From assembly GCA_036702865.1 (NCBI GenBank), contig DATNQD010000081.1:186001-250000 (forward strand): 64,000 bases of DNA, given 5' to 3'. Shown one piece after another: positions 1 through 64,000 of the stretch (the stretch's first letter is position 1; each line of letters starts with the position of its first letter). This DNA comes from Trichocoleus sp. Lineage in GTDB: Bacteria > Cyanobacteriota > Cyanobacteriia > Elainellales > Elainellaceae. The translations under genes were made by a program, and so were the position numbers. The notes under the pieces are model-generated. The model was not told the origin of the DNA, did no database searches, and was given only the letters and a program-made list of their open reading frames with translations.

Positions 1-2
1 CC

Positions 3-368
3 GAAGCTTTCAATAATACGCTCTATTCAAACGAGCCAGACTCCCTCAACAGATCAGGCTTCTTAAGTTCAGTCTCATCGTTTTTAGGTCTTCCGGGCTT
101 TCCTGAGAACCAAATCCGACGAGACGCTCGAGCTATTAATGCACTCTATGAGGATGTCCTTGAGCAGCAGGTTGCAAGTGATCCAACGATTCGTACCCCT
201 GACTTACCCAACCCGTTTGTCGGCTCTTATCTAACAACAGGGCTATCGATTTCTGAAGAACCTATCCCTCCGGCACCCCCATCTGTAATTTTGCAGCAGC
301 CTAACGTCGTTGCCCCTGTCCCCACTGCACCCACTGCGCCTGCAAGACCTGTTCCGGCTCTGTGGTAG
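3..368 (+). CDS. 3' end of an unidentified protein (partial)
   Basis: An open frame enters from the left edge and runs to a TAG at 366-368, giving about 121 residues of a C-terminus. It has a moderately polar segment (around SSVSSFLGLPGFPENQIRRD, then an Arg/Ala/Leu-rich helix) and a Pro/Ala/Val-rich tail (APPSVILQQPNVVAPVP, then further PT/AP repeats) ending ALW. Such proline-rich tails are common in exported or envelope-associated cyanobacterial proteins. The start and main domain lie outside the window, so no function is assigned. It converges with the copper ATPase gene, with only about 29 bases between the two stop codons. Confidence 0.6.
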   Translation, partial: EAFNNTLYSNEPDSLNRSGFLSSVSSFLGLPGFPENQIRRDARAINALYEDVLEQQVASDPTIRTPDLPNPFVGSYLTTGLSISEEPIPPAPPSVILQQPNVVAPVPTAPTAPARPVPALW

Positions 369-397
369 AAACGGAGACAAGCAGAATCCCTGACGGT

Positions 398-2857
398 TTA
401 ACTTGCTTGGGCTGAACCCTTAACCCCTGCTCCCCAGCCTCTCCTCAGCAACAGCGAATTTGTGACAACGCTGACTGAGCTAAATGCCATAAACGCTCCG
501 GCGGCAGCAGGACTGAGGGCAATTCCCATACTGGGGAGGAGGAATCCGGCAGCAACCGGAATACCAAAGGCATTGTAGATGAACGCCCAAAAGAGATTTT
601 GGCGGATTTTGTTGAAGGTAGCGCGGCTGAGGCGGATCGCTTCTACGACATCACCAAGCCGATCGCGCATCAAAACAATGCCTGCCGTTTCCATTGCCAC
701 ATCAGTTCCCGAATAAAGGGCAATGCCGACATCCGCTTGAGCCAGCGCAGGCGCATCATTAATGCCGTCACCAATCATCGCGACCTGCTTTCCTTGCTGC
801 TGGAGTTGGGCGATCGTGCTGGCTTTTTCGTCTGGACGGACATTTGCGAGAACGTTCTGTGCAGCTAAGCCGAGGGTCTGGGCGATCGATTGGGCAGCGG
901 CAGGCTGATCTCCAGTTAACAGCATCACCCGTAATCCCATTTGCTGGAGGCGATCGACGGTGGTTTTGGCATCAGAACGGAGCGTATCTTGAGCCGCAAT
1001 GAGTCCAGCGAGTTGCCCGTTTTGCCCTACATAAACGATTGATTTTCCTGCCGCTGCCAGGCTCTGTGCTTGGGTTTGAACTACTTCCTCGATCGCAATG
1101 CCAAATCGATCGAGCCAGCTTTGACTACCAACAACGACCTGCTGACCAGCAATTTGTGCTCTAGCGCCTAATCCTGATTCAGTGTAGAAATCCTTTGCTG
1201 CCAGGATCGGTAATTCCTGCTGTTGTGCTTGCTGTTGGATTGCTGTCGCTAAGGGATGTTGTGTACCACTCTCAACTGTTGCTGCAAGCTGAAGCAGTTC
1301 AGCGGATGAAAGGGCTGACAGGAAAGATAGACAGTCTGTGATGGTGGGATGCCCGATCGTCAGCGTTCCTGTTTTATCAAAGACGATCGTTTGCAGTTGA
1401 TGCACTTTCTCTAAGATATCGCCGCCACGAATTAGCAAACCCCGCTCTGCCCCAATTCCTGAACCCACCAGAATGGCAGTCGGCGTTGCCAAGCCCAGTG
1501 CACAAGGACAAGCAATCACCAGGACAGCAATTGCCAGCTTGAGGCTGAGGAGGAGAGGGGAGGGCTGCGGGAGAACAGATGAATGATTGTGCATCAGGGC
1601 ATGTTCTGCGCCGATCGCCCAGTGCCCCATGTGAGCCAGCTGATCTGCCCAGAGATTTGTCCCAATGAAGTACCAGAACAAGAAAGTGAGCGTGGCGATC
1701 GTCATGACGCCATAAGTAAAGTATCCAGCAACGGTGTCTGCGAGCCCTTGAATGGGAGCTTTGCGGGTTTGGGCAGTTTCGACGAGCTGAATGATCTGCG
1801 CTAGGGTCGTGTCTTTTCCAGTACGAGTCGCTTTAAGGGCAATCACTCCAGAGAGGTTCAGAGTTCCGGCAGCAACCAGATCACCGGGCTGTTTTTCAAC
1901 AGGAATGGCTTCTCCGGTTAACATTGCTTCGTTAATGGTGGTCTGTCCGGCAACCACTTCGCCATCCACCGGGATCTTCTCGCCGGGGAGGACTTGCAGC
2001 CATTCGCCTACTTTCACTTGGCTGGCAGGAATTTCTGCGGCTGTGGCAGGGTCAGGGGTAGGAGATTGAGGATTGATGGGAATTAGACGGGCGATCGTGG
2101 GTTGGAGGGCGATCAGTGATTGGAGTGCAGCAGCGGCTTTGCTTCTCGCTTGCTGTTCCAGGGTACGACCAAGCAGAATGAAGCCGACCAGCATCACAGG
2201 CTCATCGAAGAAGCATTCCCATCCCAGGTTTGGAAACAGGAGGGCGATCAGGCTGGCAGTATAGGCAGTCAGGGTTCCCAGCCCGACGAGCGTATTCATA
2301 TTGGGAGCATTGCGCCGCAGACCCCGCCAACCTTCTGTAATGATCGATCGCCCCGGAAACAAAAGAGCCAGCGTTGCTAAACCCCAGTGAAACCAGATGT
2401 TGCTCAGCCCCGGTAAGCTGACCCAGCCAAATTGATGCAAATGCCCAATTGCAGACAGGGCAACCAGGAGAATGGCGATCGTGGCACGACGAATTTGCTG
2501 GCGCGTTTCTTGCTGCTGTCGTTCTGCCGGACTTTGCCCTGGTTTGTTTTCTGAGGCATCATCGCTGTAGCGCAAGGAACTGGGAAAGCCTGCCTCGGTC
2601 AGTTTTGCGGTCAAGTTTTTCGGATCAACCTGACCCGATTCGCACTCAACCAGCGCCACCTCAGTCACTAAATTGACGATCGCCCCCATGACACCGGGCT
2701 GTTGCTTCAACTCGTTTTCAACGGCTCTGACACACCCGGCACACTTCATGCCACCCACATCCAGGGTGAAGGTTTCCAGGCTTGGCTCAGATAGCTCAGA
2801 TGTGATTGGGGGTTTCTCTGGGATAAGCTGCATAAACTTTGGCAATCGAAGGGACAC
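398..2857 (-). CDS. ctaA: copper-translocating P1B-type ATPase, CtaA-like
   Basis: An 819-residue heavy-metal P-type ATPase that moves Cu(I) across a membrane using ATP. Visible landmarks in order are an N-terminal HMA metal-binding domain with GMKCAGC at residues 36-42, the TGEA dephosphorylation loop at about 314, the intramembrane CPC at 450-452, the phosphorylation motif DKTGTLT at 494-500, the SGTQHP motif near 535 and GDGINDAP at 696-703. The HMA domain (MKCAGC, then NLVTEVALVE) resembles the CtaA importer more than PacS, whose motif is usually MRCAAC; that choice is from memory. A His-rich stretch (residues 410-427) sits in the extracytoplasmic loop before CPC. The frame opens at GTG 2857; an ATG at 2833 is an equally plausible start. 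No copper chaperone gene is adjacent. Confidence 0.9.
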   Translation of the reverse strand: MSLRLPKFMQLIPEKPPITSELSEPSLETFTLDVGGMKCAGCVRAVENELKQQPGVMGAIVNLVTEVALVECESGQVDPKNLTAKLTEAGFPSSLRYSDDASENKPGQSPAERQQQETRQQIRRATIAILLVALSAIGHLHQFGWVSLPGLSNIWFHWGLATLALLFPGRSIITEGWRGLRRNAPNMNTLVGLGTLTAYTASLIALLFPNLGWECFFDEPVMLVGFILLGRTLEQQARSKAAAALQSLIALQPTIARLIPINPQSPTPDPATAAEIPASQVKVGEWLQVLPGEKIPVDGEVVAGQTTINEAMLTGEAIPVEKQPGDLVAAGTLNLSGVIALKATRTGKDTTLAQIIQLVETAQTRKAPIQGLADTVAGYFTYGVMTIATLTFLFWYFIGTNLWADQLAHMGHWAIGAEHALMHNHSSVLPQPSPLLLSLKLAIAVLVIACPCALGLATPTAILVGSGIGAERGLLIRGGDILEKVHQLQTIVFDKTGTLTIGHPTITDCLSFLSALSSAELLQLAATVESGTQHPLATAIQQQAQQQELPILAAKDFYTESGLGARAQIAGQQVVVGSQSWLDRFGIAIEEVVQTQAQSLAAAGKSIVYVGQNGQLAGLIAAQDTLRSDAKTTVDRLQQMGLRVMLLTGDQPAAAQSIAQTLGLAAQNVLANVRPDEKASTIAQLQQQGKQVAMIGDGINDAPALAQADVGIALYSGTDVAMETAGIVLMRDRLGDVVEAIRLSRATFNKIRQNLFWAFIYNAFGIPVAAGFLLPSMGIALSPAAAGAFMAFSSVSVVTNSLLLRRGWGAGVKGSAQAS

Positions 2858-2876
2858 ATATTTCGCAGTGCCTTCT

Positions 2877-2898
2877 TAGAGGGTAGCGAAGTCCTCTA
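2877..2898. promoter_or_regulatory. inverted repeat upstream of ctaA
   Basis: A 6-bp perfect inverted repeat (TAGAGG, 10-base spacer, CCTCTA) lies 20-41 bases upstream of the ctaA GTG codon. It could be an operator or a leader hairpin, but it is short enough to occur by chance. Confidence 0.2.
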
Positions 2899-2944
2899 CC
2901 GTTGCCTAGCAGCGATCGAATGATTTTAAGTTTGGCTAGATGAT

Positions 2945-3154
2945 TTATGGCTTTGAATGATTGGAGCCTATGGTTGGAGATCGATCGCGCAGATACAAAT
3001 AACCGACATAGATTAGAGCCAGAATTTGGAGGGGAATGATGGCAACATAGCCACGAATAAACAGGCTGATATCCATTTGAGAGAGGGTCGCAAAATAACC
3101 ACCGCTGACAACAGCGAACAAAGCAGGAACAACCAGTTTTTTAGGCTTAAGCAT
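2945..3154 (-). CDS. small two-helix membrane protein
   Basis: A 69-residue protein with two predicted membrane helices: one around VVPALFAVVSGGYFATL and one around VAIIPLQILALIYVGYLYL. It then has a short polar tail (RDRSPTIGSNHSKP). It is the last gene of a minus-strand run TM2 protein, DUF2752 protein, this gene, starting 36 bases after the DUF2752 stop codon. An overlapping frame (3013-3210) reads less like a protein. I do not recognise a family; co-transcription with its neighbours suggests a shared membrane role, which is inference. Confidence 0.5.
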   Translation of the reverse strand: MLKPKKLVVPALFAVVSGGYFATLSQMDISLFIRGYVAIIPLQILALIYVGYLYLRDRSPTIGSNHSKP

Positions 3155-3190
3155 GAGGGATGATTCTTCGTGGATTTGAAGGGATTGTTC

Positions 3191-3667
3191 TCAAAATAAA
3201 AGCTGACCAAGTGGCGATCGAACCATTGCCGGATAAAGCTCGCCAGACTGCGCCAGAAAATAGAGCCGAATTGCGTAATATCCCAGGAAGAGCAAAAGGG
3301 TTGAGATCTGGAGGCGGCGGTTCTGAATGAGTTGGATATAAATGGTATGAATTCGTCGCTGCAATCGTAGCTCTAATGCTAAGTGTATTGCTGCAACCAC
3401 AAAAAACAGAAATACTAGCGGACTAAATAAATGATAGGCAACTGCTTGATGAAGATCACCGCGAGCAATTGCCATGAACGATCGAGTCATGCCGCAGGTG
3501 GGGCAGGGAATTCCGGTGAGATGGCGAATCGGACAGCCTAAAAAAGGGACTTGGTAGCCCTGGTTGTAGAGAAAAGCACCGACGATCGGTGTAGTGGTTG
3601 CCCCTAAAAATCCCCAACGAATTCGGCGAGCCGCTGCGGATAGCTGAACCTTAGATTGGAAAAACAC
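3191..3667 (-). CDS. DUF2752 family membrane protein
   Basis: A 158-residue integral membrane protein carrying the DUF2752 signature, PCPTCGMTRS at residues 54-63, followed by the helix-forming stretch with HLFSP. This family has a conserved CxxCGxxR motif near the first membrane helix and is widespread in bacteria with unknown function. Three hydrophobic segments are visible (about residues 20-40, 82-98 and 122-140). Translation appears to start at GTG 3667, 27 bases after the stop of the TM2 gene upstream, so the two are probably one transcript. DUF2752 and TM2 genes are often neighbours in bacterial genomes. The pair of cysteines could bind a metal or form a disulfide; that is inference. 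Confidence 0.75.
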   Translation of the reverse strand: MFFQSKVQLSAAARRIRWGFLGATTTPIVGAFLYNQGYQVPFLGCPIRHLTGIPCPTCGMTRSFMAIARGDLHQAVAYHLFSPLVFLFFVVAAIHLALELRLQRRIHTIYIQLIQNRRLQISTLLLFLGYYAIRLYFLAQSGELYPAMVRSPLGQLLF

Positions 3668-3694
3668 AGAAGCAGATTTGCCAATGAAGGCAGT

Positions 3695-3961
3695 TTAAAA
3701 CCAGCCCTTTTTGGTCGTAACGTACGTGCCAACAAACTCTTCGTCTGATTTGGAGAGATACATGATCCCTTCCACTAAACCAATAATGCCCATAATGGGG
3801 CTACCAATGCCGCAAGTTAGCAGTGTCACCAACAGCATAATAACGCCTTCCGTGGTGTAGCCCAAAATGAACTTGTGGACACCGAGGCAGCCTAATAGAA
3901 TACCGCAGATTCCGGCAGCTAATTTCTTTTCGGCTCCGGGAATGGTGCTAGGACTTGTCAT
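3695..3961 (-). CDS. TM2 domain-containing membrane protein
   Basis: An 88-residue protein with the TM2 pattern: a first helix (AAGICGILLGCLGVHKFILG), a short turn with YTTEGVI, and a second helix (MLLVTLLTCGIGSPIMGIIG), followed by VEGIMYLSKSDEEF. TM2 is a two-helix hairpin domain of unknown biochemical function found in all kingdoms. The ATG at 3961 is preceded by a good ribosome-binding site (CAGGAG about 10 bases upstream). It heads the small operon with the DUF2752 protein and the 69-residue membrane protein. Confidence 0.8.
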   Translation of the reverse strand: MTSPSTIPGAEKKLAAGICGILLGCLGVHKFILGYTTEGVIMLLVTLLTCGIGSPIMGIIGLVEGIMYLSKSDEEFVGTYVTTKKGWF

Positions 3962-4071
3962 AAGGAGAACTCCTGTAGGATTGGCGTGAATTGAACTAAT
4001 AGAATTTCATTGCTATCGTTCCCGAATGACTGGAGGCATACCCAGAACTTCAAAGTCTGTAATTTATTTAT

Positions 4072-4100
4072 AAAAATAAAATCTGCCCAGTTGAGCAGAT
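4072..4100 (-). terminator. rho-independent terminator after the YciC-like gene
   Basis: On the minus strand a 6-bp stem (ATCTGC/GCAGAT, 8-base loop, 4081-4100) is followed by TTTATTTTT. It lies 37 bases past the stop codon of the membrane protein gene at 4137-4856 and separates it from the TM2 operon. Confidence 0.6.
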
Positions 4101-4136
4101 CAAGATTGAAAAATGCAAAAAATCCAGAATTGCTGG

Positions 4137-4856
4137 TTACATCTCGCTGGAAAGATTTAAGCCAATGATGTTTTCATAGGCAGCAACGATCGCGCAATAG
4201 GTTAACGGTACAGTGACAAGCAATCCAAGACCACAAAGCAGCGCACCAGCAAAATTAATAACTAGCAACAGCAGCCCGAATCCGAAGAAGGCAAACCAGC
4301 GTTTTGTCACAATTTTTCGGCTCGCTTCCATTGCATCCCAGAAACCAAGCTTGCGTTCAACAATGAGGGGAACGGCGAGCATGTATGCTACTGCTAGATA
4401 AATTCCGGGAAGAATCAACAGCAATGTGCCAATGGCAACAAAAATTCCAATTAGCAAGTTAGCAAGAAATATCTGTAAGAAATAATTTCCTGAAAGCCCT
4501 CTAAAGAAATCACTAAACTGAGTCGCTTGTTGCTTAATTAGCTTGAAAGCAACGATCGTAAAACCAGCATAGAGTGGACCAGAAATAATTGAAAAAATTA
4601 AATTGCCGATCGCCCCTAACGTTGCTCGCAAGCTATCTGCTGCGTCAGTGTTAGTACCTATACCTGCATTAGAATTGGGCGGAGGGCTGATGCTTGCCAA
4701 AACCACAGCAATCAAAAAACAAATAAGTGTAAAGCCTACAAAACCACCCGCATTTCTCTTGAAAATTTCCCACCCTTTTCCGATATAACGACCTGCGTCT
4801 ACCGAATAGCCTTCTCGAATCAAATTATCAATACTTCTAGAAGAATCATTAAACAT
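4137..4856 (-). CDS. multi-helix membrane protein, YciC/DUF975-like
   Basis: A 239-residue protein that starts with a cytosolic segment (GYSVDAGRYIGKGWEIFKRN) and then has about five hydrophobic helices, ending in NIIGLNLSSEM. The amphipathic opening with W-x-I-F-K followed by membrane helices, and the central motif ILPGIYLAVAYMLAVPLIVE, match the general plan of YciC/DUF975-type bacterial integral membrane proteins, whose function is poorly known. It is followed by its own terminator and sits directly before the TM2/DUF2752 genes on the same strand, forming a cluster of unassigned membrane proteins. The family assignment is from pattern memory. Confidence 0.65.
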   Translation of the reverse strand: MFNDSSRSIDNLIREGYSVDAGRYIGKGWEIFKRNAGGFVGFTLICFLIAVVLASISPPPNSNAGIGTNTDAADSLRATLGAIGNLIFSIISGPLYAGFTIVAFKLIKQQATQFSDFFRGLSGNYFLQIFLANLLIGIFVAIGTLLLILPGIYLAVAYMLAVPLIVERKLGFWDAMEASRKIVTKRWFAFFGFGLLLLVINFAGALLCGLGLLVTVPLTYCAIVAAYENIIGLNLSSEM

Positions 4857-4993
4857 TGTCGAACTCCGTCTTCCTCAAGCTAAAGCGATCCAATTGATCG
4901 AGATCTTCCTAACTCACGGCAAAATTATACTCGTCACGCTTTCGATTTAGGGGAGAAATTACAATGGCTCAATAATTATTGGTCGATCGTTAC

Positions 4994-5021
4994 TTGGCTA
5001 ATTCGTCGCTGTTCTTAAAAT
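4994..5021 (+). promoter_or_regulatory. possible sigma70-type promoter for hisA
   Basis: TTGGCT (4994-4999) and TAAAAT (5016-5021) are separated by 16 bases and lie about 50 bases before the hisA start. The match to consensus is moderate, so this is only a candidate. Confidence 0.3.
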
Positions 5022-5073
5022 TAAGAGAACCTTTTCGGTAAAATCAGGTTTTGGCAAAAAAGCAGAACTGAGT

Positions 5074-5847
5074 ATGGAAGTAATCCCAGCGATCGACTTG
5101 CTAGAGGGTCGGTGTGTGCGGCTGTATCAGGGTGATTATGCCCAGTCGCAAGTATTTGATGAAAATCCGGTGGCTGTAGCGCGACAGTGGGCAGATCAGG
5201 GGGCGACTCGACTCCATTTAGTTGATCTGGATGGAGCAAAGGCAGGGCATCCGGTCAACCAGGCAGCGATCGAGGCAATTGTGCGAGCCGTTGAAATTCC
5301 GGTGCAGGTTGGGGGCGGATTGCGCGATCGGCAGAGTGCCGCAGACTTATTGGCTCTGGGTGTACAGCGGGTAATTTTGGGAACTGTTGCAGTCGAACAG
5401 CCTGATCTTGTGGCTCAGCTTTGTCAGGAATTTCCCGATCGCATTGTAGTCGGCATTGATGCGCGCAATGGCAAAGTCGCAACGCGTGGCTGGCTGGAAA
5501 CCTCGGAAGTTGAAGCAGTGACGCTGGCTCAACAAATGGCAGATCGAGGAGCCGCCGCCATTATCTACACCGACATTCACCGTGATGGCACATTACAAGG
5601 CGCAAACTTAGAGGCACTACGCGAACTGGCAACCGCGATTTCTGTTCCAGTGATTGCTTCTGGTGGAGTGAGTTCTGTGAGTGATTTAATGCAGCTTTTA
5701 AGGTTAGAAGCGATCGGCGTGACAGGAGCAATTGTCGGTCGTGCCCTCTACACTGGAGCCGTTTCTCTAAAGGAAGCGATTCGGGCTGTGGGACAGGGAC
5801 GCTGGCAAGATGTGCCGCCTGATTTTGGTTCTTCAACGATCGCTTAA
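5074..5847 (+). CDS. hisA: phosphoribosylformimino-AICAR-phosphate isomerase HisA
   Basis: A 257-residue TIM-barrel enzyme for the fourth step of histidine biosynthesis, converting ProFAR to PRFAR. The N-terminus [17 protein letters not shown] is the typical HisA opening with the catalytic Asp8. QVGGGLRD and [10 protein letters not shown] (second catalytic Asp), then VIASGGVSS and the phosphate-binding GAIVGRALY segment near the end are all in place. Length matches the family. It stands alone on the plus strand; other histidine genes are not adjacent, although hisZ lies about 13 kb away, consistent with dispersed his genes in cyanobacteria. Confidence 0.95.
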
Positions 5848-5975
5848 GCCGCCGATGAGAGGGTGGAGGTTCCAACTTCCCCCTGCTTGTCGCGTGATAG
5901 AGTCGCGTAACAGAAAAGTGCCATCCCCAATTCAGGAACAGCACAACTCGTGGAGCATCTCGGAACAACGATAAG

Positions 5976-6212
5976 TTAATGGGAAAGTTTCTTAGTAGCT
6001 GGTGATGACTTAACTGCCTTTGCAGTAGGTGTGGCAGGACGAACTGCTTCAATCGCAGAACTGCCGTCTAGAGCAGAGGACTTGAGATGAGAGCCAGGAA
6101 ATTTAGGAGTTTGGCTAACGCGCAGGAAGGCGATCGGGTAAGAGACAGCGAAGAGGAGCATTACGCCGATTAAACCTGCAACGTATTTGTGTAATGTAAT
6201 GGCTGAATTCAT
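5976..6212 (-). CDS. small membrane-anchored protein, third gene of an unassigned membrane cassette
   Basis: The longer open frame to 6311 includes an unlikely Cys/His-rich extension. The internal ATG at 6212 gives a 78-residue protein and is preceded by AGGAT about 8 bases upstream, so it is preferred. The product has one N-terminal membrane helix (VAGLIGVMLLFAVSYPIAFL) and a Ser/Ala/Thr/Pro/Lys-rich tail, so it is probably anchored with the tail on one face of the membrane. It starts 24 bases after the stop of the upstream gene at 6236-6706. No family is recognised. Confidence 0.6.
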   Translation of the reverse strand: MNSAITLHKYVAGLIGVMLLFAVSYPIAFLRVSQTPKFPGSHLKSSALDGSSAIEAVRPATPTAKAVKSSPATKKLSH

Positions 6213-6235
6213 TTTTTGACTATCCTGTAATCGCT

Positions 6236-6706
6236 TTACGTGAGTGGCAAATAGGGAAACAAAGGATGCCAGGTCATCACAGTGGCAGCAATAAACAAAA
6301 TGAATGACCAAAACAACAAAGTTTGTCCCTTAATCGATCGATTTTTCCAAAGTTGATGCAGAATGATCCAACTCACCAACCAACCCACTAAAAGCATCGT
6401 TTCTTTACCTGTATAGCTGCCAATATTGCCATACATAGGATCAGGATGTCGGCTACCTGGAATCCAGCTACCAATGTTCCAGATGATTGCTTCTCTTGTT
6501 TTCGAGGTATCTCCTAAATGATGGGTGATCATCATTGTCAGACAACCAATTCCACCACTGATTAAAGCCGCTGCGGCAGGGCCGGAAACCTCTGGTGAAT
6601 CATGCTTTCCCTTGGCAACGCTCTTGGGGAAATGACGTAATTTTCGCCAGAATGAACCATAGATAGGCTCTGTTGTGCGCGAGTTCGATAAGGTTGATTT
6701 ACTCAT
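6236..6706 (-). CDS. membrane protein, second gene of an unassigned membrane cassette
   Basis: A 156-residue protein with a basic N-terminus (residues 1-40) and about three membrane helices: residues 44-62 (AAALISGGIGCLTMMITHH), about 100-116 (around METMLLVGWLVSW-like residues) and 128-146. Conserved-looking features are a His-His pair (MITHHLGD) at the end of helix 1, a loop rich in Trp, Gly and Pro (WNIGSWIPGSRHPDP), and TWHPLFPY at the C-terminus. The histidines near membrane boundaries could ligate heme or metal, but this is inference. The gene lies 46 bases downstream of the 6752-7375 gene. I do not recognise the family. Confidence 0.65.
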   Translation of the reverse strand: MSKSTLSNSRTTEPIYGSFWRKLRHFPKSVAKGKHDSPEVSGPAAAALISGGIGCLTMMITHHLGDTSKTREAIIWNIGSWIPGSRHPDPMYGNIGSYTGKETMLLVGWLVSWIILHQLWKNRSIKGQTLLFWSFILFIAATVMTWHPLFPYLPLT

Positions 6707-6751
6707 AGTTTATTGATCACGAATAACTCATCGCTAATGGATTCGACTTCA

Positions 6752-7375
6752 CTAAAGCGCGTGAATTTTAGCAACTCCTAATCCGGTTACTAATCCGCCC
6801 ATTGCAAAGAACATCATTGCCATTGCAGCGATACAAGTTGCAGCCAAAACCGATCGATTTTGTTTCTCAAAAATACTGTCGCCATATTGCCAGAGAATCC
6901 AGGTGCAAGCGACGCCTAAAGGCAGCGTAAACAACACGCTAAATTCGTGATATTCCATCAAAACATATTGCGTAAGCGGCGTTACTTCCTTTAACCAGGC
7001 TCTCGCACCACCAAACTCTGCTCCGGCGCGATATCGCATATAAGCCCAATTGCCGGAAACGATCGCTAAAAACGAAAGCAGTGTAGACCAAAACATTAAC
7101 GTCCGCATCTGCGGCACAATTTTGCTAGATCCTCGCAAGAGCGGAAAGGCAAGATGTCCGGCATAAACAGCAACAACGGTTGCTAACAGTGATCCAAAAC
7201 CATGAATTGTGCCCATCCACCGCTGCCAAGGGCTAGGATGCAGCAAATTGAAAAAGGGCAGAAACAGAAACAGTCCAGCAGATAGGAAGCTCAGACCGTA
7301 AACGCAAACTTTGGCAAGATCCACCCGTCCCGGAAACGCGGAAGCGTCCGGGGCATCTGAAATCGTTGACTTCAT
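6752..7375 (-). CDS. multi-helix membrane protein, first gene of an unassigned membrane cassette
   Basis: The longest frame reaches 7483, but that start lies inside the asnS terminator hairpin. The ATG at 7375 gives a more natural 207-residue protein. Five hydrophobic helices are visible. Histidines occur at or near helix positions: IHGFGSLL, YAGHLAFPLL and MEYHEFSVLF, a spacing reminiscent of b-type heme membrane proteins such as cytochrome b561 or DUF2231-like families, without a clear match. With the two genes that follow at 46 and 24 bases it forms a compact three-gene operon ending near hisA. Function unknown. Confidence 0.65.
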   Translation of the reverse strand: MKSTISDAPDASAFPGRVDLAKVCVYGLSFLSAGLFLFLPFFNLLHPSPWQRWMGTIHGFGSLLATVVAVYAGHLAFPLLRGSSKIVPQMRTLMFWSTLLSFLAIVSGNWAYMRYRAGAEFGGARAWLKEVTPLTQYVLMEYHEFSVLFTLPLGVACTWILWQYGDSIFEKQNRSVLAATCIAAMAMMFFAMGGLVTGLGVAKIHAL

Positions 7376-7467
7376 CTTATTGAGACTTATTTGCAACAAG
7401 CTACATGAGTTATTGTTCGGCGGAATGATCCTCTTGTCAAGGGGTAATCCCAAATGATGTAAAAAGC

Positions 7468-7494
7468 AAAAAAGAGTAGGCATTTTGTCTACTC
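7468..7494 (-). terminator. rho-independent terminator after asnS
   Basis: On the minus strand GAGTAG (7494-7489), a 9-base loop and CTACTC (7479-7474) are followed by TTTTTTG. The hairpin lies about 37 bases past the asnS stop and separates asnS from the membrane cassette. Confidence 0.7.
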
Positions 7495-7530
7495 CGTTGT
7501 TGTAATCGATTATTTAGATATTCAGGGAGC

Positions 7531-8922
7531 TTAGAACTCGGCGCTGAGGGGAGTACGTGGGAAGGGAATTACATCACGAATATTGGTCATCCCGGTCATG
7601 AATTGCACAACTCGCTCAAAGCCTAAACCAAATCCGGCATGAGGAACTGTGCCAAACCGCCTCAGGTCAAGATACCACCAAAGATCTTCTTCGGGCAGTC
7701 CAAGCTGCTGAATCCGTCTTTGCAGCACATTTAATCGTTCTTCACGCTGGGATCCACCGACAATTTCGCCAATTTTAGGAGCCAGAATATCCATTGCGCG
7801 AACCGTTTTTCCATCGTCGCTGAGGCGCATGTAAAAAGCTTTAATTTCAGCAGGATAATCGGTCACAATCACTGGCTTTTTGAACTTCTCTTCGGCTAAA
7901 TAACGTTCATGTTCGGATTGTAGATCCAAGCCCCAGGAAACCGGATATTCAAAGGTGCGATCGGCTTTTTCTAACAGGTCGATCGCTTCCGTATAAGTGA
8001 TTCGTGCGAATTCGTTGTTGATGATATTATCAGCAGTTGCCAGAACGGAATTGTCAATGCGCTGGTTAAAGAATTCCATATCTTCGGGGCAATGCTCCAG
8101 TACATAGCGAAAGATATGCTTCAGGAATGCTTCCGCTAAATCCATATTGCCAACTAAATCACAAAATGCCATCTCTGGTTCAACCATCCAGAACTCGGCT
8201 AAGTGACGCGATGTATTCGAGTTTTCTGCTCGGAACGTGGGACCAAAAGTATAAACATTGGTGAACGCCATTGCCATAATCTCGGCTTCTAGCTGACCAC
8301 TCACCGTTAAAAAAGCGCGTCTGCCAAAAAAGTCTTGGCTGTAATCGATCGCCCCTTCTTTCGTCTTGGGTACGTTCTTCAGATCCATTGTGGTGACAGT
8401 GAATAGCTCTCCCGCTCCCTCACAGTCATTGGCGCTGATGATGGGGGTATGTATCCAGAGGAAACTCCGCTCTTGAAAAAACTGATGAATTGCGGTAGCG
8501 CAGGCGTTCCGGACGCGAAAAACGGCTCCTAATGTGTTAGTTCTGGCTCGTAGGTGAGCAATATCGCGCAGAAACTCAAACGAGTGCCGTTTTTTTTGCA
8601 GTGGATAGGTTTCTGAATCGGCTTCACCATACACTATTGCTGATATGGCTTTTAATTCGATCCGCTGTCCTTTGCCCGGAGAGGGAACCAGCACCCCCTC
8701 GATCGCTACGGCTGCGCCAGTGTTCAGCTTTCGTACCAGTTCGGCGTAATTAGGCAAATCCTGGTTTAAGACTGCCTGCAAGCCTGCCATTGAAGACCCA
8801 TCATTAATTTCGACAAAGGTAAACTCTTTTTGCTCACGCTTAGTCCGTACCCAACCCTGAACGGTTACAGTTTCGTCGGGCTGTCCATGTCTTAACAGGT
8901 CTACAATACGGCGAATGCTCAT
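7531..8922 (-). CDS. asnS: asparaginyl-tRNA synthetase
   Basis: A 463-residue class IIb aminoacyl-tRNA synthetase that charges tRNA-Asn. The N-terminal OB-fold anticodon-binding domain (residues 14-105, with [20 protein letters not shown]) is followed by the catalytic core. Motif 2 is [21 protein letters not shown] and motif 3 is [15 protein letters not shown] near the C-terminus. The ATG at 8922 gives the normal length. A terminator follows the gene, so it is probably a single-gene transcript. AsnRS is distinguished from AspRS by the short length and the [10 protein letters not shown] motif. Confidence 0.95.
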
Positions 8923-9749
8923 GGGACTTGCTTTACAAATGACTGATTAATAGTACCTCTTCTTAACATAGCGGTTGTGCGATCGATTTGTCGGAGATTG
9001 ATCAACGGTTTCTGCCTATTCTCGCTGAGCTTTCGCCGATCGGATCTGCTGAATTGACTGGTTTGACCATAATGCAATAACGGCTTCTGAGATTTTGAGT
9101 AAATTTCAAGTTATCAGCAGCATCTTTATTCAGTTGTTCTTCCGACAGCATTGTTTCAACAGAATAGACAGAGATAAGAAGTGGCACAGGCTTATGAAGT
9201 TTTCAGTAGATAGACTTGATAATTACAATTGCTCAGGCTGCCTGAATTCTGGTAAAGGTTGCCTTGTATTCCTTGCTCGGGCTACTGTAATTGATTGAAA
9301 ATTGTTCCAATAACTCGCGTCAGCTTCCATTCCAACTGCCTTGTTTTTCTATGGTGATGATTAGTGTGAATATTCGTTCCAGACTGAAATGTGAAGCGCT
9401 TTAACCCTATAAAAATTGCTTTTCAGGTATCAAATTTTAGATAAAAAGTTTAACTTTAATAAGCAGTGCGATCGCTCGATCAACAAATTTCCTGACGCTC
9501 CTTCAAAAGATAGATTTCCTTCAATTGTGGAACCTTGCCGCTTCATTGGCTGTCCATCGTCTTGAATCGCACTACAAAACAGTAATTAGGATCAGGCTGC
9601 CTACTAAGGAATTACTCAAACGGAATTGTAGTTTCATTTACAATTTCAAGCTGATGTGTAATTTCTGAACAACTCATCTTTTTTGCCACTTAATTGCGAA
9701 TCTCTTTTTAACCCTGCTACTTCAGCCCCAAAGTTCCAGGAGCAGTTCT
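8923..9749. other. long intergenic region
   Basis: 827 bases without a convincing gene. The only sizeable frames are two short overlapping ones (9002-9187 minus, 9095-9298 plus). The minus frame could encode a 48-residue polar peptide from ATG 9151 (beginning MLSEEQLNKDAADNLKF), but there is no clear ribosome-binding site. The right part is AT-rich and presumably holds the promoter of the 9750 gene. No tRNA, riboswitch or repeat was recognised. Confidence 0.5.
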
Positions 9750-10007
9750 ATGAATTTTGACCGTAAGTCCCTTTTTAATTTCGATGGATTTCCGTTTATT
9801 TCCCCTGAGAAAAGCTTGAAATTACCTGACGAAGCAGTTGTTGATGCAATGATTCAACCTGGCAAATCTGGACGAGTGAAATATCGTGGTTCTTGGTGGC
9901 TTGCCCGCTGCCAACAAGATATTACGCTTGCACCTGAACAAACGGTTGCAGTCATTGGACGCAGCAACATTACCCTCCTCGTTCAACCACTTCCTCAGCA
10001 AGCTTAG
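9750..10007 (+). CDS. small NfeD-like (OB-fold) protein
   Basis: An 85-residue protein. The C-terminal half (GKSGRVKYRGSWWLARC, then TLAPEQTVAVIGRSNITLLVQP) has the pattern of the NfeD C-terminal OB-fold domain: G-x-G-x-V, then W-x-A, then a V-x-V-x-G-R segment and L-x-V-x-P. In most bacteria this domain is attached to membrane helices and partners stomatin/flotillin-type proteins; here it is a stand-alone soluble domain with no such partner nearby. AGGAG lies 9 bases before the ATG. The N-terminal 30 residues are not recognised. Stand-alone NfeD-like domains are known in cyanobacteria. Confidence 0.65.
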   Translation: MNFDRKSLFNFDGFPFISPEKSLKLPDEAVVDAMIQPGKSGRVKYRGSWWLARCQQDITLAPEQTVAVIGRSNITLLVQPLPQQA

Positions 10008-10390
10008 AAGAAATCAATTGATTAATTTCAATGTATTTTGTAGCGAAAACAACGGAACGATGAAAGATCCAACAAAGACGTGTTGATCAGCTTAAGAAGT
10101 TATTAAGAGAGTGGAAAACTTGTGTTTTTCCAGTTAGCTTAAAGGGCAAGATACCTCCTAACTGCGTCTTCAGCCTCATCTGCTGTTCCTATGAGTTCAT
10201 TGGGTGGGGCTGGTCTTTTTTAAGTATTGATTGAAGCTGACGATTTGGAGCGCAGTTGGTTGTTTCAGGGTTTACCAATCACCCTGTTCTTAAACTTTGT
10301 GACAATTATTACCAATTTTCCTGAAACCTTCTGTCTGTCTAATGAATCTGTAAAAGCTGTGAGGTTTGCAGAAATAAAGACAGAACGATC
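10008..10390. other. intergenic region with a weak hairpin
   Basis: 383 bases without a gene. A 7-bp perfect stem (TGGAAAA/TTTTCCA, 7-base loop) spans 10112-10132 and may mark the end of the NfeD-like transcript. No other structure was recognised. Confidence 0.4.
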
Positions 10391-12832
10391 GTGAAGCTTT
10401 CCCAGAAACGCATCAAACAAACTCAATATTGCCTAATTGCCTTAAGTATTGCAGTTCTTCTCTCCGTCAGTGCACCTCTGAAGGGACAATCACCTCAGCC
10501 TCTCCCCAGTCCCTCTGAAGCGATCCGTCAAGCTGAGCAAATACCGCTCACTGAGCTACCGGGAAAGCTGGCTGATCTGGAAATTGACGAGTTAACCCGC
10601 GATCGACTCCGGTTTGACCCAGCATGGCAACCGATCGCCCAAGCCATTCGCAACGATATTATGGTGCTGAAATGGGGCAATGGTCAGCTCGAAAATCCGG
10701 TTTGGAAACAATACGGGGCAAAAGCTTACCCGCTGCTGGATTACTATGCCCGATCGGCTGATCCAACCCGTCAAGCTTACGGAATGTTGGGCATTCGCAG
10801 CCTCGGCAAACCTTATACGACGTTATGGCTCGAACGCCAGCTTCAGCGACGCTCATCGAATCCCAGCTTTTTCAACCTCACGGCAAGTCCGGCAGTTTTA
10901 CTGAACCCTAATGCGGATGTTTCTGGTGAATCAAATTGGCGACAGGAGTTTGGATTGGATGATGCAGCAGTGCGCGATCGACTCACAAAAATCGCCCGAC
11001 AGAACCTGGAGCCTCAAAACTCCCCCACCTATTACGATCAGTTCAATCTCAGTTTTCTGACTGAAGTTTTAGGCTACGAAGCAGTTTTTCCCTATCAACC
11101 TACGCCTGAAGCTTCTCAGCCTTCCATTCCCGAATGGGACGAATTCTCCCAGATCCCTGAACCAACAGAGGCTCAAGTTCAAGCAGCCGTTCATTATTAC
11201 AACCAGTTGCCACGCGAAACCCAGGATTACATTCTGGTGAAACGGTTGGGCACCGTTAAAGCTGGACAACTTTCTACCTTTGGACGACTCTTCTTTCATG
11301 CGATCGCCCGCAATCCGGCGGCTCCTGATCGCACCTGGGCATGGGCTGAACTCAATCGTCATAGCGATCCCCTGGCTCAGGAAATGATGGAAACCATCCT
11401 GAACGGCGATTTTAAGCCGCTCTATTCTCTGACTCACCTCGTTAGCTATGGTGATTTTGCGTCAGAGGTGGATAAGTCTGCTCATGCTTACTATCTGCTG
11501 CTGGGCATGGCACAGAAATATTCAAACTCTCAATTTATTCGAGCAGCAAGAGAATACGGTAATTTGACGGGTCGATCGTACTTTGGCGGCGAATTGCGTA
11601 GCCCCATAATTCTGGAACGTCTGGCGCAAAAAACACCCGCTGAAAAGCTGGCAAGCTGGCAGGACTGGCTCAATCGCTATCCCAACCATCCTGGTGCAGA
11701 TGATGCAACCTATTTTGTTGCCCGTAGTTTGCAAGACCAAAATCAAATCATGTCTGCGCTCGATCGCTGGGTGGAGTTAATGACTCAATCGATCGGGGAT
11801 GGTGATGCGAAGTACCTTGCCTGGGCACATCTGCGAACACTGCTCGATGTTGGCTTAACCACTGACCAACTGCAACAAGTCCTTAACCAGTACCAGACAC
11901 AGCCGATCGCCCCACTCTTCCGCTATGCGCTGGCAGTTCATCAAGCACGCGATCAAGACTATGCCACTGCCCTCCAGACTTCTGCTGAACTCGACCTGAC
12001 CCAAATGCCTGAAACTGTTTTGGGCAGCTACTATAACCCCCAGATCTTTAGCAGTTACAATCAGGGCTGGCAAATGAACCCGATGTACAGTCCTCAGGCG
12101 ATTCAACAGCGAATGCAGTCGATGCTAACTGAACAACGGCAGGGCTGGCAAAAACTGCGGCAGCTTCAGGCAACAGATACCCCTGCTTCACGCTATGAAC
12201 TGGCATCTGCCTGGGCAGGCTCAGGCGGCTGGAAATATGGATATTTGGCAGTATGGGACGATCGCCGTACCTCTGTTTTACCGACTGGAACCTGGTCAGA
12301 TGAATATTGCCAAATCTTTTGGGTCTGTAATACCCAGCTGCGCGGCAGAGATGGAGTTCAAGCCAATTACCAGGAAGGCAGCCAGAATGCAGTTGCACTG
12401 TCACTTTATGAGTCGCTGCTGAACCAGAAAGACCTCCCGGCAGCAATTCAGGAAAAAGCTTTATTTATGAAAGCTGCAACGCTGCTGTCGCAATGGGAAG
12501 ACTACCCGATCGGTGAAACCTTCCGCATTCATCCACCGATTGGAGTTCAAAGTGCAATTCAGGCAGCAGACTCCAGCCCCGATGATTCAGAAGCCGCTTA
12601 TCAAGCCTGGGAGCAACAATACAACCAGATTGAGCAAGATTACCTGACAGCCCTGGATCAGTCGATCGCTCAACTGGAGGCAATCGCACCCCAGAGTCAG
12701 TACATTGATGACCTACTGTTCTCGCGTTTCATTATCAGTGGACAGGCTCAATACTTAGAGAAAATTGTAACTCAGTATCCTCAAGGCGATCGAGTAGCTG
12801 AAGCACACTTTTTACTGGCTCATCGTCGCTAA
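10391..12832 (+). CDS. large exported helical-repeat (TPR-like) protein
   Basis: An 813-residue protein starting at GTG 10391. It begins with a basic region (MKLSQKRIKQTQY), a hydrophobic core (CLIALSIAVLLSVSAPL) and a likely signal-peptidase site before QSPQPLPSP, so it is probably exported. The rest is rich in helices with repeated patterns such as NRYPNHPGADDATYFVARSL (residues about 431-450) and TQYPQGDRVAEAHFLLAHR at the C-terminus, both typical of TPR or BamD/YbgF-type helical repeats. Aromatic and Gln-rich segments are frequent. No catalytic motif is seen. It is monocistronic in appearance. I know of no characterised homologue; a periplasmic scaffold role is only inferred from the repeats. 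Confidence 0.75.
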   Translation: MKLSQKRIKQTQYCLIALSIAVLLSVSAPLKGQSPQPLPSPSEAIRQAEQIPLTELPGKLADLEIDELTRDRLRFDPAWQPIAQAIRNDIMVLKWGNGQLENPVWKQYGAKAYPLLDYYARSADPTRQAYGMLGIRSLGKPYTTLWLERQLQRRSSNPSFFNLTASPAVLLNPNADVSGESNWRQEFGLDDAAVRDRLTKIARQNLEPQNSPTYYDQFNLSFLTEVLGYEAVFPYQPTPEASQPSIPEWDEFSQIPEPTEAQVQAAVHYYNQLPRETQDYILVKRLGTVKAGQLSTFGRLFFHAIARNPAAPDRTWAWAELNRHSDPLAQEMMETILNGDFKPLYSLTHLVSYGDFASEVDKSAHAYYLLLGMAQKYSNSQFIRAAREYGNLTGRSYFGGELRSPIILERLAQKTPAEKLASWQDWLNRYPNHPGADDATYFVARSLQDQNQIMSALDRWVELMTQSIGDGDAKYLAWAHLRTLLDVGLTTDQLQQVLNQYQTQPIAPLFRYALAVHQARDQDYATALQTSAELDLTQMPETVLGSYYNPQIFSSYNQGWQMNPMYSPQAIQQRMQSMLTEQRQGWQKLRQLQATDTPASRYELASAWAGSGGWKYGYLAVWDDRRTSVLPTGTWSDEYCQIFWVCNTQLRGRDGVQANYQEGSQNAVALSLYESLLNQKDLPAAIQEKALFMKAATLLSQWEDYPIGETFRIHPPIGVQSAIQAADSSPDDSEAAYQAWEQQYNQIEQDYLTALDQSIAQLEAIAPQSQYIDDLLFSRFIISGQAQYLEKIVTQYPQGDRVAEAHFLLAHRR

Positions 12833-13170
12833 TCCGGAAAGACTAAATCACTTATTCAAATCAGTATTCTCAAACGAAATTGATGAACTTATCAACAGGC
12901 TAGAACTGCGATCGCAACCGCTATAAAAAATAGAAAAATGCGATCGATCAAAGTCTCAAATGGTCTTAATGATTGCTCTCGGTCTTCTCTTGCCTTTCAT
13001 CTGTTGCCTGCTATTCTATTTCCAGTTATGGCAGATTAAACCCTCACTTCTCCTTCATCAAGTCCAAGCAAAACTTGAATTCGTCTATACATTTAAGGCT
13101 GCGTAATAACTCGGAAAAAGCTTAAATTAATACCATCTCTTTTGATGGCAATTTAAGTTTTAGGATCATT
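12833..13170. other. intergenic region
   Basis: 338 bases between the helical-repeat protein and the lectin-like gene. It contains one GCGATCGC octamer and a possible short membrane-peptide frame (listed separately), but no clear promoter or terminator. Confidence 0.4.
12960..13106 (+). CDS. possible 48-residue single-helix membrane peptide
   Basis: A short open frame whose first 24 residues are strongly hydrophobic (MVLMIALGLLLPFICCLLFY, then FQLW), followed by a charged tail. It would be a single-pass membrane peptide. There is no good ribosome-binding site before the ATG and no recognised family, so it may be chance. Confidence 0.2.
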   Translation: MVLMIALGLLLPFICCLLFYFQLWQIKPSLLLHQVQAKLEFVYTFKAA

Positions 13171-14028
13171 ATGTCATTGAGTAATAAAGATAACAGCCTC
13201 CGCAAGGCAAGCTCCACTTCTCTAGGGCGCCCGATTTCTGGAGTACTTGGGCAGCAGGATAAGATCGACTTTTACAAGTTCAGTCTGGCTCAAGCGGGTG
13301 ATTTTTCCTTGTCTTCTGGAAAACTGAAAGCGCGATCGAGTGCTCAAGTCCGGTTATTAGGTGGCAATGGACAGGTTTTAGCAAATTTCAATGCTGGAAC
13401 CCGAGCAAGAACCATTACCAATCGTCTTGCAGCAGGCACATACTACATCAGCGTTTCTGTGAAAGGGCGACAGTCCAGCAATGTGCGATATCGCTTAACA
13501 ACAGCGACCTCCACTAACACAGGCGGAACAGGTGGAACAGGTGAACCATCCTCTCCAAGTCCTGTTTTGCCCGACGTCATTTCCGGACCGATCGTCAACC
13601 CTGCAAACGGTCGCTCATATTATCTGCTCAGCCCTTCTAACTGGACAGATGCACAGGCAAAAGCAATTACGCTTAAAGGCAACCTTGTCACCATTAATGA
13701 TGCGGCTGAAAACAGCTTTGTCTTCTCAACTTTCGCGACTGCTGGTGGCGTAAATCGCCATCTCTGGACTGGCTTGTACGACGCGGATGGGGTTAACAAC
13801 TCGCTTGATCAAGCGCAACGTCGAACTGAGTTTGTCTGGGTCACTGGCGAACCTGTCACCTACTCCAACTGGTTACTGGAAGAACCTAATAACCCAGTCG
13901 TTAACGATCCAGCTATTCCAGAGCGATATGTACATATTCTGAGCTACGGCGAATCCTGGAATAACTTCACTGATAACTCCATCCTGTTTAATACACCGAT
14001 TAGTGGAGTTGTGGAAGTAAACAGCTAA
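13171..14028 (+). CDS. PPC-domain plus C-type-lectin-like domain protein
   Basis: A 285-residue two-domain protein. Residues about 22-112 form a pre-peptidase C-terminal-like (PPC) beta-sandwich (DKIDFYKFSL, then LAAGTYYISVSV). A Thr/Gly/Pro/Ser linker (NTGGTGGTGEPSSPSP) follows. Residues about 145-285 look like a C-type lectin fold: GRSYYLLSPSNWTDAQAKA, the GGNLVTIND-type strand, LWTGLYD, WVTGEPVTYSNWLLEEPNN and SWNNF. The EPNN motif is the usual calcium/mannose-type site (EPN). There are no cysteines in the lectin domain and no N-terminal signal peptide. Likely an extracellular or surface carbohydrate-binding protein, by inference; export route unclear. It has no operon partners. Confidence 0.8.
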   Translation: MSLSNKDNSLRKASSTSLGRPISGVLGQQDKIDFYKFSLAQAGDFSLSSGKLKARSSAQVRLLGGNGQVLANFNAGTRARTITNRLAAGTYYISVSVKGRQSSNVRYRLTTATSTNTGGTGGTGEPSSPSPVLPDVISGPIVNPANGRSYYLLSPSNWTDAQAKAITLKGNLVTINDAAENSFVFSTFATAGGVNRHLWTGLYDADGVNNSLDQAQRRTEFVWVTGEPVTYSNWLLEEPNNPVVNDPAIPERYVHILSYGESWNNFTDNSILFNTPISGVVEVNS

Positions 14029-14207
14029 TTCATCAATGCTTAACCTGGAATGATTGCAGTAGTGCGATCGACTGCTGCACTTAATTTCAGCCTCATCTGC
14101 TTTGTAAGTTGTTGATGTATGTTGTTGACTTTGTGCTGTAGAACTTGTTACCCAAAGCATCTTTGTCGTTGCTCTTCAAGCCTTTAGGATGTCCTCAATG
14201 TCCTCAA

Positions 14208-14900
14208 CTAGGTTGCTTTGGCGATCGGCAGCGAGGGACGCCAACAGAGATAGAGCAGGGGACCAAATAAAGGTACAAGCGCTGTCCACCAGAAAACGAA
14301 ACGACTGTGGATGCCTCGTCTTGCCATGTCGTCTTCAAACAGGGTTGCAATTGGAAAAATTAGGCACATCAGGCAGAAGTCAAGTGTAATCAAATGGGTA
14401 AAGGCTTGAGTTTGGAACTGCTGCACAAATGCCTGCCAGTCTCCAGCGATCAGCGCATAAGCGATTAATCCGATCGTCGTCAGTAGCAACATAACTCCTG
14501 TAGCGCGCTGGTCTAAGATCTCTAGCCACCAGTCCTTGTTACCCTCAAACGAGGTATTGCGACGACGAAACAGAAGATAAGGCAACAAACAAATGACACC
14601 TGTGAAATTTGACCCAACAAAATAAGTCCAGGCGCGAAAGGGCTGCATTCTGCCATCAGCAAACATGAGACAAGCGTAGATTAGAGGCCAGACACCCATG
14701 AGCCAGAAGATTGCCAGCAGGTAAGCGTTAATGTCCTGCCATTGCAGGGTGACGAGCTTCTGTGCAATTGCCCAAGTGTCAGGACGATCGAGAGGAGCAA
14801 GCGACACTGTGTAGCAGACAAATCCTATCCAGATAAGCCAGAGGACAATCTTTCTGCCCCAACGCGCTGTGCTTGAATCACTGTACTGCTGCTGTGCCAC
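14208..14900 (-). CDS. multi-helix membrane protein of unknown function
   Basis: A 230-residue protein with about six membrane helices (first at residues 18-34, KIVLWLIWIGFVCYTVSL). Between helices lie polar loops such as RRRNTSFEGNKDWW and EDDMARRGIHSRF. The helix pattern with PLIYACLMFADGRMQPFRAW resembles cyanobacterial DUF2834-type membrane proteins, but I am not sure of the family. It lies alone on the minus strand between the lectin-like gene and tRNA-Ser. No enzyme motif was seen. Confidence 0.65.
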   Translation of the reverse strand: MAQQQYSDSSTARWGRKIVLWLIWIGFVCYTVSLAPLDRPDTWAIAQKLVTLQWQDINAYLLAIFWLMGVWPLIYACLMFADGRMQPFRAWTYFVGSNFTGVICLLPYLLFRRRNTSFEGNKDWWLEILDQRATGVMLLLTTIGLIAYALIAGDWQAFVQQFQTQAFTHLITLDFCLMCLIFPIATLFEDDMARRGIHSRFVFWWTALVPLFGPLLYLCWRPSLPIAKAT

Positions 14901-15085
14901 GTCTCCCTCGTGCTTGCGACCAGGATTAGGAATATTAAGCTCTTCTTCTGAAAGAAAGCTGCTTTGAGATGATTTTTACAAAGTCTATCGTTCCTGCTTT
15001 CGCTAGAAGACTTTTATCTCAATTATCCTCAATCGATATAGAGACGAGAGGAATGATTGCAGTAAAGACTAAGCTAGAAATAAAA

Positions 15086-15174
15086 CGGAGAGAGAGGGAT
15101 TCGAACCCTCGGTAGGCCCTAAAACCTACAACAGATTAGCAATCTGCCGCTTTCGACCACTCAGCCATCTCTCC
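15086..15174 (-). tRNA. tRNA-Ser(GCU)
   Basis: An 89-base gene on the minus strand. The acceptor stem GGAGAGA pairs with TCTCTCC, discriminator base G. The anticodon arm GCAGA-TTGCTAA-TCTGT gives anticodon GCT (reads AGC/AGU serine codons). A long variable arm typical of serine tRNAs and a GGTTCGAATCC T-loop are present. CCA is not encoded. Confidence 0.95.
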
Positions 15175-15292
15175 AGGCTGCATAGAGCCATATTATCATA
15201 GCAGCTTTTCCAAATTAGTCACATGAATCAGCAAAAAATCCTGGAATTTTAGAAACTCAAAATCCAAGGCTTCCTTTCTCTCCCTTGACTCC

Positions 15293-16492
15293 TCATCCTT
15301 CATCCCTTACGGATGTCCTTAGCCCGATCGATCGCTCTACGGCAATTCGGGGTAATCGATGCTTGAAGCCGCAGAGAATTTCCCAGGAAATTGTGCCGAG
15401 GGTATCTGCCCAATCGTCGGCTGAAATCTGTTCTGAACCATCCTGCCCCAACAGCGTCACCACTTCCCCTTCCTGTAAATCTGGAATAGTGCTGACATCC
15501 AGCATGAGCTGATCCATCGTAATTGCGCCAACTTGGGGGACGCGCTGTCCTCGAATCAAAACTTCAATTTGGTTAGAAAGATTGCGGGGAATGCCATCAG
15601 CGTAGCCAATTCCCACGACCGCCAGTTGGATATCTCGATCAGCAATATATTGATAGCCATAGCTAACTCCGGTTCCAGCCGCGATCGATTTCACCTGCGT
15701 TACTCTTGTTTTGACCTGCATTACGGGCTTCAGATCGATCGTCTCTCGCAAATGGGAAGCAGGATAAAGCCCATAGATTGCCAGACCCACACGCACCAGG
15801 TCATAGTGCAGTGCCGAATTGACGAGCGTTGCGGCAGAGTTGGCAAAGTGAAGCCGGGGTGGAGTCATACCGATCGCCTTTAATTGAGCGATTGCCTCCT
15901 GATAGCGAGAATGCTGAAGCTGCATAATTGTGGGATCAGGACTATCCGCTGTTGCCAGATGAGAATAGAGGCTGGCAATTTGTAAGTGCGGTAATCGTCC
16001 GACCAATCGCCCAAATTCGGCGGCTTGCTGCCAAGGCATCCCTAAACGCGACATGCCTGTATCAATTTTGAGGTGCACCGACAACGGGGAAGCCTGTTCG
16101 TTCTCTAATGTTTCGGCAAAAACTAAGGCTTGCTTGGGTGTGCAGAGCGTGGGTTGAAGTTGCCAATGGGCGATCGCTCTTACCTGTTCGGGTGTATGAG
16201 TTGCTCCCAGCAGCAGAATCGGAGCCTGAATGCCTGCTTCTCTCAGTTCAATGCCCTCTGGAATCGTGGCAACCCCCAGCCAACTTGCCCCATTTTGGAG
16301 CGCAGTCCGGGCAACAGTGACGGCTCCATGCCCATAAGCATCAGCTTTGACTACCGCCATCAGTGCTGTTTGGGGCGAGAGCAACCGCTTCACCTGCCGC
16401 ACATTATGAGCCAGCGCACTCAGATCAATCTCAACCCAGGCCCGATCGCGCCGTAGGGTTGCCAAACTGGGGGACATATCCCAACTCAACAT
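15293..16492 (-). CDS. alr: alanine racemase
   Basis: A fold-III PLP enzyme of about 399 residues that interconverts L- and D-alanine for peptidoglycan. The PLP-lysine motif AVVKADAYGHGA is near residue 48, LKIDTGMSRLG is in the barrel, and GYADGIPRNLSN with the catalytic-tyrosine region and VGAITMDQLMLDV lie in the C-terminal domain. The open frame extends to 16522, but ATG 16492 is preceded by GAGGAG about 10 bases upstream and is preferred. D-Ala-D-Ala ligase (ddl) is also in this window at the right edge but is not linked. Confidence 0.93.
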   Translation of the reverse strand: MLSWDMSPSLATLRRDRAWVEIDLSALAHNVRQVKRLLSPQTALMAVVKADAYGHGAVTVARTALQNGASWLGVATIPEGIELREAGIQAPILLLGATHTPEQVRAIAHWQLQPTLCTPKQALVFAETLENEQASPLSVHLKIDTGMSRLGMPWQQAAEFGRLVGRLPHLQIASLYSHLATADSPDPTIMQLQHSRYQEAIAQLKAIGMTPPRLHFANSAATLVNSALHYDLVRVGLAIYGLYPASHLRETIDLKPVMQVKTRVTQVKSIAAGTGVSYGYQYIADRDIQLAVVGIGYADGIPRNLSNQIEVLIRGQRVPQVGAITMDQLMLDVSTIPDLQEGEVVTLLGQDGSEQISADDWADTLGTISWEILCGFKHRLPRIAVERSIGLRTSVRDEG

Positions 16493-16834
16493 AGTAAATT
16501 CACTCCTCAGATCGAACACCACTTGGGGCTAGGGAAGGGACAGGGAAACGCGGAACCGGGAGGACGCGGAGAAGCAATATGAATCAAAACAGATGAGTGA
16601 CATTTTGAGTTTTGAAGTTTTAGACCTTGATTTCAAACCTGAGCATCCAAATTACGGAATTTCACCTCAAAGATTGCTCAACTTCTAACTCAATTTCTAA
16701 ATCGATGCCTCTCCCTTTTTTCCAGTCCGTCGTTTAATCCCAAAAATCCCTCTTGACAAAACGTCACTAACCTCCACGACACCGTGCAACTATGTTACTA
16801 TCTGTAAAACCTTTCGTCTTTATAGATTCAGTCG
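16493..16834. other. intergenic region with a purine-rich stretch
   Basis: 342 bases between divergent alr and the HNH nuclease. Positions about 16527-16577 are unusually G/A-rich (runs such as GGGAAGGGACAGGGAAACGC and GGACGCGGAGAAGC). A similar stretch lies upstream of the inositol phosphatase at 22107-22160. A TTGACA hexamer occurs at 16753-16758 but has no well-spaced -10 partner. Confidence 0.4.
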
Positions 16835-17332
16835 ATGGGCAAGGTTCTGGTATTGAACGCCTCCTACGAACCACTCAACATTACGAGTTGGAGGCGAGCG
16901 GTCGTCTTGCTAATTAAGGGGAAAGCGGAGCAGGTTGAACACAATGGCAAGGTTGTGTACTCCGAAATGCCGCTGCCAACAGTCATCCGGTTGCGTCACT
17001 ATGTCCGGGTTCCCTATAAGGAAATTCCTCTGACTCGTCGCAATATCCTGCATCGAGACGGGCATGCCTGTCAATACTGCGGTTACTCTGGCGACGAATT
17101 AACCCTCGATCACGTCATTCCTCGATCGCGGGGTGGCGGCGATTCTTGGGAAAACATGGTGACGGCTTGTGTTCGCTGCAATGTCAAAAAGGGCAATCGC
17201 ACACCCAAGGAAGCCAACATGCTTTTACGGACTCCGCCCCATAAGCCATATAGCGGTCTTTACTTCGAGGTGACAAAACATGTGAAAAGTGGCTTGCACA
17301 AAGAATGGCAAAAATATGTGATTGGGACGTGA
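16835..17332 (+). CDS. HNH endonuclease-domain protein
   Basis: A 165-residue protein. The N-terminal half (VLVLNASYEPLNITSWRRAV) is the conserved opening of a widespread bacterial HNH family. The HNH beta-beta-alpha metal fold spans about residues 75-120: zinc-type cysteine pairs C79/C82 (CQYC) and C112/C115 (CVRC), the catalytic DH at 92-93 in LDHVIPRSRGG, and an Asn in SWENMV. Such stand-alone HNH proteins are nearly universal in cyanobacteria and of unknown target. A strong terminator follows immediately. It is not next to a methylase or a phage gene, so it is probably not a restriction or mobile-element nuclease. Confidence 0.85.
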   Translation: MGKVLVLNASYEPLNITSWRRAVVLLIKGKAEQVEHNGKVVYSEMPLPTVIRLRHYVRVPYKEIPLTRRNILHRDGHACQYCGYSGDELTLDHVIPRSRGGGDSWENMVTACVRCNVKKGNRTPKEANMLLRTPPHKPYSGLYFEVTKHVKSGLHKEWQKYVIGT

Positions 17333-17365
17333 ACCCCTGGTGATGATTGGCTGCCGGGGGTTTTT
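17332..17365 (+). terminator. rho-independent terminator after the HNH gene
   Basis: AACCCCTGG (17332-17340) pairs with CCGGGGGTT (17354-17362) across a 13-base loop, followed by a run of T. It abuts the HNH stop codon. Confidence 0.8.
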
Positions 17366-17599
17366 GATCTGCGATCGAACGAGGCGTGAATGATACGTTG
17401 GCTGGACCAGGGTGCTTTGAGACAGCCTGTCGATCGGGTTGTCCTTGTCCATCAAAAGGCGGAATCTTTCCCAGTAAGATGTCGGTTGCTCATTTTTTTG
17501 TAAAGATCGAAGAACGTGTCTATATTGATTCCCTCTGTAAGCAACCCTGATCCGGCATCGCCGCGATGAGGCAAGCCGAACTCCCTTATCCCTTGCAAT

Positions 17600-18901
17600 A
17601 TGCAACTGAATTCAGTCAAATCTCACGATAGTTCACTGTTGGTGCCGGATGACGCCTCAATTAGTTCTGACCTAGAAATTCCTGAGTCTGACGTCGTTAA
17701 GCCGACCGAACCGCTGCATGAAGCCGTCCGAGAGAATCCCCCAGCTCGGACAATCCCTCAGGGTGCATTGATTCCACAGGGCTGGCGATTGACTGAACAG
17801 CGGGTCGAAGCCCTCCGGCGGGTTTTGGAAAAACACCAGGGCGATCGACATCTGGTGATCCTGCAAGACTTTCCTGATCCTGACGCGCTTTCTGGAGCCT
17901 GGGCATATCGCCTCATTGCCCAACAATTTGACATCTACTGTGACATTGTTTATGCGGGGGCATTAAGCCATCAAGAGAATATCGCGTTGGTACGCTTGAC
18001 AGGTCTGCCAGCACAGCGCTGGGCAAGTCCAACCCTCCGAGAGAAGGATTTGTCGGTTTACCAGGGATGTGTCTTCATTGATAATCAGGGCACGACAACC
18101 CAGCTATTGCCTTTTGTTTATCAGTCCACCCTGCCTCTGGTCGCAGTGATCGACCATCACACCTCGCAAGGGGAGATGAAAGCCGAGTTTGTCGATATCC
18201 GTCCGCAAACCCGCGCCACTGCAACCATCTTTACGCAGTATCTACAGGCAGGGCTGCTGAAGCTTGATGGCAGCAATAGTGAGCATGTCAAATGTGCGAC
18301 TGCCCTGATGCATGGGATTCGCTCAGATACCAACCGTCTAATGCAGGCTCAGGAGGAGGATTTCCTCGCTGCCGGGTTCCTTAGCCGCTTTTATGACACT
18401 CAGCTGCTAAACTCTGTCCTGCAAGCTTCTCGATCGAAGCGAGTGATGGATGTGATCGAACGATCGCTCCGCAACCGAGTGCTGCAAAACAACTTCTCGA
18501 TTGCAGGCGTTGGCTATCTGCGCTACGACGATCGAGACGCAATTCCGCAAGCCGCTGATTTCCTTGTCACTGAGGAGAATGTGCATACAGCGGTCGTTTA
18601 TGGCATCGTTCATGATGAAGATGAAGATCTAGAAGTTGTGGTCGGCTCACTTCGCACGAATAAGATCACGCTTGATCCCGACGAGTTCATTAAAGAAGCC
18701 TTTGGACAAGATGCCCAAGGACGCTTCTTTGGAGGCGGTCGATCGATGGCAGGAGGTTTCGAGATCCCGATGGGCTTCCTTTCCGGATTTAATGAAAGCG
18801 CTGAGTATACGCGCATTAAATGGGAAGTCTTTGATGCTCAAATCAAGCAAAAACTGTTCCGACTCGTGAACCCCGAAAATGGGGTCATTCGGACGGTTTA
18901 A
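17600..18901 (+). CDS. DHH/DHHA1-family phosphoesterase
   Basis: A 433-residue protein. After a low-complexity N-terminal tail of about 60 residues comes a DHH domain: DFPDPDALSGA (DPDA at 93-96), FIDNQG near 160 and IDHHTS (DHH at 185-187). The C-terminal DHHA1 domain carries GRFFGGGRSMAGGFEIP. These are the metal and substrate motifs of the NrnA/exopolyphosphatase-type DHH superfamily, which hydrolyse nano-RNA, pAp or cyclic dinucleotides. Which substrate applies cannot be told from sequence. No CBS or GGDEF domain is attached, so it is not a GdpP-type enzyme. It stands alone on the plus strand. Confidence 0.85.
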   Translation: MQLNSVKSHDSSLLVPDDASISSDLEIPESDVVKPTEPLHEAVRENPPARTIPQGALIPQGWRLTEQRVEALRRVLEKHQGDRHLVILQDFPDPDALSGAWAYRLIAQQFDIYCDIVYAGALSHQENIALVRLTGLPAQRWASPTLREKDLSVYQGCVFIDNQGTTTQLLPFVYQSTLPLVAVIDHHTSQGEMKAEFVDIRPQTRATATIFTQYLQAGLLKLDGSNSEHVKCATALMHGIRSDTNRLMQAQEEDFLAAGFLSRFYDTQLLNSVLQASRSKRVMDVIERSLRNRVLQNNFSIAGVGYLRYDDRDAIPQAADFLVTEENVHTAVVYGIVHDEDEDLEVVVGSLRTNKITLDPDEFIKEAFGQDAQGRFFGGGRSMAGGFEIPMGFLSGFNESAEYTRIKWEVFDAQIKQKLFRLVNPENGVIRTV

Positions 18902-18970
18902 GGTAATAACGGCGAGTCGGTAATGGGTTATGGTAATTCTTCAATGACCAACCCCGTTACCGATTTCCAA

Positions 18971-20200
18971 TTACTTCATCTCCTCCACCTGAGATTCCCC
19001 ATCTGCTCCAATCCAAATAATTTGCTGGATTCGGCGCTTCTGAGCATAGTGGCGAGTTTCTGCTGCTGTTCGATCGCCCAGTTCCACCTCAACTCGGACT
19101 AAGCGATCGGTGGCGCGAAGCTGTTTAGCCTGGGTAAAGGCAGCGGCATAAGCTTCAGGAGTGGTTGCAACGACTAAGCAATCAATTGCTGGTGTTTGGG
19201 CGGGGAGCTGTTCGGTTGTTAGCAAAACTTGATGTAAGTCTTCGATGTTGAGACAAAAGCCAATCCCAGGACAAGTATCGCCTTCAGGATGATACAGCCT
19301 TAATAGCTGGTCATAACGTCCGCCTTGTCCTAGTACTCTTCTTCCAGCAGCAGAGCCACTGACAACCTCAAACACAATGCCCGTGTAGTAGTCAAAAGTT
19401 TGAATGAGACTCAAGTCAAGAATGATAGACAGCCGATTGCTATCTTCCTGGTTTTGGCTGGCTTGCAGCAGTTCCAGCAAAGACTTGAGATTATTGACCG
19501 TCTCACGTTGGGCTGGCTCCAGGTCAAGGCTTGATACTTGCTGGAGCACATCCGCAGGTTTGCCTCGCAGGTCTAGCAGGGTAAGTGCCCGCTGGCGCAG
19601 TTCATTTGAGAGGGGAAGGGTTTCTAGCCCCATGCGATCGAGCGTGGCAATGGCTTCTCGTACCTGATTGCGAATTGCATCCGGAAAGGCAGAGAGCAGC
19701 GATCGGGTCAGTCCGGCATCACCCAAAATTAGGTGGCAGTCTTGCAACTGGATGTTTTTGAGGCAATCTGTCAGCAGCAGCAGGATTTCTGCGTCCGCCG
19801 CTACCCCACCTGCCCCTAGAAGCTCGACTCCTGCCTGATAAAACTCTTGCTGTCGGTTGTGGCTGCCCTGTTCGGCCCGACGAAAGACATTGGCATTGTA
19901 ATAAAGCCGCTGTGGATAAGGAACGCCCGCCATACGCGTGACGGCAGCTCTGGCGATTGAGGCAGTCAATTCAGGACGCAGCCCCAACAGTTCCCCTTCT
20001 AAATCCTGAAGCTGAATTACGGTCGCTGGTTCTACAGCACCACCTGCCATCAGGGTTTCTAGTCGCTCTAAGGTAGAAGTGATGATGCGATGGTAGCCCC
20101 ACCGATGGAAAACGTCCTGAATATGCTCTTCAATCCAGCGCTTTTGGGCAACATCCAGGGGAAATAAATCCCTGGCTCCAACAGGGGGTTGATAAACCAT
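18971..20200 (-). CDS. hisZ: ATP phosphoribosyltransferase regulatory subunit HisZ
   Basis: A 409-residue HisRS-like protein that activates the short-form ATP phosphoribosyltransferase (HisG) at the first step of histidine synthesis. It keeps the class II synthetase fold: GARDLFPLDVAQKRWIEEHI at the N-terminus, LRPELTASIARA (motif 2-like) and LGQGGRYDQLL. It lacks the C-terminal anticodon-binding domain typical of true HisRS. Its ATG overlaps the stop codon of the upstream J-domain gene (TAATG), so the two are probably translationally coupled. HisG is not in this window. Confidence 0.88.
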   Translation of the reverse strand: MVYQPPVGARDLFPLDVAQKRWIEEHIQDVFHRWGYHRIITSTLERLETLMAGGAVEPATVIQLQDLEGELLGLRPELTASIARAAVTRMAGVPYPQRLYYNANVFRRAEQGSHNRQQEFYQAGVELLGAGGVAADAEILLLLTDCLKNIQLQDCHLILGDAGLTRSLLSAFPDAIRNQVREAIATLDRMGLETLPLSNELRQRALTLLDLRGKPADVLQQVSSLDLEPAQRETVNNLKSLLELLQASQNQEDSNRLSIILDLSLIQTFDYYTGIVFEVVSGSAAGRRVLGQGGRYDQLLRLYHPEGDTCPGIGFCLNIEDLHQVLLTTEQLPAQTPAIDCLVVATTPEAYAAAFTQAKQLRATDRLVRVEVELGDRTAAETRHYAQKRRIQQIIWIGADGESQVEEMK

Positions 20201-21174
20201 TACTTTTTCTTTCCGCCAAACAGCCCAAACAGTCCACCGCTACCGCCCTGAGCATTCGGCTTCCCTTTCTTCGGGTCGGGCTTTTTCCCTTTTGCCTCTG
20301 GCTTACCGGACGCGGCTGCTTTGCTGTTCGGAGACTCCAGTTTTCGTTTACCTTCCAAGGCTACCGCATCTTGGGGGTTTAACTCCAACGCCTTATTGAA
20401 GTGAATCTTTGCCATGGTTGGCTGGCTAAGCTTGAAATAGACTATCCCTAAACGGCTGTGACAGGTACTATTTGTGGGGTCAAGTTTGAGCGCATCGCGA
20501 AGCTCAAGCAGAGTCTTAGCGTAATCCTTTTTATTCTCAAATTCCTGAGCGCGACGAAGGTATGCCTCAATCAGCGCTGCATGGGAAGGGGCAGCCGTTA
20601 CTGGGGGTTGAGCAGTGGACTGGGCAGTGGGCTGAGATTTGGCAGCGTTGCTCCCAGTAGGCGTTGTTTTTGGAGTTTGAATCGGCGCTTCGCCTTTTTT
20701 CTCCTTCCGCATCAAATAGACGAGATTGAGTTCGCTGATTTGCCCAATCACGTCCAGCGTTTGGTCAAGCTGCTGGTATTGGCGATCGGTCAATTCTTTT
20801 AGTGCAGCCCGATAGCTGCTGTCTGGATCACTCGCGGAAGCAAGCCGTCGAGCCGCGTCTGCCGTTAGCACGACTGTTTCTTGCTGTCGGAGTGCCTGTT
20901 GCCCTTTCAAGCGCAGTAAAACCGTATATTCGTTATGGTTTTTCTCTTGCGACAGCTTTTCATAGGCAGGGTTGACCAGCTTTGACAAAAGCTCAGATGC
21001 TTTTTGGCGCTCGGCTTCATTCTCCGAGGTACTGCTGTCTGGGTGCAGCCGACGCGCAATGGTGAGATATCGCTTCCGAATTTCTTTTACATCTGCGTCA
21101 ATGGGAATGCCCAGAACGGCATGATAGTCAATGAAATCTAGCGTAAATAGCCCTTGTTCAATCTTGAAAGCCAT
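20200..21174 (-). CDS. J-domain protein with TPR repeats
   Basis: A 324-residue protein. Residues 12-78 are a J domain (DYHAVLGIPIDADVKEIRKR, HPD at 44-46) that stimulates DnaK ATPase. A Thr/Pro/Gln-rich linker follows. Residues about 190-285 contain TPR units (YLRRAQEFENKKDYAKTLLE and CHSRLGIVYFKLSQPTMAKI). The tail is Lys/Gly-rich and ends GGLFGLFGGKKK. The frame extends to GTG 21264, but ATG 21174 starts just before the J domain and is preferred. It probably presents clients to DnaK through its TPRs; client identity is unknown. It precedes hisZ with a one-base overlap. Confidence 0.85.
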   Translation of the reverse strand: MAFKIEQGLFTLDFIDYHAVLGIPIDADVKEIRKRYLTIARRLHPDSSTSENEAERQKASELLSKLVNPAYEKLSQEKNHNEYTVLLRLKGQQALRQQETVVLTADAARRLASASDPDSSYRAALKELTDRQYQQLDQTLDVIGQISELNLVYLMRKEKKGEAPIQTPKTTPTGSNAAKSQPTAQSTAQPPVTAAPSHAALIEAYLRRAQEFENKKDYAKTLLELRDALKLDPTNSTCHSRLGIVYFKLSQPTMAKIHFNKALELNPQDAVALEGKRKLESPNSKAAASGKPEAKGKKPDPKKGKPNAQGGSGGLFGLFGGKKK

Positions 21175-21285
21175 GCTGCTTATCCCACGCCCTACCTTGA
21201 CTCTTAGGGTTCCCTTTAGTGTACTTTGCTTAACTGGCAATCTGGTATTTTTTGACTGACCCACCTGCTCAGAGGCAGCGAGTAA

Positions 21286-22107
21286 CTAAATTCTGTATTT
21301 TGCTAGCGGCTTAACCTGGAGCAATTCTTGACTGAGTGCTTGATGAATCTGCCCATTCGTTGCCAGAATCCGCCCCGATCGAATGTCAAATGAACTCTGA
21401 TCATAGGCGGTGACCAATCCCCCCGCTTCCCGCACGATCGCCACGCCTGCTGCCATATCCCAGGGAGATAATCCTCGCTCCCAGAAGCCATCTAGTCTGC
21501 CGCAAGCCACATAAGCCAGATCGATCGCGGCAGCTCCCCCTCGACGAACACCTTGAGTCAGATGGGTCAAATGACAGAACTCAGCGTAGTTATTATCAGG
21601 TGTTTCATGACGATCGTAGGCAAATCCAGTGACTAAAATGCTTTGGCGCAGATCGGGAGTTTGGGAGACGTGAATTGGACGGCGGTTACAGGTTGCTCCT
21701 AGCCCACTCGCTGCCCGAAATAGCTCTTCTCGTACTGGATCAAAAATGACGCCAACCTGCGGCACGCCTTCAATCAGCAGCCCGATCGAGCAGGCATAGA
21801 AGGGATATTGGTGAGCATAGTTGGTTGTGCCATCTAATGGATCGATCGCCCAGAGATAGGGATTTGTCGCTTCTCCAAGCTGCCCAGACTCCTCAGCCAG
21901 GATGGCGTGATCAGGCAAATGTCGCTGCATTACTGCTAGAATCGCCGCTTCTGCTGCCTGGTCTGCCTCTGTGACTAAATCACCCGGTCGTCCTTTTTCC
22001 TGAATGTGCTCTAGCTTTCCAGCAAATTGCTGCAAAATGGCTCCGCCTGCAAGGGCGGCTTCAGTCGCAATCTCTAAGAAAATTTGCAGTTGGGCGATCG
22101 AGGGCAT
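21286..22107 (-). CDS. inositol-phosphate phosphatase family protein
   Basis: A 273-residue member of the lithium-sensitive metal-dependent phosphatase family (IMPase/SuhB/HisN-like). Metal-binding motifs are present in order: ILAEESG, WAIDPLDGTTNY and SPWDMAAGVAIVREAGG near the C-terminus. The frame continues to 22212, but the extra N-terminal residues come from a purine-rich stretch; ATG 22107 gives the normal start. Activity could be myo-inositol-1-phosphate, histidinol-phosphate or PAP hydrolysis. Histidinol phosphatase is possible because hisZ lies downstream on the same strand, but this is only inference. Confidence 0.85.
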   Translation of the reverse strand: MPSIAQLQIFLEIATEAALAGGAILQQFAGKLEHIQEKGRPGDLVTEADQAAEAAILAVMQRHLPDHAILAEESGQLGEATNPYLWAIDPLDGTTNYAHQYPFYACSIGLLIEGVPQVGVIFDPVREELFRAASGLGATCNRRPIHVSQTPDLRQSILVTGFAYDRHETPDNNYAEFCHLTHLTQGVRRGGAAAIDLAYVACGRLDGFWERGLSPWDMAAGVAIVREAGGLVTAYDQSSFDIRSGRILATNGQIHQALSQELLQVKPLAKYRI

Positions 22108-22218
22108 GGAGCGTAAGGGGGGAAGGGACGCAGAGAAAGATAAGCGCGGAGAGAAAATTGGTTCTACAACAACCGAGACCAATGAAAAGGAAGACCAATG
22201 AGAAAATGGCACAGTTCG

Positions 22219-22587
22219 CTATTCTTCATCTAGCGGTAAGCCGCGTCGGACTTTGCCTTTACCAAAATAGCGACCAAACTGCAGCTCGTACACTTCGTCT
22301 TCGTCTTGGGTTTCAACTTCGAGGTCAGAGCGGGGATAGCTAACACAGAGTAGCGCGTAGCCGCTTTCGCGTAGTTTGGGGGAAAGCCCCATTGCCTCAG
22401 GTTGATAAACCTCACCAGAGCGGACGCGAACTGCACAACTGGTACAAGCTCCGTTACGGCAGGAGAAAGGAAGCTCTACTCCCTGTGCTTCTGCGCTCAT
22501 CAGAATATATCGATCTTCTGGTACTTCGATAGTGTGATGAGTATTGGTCTGCCGATGATGAATCCGAATAGTGTAAAGGCGAGACAT
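22219..22587 (-). CDS. plant-type 2Fe-2S ferredoxin with C-terminal extension (FdC2-like)
   Basis: A 122-residue ferredoxin. The cluster ligands are C43, C48, C51 (SCRNGACTSC) and C81 (LLCVSYPRSD). Unlike photosynthetic PetF it has a C-terminal extension after the cluster domain (ELQFGRYFGKGKVRRG, then LPLDEE), which matches the FdC2 group of cyanobacteria and chloroplasts. FdC2 proteins are thought to have a distinct electron-transfer role from PetF. ATG 22587 is used. It is the first gene of a minus-strand block with the inositol phosphatase, J-domain and hisZ genes; the gap to the phosphatase is about 110 bases, so co-transcription is uncertain. Confidence 0.85.
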   Translation of the reverse strand: MSRLYTIRIHHRQTNTHHTIEVPEDRYILMSAEAQGVELPFSCRNGACTSCAVRVRSGEVYQPEAMGLSPKLRESGYALLCVSYPRSDLEVETQDEDEVYELQFGRYFGKGKVRRGLPLDEE

Positions 22588-22768
22588 GAATTAACTTTCC
22601 TCAGAGTCCTTTGCAGCAGGACGATCGCAATAAATCTACTCAAGAGCCTATGATAGAGGGTAGGATAGACACTTGCTTGAAGAAATTTTGTGATAGACGT
22701 TCAAAAGTCGCAGAACTTCTGATAAGATATATTTCCTGTGACCCACAAAGTAACAAGGTCAATTCCCT

Positions 22769-22853
22769 GGAGAGATGGCCGAGCGGTTGAAGGCGCAGCA
22801 CTGGAAATGCTGTTTAGGGCAACTTAACGAGGGTTCGAATCCCTCTCTCTCCG
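22769..22853 (+). tRNA. tRNA-Ser(GGA)
   Basis: An 85-base gene. Acceptor stem GGAGAGA/TCTCTCC with discriminator G. The anticodon arm CAGCA-CTGGAAA-TGCTG gives anticodon GGA (reads UCC/UCU serine codons). A long variable arm and GGTTCGAATCC T-loop are present. CCA is not encoded. Confidence 0.95.
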
Positions 22854-23209
22854 TCCAAAAATCAGGAATAAACGAGTAAACACTGAGCTTTTTTGTAAGC
22901 TCTTTTTTCGTTGGAACTTTAAAGAATAATTTGATACTTTTCAAGCAGTTCAAACCGCTTGTCAAATCGTCTATTTCGAGCGATTAAGAAATTCTGCTCT
23001 CTCGCTCCTCAAGATTGACAGATGAACAATTAGATTTACTAGTAGAAATAACTTAGACAACTTGCATCAGGGAGAGATCTTTTATTGAAGAACCTGCCCT
23101 TAGTAAAACTGCATTAGAACCATACTCTGATTCAACTCATTCAACCGATGAATGATTCCGGTCTTGATGTTCAATAAAGTGTTTCTCTAGCATTCTTGTT
23201 AAGAAGCAG
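22854..23209. other. intergenic region after tRNA-Ser
   Basis: 356 bases. The first 55 bases contain the tRNA terminator. The rest is AT-rich with no recognised gene or motif. Confidence 0.5.
22885..22908 (+). terminator. rho-independent terminator after tRNA-Ser(GGA)
   Basis: GAGCTT (22885-22890) pairs with AAGCTC (22897-22902) across a 6-base loop, followed by six T. It lies 32 bases past the tRNA. Confidence 0.8.
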
Positions 23210-23506
23210 TTAAGAAGCAATATTGTGAGCAGAAACAGAAACACTCAAAGTTAATTCTTTAATACAACCTTCTGGTAATGCAAAAACCGGGGAAGGTGTA
23301 TTTTCTAACTCTAGAGACTGCTGCAAAGCAAGAATCTCCGTCGCTGTTGGTGACGCTGTAGAAAATGGCGGGATCGCTAAGCTACAGGCTTGCCACTGCC
23401 CTTGTACTGGAACGCTCAACTGCTGACAGTGCCCTCCACGTCTTCCTTCCACCCTATAGAATTGACAGTGACGGCAGGAAGAAACGAGCTTTGGCAAAGT
23501 TCCCAT
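23210..23506 (-). CDS. small four-cysteine protein of unknown function
   Basis: A 98-residue protein with a strongly patterned first half: CRHCQFYRVEGRRGGHCQQL (C11, C14, C27), then VPVQGQWQACSLAIPPF (C41). Four cysteines with CxxC-x12-C-x13-C spacing suggest a zinc or Fe-S site. The second half is poorly patterned. I recall similar CRHC...GRRGGHCQQL proteins as conserved hypotheticals in cyanobacteria, but no function is known to me. It is a single-gene unit between long intergenic regions. Confidence 0.7.
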   Translation of the reverse strand: MGTLPKLVSSCRHCQFYRVEGRRGGHCQQLSVPVQGQWQACSLAIPPFSTASPTATEILALQQSLELENTPSPVFALPEGCIKELTLSVSVSAHNIAS

Positions 23507-23939
23507 AGATTTCAGGAATTTTGGTAGGTATCTTCGTCCAATTTTGATGTAGGTTGAGAAAACATTTTTAGATATAAAAAAACGTTGAATCTATGCTCTA
23601 TATGGATTCTGGCGATCCCAAAGAAGAAAAGTATATTTAGATTGTCTTTAGACTTCTATCAAAAGAAGTGAAATTCATGAGTAATTTAAGTCATTGCTAA
23701 GTAATTCAGTAACTTTACTGATTCCTTCTTAAACACAGTGGGGATCAAGCGATAACTAAAGCGAAGTGCTTATCAATTTGTGATTTTACTTTGAAGAAAT
23801 TGCACTTGCTGTACTAAAAATTAGTAGAAACAGCATTGCGGACTCTTATTTACGCCTTGTCCTTTAAGCACTAAATTATTCTTCAGTTGTTTACTAAGCA
23901 TTCAACGAATCGATCGCCATTCCCTCAATCATAAAAATT
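23507..23939. other. intergenic region
   Basis: 433 AT-rich bases between divergent genes (four-Cys protein and DUF1824). Promoters for both must lie here; none was clear. No gene or repeat recognised. Confidence 0.5.
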
Positions 23940-24359
23940 ATGGAAACTTCCAGTATGTCCGCTCTCACATTGGCGGAAGCCCATCAACTTCTGAAGCAGT
24001 TTGACTGCGTGACGCCAGCCGATCGCCCCCTTCTCCCTCACCGTGATCGACTCAAACAAGCCCTCCTTGTTGTTGTGGAGCAGTCAGACTATCAGATGTT
24101 GGGCATCTGTGCTGAAACGATCGCCGCCGGAAAAGCTGCCCTGGAAACCTATACGCAGGCTTTGGGATATCAGCTTGATTCAGAGCTAACGCCGATCGAG
24201 GGAGCCGTTTACATCAAGTTCAACACTAAGACGAATTCATGCTATGCCAGTTCCTATGAAGGAGAGTATCGCGGCGTCTTAGTTTCCTGTCAGTCTGCCT
24301 ACGAAACGGGACTGAATGAAATGTATGGACATCTACCGCTCGATCTCTTCGCGGATTAG
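23940..24359 (+). CDS. DUF1824 family protein
   Basis: A 139-residue protein that matches the DUF1824 pattern as I remember it: LTLAEAHQLLKQFDC at the N-terminus, DYQMLGICAETIAAGKAALE in the middle and EGAVYIKFNTKTNSCYASSY then EYRGVLVSCQSAYETGLNEM at the C-terminus. The family is confined mainly to cyanobacteria and plastids and has no assigned function. A second ATG lies at codon 6 (MSALT). The next gene (DinB) starts 37 bases after its stop on the same strand, so the two may be co-transcribed. Confidence 0.75.
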   Translation: METSSMSALTLAEAHQLLKQFDCVTPADRPLLPHRDRLKQALLVVVEQSDYQMLGICAETIAAGKAALETYTQALGYQLDSELTPIEGAVYIKFNTKTNSCYASSYEGEYRGVLVSCQSAYETGLNEMYGHLPLDLFAD

Positions 24360-24396
24360 CGGTCTGTAAACTCGATTGAAGTATCTTCTGCAATGA

Positions 24397-24912
24397 ATGA
24401 TGACGAATAGCCCCGATCGCCGCCAATATATTTTGCTGGCAGAATACAACCAGTGGATGAATCAGAAGCTCTATGCTGTTTGCGCGGAGATTCCCGATGA
24501 AAAACGCAAGGAAGACTTAGGAGCGTTCTTCAAATCAATTCACGGTACATTGAATCACCTGCTGTTTGGCGATCGGGTTTGGTTAGGTCGGTTCACCGGA
24601 CAGCCTTTTGCTGCCAACGTTGGGCAAGAACTTTATGCTGATTTTGCTGAACTGCGCCAGGAGCGAGTACAGACTGATCAACAAATCTACGACTGGGCAA
24701 CCCAACTGTCCTTAGATTGGCTGAACCAACCCTTTGAGTACACCAGCAATATCGATCGCAAAACGCGGATTTTGCCCAACTGGGTTTTGGTAACGCATTT
24801 GTTTAACCACCAAACCCATCACCGGGGACAACTCACAACGCTGCTGAGCCAACTGGGGCATGATCTGGGCGTTACAGATATCCCCTGGATGCCAAGCTTC
24901 AGCCCACAGTAG
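24397..24912 (+). CDS. DinB/YfiT-like four-helix metalloprotein
   Basis: A 171-residue DinB-family protein. The fold's three metal-ligand histidines are visible: H49 in SIHGTLNHLLFGDRVWL, and H138 and H142 in LFNHQTHHRGQ. The W-L-x-R motif after the first His is also typical. DinB-like proteins include thiol transferases (for example bacillithiol or mycothiol S-transferases) and uncharacterised damage-inducible proteins; the substrate here is unknown. It follows DUF1824 on the same strand and converges with the ABC-2 permease gene. Confidence 0.85.
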   Translation: MMTNSPDRRQYILLAEYNQWMNQKLYAVCAEIPDEKRKEDLGAFFKSIHGTLNHLLFGDRVWLGRFTGQPFAANVGQELYADFAELRQERVQTDQQIYDWATQLSLDWLNQPFEYTSNIDRKTRILPNWVLVTHLFNHQTHHRGQLTTLLSQLGHDLGVTDIPWMPSFSPQ

Positions 24913-24929
24913 GGAAAATTTACTTTGAG

Positions 24930-25703
24930 CTAATAACCGCCTAACCTGCCCCGACGCTTCGTTTCCCGCTCCGCCCAACCGAACAAAGTCATGCCGACTG
25001 TAAAATAAGCAGCTCCGTTCAACAAGGCGATCAACAGCCCGACCCAATCGAGCGTTTGACCCTGTGCCATGATTAATCGCAGTAAAGATGCACCTGGAGC
25101 CATGGGAATGAGATAGCCTGCAACCCGTAGTGCTCCTGTCCAGGTTTCGATCGGCACTGTAAAAAGAAACAGTAGCCCAAACTGGAAAATGCTGAGCAGC
25201 TGCTGAACCTGTTTGAGCAGGAGGGCGAGCGAACCCATGGCAAAGGCAATTCCATAGGCTCCGAGCAGTACCGCGAAGAGTGGCGCAATCAAGACGATCG
25301 GAAAGGCAAGGTTGCTGCCAGTGAGCAAAATAATTAGTCCGAGAATTGCCAGGTTGATTCCTAAATTTAAGAGGAGGCTAGCGGCAGCGCGAACGAGAAA
25401 TACTTTTGGGGCGCTGTAGGGCGAGAGAAACAATTGCTCCAGGGTTCCCGTCCGGGCTTCTTGTTGAAGTCCTCCGGCAATGTCTCCCATGATGAACAGC
25501 ATCAGCGTCCAGAGAACATAGCCGATAATGATGGAGTCTAGTCGATCGCCAAACTGAAATGCTGATCCAGCAATATACTTTGTACTGAGAAACAGCCCAT
25601 AGAAAATAATTGTTGTGCCAACCACACCACCAATCACCTCTGAGGAATAGCGAATGAGTTGGGTGAAGCTGCGTTTGAGTTCGGCAAAGAAGAGATTGAG
25701 CAT
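24930..25703 (-). CDS. ABC-2 type transporter permease
   Basis: A 257-residue membrane protein with six helices in the ABC-2 layout. The characteristic segment after helix 2 is GGLQQEARTGTLEQLFLSPY (E-x-x-x-G-T-L-E-x-L-x-x-x-P), the usual coupling motif of this family. ATG 25703 begins MLNLFFAELKRSFTQLIRY, a typical ABC-2 start; the longer frame to 25781 is not supported. No ATP-binding subunit is adjacent, so its ATPase must be encoded elsewhere. Substrate unknown. Confidence 0.8.
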   Translation of the reverse strand: MLNLFFAELKRSFTQLIRYSSEVIGGVVGTTIIFYGLFLSTKYIAGSAFQFGDRLDSIIIGYVLWTLMLFIMGDIAGGLQQEARTGTLEQLFLSPYSAPKVFLVRAAASLLLNLGINLAILGLIILLTGSNLAFPIVLIAPLFAVLLGAYGIAFAMGSLALLLKQVQQLLSIFQFGLLFLFTVPIETWTGALRVAGYLIPMAPGASLLRLIMAQGQTLDWVGLLIALLNGAAYFTVGMTLFGWAERETKRRGRLGGY

Positions 25704-25891
25704 GAAGTGATGCGGGAAAAAATGACGAATGAGGACGATCGATTGAATGGTGCTTTGCGGGGAGAATTGGCTGCATCGCATCTTGATTATGCCGCGCTAG
25801 ATTGGAGGAAGACGGCGGACGGAATGATAAAAATGGCTTCTGCTGGGGTATCAATTCAAGTCAACCCGTTGATCAAAACTGGGAAATGCTT

Positions 25892-26182
25892 ATGACAGGT
25901 GCATGGACAAAGCTATTCCGGTCTGTTTACCGGAGAGAACCCATTTCAAGTTTTATTCTGACGATGGGTGCGGTTGATGCGGTGCTTGGTTGGGGAGGCG
26001 ACTCTCTGCCCTTAATGGCATTGGGTGCGGGGACGGTGAGTGTGGCAATTGTCTTGCGATGGTGGCTGGCATATCAGCGATATCAATTGAGGCAGGTGTT
26101 TGAAATCATTGAACCGATCGCTCCTCCGGTGCGCTATTTACCTGATCGATCGGCTCGTCCGTTGGCTAATTTGGATGAGTAA
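25892..26182 (+). CDS. small two-helix membrane protein
   Basis: A 96-residue protein with a basic start (TGAWTKLFRSVYRREP), a hydrophobic hairpin (SFILTMGAVDAVLGWGGDSL then LMALGAGTVSVAIVLRWWLA) and a polar tail containing IEPIAPPVRYLPDRSARP. The frame extends upstream to 25802, but the ATG at 25892 has GGGAAA just before it and starts the natural protein. The gene is divergent from the ABC-2 permease. No family recognised, though short proteins of this shape are common in cyanobacteria. Confidence 0.6.
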   Translation: MTGAWTKLFRSVYRREPISSFILTMGAVDAVLGWGGDSLPLMALGAGTVSVAIVLRWWLAYQRYQLRQVFEIIEPIAPPVRYLPDRSARPLANLDE

Positions 26183-26278
26183 CGGGTAAGCAAAGATAAT
26201 GACTAAGATAATTACCAAGCACGAATGACCCATCCCAAAACCGTGATATCAACTTCGAACCACTATCTTCAAACCACT

Positions 26279-26713
26279 ATGATGACTAGTGTTGCTGAGC
26301 CTCAAGAAAAGCAGTTGAAAATTGGTGAAGTTGCCTTGAGTAGTGGCTTGCCCGTGAAGACAATTCGCTACTACGAAGAGATTGGGCTGCTCGTACCGAC
26401 GGTTGAGCGATCGGATTCTGGGTATCGGCTCTTTAGCCCGGGTGTGCTCGATCGGCTGGCTTTTATCAAGCGGGCGCAATCGTTGGGGCTGCACCTGAAT
26501 GAGATTCAGCAGATTCTCAGCGTTCATGACGGGGGGCAGTTGCCCTGTGCTCAAGTGCGACAGTATTTAGAAGTGAAAGTCGCAGAGGTTAGCCGTCAAA
26601 TTGAATCGCTACAAACGCTTCAGTTCGAATTACAAGGTATTTTGTCGGGTTGGCAGATGGAGCCTGAGGCAGTGCAAAACGATACAATTTGTCCGAATCT
26701 GCAATCAAATTAG
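26279..26713 (+). CDS. MerR-family metal-type transcriptional regulator
   Basis: A MerR regulator of about 144 residues. The winged helix-turn-helix starts KIGEVALSSGLPVKTIRYYE, then GYRLFSPGVLDRLAFIKRAQ, followed by a dimerisation coiled coil. A cysteine in the loop after the HTH region (QLPCAQVRQYL) and one near the C-terminus (TICPNLQ) are placed like the ligands of metal-sensing MerR proteins. The frame extends to ATG 26225, but that adds about 18 unpatterned residues; ATG 26279 is preferred. It precedes pilD by 9 bases. The inducing metal is not evident; it could control ctaA elsewhere in the window, which is speculation. Confidence 0.82.
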   Translation: MMTSVAEPQEKQLKIGEVALSSGLPVKTIRYYEEIGLLVPTVERSDSGYRLFSPGVLDRLAFIKRAQSLGLHLNEIQQILSVHDGGQLPCAQVRQYLEVKVAEVSRQIESLQTLQFELQGILSGWQMEPEAVQNDTICPNLQSN

Positions 26714-26722
26714 GGAATCAGG

Positions 26723-27544
26723 ATGGAAGAACTGCTGTTTTCGATCGCGGCGACGCTGGTTGTGTTTTGCCTCGGAGCCGCTGTCGGCAGTTTTCTAAAT
26801 GTGGTGATCTATCGGATTCCGGCAGGGCTATCGCTGGTGCATCCTCCCTCTCGCTGTCCGCAATGTCTGCATCGCTTGAAAGCATACGATAATGTGCCTG
26901 TGTTTGGCTGGCTTTGGCTGCGGGGGCGATGTCGCTATTGCCGAACTAGAATTCCGGCACGTTATCCGCTTGTGGAAGTTGCAACGGGAATTCTGTTTGT
27001 GCTGGTGTTTTGGGCATTTGACCTGACCCTACCAACGATCGGCTATTGGGCTTTCTTTAGCTGGCTGCTGGCTCTGTCGCTGATTGATCTGGACACGATG
27101 ACGTTACCCAATTCCCTAACTCAGTCTGGTTTGATTGTGGGGCTATTGTTTCAAGCGATCGTCGGTTATGACAATGGTGGTACGTCAGCGATGGCAAGCC
27201 AGATGATGAACGGTGTTTTAGGGGCAGTGATTGGAATCTGGATTTTTGATTTGATTACAGTGGTTGGGTCGATCGCTTTTGGGCAGACGGCAATGGGTGG
27301 CGGCGATGCCAAGCTTGCGGCAATGATGGGAGCTTGGTTGGGCTGGCAATTCATGTTACTGGCAGGGTTTCTCGCCTGTGCGGTTGGGGCATTTGTGGGG
27401 GGTGGCGGGATTGCGCTGGGGTTGATTAGTCGGCGACAACCCATGCCTTTTGGTCCGTTTCTGGCGATCGGGGCAGTTCTGGTCACTTTCTTTGGTCAGG
27501 CGATGATTGCGAACTACCTAAAGCTGTTTTTTCCAACGCTCTGA
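26723..27544 (+). CDS. pilD: prepilin peptidase / N-methyltransferase PilD
   Basis: A 273-residue A24-family membrane aspartic protease that cleaves and methylates type IV prepilins, needed for cyanobacterial pili and natural transformation. Visible motifs are GSFLNVVIYR in the N-terminal methyltransferase domain, zinc-type cysteine pairs C45/C48 and C70/C73 (CPQC, CRYC), and the protease aspartates in IDLDTMTLPN (about 122-124) and GGGDAK (D195). About eight helices are predicted. It begins 9 bases after the MerR stop codon. Confidence 0.93.
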   Translation: MEELLFSIAATLVVFCLGAAVGSFLNVVIYRIPAGLSLVHPPSRCPQCLHRLKAYDNVPVFGWLWLRGRCRYCRTRIPARYPLVEVATGILFVLVFWAFDLTLPTIGYWAFFSWLLALSLIDLDTMTLPNSLTQSGLIVGLLFQAIVGYDNGGTSAMASQMMNGVLGAVIGIWIFDLITVVGSIAFGQTAMGGGDAKLAAMMGAWLGWQFMLLAGFLACAVGAFVGGGGIALGLISRRQPMPFGPFLAIGAVLVTFFGQAMIANYLKLFFPTL

Positions 27545-27646
27545 AATTGGGGTTGTGTTTCGCGCTCTTCCCTGCTGCGCCTGAACCGATATCACCTGCT
27601 ATAAAATCATGTAGAGGTTATTTCACGTTTACTAAGCGTCTACTCT

Positions 27647-28147
27647 ATGTCTACCCAAACGTCACCATCAATTTATGACTTCTCAGCAACCAGTATTGAG
27701 GGTCAACCTGTTTCACTCAGCACGTTTAAAGATAAGGTGCTGCTGATTGTAAATACGGCAAGTCAATGCGGGTTTACGCCTCAGTATCAGGGGCTTCAGG
27801 CACTTTACGACAAATATCAGGATCAAGGATTTATTGTACTCGGATTTCCCTGCAACCAGTTCGGGCAACAGGAACCCGGCAGTACCGAAGAAATTCAATC
27901 CTTCTGCGAAATGCGGTATGGGGTAAATTTTCCGCTGTTTGAAAAAATTGATGTGAACGGTGCAAATGCCCACCCGCTCTATCAATACTTGGTGAAAGCT
28001 GCTCCTGGAATTTTAGGCACAGAAGCCATTAAATGGAACTTCACCAAATTTCTGATCGATCGCCAGGGCAAGGTAGTCAAACGTTATGGCTCCACCACTA
28101 AACCAGAAGATCTGGAAAAAGACGTGCAGGCGCTCCTCCCAGCTTAA
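27647..28147 (+). CDS. glutathione peroxidase-like (thiol) peroxidase
   Basis: A 166-residue thioredoxin-fold peroxidase reducing lipid or organic hydroperoxides. The peroxidatic residue is a cysteine, C41 in NTASQCGFTPQY, not selenocysteine. GFPCNQFGQQEPG (C69, Gln of the catalytic tetrad) and KWNFTKFLID (Trp and Asn of the tetrad) are present. A third cysteine, C87 (SFCEMRYG), is positioned as the resolving cysteine of plant-type thioredoxin-dependent GPx enzymes. Cyanobacterial homologues are reported to act on lipid hydroperoxides. It has no operon partners. Confidence 0.9.
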   Translation: MSTQTSPSIYDFSATSIEGQPVSLSTFKDKVLLIVNTASQCGFTPQYQGLQALYDKYQDQGFIVLGFPCNQFGQQEPGSTEEIQSFCEMRYGVNFPLFEKIDVNGANAHPLYQYLVKAAPGILGTEAIKWNFTKFLIDRQGKVVKRYGSTTKPEDLEKDVQALLPA

Positions 28148-28214
28148 ATACCTGACCCAAAGTCCCCCAATTCAAGTGGAATGAGGGGGCAAATGCAGCA
28201 TATTATTTCACAAT

Positions 28215-29609
28215 CTAATTTTTGGATATCGCCTGAGCCGGAGCAGTGGAAGCAGTTTGACTGACTCGATCGAGCATTTCCATCATCTCTCGCTCAAAGA
28301 TCACTTGTGCGCGGTTGGTTCTGCCACCCACATAAATGCCTGTTTCGGTTTGTAGTGCCCAGATTTGCGAGTGAGAAACATAGCTCATGACGACGCCGAG
28401 CATCAGTAAGCCAAAGCCCGTGTAGACCATTGGAATGCCCGGATCCGCTTTGATTTGCAGCCCGGTGCTGCCGACCACCTGTTCGATCGCCAGATTCACG
28501 CCATTGACTTCAGTAGACATACCCTCACGTACAGTAGCGATGAGTTGGCCGCTCATGTCATAAACCAGCAAAATTCCCTGAAGATCTTTAGCAACGATCG
28601 ATACGCCTTCACTCAAGTCAGGTTTGGTTGGAACCCAGGTTCCCCAGAGGCGTCCGGCTCCGCCTGTTTCTAGCTGTGCCATCGGCAATTGCAGGGAGGG
28701 GCTGTTGTTGATGTGAAAGCGCAATGCTGCGATCGACCAATCTGCCTGATACAGCGTTACCCCGTTATGGCGCAGCGGTTTGTTGACGTGAATAGTTTGG
28801 CGATCGACTTCCTGATTGTTTTTGTCCAAAACCGAGAGATCGGAATAAAACTGATCGATCGTGCCTGCGGGGGTGTAATCAATCCAGAAGCGATTGACTT
28901 TGACCGACCAATCTTTCGGAATTTGTGCGGCTGCCCAGGGTCCAGCATCAAAAATATTGCGGATCTGAAAAGTTTCGCCACTGGGAACCATTTCTTGGGC
29001 AAAAAAGCCTGTCATTGCCCCCCAGATGGAGCCAAGCAAAATTAGCAGCATACTGGCATGAACGACGATCGGACCAATCCGCCCCGCGATGCCTTTACGC
29101 GCATAAAGCTTGTTGCCCTCTTGAAAGATGCGATAGTGTTTCTGCTGCAATAACGGAGTGAGTGATTCGATCGACCCATCATCCAGTTCTGCACTCAGAG
29201 CCAGCTTTTCAAACTGCCGGGGTTTCTCGTAAAACTTCCAACGCTGTGCTGCTTTAAGGGCTGGAAACTGTCGAGTGAAAGTACAGGCAGTCAGGCTAGA
29301 GCCAAACAAAATCAGCAACGCCAGAAACCACCAGGTGCGATAGACGTGATCAAACCCCAGCGTCAAAATGACTTTCCAGGTGAGGAACCCAAACAAGGCT
29401 GGATTTTCTGGATAGTTTTCTTGATAGAAAGACAAGGTTTGACCCTGTTCAATGACGGTTCCAGAAACGCTAAAGACCGCAATAGCAAGCAGCAAAACGA
29501 TCGCCAATCGGAGATCCGCCAGGAGAGGCAATAGCTCTTTCTGGAAATATTGTTTGGGAACGCTGGTGAGGTTGGAAAGGCTGGAGAAAAAAGAGGAATT
29601 GGCGGACAT
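28215..29609 (-). CDS. ccs1: System II cytochrome c maturation protein Ccs1 (ResB)
   Basis: A 464-residue ResB-family membrane protein, the partner of CcsA in heme delivery and ligation to apocytochromes c and f in the thylakoid lumen. Three N-terminal helices ([20 protein letters not shown]; then [20 protein letters not shown]), a large lumenal domain, and a last helix ([20 protein letters not shown]) are visible. The histidine in [16 protein letters not shown] matches a heme-handling position of the family. It lies directly downstream of ccdA on the same strand, 60 bases away; together they form the usual System II biogenesis pair. Confidence 0.9.
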
Positions 29610-29668
29610 GAATTAACCTAAAATTTCGGACTAAAGTTGTATTGCCTCAAAATCGATCGAACCCAATC

Positions 29669-30409
29669 TTAAACACCTGTGGGAAACAGGCGAAACAGCA
29701 GCGAGAAAACGCCAAATCCCACGAGCAAAGCGCCACTAACGGGGGTAATCCAGCCCGACCAGCGCCGAATTTCTAGCAATTTCTTGATTGAAGCGGTAAA
29801 TGTGCCTGCCAGAATCAGGGGTGCAACATAGCCTGCGGTATAAGAGAGCAAAAGCCCACTGCCAACGATCGGGTCTTGAGTGGCAGAAATCCAGGCAAGC
29901 AGGGTTGCCAACACGGGTGTACTGCAAGGAGAAGCGACTAAACCAAAGGTCAGCCCGATCAGGTACGATCGCACGCCTTCCGGCAAGTCTTTTGAGATCC
30001 AGTCCATGCCGCCCCAACCAGGCAAACGCAATGGCAGAGCCTCCAATAAGTTCAAGCCCATCAGAATTGCCACAACGCTGACGACGATCGGCAAGCCAAC
30101 ACCAATTTGTCCGTAGACCTTCCCCAAGGCTCCTGCCAAAATGCCCAACGCTGCTAATGTGGTTGCCAACCCTAGCGCAAACCAGGTGGACTGAGCCGCT
30201 GCTTGAAGCCGACTCCGGGTTTCATAGCCGCCAATGTAGCCGATCGTGATGGGCAACATGGAGAGCATACAGGGCGTGAGGCTGGTCAGTAAGCCTGCCA
30301 GAAAAATCACCCCCACACTGACGATCGACAAATGTGTTAGTTGAGTGGCAACCAGGGCATCTGCGAAATGTTCCAACTGATAAAGCGAGGTTTGCAGCGA
30401 GTCCAGCAT
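29669..30409 (-). CDS. ccdA: thiol-disulfide transporter CcdA
   Basis: A 246-residue protein of six helices that passes reductant across the thylakoid or plasma membrane to apocytochrome c. The two reactive cysteines are C47 (LTSLTPCMLSMLP) and C162 (GLVASPCSTPVLA), the exact pattern of the CcdA/DsbD family. ATG 30409 gives the standard N-terminus; the longer frame to 30520 overlaps the divergent methyltransferase. ccs1 follows 60 bases downstream. Confidence 0.9.
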   Translation of the reverse strand: MLDSLQTSLYQLEHFADALVATQLTHLSIVSVGVIFLAGLLTSLTPCMLSMLPITIGYIGGYETRSRLQAAAQSTWFALGLATTLAALGILAGALGKVYGQIGVGLPIVVSVVAILMGLNLLEALPLRLPGWGGMDWISKDLPEGVRSYLIGLTFGLVASPCSTPVLATLLAWISATQDPIVGSGLLLSYTAGYVAPLILAGTFTASIKKLLEIRRWSGWITPVSGALLVGFGVFSLLFRLFPTGV

Positions 30410-30481
30410 GAGCAATAAGGGCGAAACAGAAAGATAAGATGCAAATAGCAAGCAGGCTTCCTGTTCCATTCTACCGAAGGC

Positions 30482-31105
30482 ATGATGTCGAATTCTCGAT
30501 CGCTGACTCCTGACCCGCAATCCTCAATCTTTTGGGAAAACCGATACCAAGAAGGCACAGCCCGCTGGGATCTGGGACAACCTGCGCCGCCCTTTGTGAC
30601 ATTGCTCCATTCTGTGGATGCTCCAAAACCGGGACGCATGGCAGTCTTAGGGGCTGGAAACGGTCATGATGCGCTGCTATTTGCCGATCGTGGCTTTGAG
30701 GTGGTCGGCTTTGACTTTGCTCCTTCCGCAGTGACCCAGGCAACGGCAGCAGCTCAGACTCGCGGACTATCTGCCCGTTTTTTGCAACGTGATATTTTTG
30801 CGTTAGAGCCAGAATTTACCGAGGGATTTGACTATGTGCTAGAGCATACCTGCTTCTGCGCGATCGACCCATCCCAACGAGATGCTTACGTTCAAGTGGT
30901 CAGCAGATTATTACGCTCTGGGGGAGAATTGATTGGACTATTTTGGGCAAGACCACAGCCAGGTGGGCCACCCTTCGGCACGACTCCGGAAGAGATCCAG
31001 CAGCGATTTGCGCCTGAATTTGAAGTGAAATCTTTGATAAAGGCGATCGATTCTGTAGAGGGGCGTCGGAATGAGGAGTATCTGGCACGGTTCCAGAAAA
31101 GATAA
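30482..31105 (+). CDS. SAM-dependent methyltransferase, thiopurine/thiol methyltransferase type
   Basis: A 207-residue class I methyltransferase. SSIFWENRYQEGTARWDLGQ is the start pattern of the TPMT/halide-thiol methyltransferase family; the SAM site is VLGAGNGHDALLFADRGFEV, and EHTCFCAIDP is a conserved family motif. Members methylate thiols, halides or thiopurines; substrate unknown. It is divergent from ccdA, with a gap of about 70 bases. Confidence 0.85.
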   Translation: MMSNSRSLTPDPQSSIFWENRYQEGTARWDLGQPAPPFVTLLHSVDAPKPGRMAVLGAGNGHDALLFADRGFEVVGFDFAPSAVTQATAAAQTRGLSARFLQRDIFALEPEFTEGFDYVLEHTCFCAIDPSQRDAYVQVVSRLLRSGGELIGLFWARPQPGGPPFGTTPEEIQQRFAPEFEVKSLIKAIDSVEGRRNEEYLARFQKR

Positions 31106-31203
31106 GATAGCCCATCAACGACAAAGGGCAGGCACATCGCCCACCCAGCACGCCATTCTGAAATTGTGATTCAAATCTAGATTCAAACTTGAACAGATTG
31201 AAC

Positions 31204-31689
31204 CTAAGACATGGACTGAATGATGTAGTCGAAGTAAGGAGCGGCTTCTGCTGCATCTTCTGCACTCAGGAGCGCTAGAGAAGCTTGCTTGAGGCAGCGG
31301 ATCGACTCCACCATGCCCGGAACAGGAACACCGAGCGAATTGTACATCTCGCGTACTCCAATCAAGCCAATTTTTTCGATCGGGTCTTTGTCGCCTGCCA
31401 GCACCCCATAGGTAATCAGGCGGAGATACCAGCCATAGTCGCGCAGACAGAGGGCGCGTTGCTTATCACCATAGGCATTGCCGCCAGGAGCAATAAAGTC
31501 AGGGCGCTTTTTCCAGAGCTGTTTACTGGCTTCTTGAACGATTTTCTTTTCGTTGTTAGCGAGCGTTTCTGCAATGCGCGTCCGCTGTGCACCAGTTTTT
31601 AAAAATGTTTTGATACTATTAAGTTCGCCACTGCTAGGGTAGCGAAGTTCTTCGTCAGCGTTGAGAATGACTTGGGTAACTACACTCAT
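31204..31689 (-). CDS. apcD: allophycocyanin-B alpha subunit ApcD
   Basis: A 161-residue phycobiliprotein, the terminal energy emitter in the phycobilisome core that passes excitation to photosystem I. The sequence is ApcD-like rather than Apc[21 protein letters not shown], then [14 protein letters not shown]-type residues. The phycocyanobilin-attachment cysteine is C81 ([13 protein letters not shown]). Length matches the family. It is typically a single gene away from the apcABC operon, as here. Confidence 0.93.
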
Positions 31690-31995
31690 AATTATCGGGG
31701 ATGACGATCGGTGATTCTTGCTATCGGTCGTATTGTATCCAGTTTCGGGGACTGAAGGAAAGAGTCAAGATGGCTGGGCTCAAGATCCAGGATCGCTGAA
31801 CTCATGCCGCTTGTGGTATCGTCTCTTCCATTCTGAAATGTCTCCTGACTGGACAGTGTTACAACGATCCACTCCAATGATCAGGAGCAGGGCGACAAAG
31901 ACCCAATTCTGGGCTTACAGCTTCCAATTCGTAGACTACTGCAACGCCTGACCCTTAGTCATTCTCTTAGTGATTCTTAAGAATTATCGGCAACA
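31690..31995. other. intergenic region
   Basis: 306 bases between apcD and the helicase gene, both on the minus strand. It should hold the apcD promoter, which was not identified. No gene or clear hairpin recognised. Confidence 0.45.
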
Positions 31996-33576
31996 TTACA
32001 GCGTAACTTCCTGCCAGCTATCCTCGCCAAACTCCTGCTGAAATTCTTCGATCGCCCAGACAAGCGTTTTGCCGCTCTGTTGCACGAACCTGGCTAGATA
32101 GTTGCGATAAGCGATCATCTCTTGCAAAGTCGGGCTATTGCCAAAAATGGAACCAAAACACCAGGAGGCTTCCGGCATATAGCCATATTGCTGATAGAAA
32201 ACGTGCTTTGCCCAATTGGGAGCCGCCCCTTCTAAATAGCCCTTGCGTCGCTGTTCGCGGAAAAACTCAAGCTGTTTTCGCAGTTCAATTTGCCGCAGCA
32301 GTTCCTCGCTATGAACTTCCACCAGTTCATCCATGTGGATTTGTGGCTCCGATTCCCAGGCATGACCACAGCCCGGACATTGCATGACGAATCCCCAGAC
32401 CAAGCGATTACAGTCAGGGCATTGTTTTGTGGGTGCTGCTTCTGCTTCTCCCGGTTCGCGGCTATTGGGCAAATGATAGGTCTTAATATCTTCTGGAAAT
32501 CCCAATCGCTGTAAATTGCCTGCCTGATCAAGAATGATGCCCACCGTTTTTCCGGTTCCGGGGGAAATTCGCATGACACGTCCAATTTGCTGCTGATGCA
32601 AAGCGCGAGACTGAGTGGGGCGCAACAGTAACCCAACCTCAACACTCGGTTCATCAAATCCAATGCTAATCACATTGCAAGAGGTGAGAACCAGCAGTTC
32701 ACCCGATGCTAATTTGGCATAGAGTCGCTGTCGCTGCTTGATTGGTGTACTGCCATCCACAACCGCTGCCGGAGTCCCTGCTGCTTGAAAGGCTGCCGCA
32801 ACGTGCCGCGCATGTTCCACATCCACACAAAAAGCGATCGTGCGTTTTCCTGGCGTGAGCCGCTGCCATTCTTCAATAATCCGCTGGACTAGTTCAGGAC
32901 GATCGCAGGCGTTTTTCAAATCCCGTTCATCAAAGTCTCCGGCAACCGTTCGTACATCCTGTAGGTCAATTTGGGAATCGAGCGAAACGCCGTAATACTC
33001 CATTGCAGCCAGATAGCCCATCTGTTGCAGTTGTGAGGGAACAGGTGTCGAGACAAAGGTTTCCATATGATCGCCCAGTTGCTCTCGTCCCAGACGGTAA
33101 GGCGTTGCTGTCATTGCCAAATGAACCGCTTTAGGATGCGTTGTATAGATAATTTCTTGCCCAATTTGGCTAAAGACAGTGGTATGCCCTTCGTCAAAGA
33201 ACACGACATTGGCTGGAAATTCACGCCACCACGATCGCTTTTCCATTGTTTGAACACTGGCGATCTGAATTGGAGCCGTCGGATCTTCACGCCAGCCCGC
33301 TTTAATAAAGCCACAGTGCAAGCCGAACGCCTGCATTTTGCGATAGGTCTGCCCCACGAGTACATCTAGATGCACCAGGAACATCAGCTTGAGTCCGCGT
33401 GCTGCTGTATCTGCACAAATTTTGCCACCAATGACGGTTTTTCCGGCTCCGGTTCCGGCGATAATGGCGACGCGCCGATGTCCCTGCCCGAGTTTCACAT
33501 AAAGGTCTTTGATGATCTGTTTTTGATAGGGGCGCAGGATGGGTGGCTGTAAAGGCTGAGGCTGTTCTGCTTGCAT
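31996..33576 (-). CDS. SF2 DEAD/DEAH-type helicase with zinc ribbon
   Basis: A 526-residue superfamily 2 helicase related to the UvrB/XPB-like DNA helicases. Motif I is GTGAGKT (41-47), motif II is DEGH (128-131), motif III LAMTATPYRLGR, and motif VI HQQQIGRVMRISPG. A four-cysteine zinc ribbon follows the helicase core at about 393-415 (CPDC then CPGC). The C-terminal 100 residues are Glu/Gln/Tyr-rich and unfamiliar. It is monocistronic and not next to any nuclease or methylase, so a restriction-modification role is not supported. Its role may be in DNA repair or RNA handling; unknown. Confidence 0.85.
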   Translation of the reverse strand: MQAEQPQPLQPPILRPYQKQIIKDLYVKLGQGHRRVAIIAGTGAGKTVIGGKICADTAARGLKLMFLVHLDVLVGQTYRKMQAFGLHCGFIKAGWREDPTAPIQIASVQTMEKRSWWREFPANVVFFDEGHTTVFSQIGQEIIYTTHPKAVHLAMTATPYRLGREQLGDHMETFVSTPVPSQLQQMGYLAAMEYYGVSLDSQIDLQDVRTVAGDFDERDLKNACDRPELVQRIIEEWQRLTPGKRTIAFCVDVEHARHVAAAFQAAGTPAAVVDGSTPIKQRQRLYAKLASGELLVLTSCNVISIGFDEPSVEVGLLLRPTQSRALHQQQIGRVMRISPGTGKTVGIILDQAGNLQRLGFPEDIKTYHLPNSREPGEAEAAPTKQCPDCNRLVWGFVMQCPGCGHAWESEPQIHMDELVEVHSEELLRQIELRKQLEFFREQRRKGYLEGAAPNWAKHVFYQQYGYMPEASWCFGSIFGNSPTLQEMIAYRNYLARFVQQSGKTLVWAIEEFQQEFGEDSWQEVTL

Positions 33577-33642
33577 CTCTGGGGCTTGTCTGAATTTGAT
33601 CCGATCGATGCGATCAGGTGTACCAAATTCTACAGTATTCCC

Positions 33643-34575
33643 TCAGGTCTTTAACCTTTGGCTGGTTTTAGTCAGTTTAGCCTGCTGGCGTTTTGCTTCC
33701 TGACGGGCACGCTTTTCAGGAGTGAGCCGATCGGCGCAGTGAGGGCAAGAAATTCCGGCTTCATAGTTGGGAGAGGCTTTATCTTCGTCAGAAATAGGAT
33801 GTCCACAGCTCAAGCACATCTCATGCGTCCCCGGTTCCAAGCCTTGTTGAACGGCGACACGCTGATCAAACACAAAACATTCGCCTTCCCAGAGGCTTTC
33901 TTCCGGTGGGACTTCTTCTAAATATTTAAGAATGCCGCCCTTGAGATGATAAACCTCCTCGAAGCCCTGTGCCAGCATCAACGAGGTCGCTTTTTCGCAG
34001 CGAATTCCACCTGTGCAGAACAGCGCCACTTTCTTGTGAGTTGTGGGGTCGAGGTGTGTTTTCACATAGTCTGGAAACTGCCGAAACGAGCCAGTCTGCG
34101 GGTTTTGCGCTCCTTTGAATGTGCCAATGCTGTATTCATACTGGTTGCGCGTATCCACCACAAGCACTTCTGGATCGGTGATGAGGTCATTCCAGTGCTG
34201 CGGCTCAACGTAAGTTCCAACTTGCTCTGTGGGGTCAGCTTCCGGAATGCCAAGCGTCACAATTTCTCGCTTCAGCCGCACCTTCAATCGATCGAACGGG
34301 GGTTCATCTGCTGTTGATTCTTTGGGTGCTAAATCTGCTAACCGTGGATCATCTCGCAAGAATGCCAGAACTGCATCAATGCCCTGCCGCGATCCACCGA
34401 TCGTGCCGTTAATGCCTTCGGCTGCCAGTAAGATCGTGCCTCGGATGCCTTGCGCTTTGCAGAAATCGAGCAATGGCAGTTGCTTTTCGGCATAATCGGG
34501 CAGTTTAACAAACTTGTAGAAAGCAGCGACAACCAGAGTCATAAACGGATGCGGCATGAACAACCAACAGTACAT
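33643..34575 (-). CDS. trhO: tRNA uridine-34 hydroxylase TrhO (rhodanese-type)
   Basis: A 310-residue protein of the YceA/TrhO family, which hydroxylates U34 of some tRNAs to ho5U using O2. It has an N-terminal domain ([20 protein letters not shown]), a rhodanese domain with the active-site loop [13 protein letters not shown], and a C-terminal cysteine motif (CLSCGHP then CPHCADRL) that may bind zinc. The tail is Arg/Lys/Gln-rich. Three near-N-terminal ATG/GTG options exist; ATG 34575 has AGGAT just upstream and is kept. Confidence 0.9.
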
Positions 34576-34591
34576 CGTTTATCCTAGCTTG

Positions 34592-35458
34592 TCAGGTAGG
34601 ATTCAACAGACGGTGTAGTTCATCACGTACGGCAGCAGGACGATAGCCCAGGCTAAAGGCAAGCGTGCTATCCATTGAGACATCGGGGGCGCGTGGTGCA
34701 GACATTGGTACATCGGCCTGCCGACAAGGATTGAGGTTGGCATTGGGGAGTTGCAAAGCTTCTGCTAACAGACAACCAAATTCGTAACGAGACATCCGCT
34801 CTTTGCCGCCCAGATGAATCAGGCCGCGTCTTTGCATCATCAACAAAATGCCTGCGGCTGCATCTCCACCGCTAACCGGAGTCCGAAACTCATCAATAAA
34901 GAGGTTGAGCGGCTGACCCGATCGCAACTGTTGGATAAACGGCTGAAGAAAACTTGGTGCAGGCGCAACGCCAAACATTAATGGCATTCGGCAAACGAGC
35001 ATTCTAGAGCAGCGATCGAGCATTCCGGCTTCTGCGGCTGCTTTCTGTTCGCCATACAGATTAATGGGACAAACCGGATCGCTCTCTTTGTAAGGTGGAT
35101 TCAATCCATCAAATACCAGTTCTGAAGAGGTGAACACACAGGGAATTTGGGCGGCTTCACAGCGTTCCGCCAGTTCCAGCGAAGCAATCACATTCATTCG
35201 GTGCGATCGTTCTGGGTCACTTTGGCAAAGATTTGGACTCGAAATGGCTGCCGCATGGATAACAGCATCAGGTTGTAGGGTTTGAAAGAGTGATCGGACA
35301 GATGCAGAATCAGTTAAATCGATCGGCAGCAGTGTTGCCCCAGGAAGGGTAGCGGGCTGATTGTGATAGGTGCCGTAAACTTCCCAGTTTTGCTGTGCCA
35401 ACTGGCAAAGATGCCATCCGAGAAAGCCACTCGCCCCAGTAATGAGCAATTTTTGCAT
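34592..35458 (-). CDS. extended SDR sugar-nucleotide reductase, RmlD-like
   Basis: A 288-residue NAD(P)-binding protein. The Rossmann start is ITGASGFLGWHLC, and the catalytic Tyr-x-x-x-Lys is NLYGEQKAAAE. The pattern (AVIHAAAIS, FTSSELVFDG, RMPLMFGVAP) matches dTDP-4-dehydrorhamnose reductase and related extended SDR proteins. No other rhamnose-pathway gene is adjacent, so the exact substrate is unknown. It is 16 bases upstream of trhO on the same strand and may share a transcript. It could supply precursors to surface polysaccharides such as those of the 51-58 kb operon, which is speculation. Confidence 0.8.
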   Translation of the reverse strand: MQKLLITGASGFLGWHLCQLAQQNWEVYGTYHNQPATLPGATLLPIDLTDSASVRSLFQTLQPDAVIHAAAISSPNLCQSDPERSHRMNVIASLELAERCEAAQIPCVFTSSELVFDGLNPPYKESDPVCPINLYGEQKAAAEAGMLDRCSRMLVCRMPLMFGVAPAPSFLQPFIQQLRSGQPLNLFIDEFRTPVSGGDAAAGILLMMQRRGLIHLGGKERMSRYEFGCLLAEALQLPNANLNPCRQADVPMSAPRAPDVSMDSTLAFSLGYRPAAVRDELHRLLNPT

Positions 35459-35601
35459 CGGTTCGCTAAGATGCTTCCAGTGATATGGGTAGTCTCTTGT
35501 GAGTCTTAATCTACGCTAGTAAAATCGTATTTCTACTCACGTTATTTTTTGCCTCTCCTGACATTATCATTGGCATCGTCCTTGCAGTGACCGCTTCGCT
35601 T

Positions 35602-36726
35602 ATGGCTGCTCCACCGATCGCTCTACTGCCGACTCCCTCATGTTCTGTCCTGAAGCTCCTGCTGACCGCTACAATCAGCAGCGTTTTGGTCACTGCTTGT
35701 GCCACAGACTCCAGTTATCCTGAAGGGTCTGCGCCTCTACCTGATAGTGCTTCATCTGGTTTAGCTTCTCCCACTGCTACGGCAGCCTCTCCTACGGCTT
35801 CTGAATTTACATTCCCGCAAGCCAACTGTAGCGATCGAACCACCAGTGACAGTACAACCTGGTACCCGGTCATCATCAAAGGTGCAGATTTAGAGCGAAT
35901 TCGCAGCAATTACTGTGGGGATGCCATCAGTACCATTCAGGCAATCAGCGGTACGCCAGCCGTTCAGGTTGCAACGTTTACAAACTACGATAAAGCAGTT
36001 CGGTTTGCCAAAACAGTGGGCGGAGAAGTAGAAGGACGACCGATCGATCGGATTGCTCAATCAAGTCCCAGCCCGACCAATCCCAATTCAACTACTAGCC
36101 CAACCAATCCCAATTCAACTTCCAGCCCAACCAATCTCAGCCCAACGCCTAATGCTGCAAGCAGCAGCCCATCTCCGGTTGAAGGCAACAAATCAGCGAT
36201 GCTTGCCACCCGCGAAGCAGGCTCTCCGATTAACATTCGCACCAGTGCCAGCACTTCGGCACCCGTTCAAGATGTTGGCTATTCTGGGGATGCAATTCAG
36301 ATTCAAAGCAGTACACAAGGGGAAGATGGCTACGTTTGGTACAACGTGCGATCGGCTTCAGGCATCACAGGTTGGGTCCGTGGGGATTTGATTAGCAATT
36401 CTCCGGCAGCCAATCAATCGACCACAAATGCTGAGCAATCGACCCCTGAACCGCTTTCTCCCAGCCCAGCCCTGACAACCAACCAACCTTCACCTAACCC
36501 AGGAACCAGCGATCGATCGACGGTTTTAACTGCAAGTGAGTCAGGCTCCTCAATCAATGTTCGCGAAGCTGCCAGCACTGAAGCTCAGGTTCAATCAACG
36601 GCTTACGCAGGTGATCCCATTCGGGTCGTCGGACAGACCCAGGGAACAGACGGCTATGTTTGGTACAACGTGCAGTTTAATTCGGGGACAACGGGTTGGG
36701 TTCGGGGGGACTTTGTCAAAAATTAA
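35602..36726 (+). CDS. lipoprotein with two bacterial SH3 domains
   Basis: A 374-residue protein (a GTG start at 35587 is an alternative). The N-terminus has a hydrophobic signal with lipobox LVTAC, so it is probably a lipoprotein. Residues about 75-150 form a small Cys-containing domain of the type seen with SH3 repeats (ANCSDRTTSDSTTWYPV, then NYCGDAISTIQAI). Two bacterial SH3 domains follow, each ending YVWYNV then TGWVRGD; the second is at the C-terminus. A Pro/Thr/Asn/Ser-rich linker joins them, coded partly by a tandem repeat. SH3b domains bind peptidoglycan, so a cell-wall role is inferred. Confidence 0.85.
   Translation: MAAPPIALLPTPSCSVLKLLLTATISSVLVTACATDSSYPEGSAPLPDSASSGLASPTATAASPTASEFTFPQANCSDRTTSDSTTWYPVIIKGADLERIRSNYCGDAISTIQAISGTPAVQVATFTNYDKAVRFAKTVGGEVEGRPIDRIAQSSPSPTNPNSTTSPTNPNSTSSPTNLSPTPNAASSSPSPVEGNKSAMLATREAGSPINIRTSASTSAPVQDVGYSGDAIQIQSSTQGEDGYVWYNVRSASGITGWVRGDLISNSPAANQSTTNAEQSTPEPLSPSPALTTNQPSPNPGTSDRSTVLTASESGSSINVREAASTEAQVQSTAYAGDPIRVVGQTQGTDGYVWYNVQFNSGTTGWVRGDFVKN
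36065..36140 (+). repeat. in-gene tandem repeat coding a Pro/Thr/Asn/Ser linker
   Basis: About three tandem copies of a 24-base unit (core CCCAACCAATCCCAATTCAA, with variations) encode repeated S-P-T-N-P-N-S-T units between the two halves of the SH3 lipoprotein. Copy number may vary between strains. Confidence 0.7.
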
Positions 36727-36888
36727 TCAATATTGCATTGTGGAAGATAGGGGTTAGGAGCAAGCGGCTAACTGAATATCAGGCTGTACGCGATCGCGTT
36801 GTCCTAACCTTCTAACCTTTGTGATAACTTTGATGACTGCTATCCCAGGCGAAATTGCAACGTTTCTCAAGTCTGAAGCCTGAGGGGA

Positions 36889-36916
36889 TGAAACAACGCC
36901 CAACCGCGATTTGGGC
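36889..36916 (-). terminator. hairpin at the end of the 64-residue protein gene
   Basis: GCCCAA (36916-36911) pairs with TTGGGC (36903-36898) across a 7-base loop, then GTTGTTT on the minus strand. It overlaps the stop codon of the gene at 36916-37110. Confidence 0.45.
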
Positions 36917-37110
36917 TAGTAGCTATCCTCACCCGGAACTTGATCGCCCAAGCGTTCGATAACTTTATTGAGCAGGGCAGCATCTCGAATCGCTTGCCAC
37001 TGGGAGAAAAGATCGTTGTCCCATCGATCGGAGGCGCGGTAACGGTCGATCGCGCGATCGAGTTCTTGAGAGGTCTGGGGGATGGAAACCGGGCGTGTAT
37101 TATCTGCCAT
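36916..37110 (-). CDS. small conserved-looking soluble protein
   Basis: A 64-residue polar protein (SQELDRAIDRYRASDRWDND, then LFSQWQAIRDAALLNKVIER). It is predicted to be mostly helical and highly charged. No known family is recognised; codon use is normal and the frame is intact, with a hairpin at its end, so it is probably a real gene. It is flanked by the SH3 lipoprotein and ald without being in an operon with either. Confidence 0.55.
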   Translation of the reverse strand: MADNTRPVSIPQTSQELDRAIDRYRASDRWDNDLFSQWQAIRDAALLNKVIERLGDQVPGEDSY

Positions 37111-37399
37111 AGGTTTAGCCTCGTGGGAATTTCCTACTGTTCTAACTTAGAAATTGGGTGGTGTCTTCCATTCTGACTAATTTGTTTTGAAATGTATTTA
37201 ATGCTACAGATTTTGACTTAAAGATTTGGATAAGAATTGTGGCAATTCTGGTATTCCTGCATTAATCGCAGAGAGGAAGAGGGGAAACAGATAGAATGCC
37301 TACTTCTTTGCTCTGAAGACATCTAAAACATCAGTGAGTCATGGCGATTGCTGATTGCCTGTCCCCCTATTTCCTAACTGTTTTCCTAACTGTCCCCTG

Positions 37400-38482
37400 T
37401 TATAAATCGGGAAATACTTCTCGAACTGCAGGATGAACGAGCTGATGGTTTTGAACATTCAAGCCTTTTTCCAGGCTCGGATCAGCGGCAAGTGCTTTGA
37501 TGCCCTGGTTTGCCAGCTTAATCACATAAGGGAAGGTGCTGTTGTTGAGTGCTTGTGTTGCAGTCCAGGGAACCGCTCCCGGCATATTGGGTACACCGTA
37601 ATGCACAACACCTGCTTCAACATAGGTGGGGTTGGTGTGCGAAGTCGGATGCAGTGTTTCAATACAGCCCCCCTGATCGACTGCAACATCGACAATTACT
37701 GAACCTGGGCTCATGCGAGCGACCAAAGCCCGATCGACCAAAATCGGCGCTCTCCGACCCGGAACCAGCACAGCCCCGACAAGCAAATCTGCATCCGGTA
37801 CAACTGCCTCAATTTGTGGCTTGTTGCTATAAAGCAATTCCACCCTGGAGCCAAACAGGGTTTCCAGATATGCCAATCGCTCGATGCTAATATCCAGAAT
37901 TTGCACCTGCGCCCCCAACCCGATCGCCATTTTTGCGGCTTCCGTTCCTACGACTCCACCTCCCAGAATGACAACCTTCCCCGGACGCACCCCAGGCACG
38001 CCTCCCAATAATACCCCCCGCCCCCCTTGCTGCCGCTCTAAATATCTGGCTCCAAACTGCACTGAGAGCCGTCCGGCAATAATGCTCATGGGCGTCAGCA
38101 AAGGCAAAGAACGGTTGGGCAGTTCTACCGTTTCGTAGGCGATCGCGGTCACTCCAGAATCAATTAAGTGTTCGGTAAGAGCCCGATTGGCTGCTAGATG
38201 GAGATAGGTAAAAAGCAGCTGTTCTTTTTGCAAAAATTGATATTCTGCCGCAAGGGGTTCTTTGACTTTAACCACCAACGATCGATTCCAGGCATCTGCC
38301 GCATCAGCAACAATCTTTGCTCCGGCTTGCTCATAGTCTGCATCAATAAAGCCTGCGCCCACACCTGCCCCTGTTTCCACAAAAACAGCATGACCACTAT
38401 CAGATAATCCCCGCACACTATTCGGGCTTAGACCTACTCGAAACTCTTGATCCTTAGTTTCCTTTGGTACACCAATTTCCAT
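37400..38482 (-). CDS. ald: alanine dehydrogenase
   Basis: A 360-residue NAD-dependent enzyme interconverting L-alanine and pyruvate plus ammonium. MEIGVPKETKDQEFRVGLSP at the N-terminus is the family signature; the catalytic Lys-x-Lys region (VVKVKEP) and LLFTYLHLAAN, then the Rossmann motif VILGGGVVGTEAAKMAIGLG are all present. It is used in nitrogen metabolism, and in some cyanobacteria it is linked to heterocysts. Monocistronic. Confidence 0.95.
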   Translation of the reverse strand: MEIGVPKETKDQEFRVGLSPNSVRGLSDSGHAVFVETGAGVGAGFIDADYEQAGAKIVADAADAWNRSLVVKVKEPLAAEYQFLQKEQLLFTYLHLAANRALTEHLIDSGVTAIAYETVELPNRSLPLLTPMSIIAGRLSVQFGARYLERQQGGRGVLLGGVPGVRPGKVVILGGGVVGTEAAKMAIGLGAQVQILDISIERLAYLETLFGSRVELLYSNKPQIEAVVPDADLLVGAVLVPGRRAPILVDRALVARMSPGSVIVDVAVDQGGCIETLHPTSHTNPTYVEAGVVHYGVPNMPGAVPWTATQALNNSTFPYVIKLANQGIKALAADPSLEKGLNVQNHQLVHPAVREVFPDL

Positions 38483-38761
38483 TGATTACCTCAACAATTT
38501 GCATCTTTAACTCTATTGATAACTTATTCATTTCGATTTCATCTGTAGCAAGAGGGGGAGCAGGGTTCAGGGAGTAGTTCAGGGAGTAGTAGTAAGGTTT
38601 TCCTCTTCTCGCGTTCTCTCTGCCTGCTTCTGCTTTTGCAGCTTTTGCTGCATCCATTGATGAATTTAATCGTTAAGCTCAGAGAAGGTTGCCTTGCTGA
38701 CTGAGGCGATCGTTGATTACTGTATTAAATTCGGGGTTGCGTTCTTCGCAGGTCATGCGGT

Positions 38762-39913
38762 ATGGAATTGCTAGAGTACCAGGCAAAAGAACTGTTTCGG
38801 CGGGTGGGCATTCCGGTCTTGCCTTCGCAGCGGATTAACCAGCTTCAAGACATTAAGGGGCTGACAATTCCTTATCCTGTAGTGCTGAAGTCGCAGGTTT
38901 ATACGGGAGGACGAGGCAAGGCGGGCGGCATTAAATTTGTTGAAAATACGATCGATGCGATTGCTGCGGCACAGGCAATTTTTCATCTGCCGATTATGGG
39001 TAAATATCCAGAAGTGTTGCTGGCTGAAGCCAAATATGATGCCGATCGGGAGTTTTATCTGGCAGTGGTGCTGGATGTATCGTCGCGTCGTCCCTTGCTT
39101 TTAGGGTCGCAGCAGGGCGGCATTGAAATTGAGTCGAAGCTAGATCAACTGCATCAGGTGGTTGTGGATCAGGAGTTTTCCCCATTTTATGCCCGACGAC
39201 TCGCGATCAAAATGGGCTTGCAAGGAGACTTAATTCAGGCGGTGAGTGCGATCGTTGAGAAAATGTATCGTTTGTTTGCGGAGTGTGACCTGGATTTGGT
39301 TGAAATCAATCCATTGGCAGTTAGCCCTAGCGGTAAGTTGATGGCGTTGGACGGTAAAGTGACAGTGAATGATGCAGCGTTGGGGCGGCAAGCGAGTCTT
39401 TTCGGTTTAATTGACCCTTTTCCAGGCTCATCTCTGCCTCAGACTCAGACTCCCTCCAGCGTTAAACTGGTTGAACTAGAAGGAAATATTGGTTTGTTGT
39501 GCAATGGGGCAGGGCTGACGATGGCAACGCTCGATTTGCTCCAGAGGGCGAAGGGCAAGCCTGCGGGGTTTGTGGATGTGGGTGGTGAGTATCGGCAAAA
39601 CTGCCAGGCAATGACCTTCGAGGAGCGGATTCAAGAAGGACTAGAGTTGCTGATTCAAAAGCGAGAAGTAAAAGTAATTTTGGTCAATTTGCTGGGTGGC
39701 ATTCTTCCTTCAGTTGATGTTGCTAATACGATTTCAACTCATTTAGAGCGACGCACTTTGCACAGCCATCTGCCTGCGATCGTCCTTCGCTTAGTGGGAA
39801 CTGATCTCGAACGGGCAAAACAAAGTCTGGCGGCGATCGAAGTTCCTGTACTTGAGAGTCTGGATCAAGCGATTTCTCAAGTTGTGACATTGACGAAAGC
39901 CAAACCAACCTGA
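38762..39913 (+). CDS. sucC: succinate-CoA ligase beta subunit SucC
   Basis: A 383-residue ATP-grasp protein. LEYQAKELFRRVGIPVLPSQ at the start, then VVLKSQVYTGGRGKAGGIKF (nucleotide-binding) and DLVEINPLAVSPSGKLMALDGKV are the SucC signature. It works with SucD to make succinyl-CoA or run the reverse reaction in the branched cyanobacterial TCA cycle. The sucD gene follows on the same strand 91 bases downstream. Confidence 0.93.
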   Translation: MELLEYQAKELFRRVGIPVLPSQRINQLQDIKGLTIPYPVVLKSQVYTGGRGKAGGIKFVENTIDAIAAAQAIFHLPIMGKYPEVLLAEAKYDADREFYLAVVLDVSSRRPLLLGSQQGGIEIESKLDQLHQVVVDQEFSPFYARRLAIKMGLQGDLIQAVSAIVEKMYRLFAECDLDLVEINPLAVSPSGKLMALDGKVTVNDAALGRQASLFGLIDPFPGSSLPQTQTPSSVKLVELEGNIGLLCNGAGLTMATLDLLQRAKGKPAGFVDVGGEYRQNCQAMTFEERIQEGLELLIQKREVKVILVNLLGGILPSVDVANTISTHLERRTLHSHLPAIVLRLVGTDLERAKQSLAAIEVPVLESLDQAISQVVTLTKAKPT

Positions 39914-40004
39914 GGCGTTCATTCCGTGTTTGTGCCAAGAATGTTTGTGCCAAGTCTCAATTCGCTATTTTATCCGCCTCATTCCCCTCCCGATCGCCAA
40001 GCTT

Positions 40005-40895
40005 ATGAATTTTACAGCCAACAGTCGAGTTCTGATACAGGGTATTACCGAGCCGCTCGGCATGGTCTATACACCGCTGATGCAGGCTTATGGAACGCAG
40101 GTGATAGCGGGCGTCAGTCCGGGGGCAGGCGGGCAAACGATCGGCGGGGTTCCCACATTTGACCTGGTGGAGCAAGCGATTTATCACCTGGGCATGGTGG
40201 ATACTGTCGTTATTTTTGTCCCTCCTTATGCGGTGCTTGATGCTGCCCTGGAAGCAATGGCGGCGGAGATTCGGCAACTGATTTTGATTACAGAAGGAGT
40301 GCCACCGCTAGACATGGTGCGACTGCTGCGAAAGGCGGAAGCAACAGAGACGCTGGTTGTGGGTCCCAACTGTCCAGGCATTATTGTTCCAGGACAAATT
40401 TTGTTAGGCATCCATCCTTCTAAGTTTTATAAGCCAGGGCGGGTTGGGCTAATTAGCCGCAGTGGAACGCTAACTTATGAGATTGCGCGTGAGTTGACGC
40501 AGGCTGGGCTCGGACAGTCGATCGCAGTGGGGATTGGGGGCGATCGAATCTTGGGTTCTTCGTTGCAGCAGTGGCTTCAAATTTTAGAGGAAGATGATCA
40601 GACTGAGGCGATCGTTTTAGTGGGTGAAATTGGGGGAGATAGTGAGGAAGTGGCAGCCCATTATATTGCTGAAGTGATTGATAAACCAGTAGTGGCATAC
40701 CTTGCTGGATATAGCGCTCCTAAAGGACAATTTATTGGTCATGCTGGAGCAATTATTGCCTCAAAAATTGCTGGCTTAGGAACAGATATTGGTTCTGCTG
40801 AGAGCAAATTAGCTGCCTTTAAACGAGCCAGAATTCCTGTTGCCGATCGCCCTTCTCAAATTCCTGAATTGGTTAAGAAAGTATTGAACAGATAA
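40005..40895 (+). CDS. sucD: succinate-CoA ligase alpha subunit SucD
   Basis: A 296-residue CoA-binding protein with RVLIQGITEPLGMVYTPLMQ at the start, VVGPNCPGIIVPGQ in the CoA domain and KGQFIGHAGAIIA with the phosphohistidine in the C-terminal domain. The frame extends to 39930, but ATG 40005 (MNFTANSRVLIQG) is the normal start. With sucC it forms the succinyl-CoA synthetase operon. Confidence 0.93.
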   Translation: MNFTANSRVLIQGITEPLGMVYTPLMQAYGTQVIAGVSPGAGGQTIGGVPTFDLVEQAIYHLGMVDTVVIFVPPYAVLDAALEAMAAEIRQLILITEGVPPLDMVRLLRKAEATETLVVGPNCPGIIVPGQILLGIHPSKFYKPGRVGLISRSGTLTYEIARELTQAGLGQSIAVGIGGDRILGSSLQQWLQILEEDDQTEAIVLVGEIGGDSEEVAAHYIAEVIDKPVVAYLAGYSAPKGQFIGHAGAIIASKIAGLGTDIGSAESKLAAFKRARIPVADRPSQIPELVKKVLNR

Positions 40896-41096
40896 AAAAA
40901 GCTTTGGGTCAGAGTTCTTTTCTGGTAAGGAAAAAGCGGATTTTATCTAATTAAATTAATTCCTGTTAGCTATTATTAATTCCTCAATTTCTAATCCCCA
41001 ACGCGTAGAGATGAATCATTCCATCGAAAGAGGATATTCTTTCACGTTAAGGCGACGATAGGAGTAAGAAATAAGTTGAATTTTGAGGAAAAACAC

Positions 41097-41993
41097 ATGG
41101 CATTGATGAAACTGAAGGATTTCTATCCTGACTATAAGGATAATCACGACAGTGATGCCGACATTGAAAATTTCAGCGTTTACGATCAGTCTAATGAAAA
41201 AGTTGGCAGCGTAACTGATATTTTGGTCGATGACACAGACGGACGTTTCCGTTATCTGGCAGTGGATACTGGCTTCTGGATTTTTGGTAAGAAAGTCCTG
41301 CTGCCGATTGGTCTCGCCAATATCAATCATGCGGATCACAGAATTGATGTAAATGGGTTAACGAAAGATCAAATTCAAGATCTTCCTAACTTTGACGATC
41401 TGGAAAAAGTTGATTACGACTACGAAGAGCAGGTACGCGGTACCTATCGTCCTCTAGCAACTCCTGCTGTAGACACAACGACTGCGGCGACCACAGGTGC
41501 AGCAATGGGTGGAACGACGGCAAATGTGGCTGGAACGATGCCTGCCTATGATCGTGATACTTATAGCTACGATCGCGATGCAGCACTCTATAGCACGAAC
41601 GATCGCAACCAATCCTTGCGCCTCTATGAAGAGCGCCTAATTGCCAACAAGCAACGCCAGAAGACGGGTGAAGTGGTTGTTGGGAAGCACATTGAAACCG
41701 AACAGGCTCACGTATCGGTACCCGTTGAGAAAGAGCGAGTTGTCGTTGAGCGGACGACTCCGACCAATGCAGTTGTGTCTGATATCGGCAATGATGCCTT
41801 CCGTGAGGGCGAAGTTGCCCGGATGGAAGTCTACGAAGAGACACCCGATATCCGCAAAGAAACGATCCTTCGTGAAGAAGTGAAGGTAAAGAAAGTCGTC
41901 GACCGAGACACCGTGAACGCAGACGAAACGCTGCGCCGCGAAGAACTCGACCTCGACACTGAAGGTCGTCCTGTGATCGACAAAAACCTGTAA
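41097..41993 (+). CDS. PRC-barrel and DUF2382 stress-type protein
   Basis: A 298-residue two-domain protein. Residues about 15-100 form a PRC-barrel (NFSVYDQSNEKVGSVTDILV, then RYLAVDTGFWIFGKKVLLP). The C-terminal third has DUF2382 (SLRLYEERLIANKQRQKTGE, then VPVEKERVVVERT and LREEVKVKKVVDRDTV). This arrangement is known as AvaK-type or YsnF-type stress protein; AvaK has been linked to akinetes in Anabaena. The start ATG 41097 has GAGG 8 bases upstream, better than the TTG at 41076. A terminator follows. Expression under stress is inference. Confidence 0.85.
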   Translation: MALMKLKDFYPDYKDNHDSDADIENFSVYDQSNEKVGSVTDILVDDTDGRFRYLAVDTGFWIFGKKVLLPIGLANINHADHRIDVNGLTKDQIQDLPNFDDLEKVDYDYEEQVRGTYRPLATPAVDTTTAATTGAAMGGTTANVAGTMPAYDRDTYSYDRDAALYSTNDRNQSLRLYEERLIANKQRQKTGEVVVGKHIETEQAHVSVPVEKERVVVERTTPTNAVVSDIGNDAFREGEVARMEVYEETPDIRKETILREEVKVKKVVDRDTVNADETLRREELDLDTEGRPVIDKNL

Positions 41994-42024
41994 TCGGTTC
42001 GATCAGCTGATCGATTAAATTCAG

Positions 42025-42053
42025 AAGGGGTGGGCGTTTTGCCTACCCTTTTT
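42025..42053 (+). terminator. rho-independent terminator after the PRC/DUF2382 gene
   Basis: AAGGGGTGGGC (42025-42035), loop GTTTT, GCCTACCCTTTTT. Stem includes G-T pairs and is followed by T. It sits between two convergent genes. Confidence 0.75.
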
Positions 42054-42076
42054 GCTGTTTCAGCTTCTTTAGACGG

Positions 42077-43321
42077 CTAATCTTGATTACTCTGCCGACA
42101 AATCCCAAAAACAGAGGTGTAGCCGTGCAGGAAGGTTGTTTCACCGACAGGACCAATCTCACCGTTACAGAAGAAGCCGCTGAGCGGAATATGCAAATAG
42201 CGATTGAAGAGTTGGGAGTCGAAGTTTGGTTGGTCGTACAGCCCTTCACCACGACCCATACAGGAAAACATGAATGCGCCAGTCGGAGAAGCGGTTTGGT
42301 TGCTCTGAGTCTGAGCCTGGTAGCGAGCCAGCAGCATTTGCAAATCGTCGGCTGAGGTTTTGGCATCGCGCAAGTGAAACTGAATGCGCTGACCCGGCCG
42401 GACTCGATCGCCTACAGCAATGGCTCCGGTGCGAGGATCAACGCCTAACAGATTGCGAATCAAAAAATCGCCCTGTTCCAGCGTTTGCTTAAAGGCAGTT
42501 TGGGCAACTCCAACGAAGAGTGAGTGCTGTGCTAGATCGCGGTCTTCCTCGCTCAGCGTTTGCAGCAGCGATTGCAAAACGTCTAGCGGGGTACGGGTAA
42601 GCGTCGCCCCAGTTTCTTCAGCCTGTTCCAGCTTGAGAACAATATTGCGTTCTGCTTCAACGATGCTGTAGGTTTCCCCGATCGGACGACAGCCCTGTGC
42701 CACGATCGTTTCCATGACAATATTGCCGCTTAAAGCAACCCCAACAATGCCCTCGTCGTAGCGATCATAGTTGCAGAATAAGCCACTGCCGCCGGAGGAC
42801 AAGCTAACGCTTGCCAATCCGCCTACTTTGACGGCTCCGGGATAGGCAAAATCTAAGCCTTGCAGCAGTTCATTGATGCCGGAAGAAGCCGGAGCTGCCA
42901 GCAAAATAAACTGTGGTTCATCTTGAGGCGACATCCCAATCAAATCCACCCAGGTATGAGGCGGACTATCTAGATCAGGGAGTTCATCCATCGACAGATG
43001 AAATGCCCGGGCTTTGACCCCCGGTAAATGTGCCAATGTCAGATTGAGCGCTGCTTCTCCCTCCACTTCCTGTGCCTCACCGGACGGGTTCATGCCAATA
43101 ACGCCGCCGCCGCTACAGCCAACTAACACAGGCACAGACAACTGCTCTTGTAGTAAAGGCATCAACCGCGAATATTCACTGGCAAACGCTGCCGAAATAA
43201 AGACGATCGCCAAATCAGCCTCAGCCTGAAGCTGCTGCGTTGCTTGCTCTACCACATCTCGGACGGCTGCCTCCAGAGAAGGGCGGGTTGATAAGGCGCT
43301 AGCCCACTTCATCATGTCCAT
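42077..43321 (-). CDS. FIST-domain sensor-like protein
   Basis: A 414-residue FIST_N plus FIST_C protein. FIST_N motifs are VPVLVGCSGGGVIGMNPSGE and GVKARAFHLSMDELPDLD; FIST_C spans about 210-405 and ends SGFFCNGEIGPVGETTFLHG, then YTSVFGI. FIST proteins are thought to bind small ligands, perhaps amino acids, usually next to signalling proteins. Here no kinase or cyclase is adjacent, so it is a solitary FIST protein. It is divergent from pyrG. Ligand and partner unknown. Confidence 0.85.
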   Translation of the reverse strand: MDMMKWASALSTRPSLEAAVRDVVEQATQQLQAEADLAIVFISAAFASEYSRLMPLLQEQLSVPVLVGCSGGGVIGMNPSGEAQEVEGEAALNLTLAHLPGVKARAFHLSMDELPDLDSPPHTWVDLIGMSPQDEPQFILLAAPASSGINELLQGLDFAYPGAVKVGGLASVSLSSGGSGLFCNYDRYDEGIVGVALSGNIVMETIVAQGCRPIGETYSIVEAERNIVLKLEQAEETGATLTRTPLDVLQSLLQTLSEEDRDLAQHSLFVGVAQTAFKQTLEQGDFLIRNLLGVDPRTGAIAVGDRVRPGQRIQFHLRDAKTSADDLQMLLARYQAQTQSNQTASPTGAFMFSCMGRGEGLYDQPNFDSQLFNRYLHIPLSGFFCNGEIGPVGETTFLHGYTSVFGICRQSNQD

Positions 43322-43403
43322 TAATCACCGTAAGTGACAGGTAGGAATCGAAACACAAAACACTGATCTTAATAGATTATTATGAATCTCTTTGCCGCTG
43401 TAA

Positions 43404-45218
<1,815 letters not shown>

Positions 45219-45609
45219 GAAGCTCAAAGGTTAGAAGTTAGTTTGGCACGAAAGCTGGTAGACCGATCGTCTTGAGTAGGCAATCGATCGCCAGCTTTTT
45301 TTAGAAAAGGGTATGTTTGGCGTTTCTTATAGGTTGAAGGCAAGGAGTACAGCAACCGAGGTTCCTTCGCTAAAGTGCTGGTAGCAGGGAGTTTTCCCAG
45401 TTTGACGAATGGTTACGCCTGTTCTCCTTTCTCCAAGGGCTTAAAAAATCTTTATTTTGCTCTCAGATAGTCTGCCCAAAGATGGACGGATAGATTACAG
45501 GCGATTGTCTATTGTTGGGATAGCTGGTGAATAGACTCTGCACACAATTAAGAAATGTGCGATCGTCATTAGCGAAGATGCAGTTGAAGACGATTTTAAG
45601 CACCACCCT
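45219..45609. other. intergenic region after pyrG
   Basis: 391 bases. The first 85 hold the pyrG terminator; the rest has no gene and must contain the promoter of the diiron-protein operon. Confidence 0.5.
45251..45302 (+). terminator. rho-independent terminator after pyrG
   Basis: AAAGCTGG (45251-45258) pairs with CCAGCTTT (45291-45298), with an inner CGATCG-containing stem, followed by T. Confidence 0.75.
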
Positions 45610-46734
45610 ATGATTGAAACATTAAGTCCCGAACAATGGCTGTCGGGAACAACAAATTTTTCGCTGCCAATTTTTGAAACATCAAATTATTCTGAGGCAG
45701 AGCAACAATTTTTGAAGCTGTTGGAAATTGAGAATTTAGACCAGCAGATCAAAGAAAACCCCAGTATTGTGAACGAGTTTGAGGCGGCTTTGGCAACAGC
45801 GCTGAGTGCAGCATATACTCATACGGATACTCAAACTGGGGAGCCAGCAGCACAGCTTTTCTTACAGCGCGTTCTCTATCGTGTCAATCGTCTCAACCTG
45901 TTCTGGTATGACGATTTGCAGCATTATAAAAACGAGCGATCGTTCTATCTTCAGTGGGTGCGCGATCGAATTGAAACGGTCTGGCAAGCCTGGGAAATGG
46001 CACAGATAGATGTCGAGCAAATTCGCCAGATTGCAGATATTCCAAAGGCATTGAGCGATCGATATGCTGCTGATCTGAATCCCCCCATTACTGAAACCAA
46101 ACGCTACTTGCGCGAAGAGATGACCCGGGAAGGTTATCGTCATCTGCTGGCGATCGTCTCTTTGGATGGACTCGTTGAAGCCAGCCGGATGTCTCGGATT
46201 TTGGGTGGCGCAAGTAACGAAGTTCAGGCAATGCTGATCCGGGTACTGATGGAAGAATATGGCAACGGTCGCTTTAACCGGAAGCACTCCACCTTCTTTG
46301 CCAATATGATGGCGGAACTGGGGCTAAAGACTGAACCAGAATCATATTTTGACCTTGCTCCCTGGGAACTGCTGGCGTCAATTAACCACAACTTCTTGCT
46401 GACTGAACGCAAGCGGCATTTCCTTCGCTATAACGGCGGCCTGACCTACTTTGAAATTGTGGGTCCTTCGATCTACCGTGACTATATGACTGCAGCTGAG
46501 CGGCTCGGCTTGTCTGATACTGCAATGGGCTACTGGGAACTGCATATTCGCGAAGACGAGCGACATGGACAGTGGATGTTGGAACAAGTAGCGCTGCCAT
46601 TAGTCGAAATGTATCCCAATGATGCTTGGGAACTGGTGCTTGGCTATGACCAGGAAAAATGGATAGGCGATCGAGCTGGAGCCGCCATTATCAAGGCGAT
46701 TAAAGCAGCCGAGCAAGCTGGAACGGTTCTATAG
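45610..46734 (+). CDS. heme-oxygenase-like diiron oxidase-type protein
   Basis: A 374-residue helical protein of the iron-containing redox enzyme / heme-oxygenase-like diiron oxidase (HDO) type. Potential metal ligands are in two pairs: Glu215/Glu216 and His226 in MEEYGNGRFNRKHSTFF, and Glu310, Asp316/Glu317 and His319 in YWELHIREDERHGQWM, the usual second-helix pattern. A Tyr-rich middle with YNGGLTYFEIVGPSIYRDY is conserved-looking. The N-terminal 180 residues form an extra helical region. HDO enzymes perform N-oxygenation, desaturation or C-C cleavage; the substrate here is unknown. The next gene starts about 65 bases downstream and encodes an NPPY methyltransferase, so the two are a candidate functional pair. 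Confidence 0.8.
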   Translation: MIETLSPEQWLSGTTNFSLPIFETSNYSEAEQQFLKLLEIENLDQQIKENPSIVNEFEAALATALSAAYTHTDTQTGEPAAQLFLQRVLYRVNRLNLFWYDDLQHYKNERSFYLQWVRDRIETVWQAWEMAQIDVEQIRQIADIPKALSDRYAADLNPPITETKRYLREEMTREGYRHLLAIVSLDGLVEASRMSRILGGASNEVQAMLIRVLMEEYGNGRFNRKHSTFFANMMAELGLKTEPESYFDLAPWELLASINHNFLLTERKRHFLRYNGGLTYFEIVGPSIYRDYMTAAERLGLSDTAMGYWELHIREDERHGQWMLEQVALPLVEMYPNDAWELVLGYDQEKWIGDRAGAAIIKAIKAAEQAGTVL

Positions 46735-46798
46735 AGAGAGTTTGTGGGGCGATCGTCTGCCCAAGTTTTTTTATCCCAATTTACACCAAGGATATTTC

Positions 46799-47566
46799 AT
46801 GAAAGAAGCACTGTTGAACGCTACAACGGTAAAGCGGCATGCGCCTAGTTCCGTTAAATCCTATTCACCCAACGAAGTTTTCTTCTGCCCTGAAGAGTCA
46901 CAGTTTTATTCTCAGTGCTTAGAAAAGTTGATTCTCAATCAGGGTAAAGAACCTATCTCAATGATTGAGTTTGGTGCAGGCGATGGCAGCCCTGTCATTC
47001 ATTGCTTGATCAAGACTCCTTTTGCGGGTGAAATTCATGGCTATGAGTTGAATCCTTCTGCCTGTGATTTAGCGCGTTCTCGGATTAAACAATATCAGCT
47101 TGAGGGCAAATACACGGTTCACAATCAGTGCTTTTTTGAGGGGCTGCGATCGTCTTCTTTCAGCCATTTGATTGCCAACCCGCCTTACATTCCTGCCCCG
47201 GATGACGATATTTGTATGCCTGCTTTGCATGGCGGTGTAGATGGTGCCACCATTACAAAACAGCTTTTGTCGTTAGATTGTGACAATGTGATGCTGATGA
47301 TTTCGGCATACTCAAATCCGATCGAAACGATTGAATGTGCAATCGAGCAAGGCTATCACGTTGCCGATTTTATGGTGACTCCACTCCACTTTGGCTACTA
47401 CAGTTCTGAGCCAAAAGTTCGCAATTGGATTACAGAGATGCGGAAGCATCAAAAAGCGTTCTACTCGGCAAACATCTATTTTCTGGCAGGTGTTTTGTTT
47501 GAGAAGAAACGCCAATCGAGCGTTGACTTATCTGCTGAACTGCTGAAGGTAATGACTGCGCTGTAG
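46799..47566 (+). CDS. SAM-dependent methyltransferase with NPPY motif
   Basis: A 255-residue class I methyltransferase. The SAM-binding loop is IEFGAGDGSP (near 56-64) and the catalytic motif is ANPPYIPAP (NPPY 127-130), which is found in enzymes that methylate amide or exocyclic nitrogens (glutamine in release factors, adenine in DNA/RNA, also some small molecules). There is no DNA-recognition domain, so a restriction role is unlikely. AAGGA lies 7 bases before ATG 46799; the frame reaching 46742 is not used. It follows the diiron protein and probably acts with it. Confidence 0.8.
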   Translation: MKEALLNATTVKRHAPSSVKSYSPNEVFFCPEESQFYSQCLEKLILNQGKEPISMIEFGAGDGSPVIHCLIKTPFAGEIHGYELNPSACDLARSRIKQYQLEGKYTVHNQCFFEGLRSSSFSHLIANPPYIPAPDDDICMPALHGGVDGATITKQLLSLDCDNVMLMISAYSNPIETIECAIEQGYHVADFMVTPLHFGYYSSEPKVRNWITEMRKHQKAFYSANIYFLAGVLFEKKRQSSVDLSAELLKVMTAL

Positions 47567-47887
47567 TGGTGCCATTGAGTCAAAACTCGAATGAATGCTA
47601 GATGGAATAGTGAATGCCTGAGTGTAATGTGCAACTTTTGCTCCAAGAAGTTGTTTGAGAAGTAGCAAATATACCCATTTCCCCCAGTCTCACTTCAACA
47701 AAGGGGAAATTCTGCCTCTCAAAGCCCCTTCTTTCGCGAGATTGAGAGGGGGTTGCGGAGATGGGAGGTTGCTTCTACAAGCGATTTGGAAAAGTTGCAC
47801 ATTAACATCCAGTTCTGTTTATCCATCGCTCAGGTTAGCCAATCGTTTAAGAATAAGCAAAGCAGTCGGGAAAAGGAGTTGGCGGCG
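47567..47887. other. intergenic region containing a repeat
   Basis: 321 bases between the methyltransferase and the DUF2993 gene. A palindromic repeat-like element occupies 47674-47765; the remainder shows nothing clear. Confidence 0.5.
47674..47765. repeat. palindromic repeat, MITE-like
   Basis: A 92-base stretch bounded by an imperfect inverted repeat (CCCATTTC at the left, GAGATGGG at the right). Inside it are runs of C, then runs of G (CCCCAGTCTC, AAAGCCCCTTCTTTC, GAGAGGGGGTTG) that could fold into a long hairpin. This pattern resembles the small dispersed repeats common between genes in filamentous cyanobacteria. Only one copy is visible here. Confidence 0.45.
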
Positions 47888-48622
47888 ATGTCAGAACCAC
47901 GGTTTGACGAACAGGTGATGTCTCAGGCAGTTCAGCTTGGGTTGGCGAGTCAACTAGACGATGCTGATGAGCTTCAAGTAGATGTGCGGACGGACTTGCT
48001 GAAAGCGGCTCAAGGACAGGCAGATTCGGTGTCGGTGAGCGGTCAGGGCATGGTGGTGCAGAATATCCGCTTTGAGGAAATGGAACTGCATGCCCAAAAT
48101 CTAGACATCAATCCGCTGAGTATGCTGCTTGGTAAGCTAGAACTGAAGCAACCACTGGATGCTCAAAGTCGTTTGGTGCTGACAGAAGCAGATCTAAACC
48201 AAGCAATCAATAGCGATTCGATCGCCAGTCGTATTCCACCCTTAACCCTGAATGTGCAGGGACAATCTATCACCGTAGCGCTGCAACGTCCTTTGCAAGT
48301 CAGGCTGCCTGTTAGCGGCAAAATTGAATTTACGGCAAGTGCGCTCGTTCAGGAGGCTCAGCAAGAGCAACAAATTGGGTTTTCGGTGGCGCTGTTTCCC
48401 CGTACAGATAGTCATCCCTTGTTGCTGGAAGGGTTTCAGTGTACTCGGGGCGCTATCTCTTTTGAGCTGATGTTTGCCTTGCTAAACAGGCTTAAAGAAT
48501 TGCTAGAGCAGCCTTTTTTGCAGTTGGACGGAGTTGCGTTTCGCGTCCAGCGATTGGAAATTGAGTCGGGAAGACTGATTGTTCAAGCTGAAGCAAGGGT
48601 TTATCAACCTCCTACCTTGTAG
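47888..48622 (+). CDS. DUF2993 (LmeA-like) lipid-binding-type protein
   Basis: A 244-residue protein with repeated beta-strand segments (QVDVRTDLLKAAQGQADSVS, then LHAQNLDINPLSMLLGKLEL and LTEADLNQAINSDSIASRI) that match the DUF2993/LmeA family, whose members bind phospholipids. No signal peptide is seen in this start. The frame reaches 47753, but AAGGAG is 9 bases before ATG 47888, so this start is preferred. A small membrane protein gene follows 71 bases downstream. Confidence 0.75.
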   Translation: MSEPRFDEQVMSQAVQLGLASQLDDADELQVDVRTDLLKAAQGQADSVSVSGQGMVVQNIRFEEMELHAQNLDINPLSMLLGKLELKQPLDAQSRLVLTEADLNQAINSDSIASRIPPLTLNVQGQSITVALQRPLQVRLPVSGKIEFTASALVQEAQQEQQIGFSVALFPRTDSHPLLLEGFQCTRGAISFELMFALLNRLKELLEQPFLQLDGVAFRVQRLEIESGRLIVQAEARVYQPPTL

Positions 48623-48693
48623 ACTCGTAGTTCTCTCCTCAGATAGGCGTGAGACGATCGCACTGCCATCGACAATAGGAGAACAAAAGTTTC

Positions 48694-49209
48694 ATGCGAA
48701 ATGCAATGGTCAGATCTCCAACCGATGAAGAGCTTCGCGAAGAGCGGCGCAGCAGGCAAACCCGTCCCTTAGCTCATGCTTTCAATCGCATTATCATTTC
48801 GCTGGCAAATGCAGTATTAGCAGGCACACTGCTAAGCCAAACCATTAAAGCGTTTGCAATGAATGGGGAACTGGGGATTCGCAGCCTCGCAACCGCAGCC
48901 CTACCCCCCATTATTGTTGCTTATTTTGCCTTTTTTAGTCGTGGCGTGAAGCCAGCCCAGCGATCGTCTGAGATCAGCTACTTTCTGGTATTTGCGGGCT
49001 GGATTATGTTGCTGCTCATGTTTATCAACTTTGAGGGCGTAACCTATAATCTGGGAATGCTGCTAGGGCAGTTTGCTTTATCCACGACTCTGAGTATTTG
49101 GATATTGCTAGCACGCAGTCTATCGTTTCGCGCTGTATTGTCTTCCTCCTACGGTATTCTGGCAGGGTTCTTACTCTACATTTTGTTGTTTGGCATTCCC
49201 GCCTATTAG
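48694..49209 (+). CDS. four-helix membrane protein of unknown function
   Basis: A 171-residue protein with a charged N-terminus (DEELREERRSRQTRP) followed by about four membrane helices (AFNRIIISLANAVLAGTLLS, then AALPPIIVAYFAFF, YFLVFAGWIMLLLMF and the last near the C-terminus). TAGGAG lies 10 bases before ATG. It follows DUF2993 and converges with the minus-strand 49278 gene. Family not recognised. Confidence 0.65.
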   Translation: MRNAMVRSPTDEELREERRSRQTRPLAHAFNRIIISLANAVLAGTLLSQTIKAFAMNGELGIRSLATAALPPIIVAYFAFFSRGVKPAQRSSEISYFLVFAGWIMLLLMFINFEGVTYNLGMLLGQFALSTTLSIWILLARSLSFRAVLSSSYGILAGFLLYILLFGIPAY

Positions 49210-49277
49210 TTGAAAAGTGAGTTAAACAGCATCATTTAACTATTCACAAGAACTGTTTACAAGGAATGCCTCAAGCC

Positions 49278-49688
49278 TTACGCAACCTCATCTTTGCCCA
49301 GGAGTTTTTTGAGGTCGCCATGCATTAATGCAATATTTGGATCGCGTTGAATAATGTAGTAATAGCGTCTGTTGAGCGGGGTTCCTACTTCGGCTGGCTG
49401 CATCATTTCGCGCGTTTGGTGCAGCAGGTCGTCGATCGTTTCCTTGCTCACAGGTTCTTTAGAGTGCAGCACATCATCCATCTGCACAATGAGTTGAGAA
49501 ATTGGACGTAACCAGCTAAACCAATCATGCCCAATCACCAGGCGGAAAAACTCGCCGCTTGACTGAATTCGCCCATGAAACTGTTCATAAACAAGGCGCT
49601 CTGATTCAAGTAATGCTTTGTGCAAATGCAAAAGCTTGAGGCGAACATCACGCAGCTGTTGCAAAGCAGAATTAACGTCTGAGGACAT
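49278..49688 (-). CDS. small helical protein of unknown function
   Basis: A 136-residue soluble, mostly helical protein (VRLKLLHLHKALLESERLVY, then FSWLRPISQLIVQMDDVLHS). The segment EVGTPLNRRYYYIIQRDPNI is well patterned. No known family is recognised. It lies 41 bases after the stop of gcvT on the same strand and may be co-transcribed with it. The WLRPIS-LIV pattern recalls conserved cyanobacterial hypotheticals. Confidence 0.6.
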   Translation of the reverse strand: MSSDVNSALQQLRDVRLKLLHLHKALLESERLVYEQFHGRIQSSGEFFRLVIGHDWFSWLRPISQLIVQMDDVLHSKEPVSKETIDDLLHQTREMMQPAEVGTPLNRRYYYIIQRDPNIALMHGDLKKLLGKDEVA

Positions 49689-49729
49689 GGTAAACGTCTA
49701 CCGGAAAGATTTTCTCTGATGTCTCTATT

Positions 49730-50854
49730 CTACAAACTTGCACTTTTATAAAACGGACGTTTCACGATCGTTGCTGGGTAGCTTTTTCCGCGAATTTCCA
49801 CTTGTACCGTTTGTCCAATTTTGGCGAATTCAGCCGGAACATAAGCAAGGGCGACCGGATAGCCCAAGGTTGGGGAGAGAGTCCCGCTGGTGACTGTGCC
49901 GATCGTCTTACCATCTGCCAGCACTGGGTAACCATGACGAGCAATATTACGCCCTTCTAGCCGCAGCCCCACTAGACGTCGCTCGACGCCTGCCTGCTTC
50001 TGCTGTTCCAGCACCGATCGACCAATAAAATCGCCTTTGTGGTCAAGATGCACGAGCCACCCTAATCCTGCCTCTAAAGGCGTTGTTGTGTCGTCAATAT
50101 CCATCCCATAGAGCGCCATGGCTGCCTCTAAACGCAGTGTATCTCTTGCACCTAAACCACAGGGAACAACACCCGCCACACTCAGAGACTCCCACAAAGC
50201 TTCACCTGTCGCTGGATCAACCATGACTTCAAAGCCATCTTCGCCCGTGTAGCCCGTTCTTGCCAAAAAACCAGGCTGTCCTAAAACAGTTCCTTCAAAA
50301 TGTCCAAATCGGGGAATTGCTCGCAGATCTTCCTGAACAAACGCCTGGAGTTGTTGAATTGCTTCTGGTCCTTGGACAGCAATCAAAACCTGCTCGGCTG
50401 AGCGATCCTGAAAATCGATCGTTCCTTGATCCAGATGGTTGAGCAACCATGCCCGGTCTTTTGCCGTTGTTGCCGCATTAACGATCGTGGTAATTCGCTG
50501 ATCGCCGCGCTCCGTTTCACCCTGATAATAAATAATCAAGTCGTCAACAATACCTGCTTGTTTGTTCAGCAGAACAGTGTATTGAGCTTCTCCTGGTTTA
50601 AGCCGAGTCAGATCAGAGGGAACAAGTCGTTGGAGCTGAGCAATGATATCTTGACCTACCAGGACAAATTTGCCCATGTGCGAAATATCAAACATGCCTG
50701 CTTGCTGCCGAACTGCCTGATGCTCTTTGCTAATGCCGCCATATTGCACCGGCATTTCCCATCCCGCAAAGGGAACCATCCGGGCTTTTAATTCTAAATG
50801 TCGGAGATAAAGCAATGTCCGAAAGAGCGGATCGGAAGAGTAAGCTTCTGCCAT
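49730..50854 (-). CDS. gcvT: glycine cleavage system aminomethyltransferase (T protein)
   Basis: A 374-residue folate-dependent aminomethyltransferase (GcvT). The N-terminal MVPFAGWEMPVQYGG, AGMFDISHMGKF and LGARDTLRLEAAMALYGMDI motifs are all present; the last includes residues of the folate pocket. It transfers the methylene group of glycine to tetrahydrofolate, important in photorespiration. No gcvH or gcvP gene is adjacent. A small unrecognised gene follows it. Confidence 0.95.
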   Translation of the reverse strand: MAEAYSSDPLFRTLLYLRHLELKARMVPFAGWEMPVQYGGISKEHQAVRQQAGMFDISHMGKFVLVGQDIIAQLQRLVPSDLTRLKPGEAQYTVLLNKQAGIVDDLIIYYQGETERGDQRITTIVNAATTAKDRAWLLNHLDQGTIDFQDRSAEQVLIAVQGPEAIQQLQAFVQEDLRAIPRFGHFEGTVLGQPGFLARTGYTGEDGFEVMVDPATGEALWESLSVAGVVPCGLGARDTLRLEAAMALYGMDIDDTTTPLEAGLGWLVHLDHKGDFIGRSVLEQQKQAGVERRLVGLRLEGRNIARHGYPVLADGKTIGTVTSGTLSPTLGYPVALAYVPAEFAKIGQTVQVEIRGKSYPATIVKRPFYKSASL

Positions 50855-51037
50855 GCGACGAAAGAGTACAGGACAAACAGCGATCGGTTGCTCAAAAAAT
50901 GACTCAACTCATCGATCGCTGCCATCTCCCATTCTTATCGATATTGACCCAAATGATCACTCAGATGAATGCACCGAGCCTACTCTGAAAGACTGCTCAA
51001 GCTTGAACTGTATTTTTATTCTCCGAGCAGCATCGTA

Positions 51038-52126
51038 CTAGCGACTGTCAGCCAGCACAGATTTGGCAGCAAGAGAAAAGACACTGCGCCATACTGATAA
51101 ATTATTGGGTAGCGTTAGCGCCGATCTCATGCCGTTAGCGATCGCTTTCAAAGGCTGACCATTGCGATGATTGCGCCAGGCTTCACCCAATAAAAAGCCT
51201 TGGATATGCTCGGCAGCAGACATTGGGGGCTTCTTATGCTCTGGTGGAATTGGCGGCGGGCATCCCTGATCCAGGGCATCAATTCCGACGGTTTGTCGCT
51301 GCTGCTGAAACTCCCGTGCCACCTGATCAAAAAACTCGCGCTCGGTTGAGCTTTTCGTGTGGGTAATTGATTTCTTGTGCACCCGATAATAATAGTGAAC
51401 GCCGGGCAGATACCAGACTTTTGTCTTGTCTCCCAGGCGCAGCTGCATATCAATGTCTTCACCTGTGATGAAATAGGGACGGAATCCGCCTACTGCCCGT
51501 AGTACGTCAGCCCGGATTGCAAAGGTGCAAAGATGAGTCCGAGTCGTGCCTGCTTGGAGTTCAGCAGTGATGTCTTCTGAATTAGTGCCACACTCAAACG
51601 TAATAATGCGCTGTCCCTTAGGATTAATTGCTGCATAACTGCCACAAACCGCACCGAATTCGGGATGGCGATTGAGCCAGTTTACCTGACGCTCCACCCG
51701 ATCGATCGGGTAAATATCATCTGCATCACAACGGACAATAATGCTGCCACGCGCTTTTGCTAAGCCAGTATTGAGTGCATCGGCGATTCCCTTACCAGCA
51801 TTGTTGACGATTTGGATGCGATCGTCTTTAATACTATGCAGTTTTTGCAATGAACGATCGGTCGAGCCATCATTCACAACGATGACCTCTAGTGGAATCT
51901 GCCGCACCGATAAGACTGAAGTTAGTGCATCTACAACGTAAGATTCAGCGTTGAATAGTGGCATGATGATGCTAACTAGAGCATTGTCATGATTTGATTG
52001 CACAGTAAATGTCTCCTCAGTTCTTCTTTTATTGAGCTGCTTCAAAATGCGCTCAGGCAATAGCAAAGACTGCCCTACAGCAAAAATAGCCTGGAATGCA
52101 CTGTTTTCAGTCCTATCCTGTGACAA
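51038..52126 (-). CDS. family 2 glycosyltransferase A, last in operon
   Basis: A 362-residue GT-A fold enzyme. The GT2 start is SIIMPLFNAESYVVDALTSV; the metal-sugar motif is RCDADD. An N-terminal extension of about 48 residues precedes the domain. The start appears to be TTG 52126, with TAGGG just upstream; the gap to the preceding GT is 18 bases. The C-terminal region (EHIQGFLLGEAWRNHRNGQP) differs from the module shared by the other four GTs, so it is the most divergent copy. Acceptor and donor are unknown. Confidence 0.8.
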   Translation of the reverse strand: MSQDRTENSAFQAIFAVGQSLLLPERILKQLNKRRTEETFTVQSNHDNALVSIIMPLFNAESYVVDALTSVLSVRQIPLEVIVVNDGSTDRSLQKLHSIKDDRIQIVNNAGKGIADALNTGLAKARGSIIVRCDADDIYPIDRVERQVNWLNRHPEFGAVCGSYAAINPKGQRIITFECGTNSEDITAELQAGTTRTHLCTFAIRADVLRAVGGFRPYFITGEDIDMQLRLGDKTKVWYLPGVHYYYRVHKKSITHTKSSTEREFFDQVAREFQQQRQTVGIDALDQGCPPPIPPEHKKPPMSAAEHIQGFLLGEAWRNHRNGQPLKAIANGMRSALTLPNNLSVWRSVFSLAAKSVLADSR

Positions 52127-52144
52127 TCACCCTAGGCGTCACCT

Positions 52145-53107
52145 CTATCTGTGGTTAAATTTATCCGGCTTCAAGTTTAAAGGTAACTGCTGCGGGGCAG
52201 CCTTCAAAACTGCGCAGGCTAAGAGTTTCCAGCCCTCAAGACGGTAGGGAATTACTCGTATTGCCTTCAGCCCATAAATGGCAGCCGTCGATCGCTCCCC
52301 ACTGCTCAATGCCCACCAGCCATATTGCAGCATAAACTGATAGCGAGATTTGGCATCTCTACCGGGTCTCCAGGGGTTGCCTGCTTCAAACTCACATTTA
52401 ATGTTGCGTCGCTTCCAGGCAAATTCGCAGGCTCGACGGGCTTGTTCGCGTTGAAACAAAGCTGCCTGAGCACTGACTGAGTGGCAATGAAGACGATAGC
52501 GCAACACTGGCTTTTCCAAATTAGCAAGCTGTCCCACCTCCCCCAGCTTTAGCCACAGATCAACGTCTTCTGCAGGCATCAGCGTTTCGTCATAGCCGCC
52601 AATCTTGAGCAGTGCCGATCGCCGCATCATTGCTGTGGGATGACAAATACTGCCGTGCCCTGCGAGGGCTGCTTGCTGAATTTCGGCATCGGTTGTCCCA
52701 ATCTTGAGCGCAACCAGAAATCGCCCTTTATGGTCAATGAGTTCAAATGCACCGCCAACACAAACGACATCCGGATGCTGCTGGAGGAAACTCACTTGAT
52801 GCCTGAATCGATCGGGCAGCGCCACATCATCGGCATCCATTCGAGCAATATATCTGCCTTGTGCTTGCTGCAGCATTTCATTAAGTGCAGACACGTAGCC
52901 TGCATTAGAGCGGCTCACCAGATGAATCCGCCCATCCCTGGCAGCATAACGTTTCAGAATGGAGAGGGATCGATCGGTTGAGCCATCGTCAATAATCAAA
53001 AATTCAAAGTCTTGAAAAGTTTGATCCAAAATACTTTCAACTGCCTGAGCCACATATCGCTCTGCGTTGTAGACAGGCATCAGCACTGAGAGCAGGGGAG
53101 ATGTCAT
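52145..53107 (-). CDS. family 2 glycosyltransferase B
   Basis: A 320-residue GT2 enzyme: LLSVLMPVYNAERYVAQAVE at the start, metal motif MDADDVALPDR, and the acceptor-region pattern AMMRRSALLKIGGYDETLMP. Its C-terminus has QYGWWALSSGERSTAAIYGL, the module shared with copies C, D and E. It lies 40 bases downstream of copy C. Donor and acceptor are unknown; the arrangement suggests sequential assembly of a surface polysaccharide. Confidence 0.85.
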   Translation of the reverse strand: MTSPLLSVLMPVYNAERYVAQAVESILDQTFQDFEFLIIDDGSTDRSLSILKRYAARDGRIHLVSRSNAGYVSALNEMLQQAQGRYIARMDADDVALPDRFRHQVSFLQQHPDVVCVGGAFELIDHKGRFLVALKIGTTDAEIQQAALAGHGSICHPTAMMRRSALLKIGGYDETLMPAEDVDLWLKLGEVGQLANLEKPVLRYRLHCHSVSAQAALFQREQARRACEFAWKRRNIKCEFEAGNPWRPGRDAKSRYQFMLQYGWWALSSGERSTAAIYGLKAIRVIPYRLEGWKLLACAVLKAAPQQLPLNLKPDKFNHR

Positions 53108-53147
53108 GGGTACTTACAAATGAGAAATGGAAGAGAGTGAAACGGGA

Positions 53148-54137
53148 TCAAGAGGCAGGGAACGGTTTAATCAGGGCACAAGCAAGCAGGTTCCAACTTT
53201 CGATTGAGCCTGGATTGAGAACGATCGCCTGGGTACCGTAGCGGATGGCAGTCTGCCGTTGTCGATTGCTAAATGCCCACCAGCCATATTTGAGCGCGAA
53301 GGCATGACGAGATGGGCGATCGGGCTTTGGTCGCCAGGCACAAACCATCGTGACTTGGGGCTTTTCGCGAATCATGCCCTTCTGCCAGGCGCGATCGAGA
53401 GCAGTCTGAACCGCTTGAGGCGGCAGCCCTTGATACCGATCGCAGATCGAATTTCCATGCAAGCGATATTGCACAACAGGTTCAGGCAAATTTGCCAGTG
53501 CCCCAATTTCGCCGAGCCGCAGCCACAAGTCCAAATCTTCTGCCAGGGGCAAGCTTTCGTCATAGCCGCCCACCTGAAGCACTGCTGACCGCCGTATCAG
53601 GGCAGTGGGATGTAAAAAGCTGATATGTCCGTCCTGTAAAAGGGCTTTAATTTCACTGTCTTGTTCTGCCAGCGGAATTTTTGTGATCAGCCGTCCACCG
53701 CGATCGATCAACTCAAACGCCCCACCTACCCAAACCACCTCAGGCGATTGCTGCAAAAACGCCACCTGTCGAGCCAGTCGATCGGGGAGGGCGACATCAT
53801 CAGAATCCATCACTGCAATAAATTCGCCCCGCGCTTCCCGCAGCAACTCATTTCGAGTTTGAGGAATCCCTCGATTTTCCCGACTGATCAGCCGGATTCG
53901 CTGATCCTGAACCGCATAGCGCCGGAGAATCGAGAGCGATCGATCAGTCGAGCCATCATCCAAAATCACTAGCTCAAAATCCCGAAAGCTTTGCTGCAAG
54001 ATACTTTCTACCGCTCGTTCTAGAAAACGCTCTGTGTTGTAGACCGCCATCAAAACTGAAACGGTTGGACAGTGAAGGTCAAAGGCTTTTTGCTCCCCGT
54101 CTCCTCTGCATTCCAGCAAACGATCGATCGCCTTCAT
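53148..54137 (-). CDS. family 2 glycosyltransferase C
   Basis: A 329-residue GT2 enzyme with an N-terminal extension of about 24 residues, then TVSVLMAVYNTERFLERAVE and the motif MDSDDVALPDRLA, so its DxD is Asp-Ser-Asp rather than Asp-Ala-Asp. It carries the shared C-terminal module (KYGWWAFSNRQRQTAIRYGT). Its ATG overlaps the stop of copy D by four bases (ATGA), a sign of translational coupling. Confidence 0.85.
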   Translation of the reverse strand: MKAIDRLLECRGDGEQKAFDLHCPTVSVLMAVYNTERFLERAVESILQQSFRDFELVILDDGSTDRSLSILRRYAVQDQRIRLISRENRGIPQTRNELLREARGEFIAVMDSDDVALPDRLARQVAFLQQSPEVVWVGGAFELIDRGGRLITKIPLAEQDSEIKALLQDGHISFLHPTALIRRSAVLQVGGYDESLPLAEDLDLWLRLGEIGALANLPEPVVQYRLHGNSICDRYQGLPPQAVQTALDRAWQKGMIREKPQVTMVCAWRPKPDRPSRHAFALKYGWWAFSNRQRQTAIRYGTQAIVLNPGSIESWNLLACALIKPFPAS

Positions 54138-55066
54138 ACCGACTGCACCTCCGGTAGGGGTTTAATCAAGGCACAAATCAGCAGCCTCCAGCTATCTAGG
54201 TTGAGAGGCAGGGTTTGAATCGCTTTCATGCCATAAACTACCGCAGCCTGCCTATCTCCTCGACTGAAAAATATCCAGCCGTATTGCAGCAGAAACTGGT
54301 GGCGAGAAGCTCGATCGGTCGGTCGCCAAGGAAAAATTTCGGGAAATGTGTCCGTAATGCCGCGTCGTTTCCAGGCTTGTTCGCAGGCGTAGCGCCGCTG
54401 CTGTGTTTGTTTGGCTTGCAGTTGCTCGCTGATCGATCGATCGTGCTGCCGATATTTCAGAACGGTGTCTGGCAGGTTTGCGAGTGCGCCAATTTCGCCG
54501 AGCCGCAGCCACAAATCGAGATCTTCTGCCGGATACATTAACTCGTCGTAGCCGCCGACTTGCAGCAGCGCTGATCGCCGCATCAGAGCAGATGGGTGAT
54601 TGATGGCAGTCTGTCCTCGCAAGAGCTTTTCCTGAATGTCGCTGTCCTGTTCTGCCTCATGGTTATGTCTCAGGAGCCGTCCAGCTTCATCGATCCAATC
54701 TTGGGCACCGCCCACACAAACAACTTGCGGGTAACGCTGCAAAAACGCCACCTGACGAGCAAATCGATCGGGCAGTGCCACATCATCGGCATCCATACGG
54801 GCAATCAATTCGCCGCTTGCCTGGGTCAGCAGTTCGTTGAGGGTTTTGACAAAGCCTTGATTGGGGCGGCTCCTGAGGCGAATGCGCGAGTCTTGGGCTG
54901 CATAATGCTGGAGAATAGAGAGCGATCGATCGGTTGAGCCATCGTCAATGATCAGCAGTTCAAAATCTGTGAAGCTTTGATTCAAAATGCTCTCGATCGC
55001 TGCTGCCACAAATTGCTGAGCATTGTAGACCGGCATTAAGACAGAAAGGAGAGGAAACTGGCTCAT
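54134..55066 (-). CDS. family 2 glycosyltransferase D
   Basis: A 310-residue GT2 enzyme: FPLLSVLMPVYNAQQFVAAA, metal motif MDADDVALPDRFA, and the C-terminal module QYGWIFFSRGDRQAAVVYGM. The frame continues to 55117, but ATG 55066 overlaps copy E's stop by four bases and starts at the conserved N-terminus, so it is preferred. Coupled to both neighbouring GT genes. Confidence 0.85.
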   Translation of the reverse strand: MSQFPLLSVLMPVYNAQQFVAAAIESILNQSFTDFELLIIDDGSTDRSLSILQHYAAQDSRIRLRSRPNQGFVKTLNELLTQASGELIARMDADDVALPDRFARQVAFLQRYPQVVCVGGAQDWIDEAGRLLRHNHEAEQDSDIQEKLLRGQTAINHPSALMRRSALLQVGGYDELMYPAEDLDLWLRLGEIGALANLPDTVLKYRQHDRSISEQLQAKQTQQRRYACEQAWKRRGITDTFPEIFPWRPTDRASRHQFLLQYGWIFFSRGDRQAAVVYGMKAIQTLPLNLDSWRLLICALIKPLPEVQSV

Positions 55067-55974
55067 GGCTGTCCCTCCGGTAATGGTTTCAGGGAAGCGC
55101 AGGTGAGGAGCCGCCAACCTTCCAAATTGAGCGGAAGGGCTTTAATGGCACGCAGCCCATAACGAATTGCTTTGTCTCTACGACCGCTCATCCAGAGTTG
55201 CCAGCCACACTGAACGATAAACTGATGTCTCCAGGCACGCGAGGGGGCGTAATGCCCGTGGATTCCGCGTCGTTGCCAGGCTCGTTCGCAGGCAAGCAGA
55301 GCGTTTTGTTTTTGTTGAGTTGCCTGTCTTTCGCTGACTGAATCCCTGTGAACTCGATAGCGCAGCAGCACCTCTGGTAGGTTTGAGAGTTCGCCCAATT
55401 CACCAAGCTTCAGCCACAAATCAAGATCTTGTGCCGATCGCAGGCTTTCGTCATAGCCCCCCACTTTCAGCATGGCTTCGCGTCGAATCAGGGCAGAGGG
55501 GTGACAGAGATGATTTTGCCCGGACAGCATCAGCGCTTGCAATTCAGCATTATCACCTGTTGGCTGCCAGTGATGCAGCTTGTCTCCGTCTTCGTCGATC
55601 CAATCCTGGGCAGTGCCGACACAAACGATTTGGGGCAAATTTTGAAGAAACTCGACTTGTCGCGCTAAGCGATTCGGCAAAGCAATGTCATCCGCATCCA
55701 TTCGGGCAATGAATTCACCTTGCGCTTGTGCCAGCAGTTCATTTAACGATCGCGTTAATCCCCGGTTTTCTCGTCTGGTTAACCGAATTCGGGCATCTTG
55801 AGCTGCATAGGAGCGCAAAATTTCAGCAGAACGATCGGTCGAACCGTCATCTAGAATCAGAAATTCAAAGTCGGTGAAAGTTTGGCACAGCATACTGTCG
55901 ATCGCTGCTGAGAGAAAGCGATCGTTGTTGTAAACCGACATCAGGATACTAACGGTGGGAAGGGAGTTGTTCAT
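55063..55974 (-). CDS. family 2 glycosyltransferase E, first GT of the operon
   Basis: A 303-residue GT2 enzyme: LPTVSILMSVYNNDRFLSAA, motif MDADDIALPNRLA, and the shared C-terminal module (QCGWQLWMSGRRDKAIRYGL). Its ATG lies 26 bases inside the end of the ABC ATPase gene, so it is translated as part of the exporter operon. Acceptor specificity is unknown. Confidence 0.85.
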   Translation of the reverse strand: MNNSLPTVSILMSVYNNDRFLSAAIDSMLCQTFTDFEFLILDDGSTDRSAEILRSYAAQDARIRLTRRENRGLTRSLNELLAQAQGEFIARMDADDIALPNRLARQVEFLQNLPQIVCVGTAQDWIDEDGDKLHHWQPTGDNAELQALMLSGQNHLCHPSALIRREAMLKVGGYDESLRSAQDLDLWLKLGELGELSNLPEVLLRYRVHRDSVSERQATQQKQNALLACERAWQRRGIHGHYAPSRAWRHQFIVQCGWQLWMSGRRDKAIRYGLRAIKALPLNLEGWRLLTCASLKPLPEGQP

Positions 55975-57286
55975 GATTCTCCTGTAAACCGTTGGACTGC
56001 GGATTGCGGCTGCTTAAAAGCTGCCATTGTCGTGGCTGATAAAACGAACCTCGGTTCAGTTTCGCGGTGCTGTCTACTGTGAATTGCAGTGATTCGTAGG
56101 CGTCTAAAACGTAAAGTGAACCATCCTTGATATAGGTGTTTAAGCTGTAGGAACCGGGGAGCAAACCAAAATGAGGCAGATGCACCCGTAGCTCATAGTG
56201 ACCTGGGGCAACTTCAAACATCTCATTGTCATAGGCGCTACTGAGATGAAGTGCCAGATTGTTGTCTCGGCTAGGCTGATAAATCGCCAGAAAAAGGCTC
56301 AACTTTTGAACCGGTCGATTGACCTTACAGCGAACACAGAAATAGACCGATTCACCGGTCGCAGGGGCATTGATCAGCTTTCCTGCTGCATTCCGAAAAT
56401 AGATAGAAAGGATGTCGGCTCCTGTCTGGTCTGCTTCTGGTTTTGCTGGTAAAACAAACGGGAACTCACCAGACGATCGCTGGATTGAAAACAAGTCTTG
56501 CTCGTAGCGATCCATCACCTCACGGGCATTTCCAGATGCCATTAACCGCCCATTAGCGAGATAGATGCCAGACGAGCAAATATTGAGAATGCCTTGAAAG
56601 AAATGGCTGACTAAAACAAAAGCAGTACCCTGCTGCAAAAGTTCTGAAAGTCGTCGTTCGCATTTAGCACGAAATCTAGCATCCCCGACTGCCAGCACTT
56701 CATCAATCAGCAAAATATCAGGGTTGGTGTGAATCGCACAGGCAAATCCTAAACGAGCTGCCATGCCAGAACTGTAACTTTGCACGGGTGCATCGATCGC
56801 TTCGCCAATTTCGGCAAACTCCACGACCTGATCAAACTGAGCCTCAATTTCACGGGTCGATAAACCCAGAATGGACATGTTGGCATAGACATTTTCTCGT
56901 CCGGTCAGGATAGGGCTAAAGCCTGCCCCAAGCGCAATCAGTGGCGCAACCCGTCCCCGAATCTGGATTGATCCAGTATCCGGTTTAATCAGACCACTAA
57001 TCATTCTGAGTAAGGTGGTCTTACCGCTGCCATTTGCGCCAACCAAGCCCAACGCTTCGCCGCGTCGCAGTTCCAGGCTGATGTCTTGCAATGCCCAGAA
57101 TTCACCCTCGCGGAGCTGATCGCTTTGTCTTTTTGCCCCAACGAGCTCGGAGCCAATGTCTTGTATGCCATAGAACAGCGATCGTTTTAAGCTACGGCAG
57201 AATTTTTTAGAGATGCCTTGCACCGATAATACGACCTCATCTGACGAGAACTGATTGAGGCGATCGGTCGAAATTTGATCTGTCAT
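55949..57286 (-). CDS. wzt: ABC exporter ATP-binding subunit, Wzt type
   Basis: A 445-residue ATPase of the O-antigen/teichoic-acid exporter family. Walker A GANGSGKT (83-90), signature YSSGM (171-175) and Walker B ILLIDEVLAVGD (from 191) are clear. After the ATPase comes a C-terminal beta-rich domain (about 290-430) like the Wzt carbohydrate-binding domain that selects the finished glycan. It overlaps the permease gene by four bases (ATGA) and the first GT gene by 26 bases. The glycan recognised is unknown. Confidence 0.9.
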   Translation of the reverse strand: MTDQISTDRLNQFSSDEVVLSVQGISKKFCRSLKRSLFYGIQDIGSELVGAKRQSDQLREGEFWALQDISLELRRGEALGLVGANGSGKTTLLRMISGLIKPDTGSIQIRGRVAPLIALGAGFSPILTGRENVYANMSILGLSTREIEAQFDQVVEFAEIGEAIDAPVQSYSSGMAARLGFACAIHTNPDILLIDEVLAVGDARFRAKCERRLSELLQQGTAFVLVSHFFQGILNICSSGIYLANGRLMASGNAREVMDRYEQDLFSIQRSSGEFPFVLPAKPEADQTGADILSIYFRNAAGKLINAPATGESVYFCVRCKVNRPVQKLSLFLAIYQPSRDNNLALHLSSAYDNEMFEVAPGHYELRVHLPHFGLLPGSYSLNTYIKDGSLYVLDAYESLQFTVDSTAKLNRGSFYQPRQWQLLSSRNPQSNGLQENHEQLPSHR

Positions 57287-58146
57287 GCGCTAATCCGCTC
57301 AATAATAAACGGCATCGCTAGCCGACAAAAGAGCCAACCAGAAAGCAACAGCAGGAGCGCAAATAAGCTGGCTCCCCAGAATGCTGGAGCATTTGACACG
57401 ATGCCAACCGTTGCCAGTTCTCTAGTCGTCATCAACAGGGGAGTGACTGGGTTTAACTGCACTAAAGCTGCGAATAGCCCAGACTGGGGGATGGGATAAA
57501 TGACTGGCGTGAAAAATAGCCAGGCTGCCATGATCAGGGTCAACCCCTTAGACACGTCTTCATAAAGGGCACCGAGTGGGGCAAGCAGCAAGCCAACGCC
57601 TGTCCCAAGTGCAATTAGGTGAATTAAGGCAACGGGGGCAACCAGGACTGCCCAGGTAATGGGCATTTTGAACCAAAGGAACAGTCCGACAATTAAAAGC
57701 AGCTTAATGCCAAAATTAAAACCAACTTGTCCCAACTGCGACAGAACTAATGCTTCACGGGGAAAATTAATTCTGGCAAGTAAAGGCTTGGCACCGGTCA
57801 CTGCTTGCACCTGCCCCGTTACAGATTCGACGAAGGTTTGCCAGAGCGCGATGCTAAACATCACATAAGCCGGATAGGGCAAATCTGTAATGCCGACATT
57901 CAAAACCTTCGCGTTGTTTGCCAAAGTTAAACCAAGTGCAGTTGCGATCGGTGGCACAAATGCCCAAAAAATGCCCAATAAGGACTGCCGATACTGAGAA
58001 CTGATATCTCGTATCATCAATCGCCAAGCCAAGCTTCGTGCTGCAAGCAAGTCACGCACCATTGCATGCCATAGGCGCACCGGGTGTCGCAGTTGGCTGT
58101 CAGGCGTGTATACCGTTTCGGGTAGATGCGATGTCTCTCTTAACAT
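57283..58146 (-). CDS. wzm: ABC exporter permease, Wzm type
   Basis: A 287-residue ABC-2 membrane subunit of a polysaccharide exporter with six helices. SLAWRLMIRDISSQYRQSLL and LLGIFWAFVPPIATALGLTL at the N-terminus are typical of Wzm/TagG/KpsM proteins. The frame extends to 58212, but ATG 58146 begins the normal protein. It is the first gene of the operon and overlaps the ATPase gene by four bases. With the ATPase it exports a lipid-linked glycan. Confidence 0.88.
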   Translation of the reverse strand: MLRETSHLPETVYTPDSQLRHPVRLWHAMVRDLLAARSLAWRLMIRDISSQYRQSLLGIFWAFVPPIATALGLTLANNAKVLNVGITDLPYPAYVMFSIALWQTFVESVTGQVQAVTGAKPLLARINFPREALVLSQLGQVGFNFGIKLLLIVGLFLWFKMPITWAVLVAPVALIHLIALGTGVGLLLAPLGALYEDVSKGLTLIMAAWLFFTPVIYPIPQSGLFAALVQLNPVTPLLMTTRELATVGIVSNAPAFWGASLFALLLLLSGWLFCRLAMPFIIERISA

Positions 58147-58700
58147 TAACTTCACAGAAGTCTTAATCGTAACTTCACAGAAATCCCATACGCAGAGGAA
58201 AACATAAGGCAAGTTTGCAGGGATTTACTGAAAATTGCAAGTAATCTCTCTAGAATCAGCCGCCAAAACATCAAGTTTATACGTAATTTCCGAATGAATT
58301 TATCAAATTGAAAATAAGTATTTTTATGTTTGTAAAATTACAGCAAATCAGCAAAACTTTTATCTAACAGGCATTAAGGCTTTGCCACTGCTAGATCGTC
58401 TGAATATGAATTCAAAGTTAAAAGTCTCAATTAATACCAGCCTCAATTAAACCGCTTTATCCAAAGTAGTTCAGATTCTAAATTGGCTATTGCTCCTCTG
58501 TATGCAGCAGATTCTTTCGTGAAACTTGGTATAGAAAGAAATATCGTATTCCTTTATACATACCAAACCTGCAACTTTTTCTGAAGAACTGCGTCTTCTG
58601 ACATACACAAGGGAACGTTAGCTATAGCACTGTTTAAAGAAGGCTTAAGCAGCGAACTGTTTGAGCAATGTGAGTGGAGTGCCTACTAGGAGTCAGACCT
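58147..58700. other. long intergenic region upstream of the polysaccharide operon
   Basis: 554 AT-rich bases between divergent genes. The promoters of the export operon and of the 58701 gene should be here; none is clear. No gene, repeat or RNA recognised. Confidence 0.5.
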
Positions 58701-59063
58701 ATGCGATCGAATCAACATTCGGCTAAGCAAATTCCAGAAGAGATCGGCGGAACGCATGTTGCTTCACAGTCTTATCAAGAGAACGTCGCTGCTGATGCAG
58801 TTGCTGATTCTCTGTCTGTGGATGATCTCTACCTCTCCCCCCTGCCGACAACTCCTCACCGCAAGCATAATCCCCAAGCTGTGAATACCAAGCTGAAGGT
58901 GAAGCGCTTATCTGAAGATCGCTTGATCCAGATCTCGGATGAACTGATGCAGCTTGCAGAAAAAATTCGCTATTTTCATCCGTTGATGGCAGAAGCGATC
59001 GATGAAGCCTGGGATGCAACAGAAGAAGCACTGAGAATTCTCTCCAGGGATGAACTGTGGTAA
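58701..59063 (+). CDS. small protein of unknown function
   Basis: A 120-residue soluble protein. The first half is polar and low in structure; the second half (KRLSEDRLIQISDELMQLAE, then IRYFHPLMAEAIDEAWDATE) looks like two amphipathic helices. The ATG at 58701 has AGGAG about 10 bases upstream. It is divergent from the wzm operon. No known family is recognised. Confidence 0.6.
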   Translation: MRSNQHSAKQIPEEIGGTHVASQSYQENVAADAVADSLSVDDLYLSPLPTTPHRKHNPQAVNTKLKVKRLSEDRLIQISDELMQLAEKIRYFHPLMAEAIDEAWDATEEALRILSRDELW

Positions 59064-59190
59064 TCCCGTTAACAATCAATTGTTACAGCACTTGTAGGGT
59101 GGGCATTTTGCTCACCTAATTTATTTGCAGGCATATTCATGGAACGATTCACATCACAAATCCCATAAGAAAAAGTCGAGCGAATCGCCC

Positions 59191-59226
59191 TAAAAAAAGC
59201 GTCCCGATCGTTTCCAGATCAGGACA
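59191..59226 (-). terminator. rho-independent terminator after thrS
   Basis: On the minus strand a stem formed by GTCCTGATC and GATCGGGAC (59222-59202), closed by flanking bases, is followed by GCTTTTTTT. It lies about 30 bases past the thrS stop codon. Confidence 0.7.
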
Positions 59227-59252
59227 CCCTTGCCATCAAATCACTTTTAGCT

Positions 59253-61061
59253 CTAAAAATTCCCGTAAGATTCGATCGCCTTCTTTAACCGCTCAATTAC
59301 TTCAGGAACCGGAATCGCTCCGAGTTCGCCGGAAGCGCGAGTGCGAATGCTAAGCGAGTTTGCCTCTACTTCTTTTGCGCCAATCACCGCCATCACTGGA
59401 ATTTTTTCCTTCTCAGCATTGCGGATCATTTTACCGAGCCGTTCACCGCTCCGATCGATGACAACCCGGATGCCAGCCGATCGCATCTGGTCAGCGACTT
59501 GATTCGCAAAAGTCAGGTGCTCTTCTGTGACAGAGAGCAATCGGATCTGCTCAGGAGCCAGCCACAATGGAAAGTCTCCAGCATATTCTTCAATCAAAAT
59601 GCCGATCAACCGCTCCAGGGAACCGAAGGGAGCACGGTGGATCATCACAGGACGTTTGCGTGTGCCGTCCTCCGCTACATATTCCAGGTCGAAGCGTTCG
59701 GGCAGATTATAGTCTACCTGCACTGTGCCAAGCTGCCACTCCCGATCGAGTGCATCATGAAAGATAAAGTCAAGCTTCGGACCATAAAATGCCGCTTCGC
59801 CAATTCCTTCAAAATGGTCCATTCCTAGCTTTTCGACCGCTCGACGAATTGCCCCTTGTGCTTTCTCCCAGGCTTCATCGGAGCCAATATACTTATCAGA
59901 CTCGGGATCGCGGAAGCTGAGCCTAGCCCGGAAGTTTTTCAGCTGCAGACTGTTGAACACAGACAAAATCAAATCCACTACGTTGATGAATTCTGCGTCT
60001 AGCTGTTCTGGTGTGACGAACAGGTGCGAATCATCAACCGTGAAGCCGCGCACGCGAGTCAATCCGCCCAATTCACCAGACTGCTCATAGCGATAGACGG
60101 TGCCAAATTCTGCCAGTCGCATCGGCAAATCTCGGTAGGAGCGCAGTTCACTCTTATAGATCTGAATGTGGAACGGGCAGTTCATCGGCTTCAAAACAAA
60201 GCCCTGCTCTTCCAATCGCGCTTCATCGTCGTCCGCCATCATGGGGAACATATCTTCTTTATAGTTCTGCCAGTGCCCCGAAGTCTTAAATAAATCGATC
60301 CGGGCAATATGGGGCGTTACGACAGGCAGATAGCCGCGCTTCAGTTGCTCTTGCTTCAAGAAATCTTCCAGGGTCGATCGCAGCACCGTTCCCTTGGGAG
60401 TCCAGAGTGGCAAACCGGGACCCACCACATCAGCAAAGATGAACAGCCCCAGTTCTTTACCAAGCTTTCGGTGATCGCGGCGCAGTGCCTCTTCTTTCCG
60501 GCGTTTGTATTCTGCAAGCTGTTCAGGGGTTTCCCAAGCGGTGCCATAGATGCGCTGAAGCTGTGCTTTGGTTTCATCTCCACGCCAGTAAGCTCCAGCA
60601 ACGGCTTCTAGCTCGATCGCCTCCGGGTTCAGCTCGGATGTGTTGTCCAGATGAGGACCGGCACATAAATCCCACCACTGTTCGCCCAGATGATAAATCG
60701 TGATTGGCTCTTCTTTAATATCTGCCAGAATTTCCAGCTTATACGGCTCATTAATTGCTTTGATTCGCTGGGCAGCCTCTTCCCGGCTCACTTCTTCCCG
60801 GCTCACAGGCAGCTTACGGTTGATGATCTTTGTCATCTCCTTTTTAATTGCCTTGAGATCCTTCTCGGTGAAGGGGGTAGGGCTATCAAAGTCATAGTAG
60901 AAGCCATTCTCAATCCAGGGTCCGATAGTCACCTGTGCTTTCGGGAATAGCTTTTGAACCGCCATTGCCATGACGTGAGAGGTGGTGTGGCGAATTTTTT
61001 TGAGGGCTTCCGATTCGCTAGTTTTGGGCAGGTGAATTTTCTCGGATTCTGAATTAGACAT
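59253..61061 (-). CDS. thrS: threonyl-tRNA synthetase lacking the TGS domain
   Basis: A 602-residue class II synthetase. The editing (SAD) domain has HTTSHVMAMAV (HxxxH) and DLCAGPHLDNT; the catalytic core has MNCPFHIQIYK, with a zinc cysteine, and RYEQSGELGGLTRVRGFTVD; the C-terminal anticodon domain ends SYGNF. The usual N-terminal TGS domain is missing, so the protein is shorter than E. coli ThrRS (642 residues). Some cyanobacteria carry more than one ThrRS; only one is seen here. Confidence 0.93.
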   Translation of the reverse strand: MSNSESEKIHLPKTSESEALKKIRHTTSHVMAMAVQKLFPKAQVTIGPWIENGFYYDFDSPTPFTEKDLKAIKKEMTKIINRKLPVSREEVSREEAAQRIKAINEPYKLEILADIKEEPITIYHLGEQWWDLCAGPHLDNTSELNPEAIELEAVAGAYWRGDETKAQLQRIYGTAWETPEQLAEYKRRKEEALRRDHRKLGKELGLFIFADVVGPGLPLWTPKGTVLRSTLEDFLKQEQLKRGYLPVVTPHIARIDLFKTSGHWQNYKEDMFPMMADDDEARLEEQGFVLKPMNCPFHIQIYKSELRSYRDLPMRLAEFGTVYRYEQSGELGGLTRVRGFTVDDSHLFVTPEQLDAEFINVVDLILSVFNSLQLKNFRARLSFRDPESDKYIGSDEAWEKAQGAIRRAVEKLGMDHFEGIGEAAFYGPKLDFIFHDALDREWQLGTVQVDYNLPERFDLEYVAEDGTRKRPVMIHRAPFGSLERLIGILIEEYAGDFPLWLAPEQIRLLSVTEEHLTFANQVADQMRSAGIRVVIDRSGERLGKMIRNAEKEKIPVMAVIGAKEVEANSLSIRTRASGELGAIPVPEVIERLKKAIESYGNF

Positions 61062-61262
61062 GGGATGAAGAATACATGCAAGGTTCTATGCTCTAGCTTC
61101 TATCTTATCCAGCGACGGGACAGAGAGGCAGGAGAAAAGGCGATTCATCTGCCTATCCTGGAAATCCTGAGAATCACGCTCACAATTGTTACATTTCGTA
61201 AAGTAAGTTAAGCTGATAGCAAAGAAACTCTTGTATGCTCGTTTCATCACCCATCTCACAAA

Positions 61263-61613
61263 ATGTTTAGCCCAGATTCCAATTCTTCCGACCCCGAGTT
61301 CTTGAAAACTCTGCTTCATCCTTTGTTAGAGGACTTTCAGTACTGGTTTGCTCGATCGCAGACTCTCTTAGAAAACGAAGCAATTGATTTTCTGGGTGAT
61401 GACCTCCAGGCAGATTTACTGGCTCGGATTCAGCAAGCGCAGCAAGAAGTCAGTACGGCTCAGATGCTCCTGAAGCTTACAGATGGACAGGTTGGGCTAG
61501 AAACTTCAATTTTGATGCCTTGGCATCAACTCGTGACGGAGTGCTGGCAGGTTGGGATGCGCCATCGGATGCAGCGATCGACTCCAGACTCTTCCCAAAA
61601 TCTGAGAGACTAA
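61263..61613 (+). CDS. DUF2605 family protein
   Basis: A 116-residue helical protein: DPEFLKTLLHPLLEDFQYWF and SRSQTLLENEAIDFLGDD-like segments, then VSTAQMLLKLTDGQVGLETS and MPWHQLVTECWQVGMRHR. This matches DUF2605, a family confined to cyanobacteria, with no assigned function. The DUF2973 gene follows on the same strand about 150 bases downstream, a pairing I recall from other cyanobacteria. Confidence 0.75.
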   Translation: MFSPDSNSSDPEFLKTLLHPLLEDFQYWFARSQTLLENEAIDFLGDDLQADLLARIQQAQQEVSTAQMLLKLTDGQVGLETSILMPWHQLVTECWQVGMRHRMQRSTPDSSQNLRD

Positions 61614-61764
61614 AGGAAGATAACTTTAAGAAAAAGTATTGTGTATTCTATAAACAGTGCAGGCTGCCCTAAAAATATTAAATCTCTTCTTTTATAGAAT
61701 TTGGGCAAGATGAAGGAAGATAGACTGCCCTACCTTTAAGCAATTGGTTTTGAGGCAAGGAATT

Positions 61765-62067
61765 ATGTTTCATTTAATTTACGTTTTTGCCTTCACGGTT
61801 TTGGCATTTCTGGCAGTTGCAAATTTGATTCGCAGCATGATGATGTTGGGCATTGAGTCCCAGCGTCCTCCTGGCACAGCCAGACCAAGCCGCAGATATA
61901 TTACCCCTCATCCTGAACTTCTGGACGAGTTTGGCAACATGGTGAATGAGCCATATCTGGTGATGCGATCGCTCAGTGTTGATGATGCAAGAGAACGGCT
62001 AGATGCTATCTTCAATGCTTCTCCTGGGGTAAGCAATGATGAGACATCTGAGGGAGCACAAGGCTAA
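61765..62067 (+). CDS. DUF2973 family membrane protein
   Basis: A 100-residue protein with one N-terminal membrane helix (MFHLIYVFAFTVLAFLAVAN) and a cytosolic part including SRRYITPHPELLDEFGNMVN and EPYLVMRSLSVDDARERLDA. The pattern fits the cyanobacterial DUF2973 family. The frame begins at TTG 61744, but ATG 61765 with AAGG 6 bases upstream is preferred. It is 151 bases after DUF2605. Confidence 0.75.
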   Translation: MFHLIYVFAFTVLAFLAVANLIRSMMMLGIESQRPPGTARPSRRYITPHPELLDEFGNMVNEPYLVMRSLSVDDARERLDAIFNASPGVSNDETSEGAQG

Positions 62068-62204
62068 AGCGCCAATTCTCGTCATGAAATAATCCCCCGA
62101 TCGATCTGCATCCTATCTGACTGCTCTGTTGGCACTTAAGGCAGGTGAAGTTATCCTGCTCTGAGTGGTTCGATTTGTGCAGGTGCGTTTGCTGCTTGTC
62201 TTTT

Positions 62205-62870
62205 CTAAGATTTGGAGAGCCAGGACGAGGCAGGTTGTTGTCGCAAATCAAGGCTATCTGCCAGGCTCGGCTCATCCCAGTCTAAAGGGTGACTCTGTTC
62301 TGCCGATAAAACAGTTGCACTGACGGTTGCATCGGGCGAATCGACAACTTTTGCTGTAGCAGGTGGGAGGCTTGAGGCAGGAGAAATTGCCTTTTCCAGG
62401 GCAGGGTGCGGCTGAGCTGAAGCACGAGAATGGAGTTGCTTAATTGGTCGACGAGGCTGCAAGGCGCGAGTAACCACGAGGCAACCTGTTGCACAGGTAA
62501 TGGCGATCGTTCCTAGGGCAATGAAAGGTAGGTCTTCGCCTTGTTTTTGGGGAGGAGATTGAATTCCGCCTAGGGGGATACCAGGGGGTTCCGAAGGCTT
62601 AGCAGCAGCAGCTTGGGAGCCTTCGACCGGCTGACTGACAAATGGGATAGAAGCGTTGGGATCAAGAATTGTTTTGGTCGCAAGCATTGCCATCACTCCC
62701 AGGAGCAGCCAAATGCCAATGAGGACGACCAGCGAGTATTTTTGACACAGCTTCAGTAGAAGCCGAATCAGCAGGGGGCGTGCGAGAGGATGCACTGAGT
62801 TTTTCGGTCTGGACAATGACCGATGCTGAAAGATTTGTCCAGCCTTGCGTCGGATCTGCTGCCTGCCCAT
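62205..62870 (-). CDS. two-helix membrane protein with Ala/Pro-rich region
   Basis: A 221-residue protein with membrane helices near residues 45-66 (SLVVLIGIWLLLGVMAMLAT) and 114-134 (FIALGTIAITCATGCLVVTR), separated by a Pro/Gln/Ala-rich segment. The C-terminus ends LADSLDLRQQPASSWLSKS, a tail I recall from conserved cyanobacterial membrane proteins. No enzyme motif is seen. It lies 117 bases downstream of ddl on the same strand. Confidence 0.6.
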   Translation of the reverse strand: MGRQQIRRKAGQIFQHRSLSRPKNSVHPLARPLLIRLLLKLCQKYSLVVLIGIWLLLGVMAMLATKTILDPNASIPFVSQPVEGSQAAAAKPSEPPGIPLGGIQSPPQKQGEDLPFIALGTIAITCATGCLVVTRALQPRRPIKQLHSRASAQPHPALEKAISPASSLPPATAKVVDSPDATVSATVLSAEQSHPLDWDEPSLADSLDLRQQPASSWLSKS

Positions 62871-62987
62871 TTGCCTTCAGCCCTGCTCTATCCGAATCCA
62901 TGTGACGTAAAGTCATTAGATTCATTCTAAAGGTTTCGGCTGGGGGTGGGTAGGGTGAGAGATGCAGGAGGCGGGAGGGGAAAGAGC

Positions 62988-64000
62988 CTAGGAAGGGGTG
63001 CGCTCTAGCGCAAATTGGATCAGTCGATCGACGAGTTCGGTAAAAGAAACGCCGCTGGCAGCCCAGAGTTGAGGGTACATGCTGGTTGCTGTGAAGCCGG
63101 GGAGGGTATTGATCTCGTTGATTAAAACTTCTCCGGTTTGCTCAATATAAAAGAAATCAACCCTGGCAATGCCTGCTCCATCGATCGCCTGGAAGGCACG
63201 AACTGCCATATCTTGAATTTGGGCAGTAATGTTGGCAGGCAGATTGGCTGGAATATGTAGGCCAGCTTTGCCTTCGGTGTATTTAGTTTCATAATCGTAG
63301 AAATCGCTGGTGAAGGTAATTTCACCGACAACCGATGCTTGGGGCTGATCATTCCCCAGAACGGCACATTCCACTTCTCTTGCCGTCACCCCTGCTTCGA
63401 CAATGAGGCGGCGATCGTAGCTGGCGGCACTGTCTAATGCAGCTTCTAGCTGAGAGCGAGTCCGAACTTTGGCAATGCCAACAGATGAACCCAGATTGGC
63501 AGGCTTGACAAAACAGGGATAGCCCAAGGCTTCTTCAATTCGATCGCCCAATTTAGGAAAAACACAGGGATTTGACCAGACTTCACTACGGGTCACTGCC
63601 AGATATTTCACTTGCGGCAGACCTGCCTGAGCAAAGGCACTCTTCATCGCAATTTTGTCCATGCCCCAGGCGGAAGCCAGGACACCCGATCCAATAAAAG
63701 GGGTTTGTGTTAGCTGGAGCAAGCCTTGCACTGTGCCATCTTCGCCGTTGGGACCGTGCAGAATGGGAAACCAAACATCAACCGTTGCAGCGGCGGTTGG
63801 GAATTGCCAGAGATGCGATCGGCTTGTTGCAGCGGGGTCACCAATTTGCATCGCCACACCAGACTCTAAAACCTGCTGGGCAGCATCACCCGCCTGCCAG
63901 CGTCCATCTTTTTGAATGTAAAAAGGCAGCAGATGGTACTTTTCGTTATTCGGAGCAGCAGTCAATGCGCGGGCAATGGCTCTTGCTGAACTAATTGACA
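62988..64000 (-). CDS. ddl: D-alanine-D-alanine ligase (partial, 5' end outside window)
   Basis: An ATP-grasp enzyme joining two D-alanines for peptidoglycan. About 337 residues are visible and the frame runs off the right edge: it continues upstream of the TTG near 63965 as [12 protein letters not shown], the end of the conserved Ddl N-terminal motif HEVSxxSA. Core motifs are [40 protein letters not shown] and [20 protein letters not shown]. Only about 15-25 N-terminal residues are missing. Alanine racemase, which supplies its substrate, is encoded at 15-16 kb. Confidence 0.93.

Follow-up and report, generated by a model that had tools for sequence, protein, structure and literature searches.

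Can two neighbouring genes that stand outside any recognisable biosynthetic cluster form an enzyme system of their own? The question is raised by an oxidase-like gene and a methyltransferase gene that lie side by side in a cyanobacterial genome of 5.9 Mb, within the 64,000-nucleotide stretch analysed here (the window), and that an earlier note had taken for a possible compact, undescribed oxidation/methylation cassette. To our knowledge, the N-oxygenases studied so far are encoded in dedicated biosynthetic clusters, and a cluster-less two-gene pair would escape cluster-based genome mining. In the open-access papers searched, a coverage outside which most subscription journals fall, we found no description of a stand-alone pair of a heme-oxygenase-like diiron protein (HDO) and a methyltransferase (MT). 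Such a pair may lead to an N-oxygenated metabolite that is common yet has gone unseen and, consisting of just two genes with a clear metal-site prediction, it is easy to test.

Both open reading frames were present at the position reported and on the same strand, with the following features:

45610..46734, plus strand: HDO gene, diiron N-oxygenase-like protein of 374 aa, PF14518; predicted ligands E190, E216, H226, E282, H312, D316 and H319
46177..46179, plus strand: codon of E190, predicted fourth carboxylate on an auxiliary helix; aligns with SznF E189 and is invariant in relatives
46255..46287, plus strand: codons of E216 to H226, predicted core helix 1 ligands; the helix is broken by a loop in the model
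46543..46566, plus strand: codons of H312-x3-D316-x2-H319, predicted core helix 3 ligands, from alignment and invariance
46735..46798, plus strand: 64-base gap between HDO and MT, in which an AAGGA ribosome-binding-like site precedes ATG 46799
46799..47566, plus strand: MT gene, HemK-like class I SAM methyltransferase of 255 aa, NPPY at residues 127-130, without a recognition domain

The start that the ORF caller assigned to MT (TTG 46742) is unlikely and probably 57 bases too early. We place the start at ATG 46799 because the AAGGA site lies in front of it and the resulting N-terminus matches that of a relative (L030); the length of the gap follows from this choice. In the window the pair follows a gene that by inspection is CTP-synthase-like and precedes an LmeA-domain gene, and its nearest relatives at this locus are cyanobacterial.

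Conservation and separability of the pairing

A first survey took in 292 genomes of the phylum; 21 of them contained HDO, and the same 21 contained MT at a threshold of E < 1e-20. Among 390 genomes of the class, 79 carried both genes, 11 HDO only, one MT only and 299 neither, a co-occurrence with a Fisher p of 3e-69 that ignores shared descent and is not for literal reading. Loci were also collected via MT alone, and 79 of the resulting 80 were cyanobacterial. HDO adjoins MT in 74 of these 79, with HDO followed by MT on the same strand in 62, the two genes convergent in 12, and no other order observed. The five cyanobacterial genomes in which the genes are not adjacent all have HDO elsewhere, and two of these loci (L115 and L136) are cut by a contig end. 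The expectation that the two genes would co-occur and adjoin one another in cyanobacteria is thus borne out. Loci with the convergent arrangement fall into three or more parts of the HDO tree; at these 12 loci HDO and MT cannot belong to a single operon. Distances in the HDO and MT trees correlate with r = 0.84, against at most 0.30 in shuffles, a value that partly reflects shared species history.

The statement that the pair has no adjoining gene for a peptide precursor, an NRPS or a tailoring enzyme holds across its relatives, in which just two genes recur and no third neighbour is conserved beyond lineage-wide synteny. Dozens of filamentous cyanobacteria retain HDO and MT as a pair, with no further partner gene, a pattern suggestive of an undescribed pathway of two enzymes. 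Small-ORF clusters near the pair, considered as candidate peptide precursors, look like readings of the HDO and MT genes in other frames.

With regard to regulation, a leader riboswitch was rejected, as no Rfam match was obtained in the window. Nostocales loci (L111, L119 and others) share a conserved leader, TTTCTTTATAACCAGGGAAAGAGGTACAGAAAGCTAC..., which lies some 110 bases ahead of the HDO start (in L119 at 6552-6681) and carries an NtcA-like GTAN8TAC. This leader has no consensus RNA fold and was not seen upstream of HDO in the window, and matches for the L119 upstream region fell far under gathering scores. Regulation by NtcA was likewise rejected: GTAN8TAC occurs in 34 of 72 upstream regions compared with 6.6 in shuffles, yet mostly as one inherited element, and the canonical spacing is found in 2 of the 72, while the window lacks the motif.

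The pairing is not obligate. Genomes with HDO only fall mainly in two genera (g119 and g161), and all metal ligands are kept in those examined. In g161, HDO often has as neighbours a gene for a SufU-like iron-sulfur scaffold and one for a MOSC-domain-like protein (both named by inspection). A SufU/NifU-like scaffold gene lies directly downstream, on the same strand, at four loci where HDO occurs alone or separated from MT (L168, L169, L170 and L172). The sole non-cyanobacterial MT relative among the 80 loci, at 42% identity, belongs to a Desulfobacteraceae MAG (L160:8046-8753), where it lies behind ruvABC-like genes, directly after the ruvB-like gene. No HDO of this kind was found in this MAG, and 148 genomes of its phylum held no MT relative besides the MAG's own. 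HDO relatives on plasmids have 21-32% identity, and none of them shares a record with MT; viral contigs gave no MT. As HDO occurs alone in two genera and MT alone in one MAG, each gene can be kept singly, and their functions are linked but separable. The idea of a compact two-enzyme cassette is well supported by co-occurrence, by an adjacency that persists when a strand is inverted and by the parallel trees, but the pairing is not obligate. Decayed copies also occur: at one locus (L079, G062:C12) a broken HDO lies beside an intact MT, while a second contig of the same genome holds a divergent HDO that is intact, and at another (L080, G056:C1) fragments of both genes lie side by side.

Predicted metal site of the oxidase and fold of the methyltransferase

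HDO matches PF14518 ('iron-containing redox enzyme') over residues 179-344 with 103.8 bits (cut-off 28.9, E = 1.2e-29), without a second Pfam domain above cut-off in its 374 residues; the genome has no other match to PF14518. Both Glu/His metal motifs listed in the earlier note are present (E216 and H226 in EEYGNGRFNRKH; H312, D316 and H319 in LHIREDERH), and E190 and E282, which were missing from that list, complete a set of seven predicted ligands. In the alignment these are invariant in 70 of 70 relatives, and they are also kept in eight further HDO relatives without an adjoining MT. Six of them (E216, H226, E282, H312, D316 and H319) constitute the 3 His/3 carboxylate set of core helices 1-3, to which the invariant E190 adds a further Glu on auxiliary helix 2. 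This extra Glu marks the 3H/4C subgroup, to which roughly one HDO in four is estimated to belong; it was first seen in SznF and is present in RohS (E93), with a hydrophobic residue in its place in substrate-triggered HDOs such as AetD (PMC11611611, PMC13108848). The seven ligands align with E189, E215, H225, E281, H311, D315 and H318 of SznF in the order E190, E216, H226, E282, H312, D316 and H319, and the last six of these SznF residues are its essential ligands (PMC11705231).

The HDO model (pLDDT 84.5) has the seven-helix heme-oxygenase fold, and a loop at residues 218-225 interrupts core helix 1, as reported for SznF and CADD (PMC11611611). The fold comparison is headed by HrmI (Z 29.9, 329 residues aligned, rmsd 3.3), SznF (25.9) and RohS (25.3), with FlcD (22.5), BesC (16.3), CADD (16.1), AetD (14.4) and UndA (13.4) lower down; Foldseek agrees with this ranking, N-oxygenases first. 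The PDB sequence matches are also all N-oxygenases, namely RohS (E = 4.9e-20), SznF (5.6e-14) and HrmI (6.8e-5). Since the likeness to HrmI covers nearly the whole chain (residues 25-366, including the N-terminal helices) and HrmI itself is 3H/3C, HDO appears to combine an HrmI-like architecture with an SznF-like site. Ligand conservation and predicted fold both support a metal site, and HDO is predicted to bind diiron in a 3H/4C site. They also narrow the oxidation role first proposed to probable N-oxygenation, although HDOs that share the same ligands may carry out different reactions (PMC13108848). HDOs of known function number only about a dozen (PMC13108848). We regard the HDO of the pair as a new subfamily within a known kind. 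Two HDO paralogues, 37-38% identical (L176:6663-7850 and L177:1214-2353), have most metal ligands replaced and are possibly non-metal proteins or pseudo-enzymes.

The description of MT as an NPPY methyltransferase without a DNA-recognition domain agrees with its sequence (N127-P-P-Y130) and with its model (pLDDT 89), a bare class I core with no extra domain and with very low confidence limited to residues 1-16. Its family is characterised by the motifs FxCPEESxFY ... FGYYSxxPKV ... AFYSxxxYxLAGVLF, with F28, C30-P31-E33-S34, NPPY, FGxYS and LAG invariant. MT shares the NPPY-bearing core of HemK2/N6AMT1 and PrmC (Z 18-19; N6AMT1 19, PrmC 17.8), but at 15-18% identity and without the PrmC-type N-terminal domain. 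Its best relevant scores against the HemK/PrmC equivalog and subfamily models of NCBIfam are 27-38 bits versus cut-offs of 87-243, and it lies far below the cut-off of every curated NCBIfam family. Peptide or small-molecule N-methyltransferases have a similar fold (Z 15-17; AerE 16.9, PsiM 15.9, Asc-Orf2 14.9), though they are only 11-14% identical and AerE and PsiM are longer; MmtN (15.8) is also among the matches. NPPY is common to protein, RNA and DNA methyltransferases and does not fix the substrate, nor does the fold, whose matches mix protein, peptide and small-molecule targets. We consider MT a new family of known fold, which probably transfers its methyl group to nitrogen. With 255 aa and the core fold only, it lacks the target recognition domain of a DNA N6-adenine methyltransferase, and no restriction partner is conserved nearby. 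PADLOC returned weak generic methyltransferase matches only. The one other MT match in the genome is weak, a 302-aa frame on another contig with the length expected of a true PrmC.

Proposed function and competing readings

A known system offers a precedent for combining the two activities: in the streptozotocin pathway, SznE methylates arginine and SznF then N-hydroxylates it (PMC11705231). The likeness extends to a methyltransferase acting with a 3H/4C HDO whose seven ligands all align. In contrast to SznF, however, the cyanobacterial HDO has no C-terminal cupin domain with three His, identity is about 20%, and the pair lies outside a biosynthetic cluster. MT would correspond to SznE in role. 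HrmI/BelK, which forms the N6-nitro group of lysine, is the best fold match, but it lacks the fourth carboxylate, is 17% identical and occurs in another context. RohS, the azomycin N-oxygenase, is the best PDB sequence match and has the extra Glu (PMC11611611), but is shorter at the N-terminus and again about 20% identical.

We give about an even chance to the reading that the pair is a stand-alone small-molecule module, in which HDO would carry out N-oxygenation and MT a methylation, probably N-methylation. HDO would bind two irons via its 3H/4C ligands, activate O2 without prior substrate, and oxygenate a common cellular metabolite at a nitrogen in an amine, guanidine or aminoheterocycle. 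MT would move a methyl group from SAM, most likely onto nitrogen, of the same substrate or its oxidised product. We infer that the two enzymes share a substrate which, as the genes stand alone, is probably a primary metabolite. A more tentative and rather doubtful extension is that the product would be an undescribed but widespread cyanobacterial metabolite, both N-oxygenated (hydroxylamine, nitro or N-N) and N-methylated, made by two enzymes from a primary metabolite with no recognisable cluster. Nostocine A, an N-methyl, N-N pigment of Nostoc spongiaeforme, was considered as a product and found no support despite the presence of the pair in N. spongiaeforme (L104), because pseudoiodinine, a related compound, is made through seven different genes, none of them for an HDO (PMC9911603).

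Functionally linked enzymes could instead act on a protein or peptide encoded elsewhere, with MT methylating an amide side chain and HDO oxidising a residue. The closest MT folds are protein glutamine/lysine methyltransferases and the peptide N-methyltransferase AerE; PrmC, N6AMT1 and AerE methylate amide side chains and could serve as models for MT, and HDOs acting on ribosomal peptides have been mentioned (PMC13108848). We nevertheless judge a protein target unlikely, given that no conserved small ORF or precursor was found near the pair, that MT is without the N-terminal domain of PrmC, and that the nearest HDO relatives use free amino acids or small heterocycles. A similarly low probability attaches to a stress-protective HDO, with MT modifying the same protective metabolite or acting separately. 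The model here would be Acinetobacter DtpC, an HDO outside a biosynthetic cluster. DtpC keeps peroxide down when cells are dried, and tolerance of desiccation depends on its ligands (PMC13232832). The names of several carriers (Microcoleus vaginatus, Dulcicalothrix desertica, Scytonema, Nostoc) give an impression of soil or crust habitats. However, neither a catalase nor a stress gene recurs next to the pair, MT is left unexplained, and DtpC's own reaction is no guide.

Two further readings question the enzyme or the pairing itself. HDO could be of another type (lyase, desaturase or cyclase), as the reaction cannot be read from the ligands by themselves (PMC13108848), but the invariant fourth carboxylate and the leading place of N-oxygenases in the fold ranking make this rather improbable. 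That the two genes are independent, and neighbours merely through shared ancestry, would accord with the convergent orientation in some lineages and with the two genera that have HDO alone. This seems very improbable to us, since the distribution over the 390 genomes, with 12 discordant against 79 carrying both and 299 neither, is far beyond chance (phylogeny uncorrected), and adjacency outlasts the inversion of MT, seen in three or more parts of the HDO tree, in surroundings that otherwise differ.

Elsewhere in the window, positions 51038-55974 of the minus strand hold five consecutive related ORFs that resemble family 2 glycosyltransferases and may constitute a locus for a surface polysaccharide.
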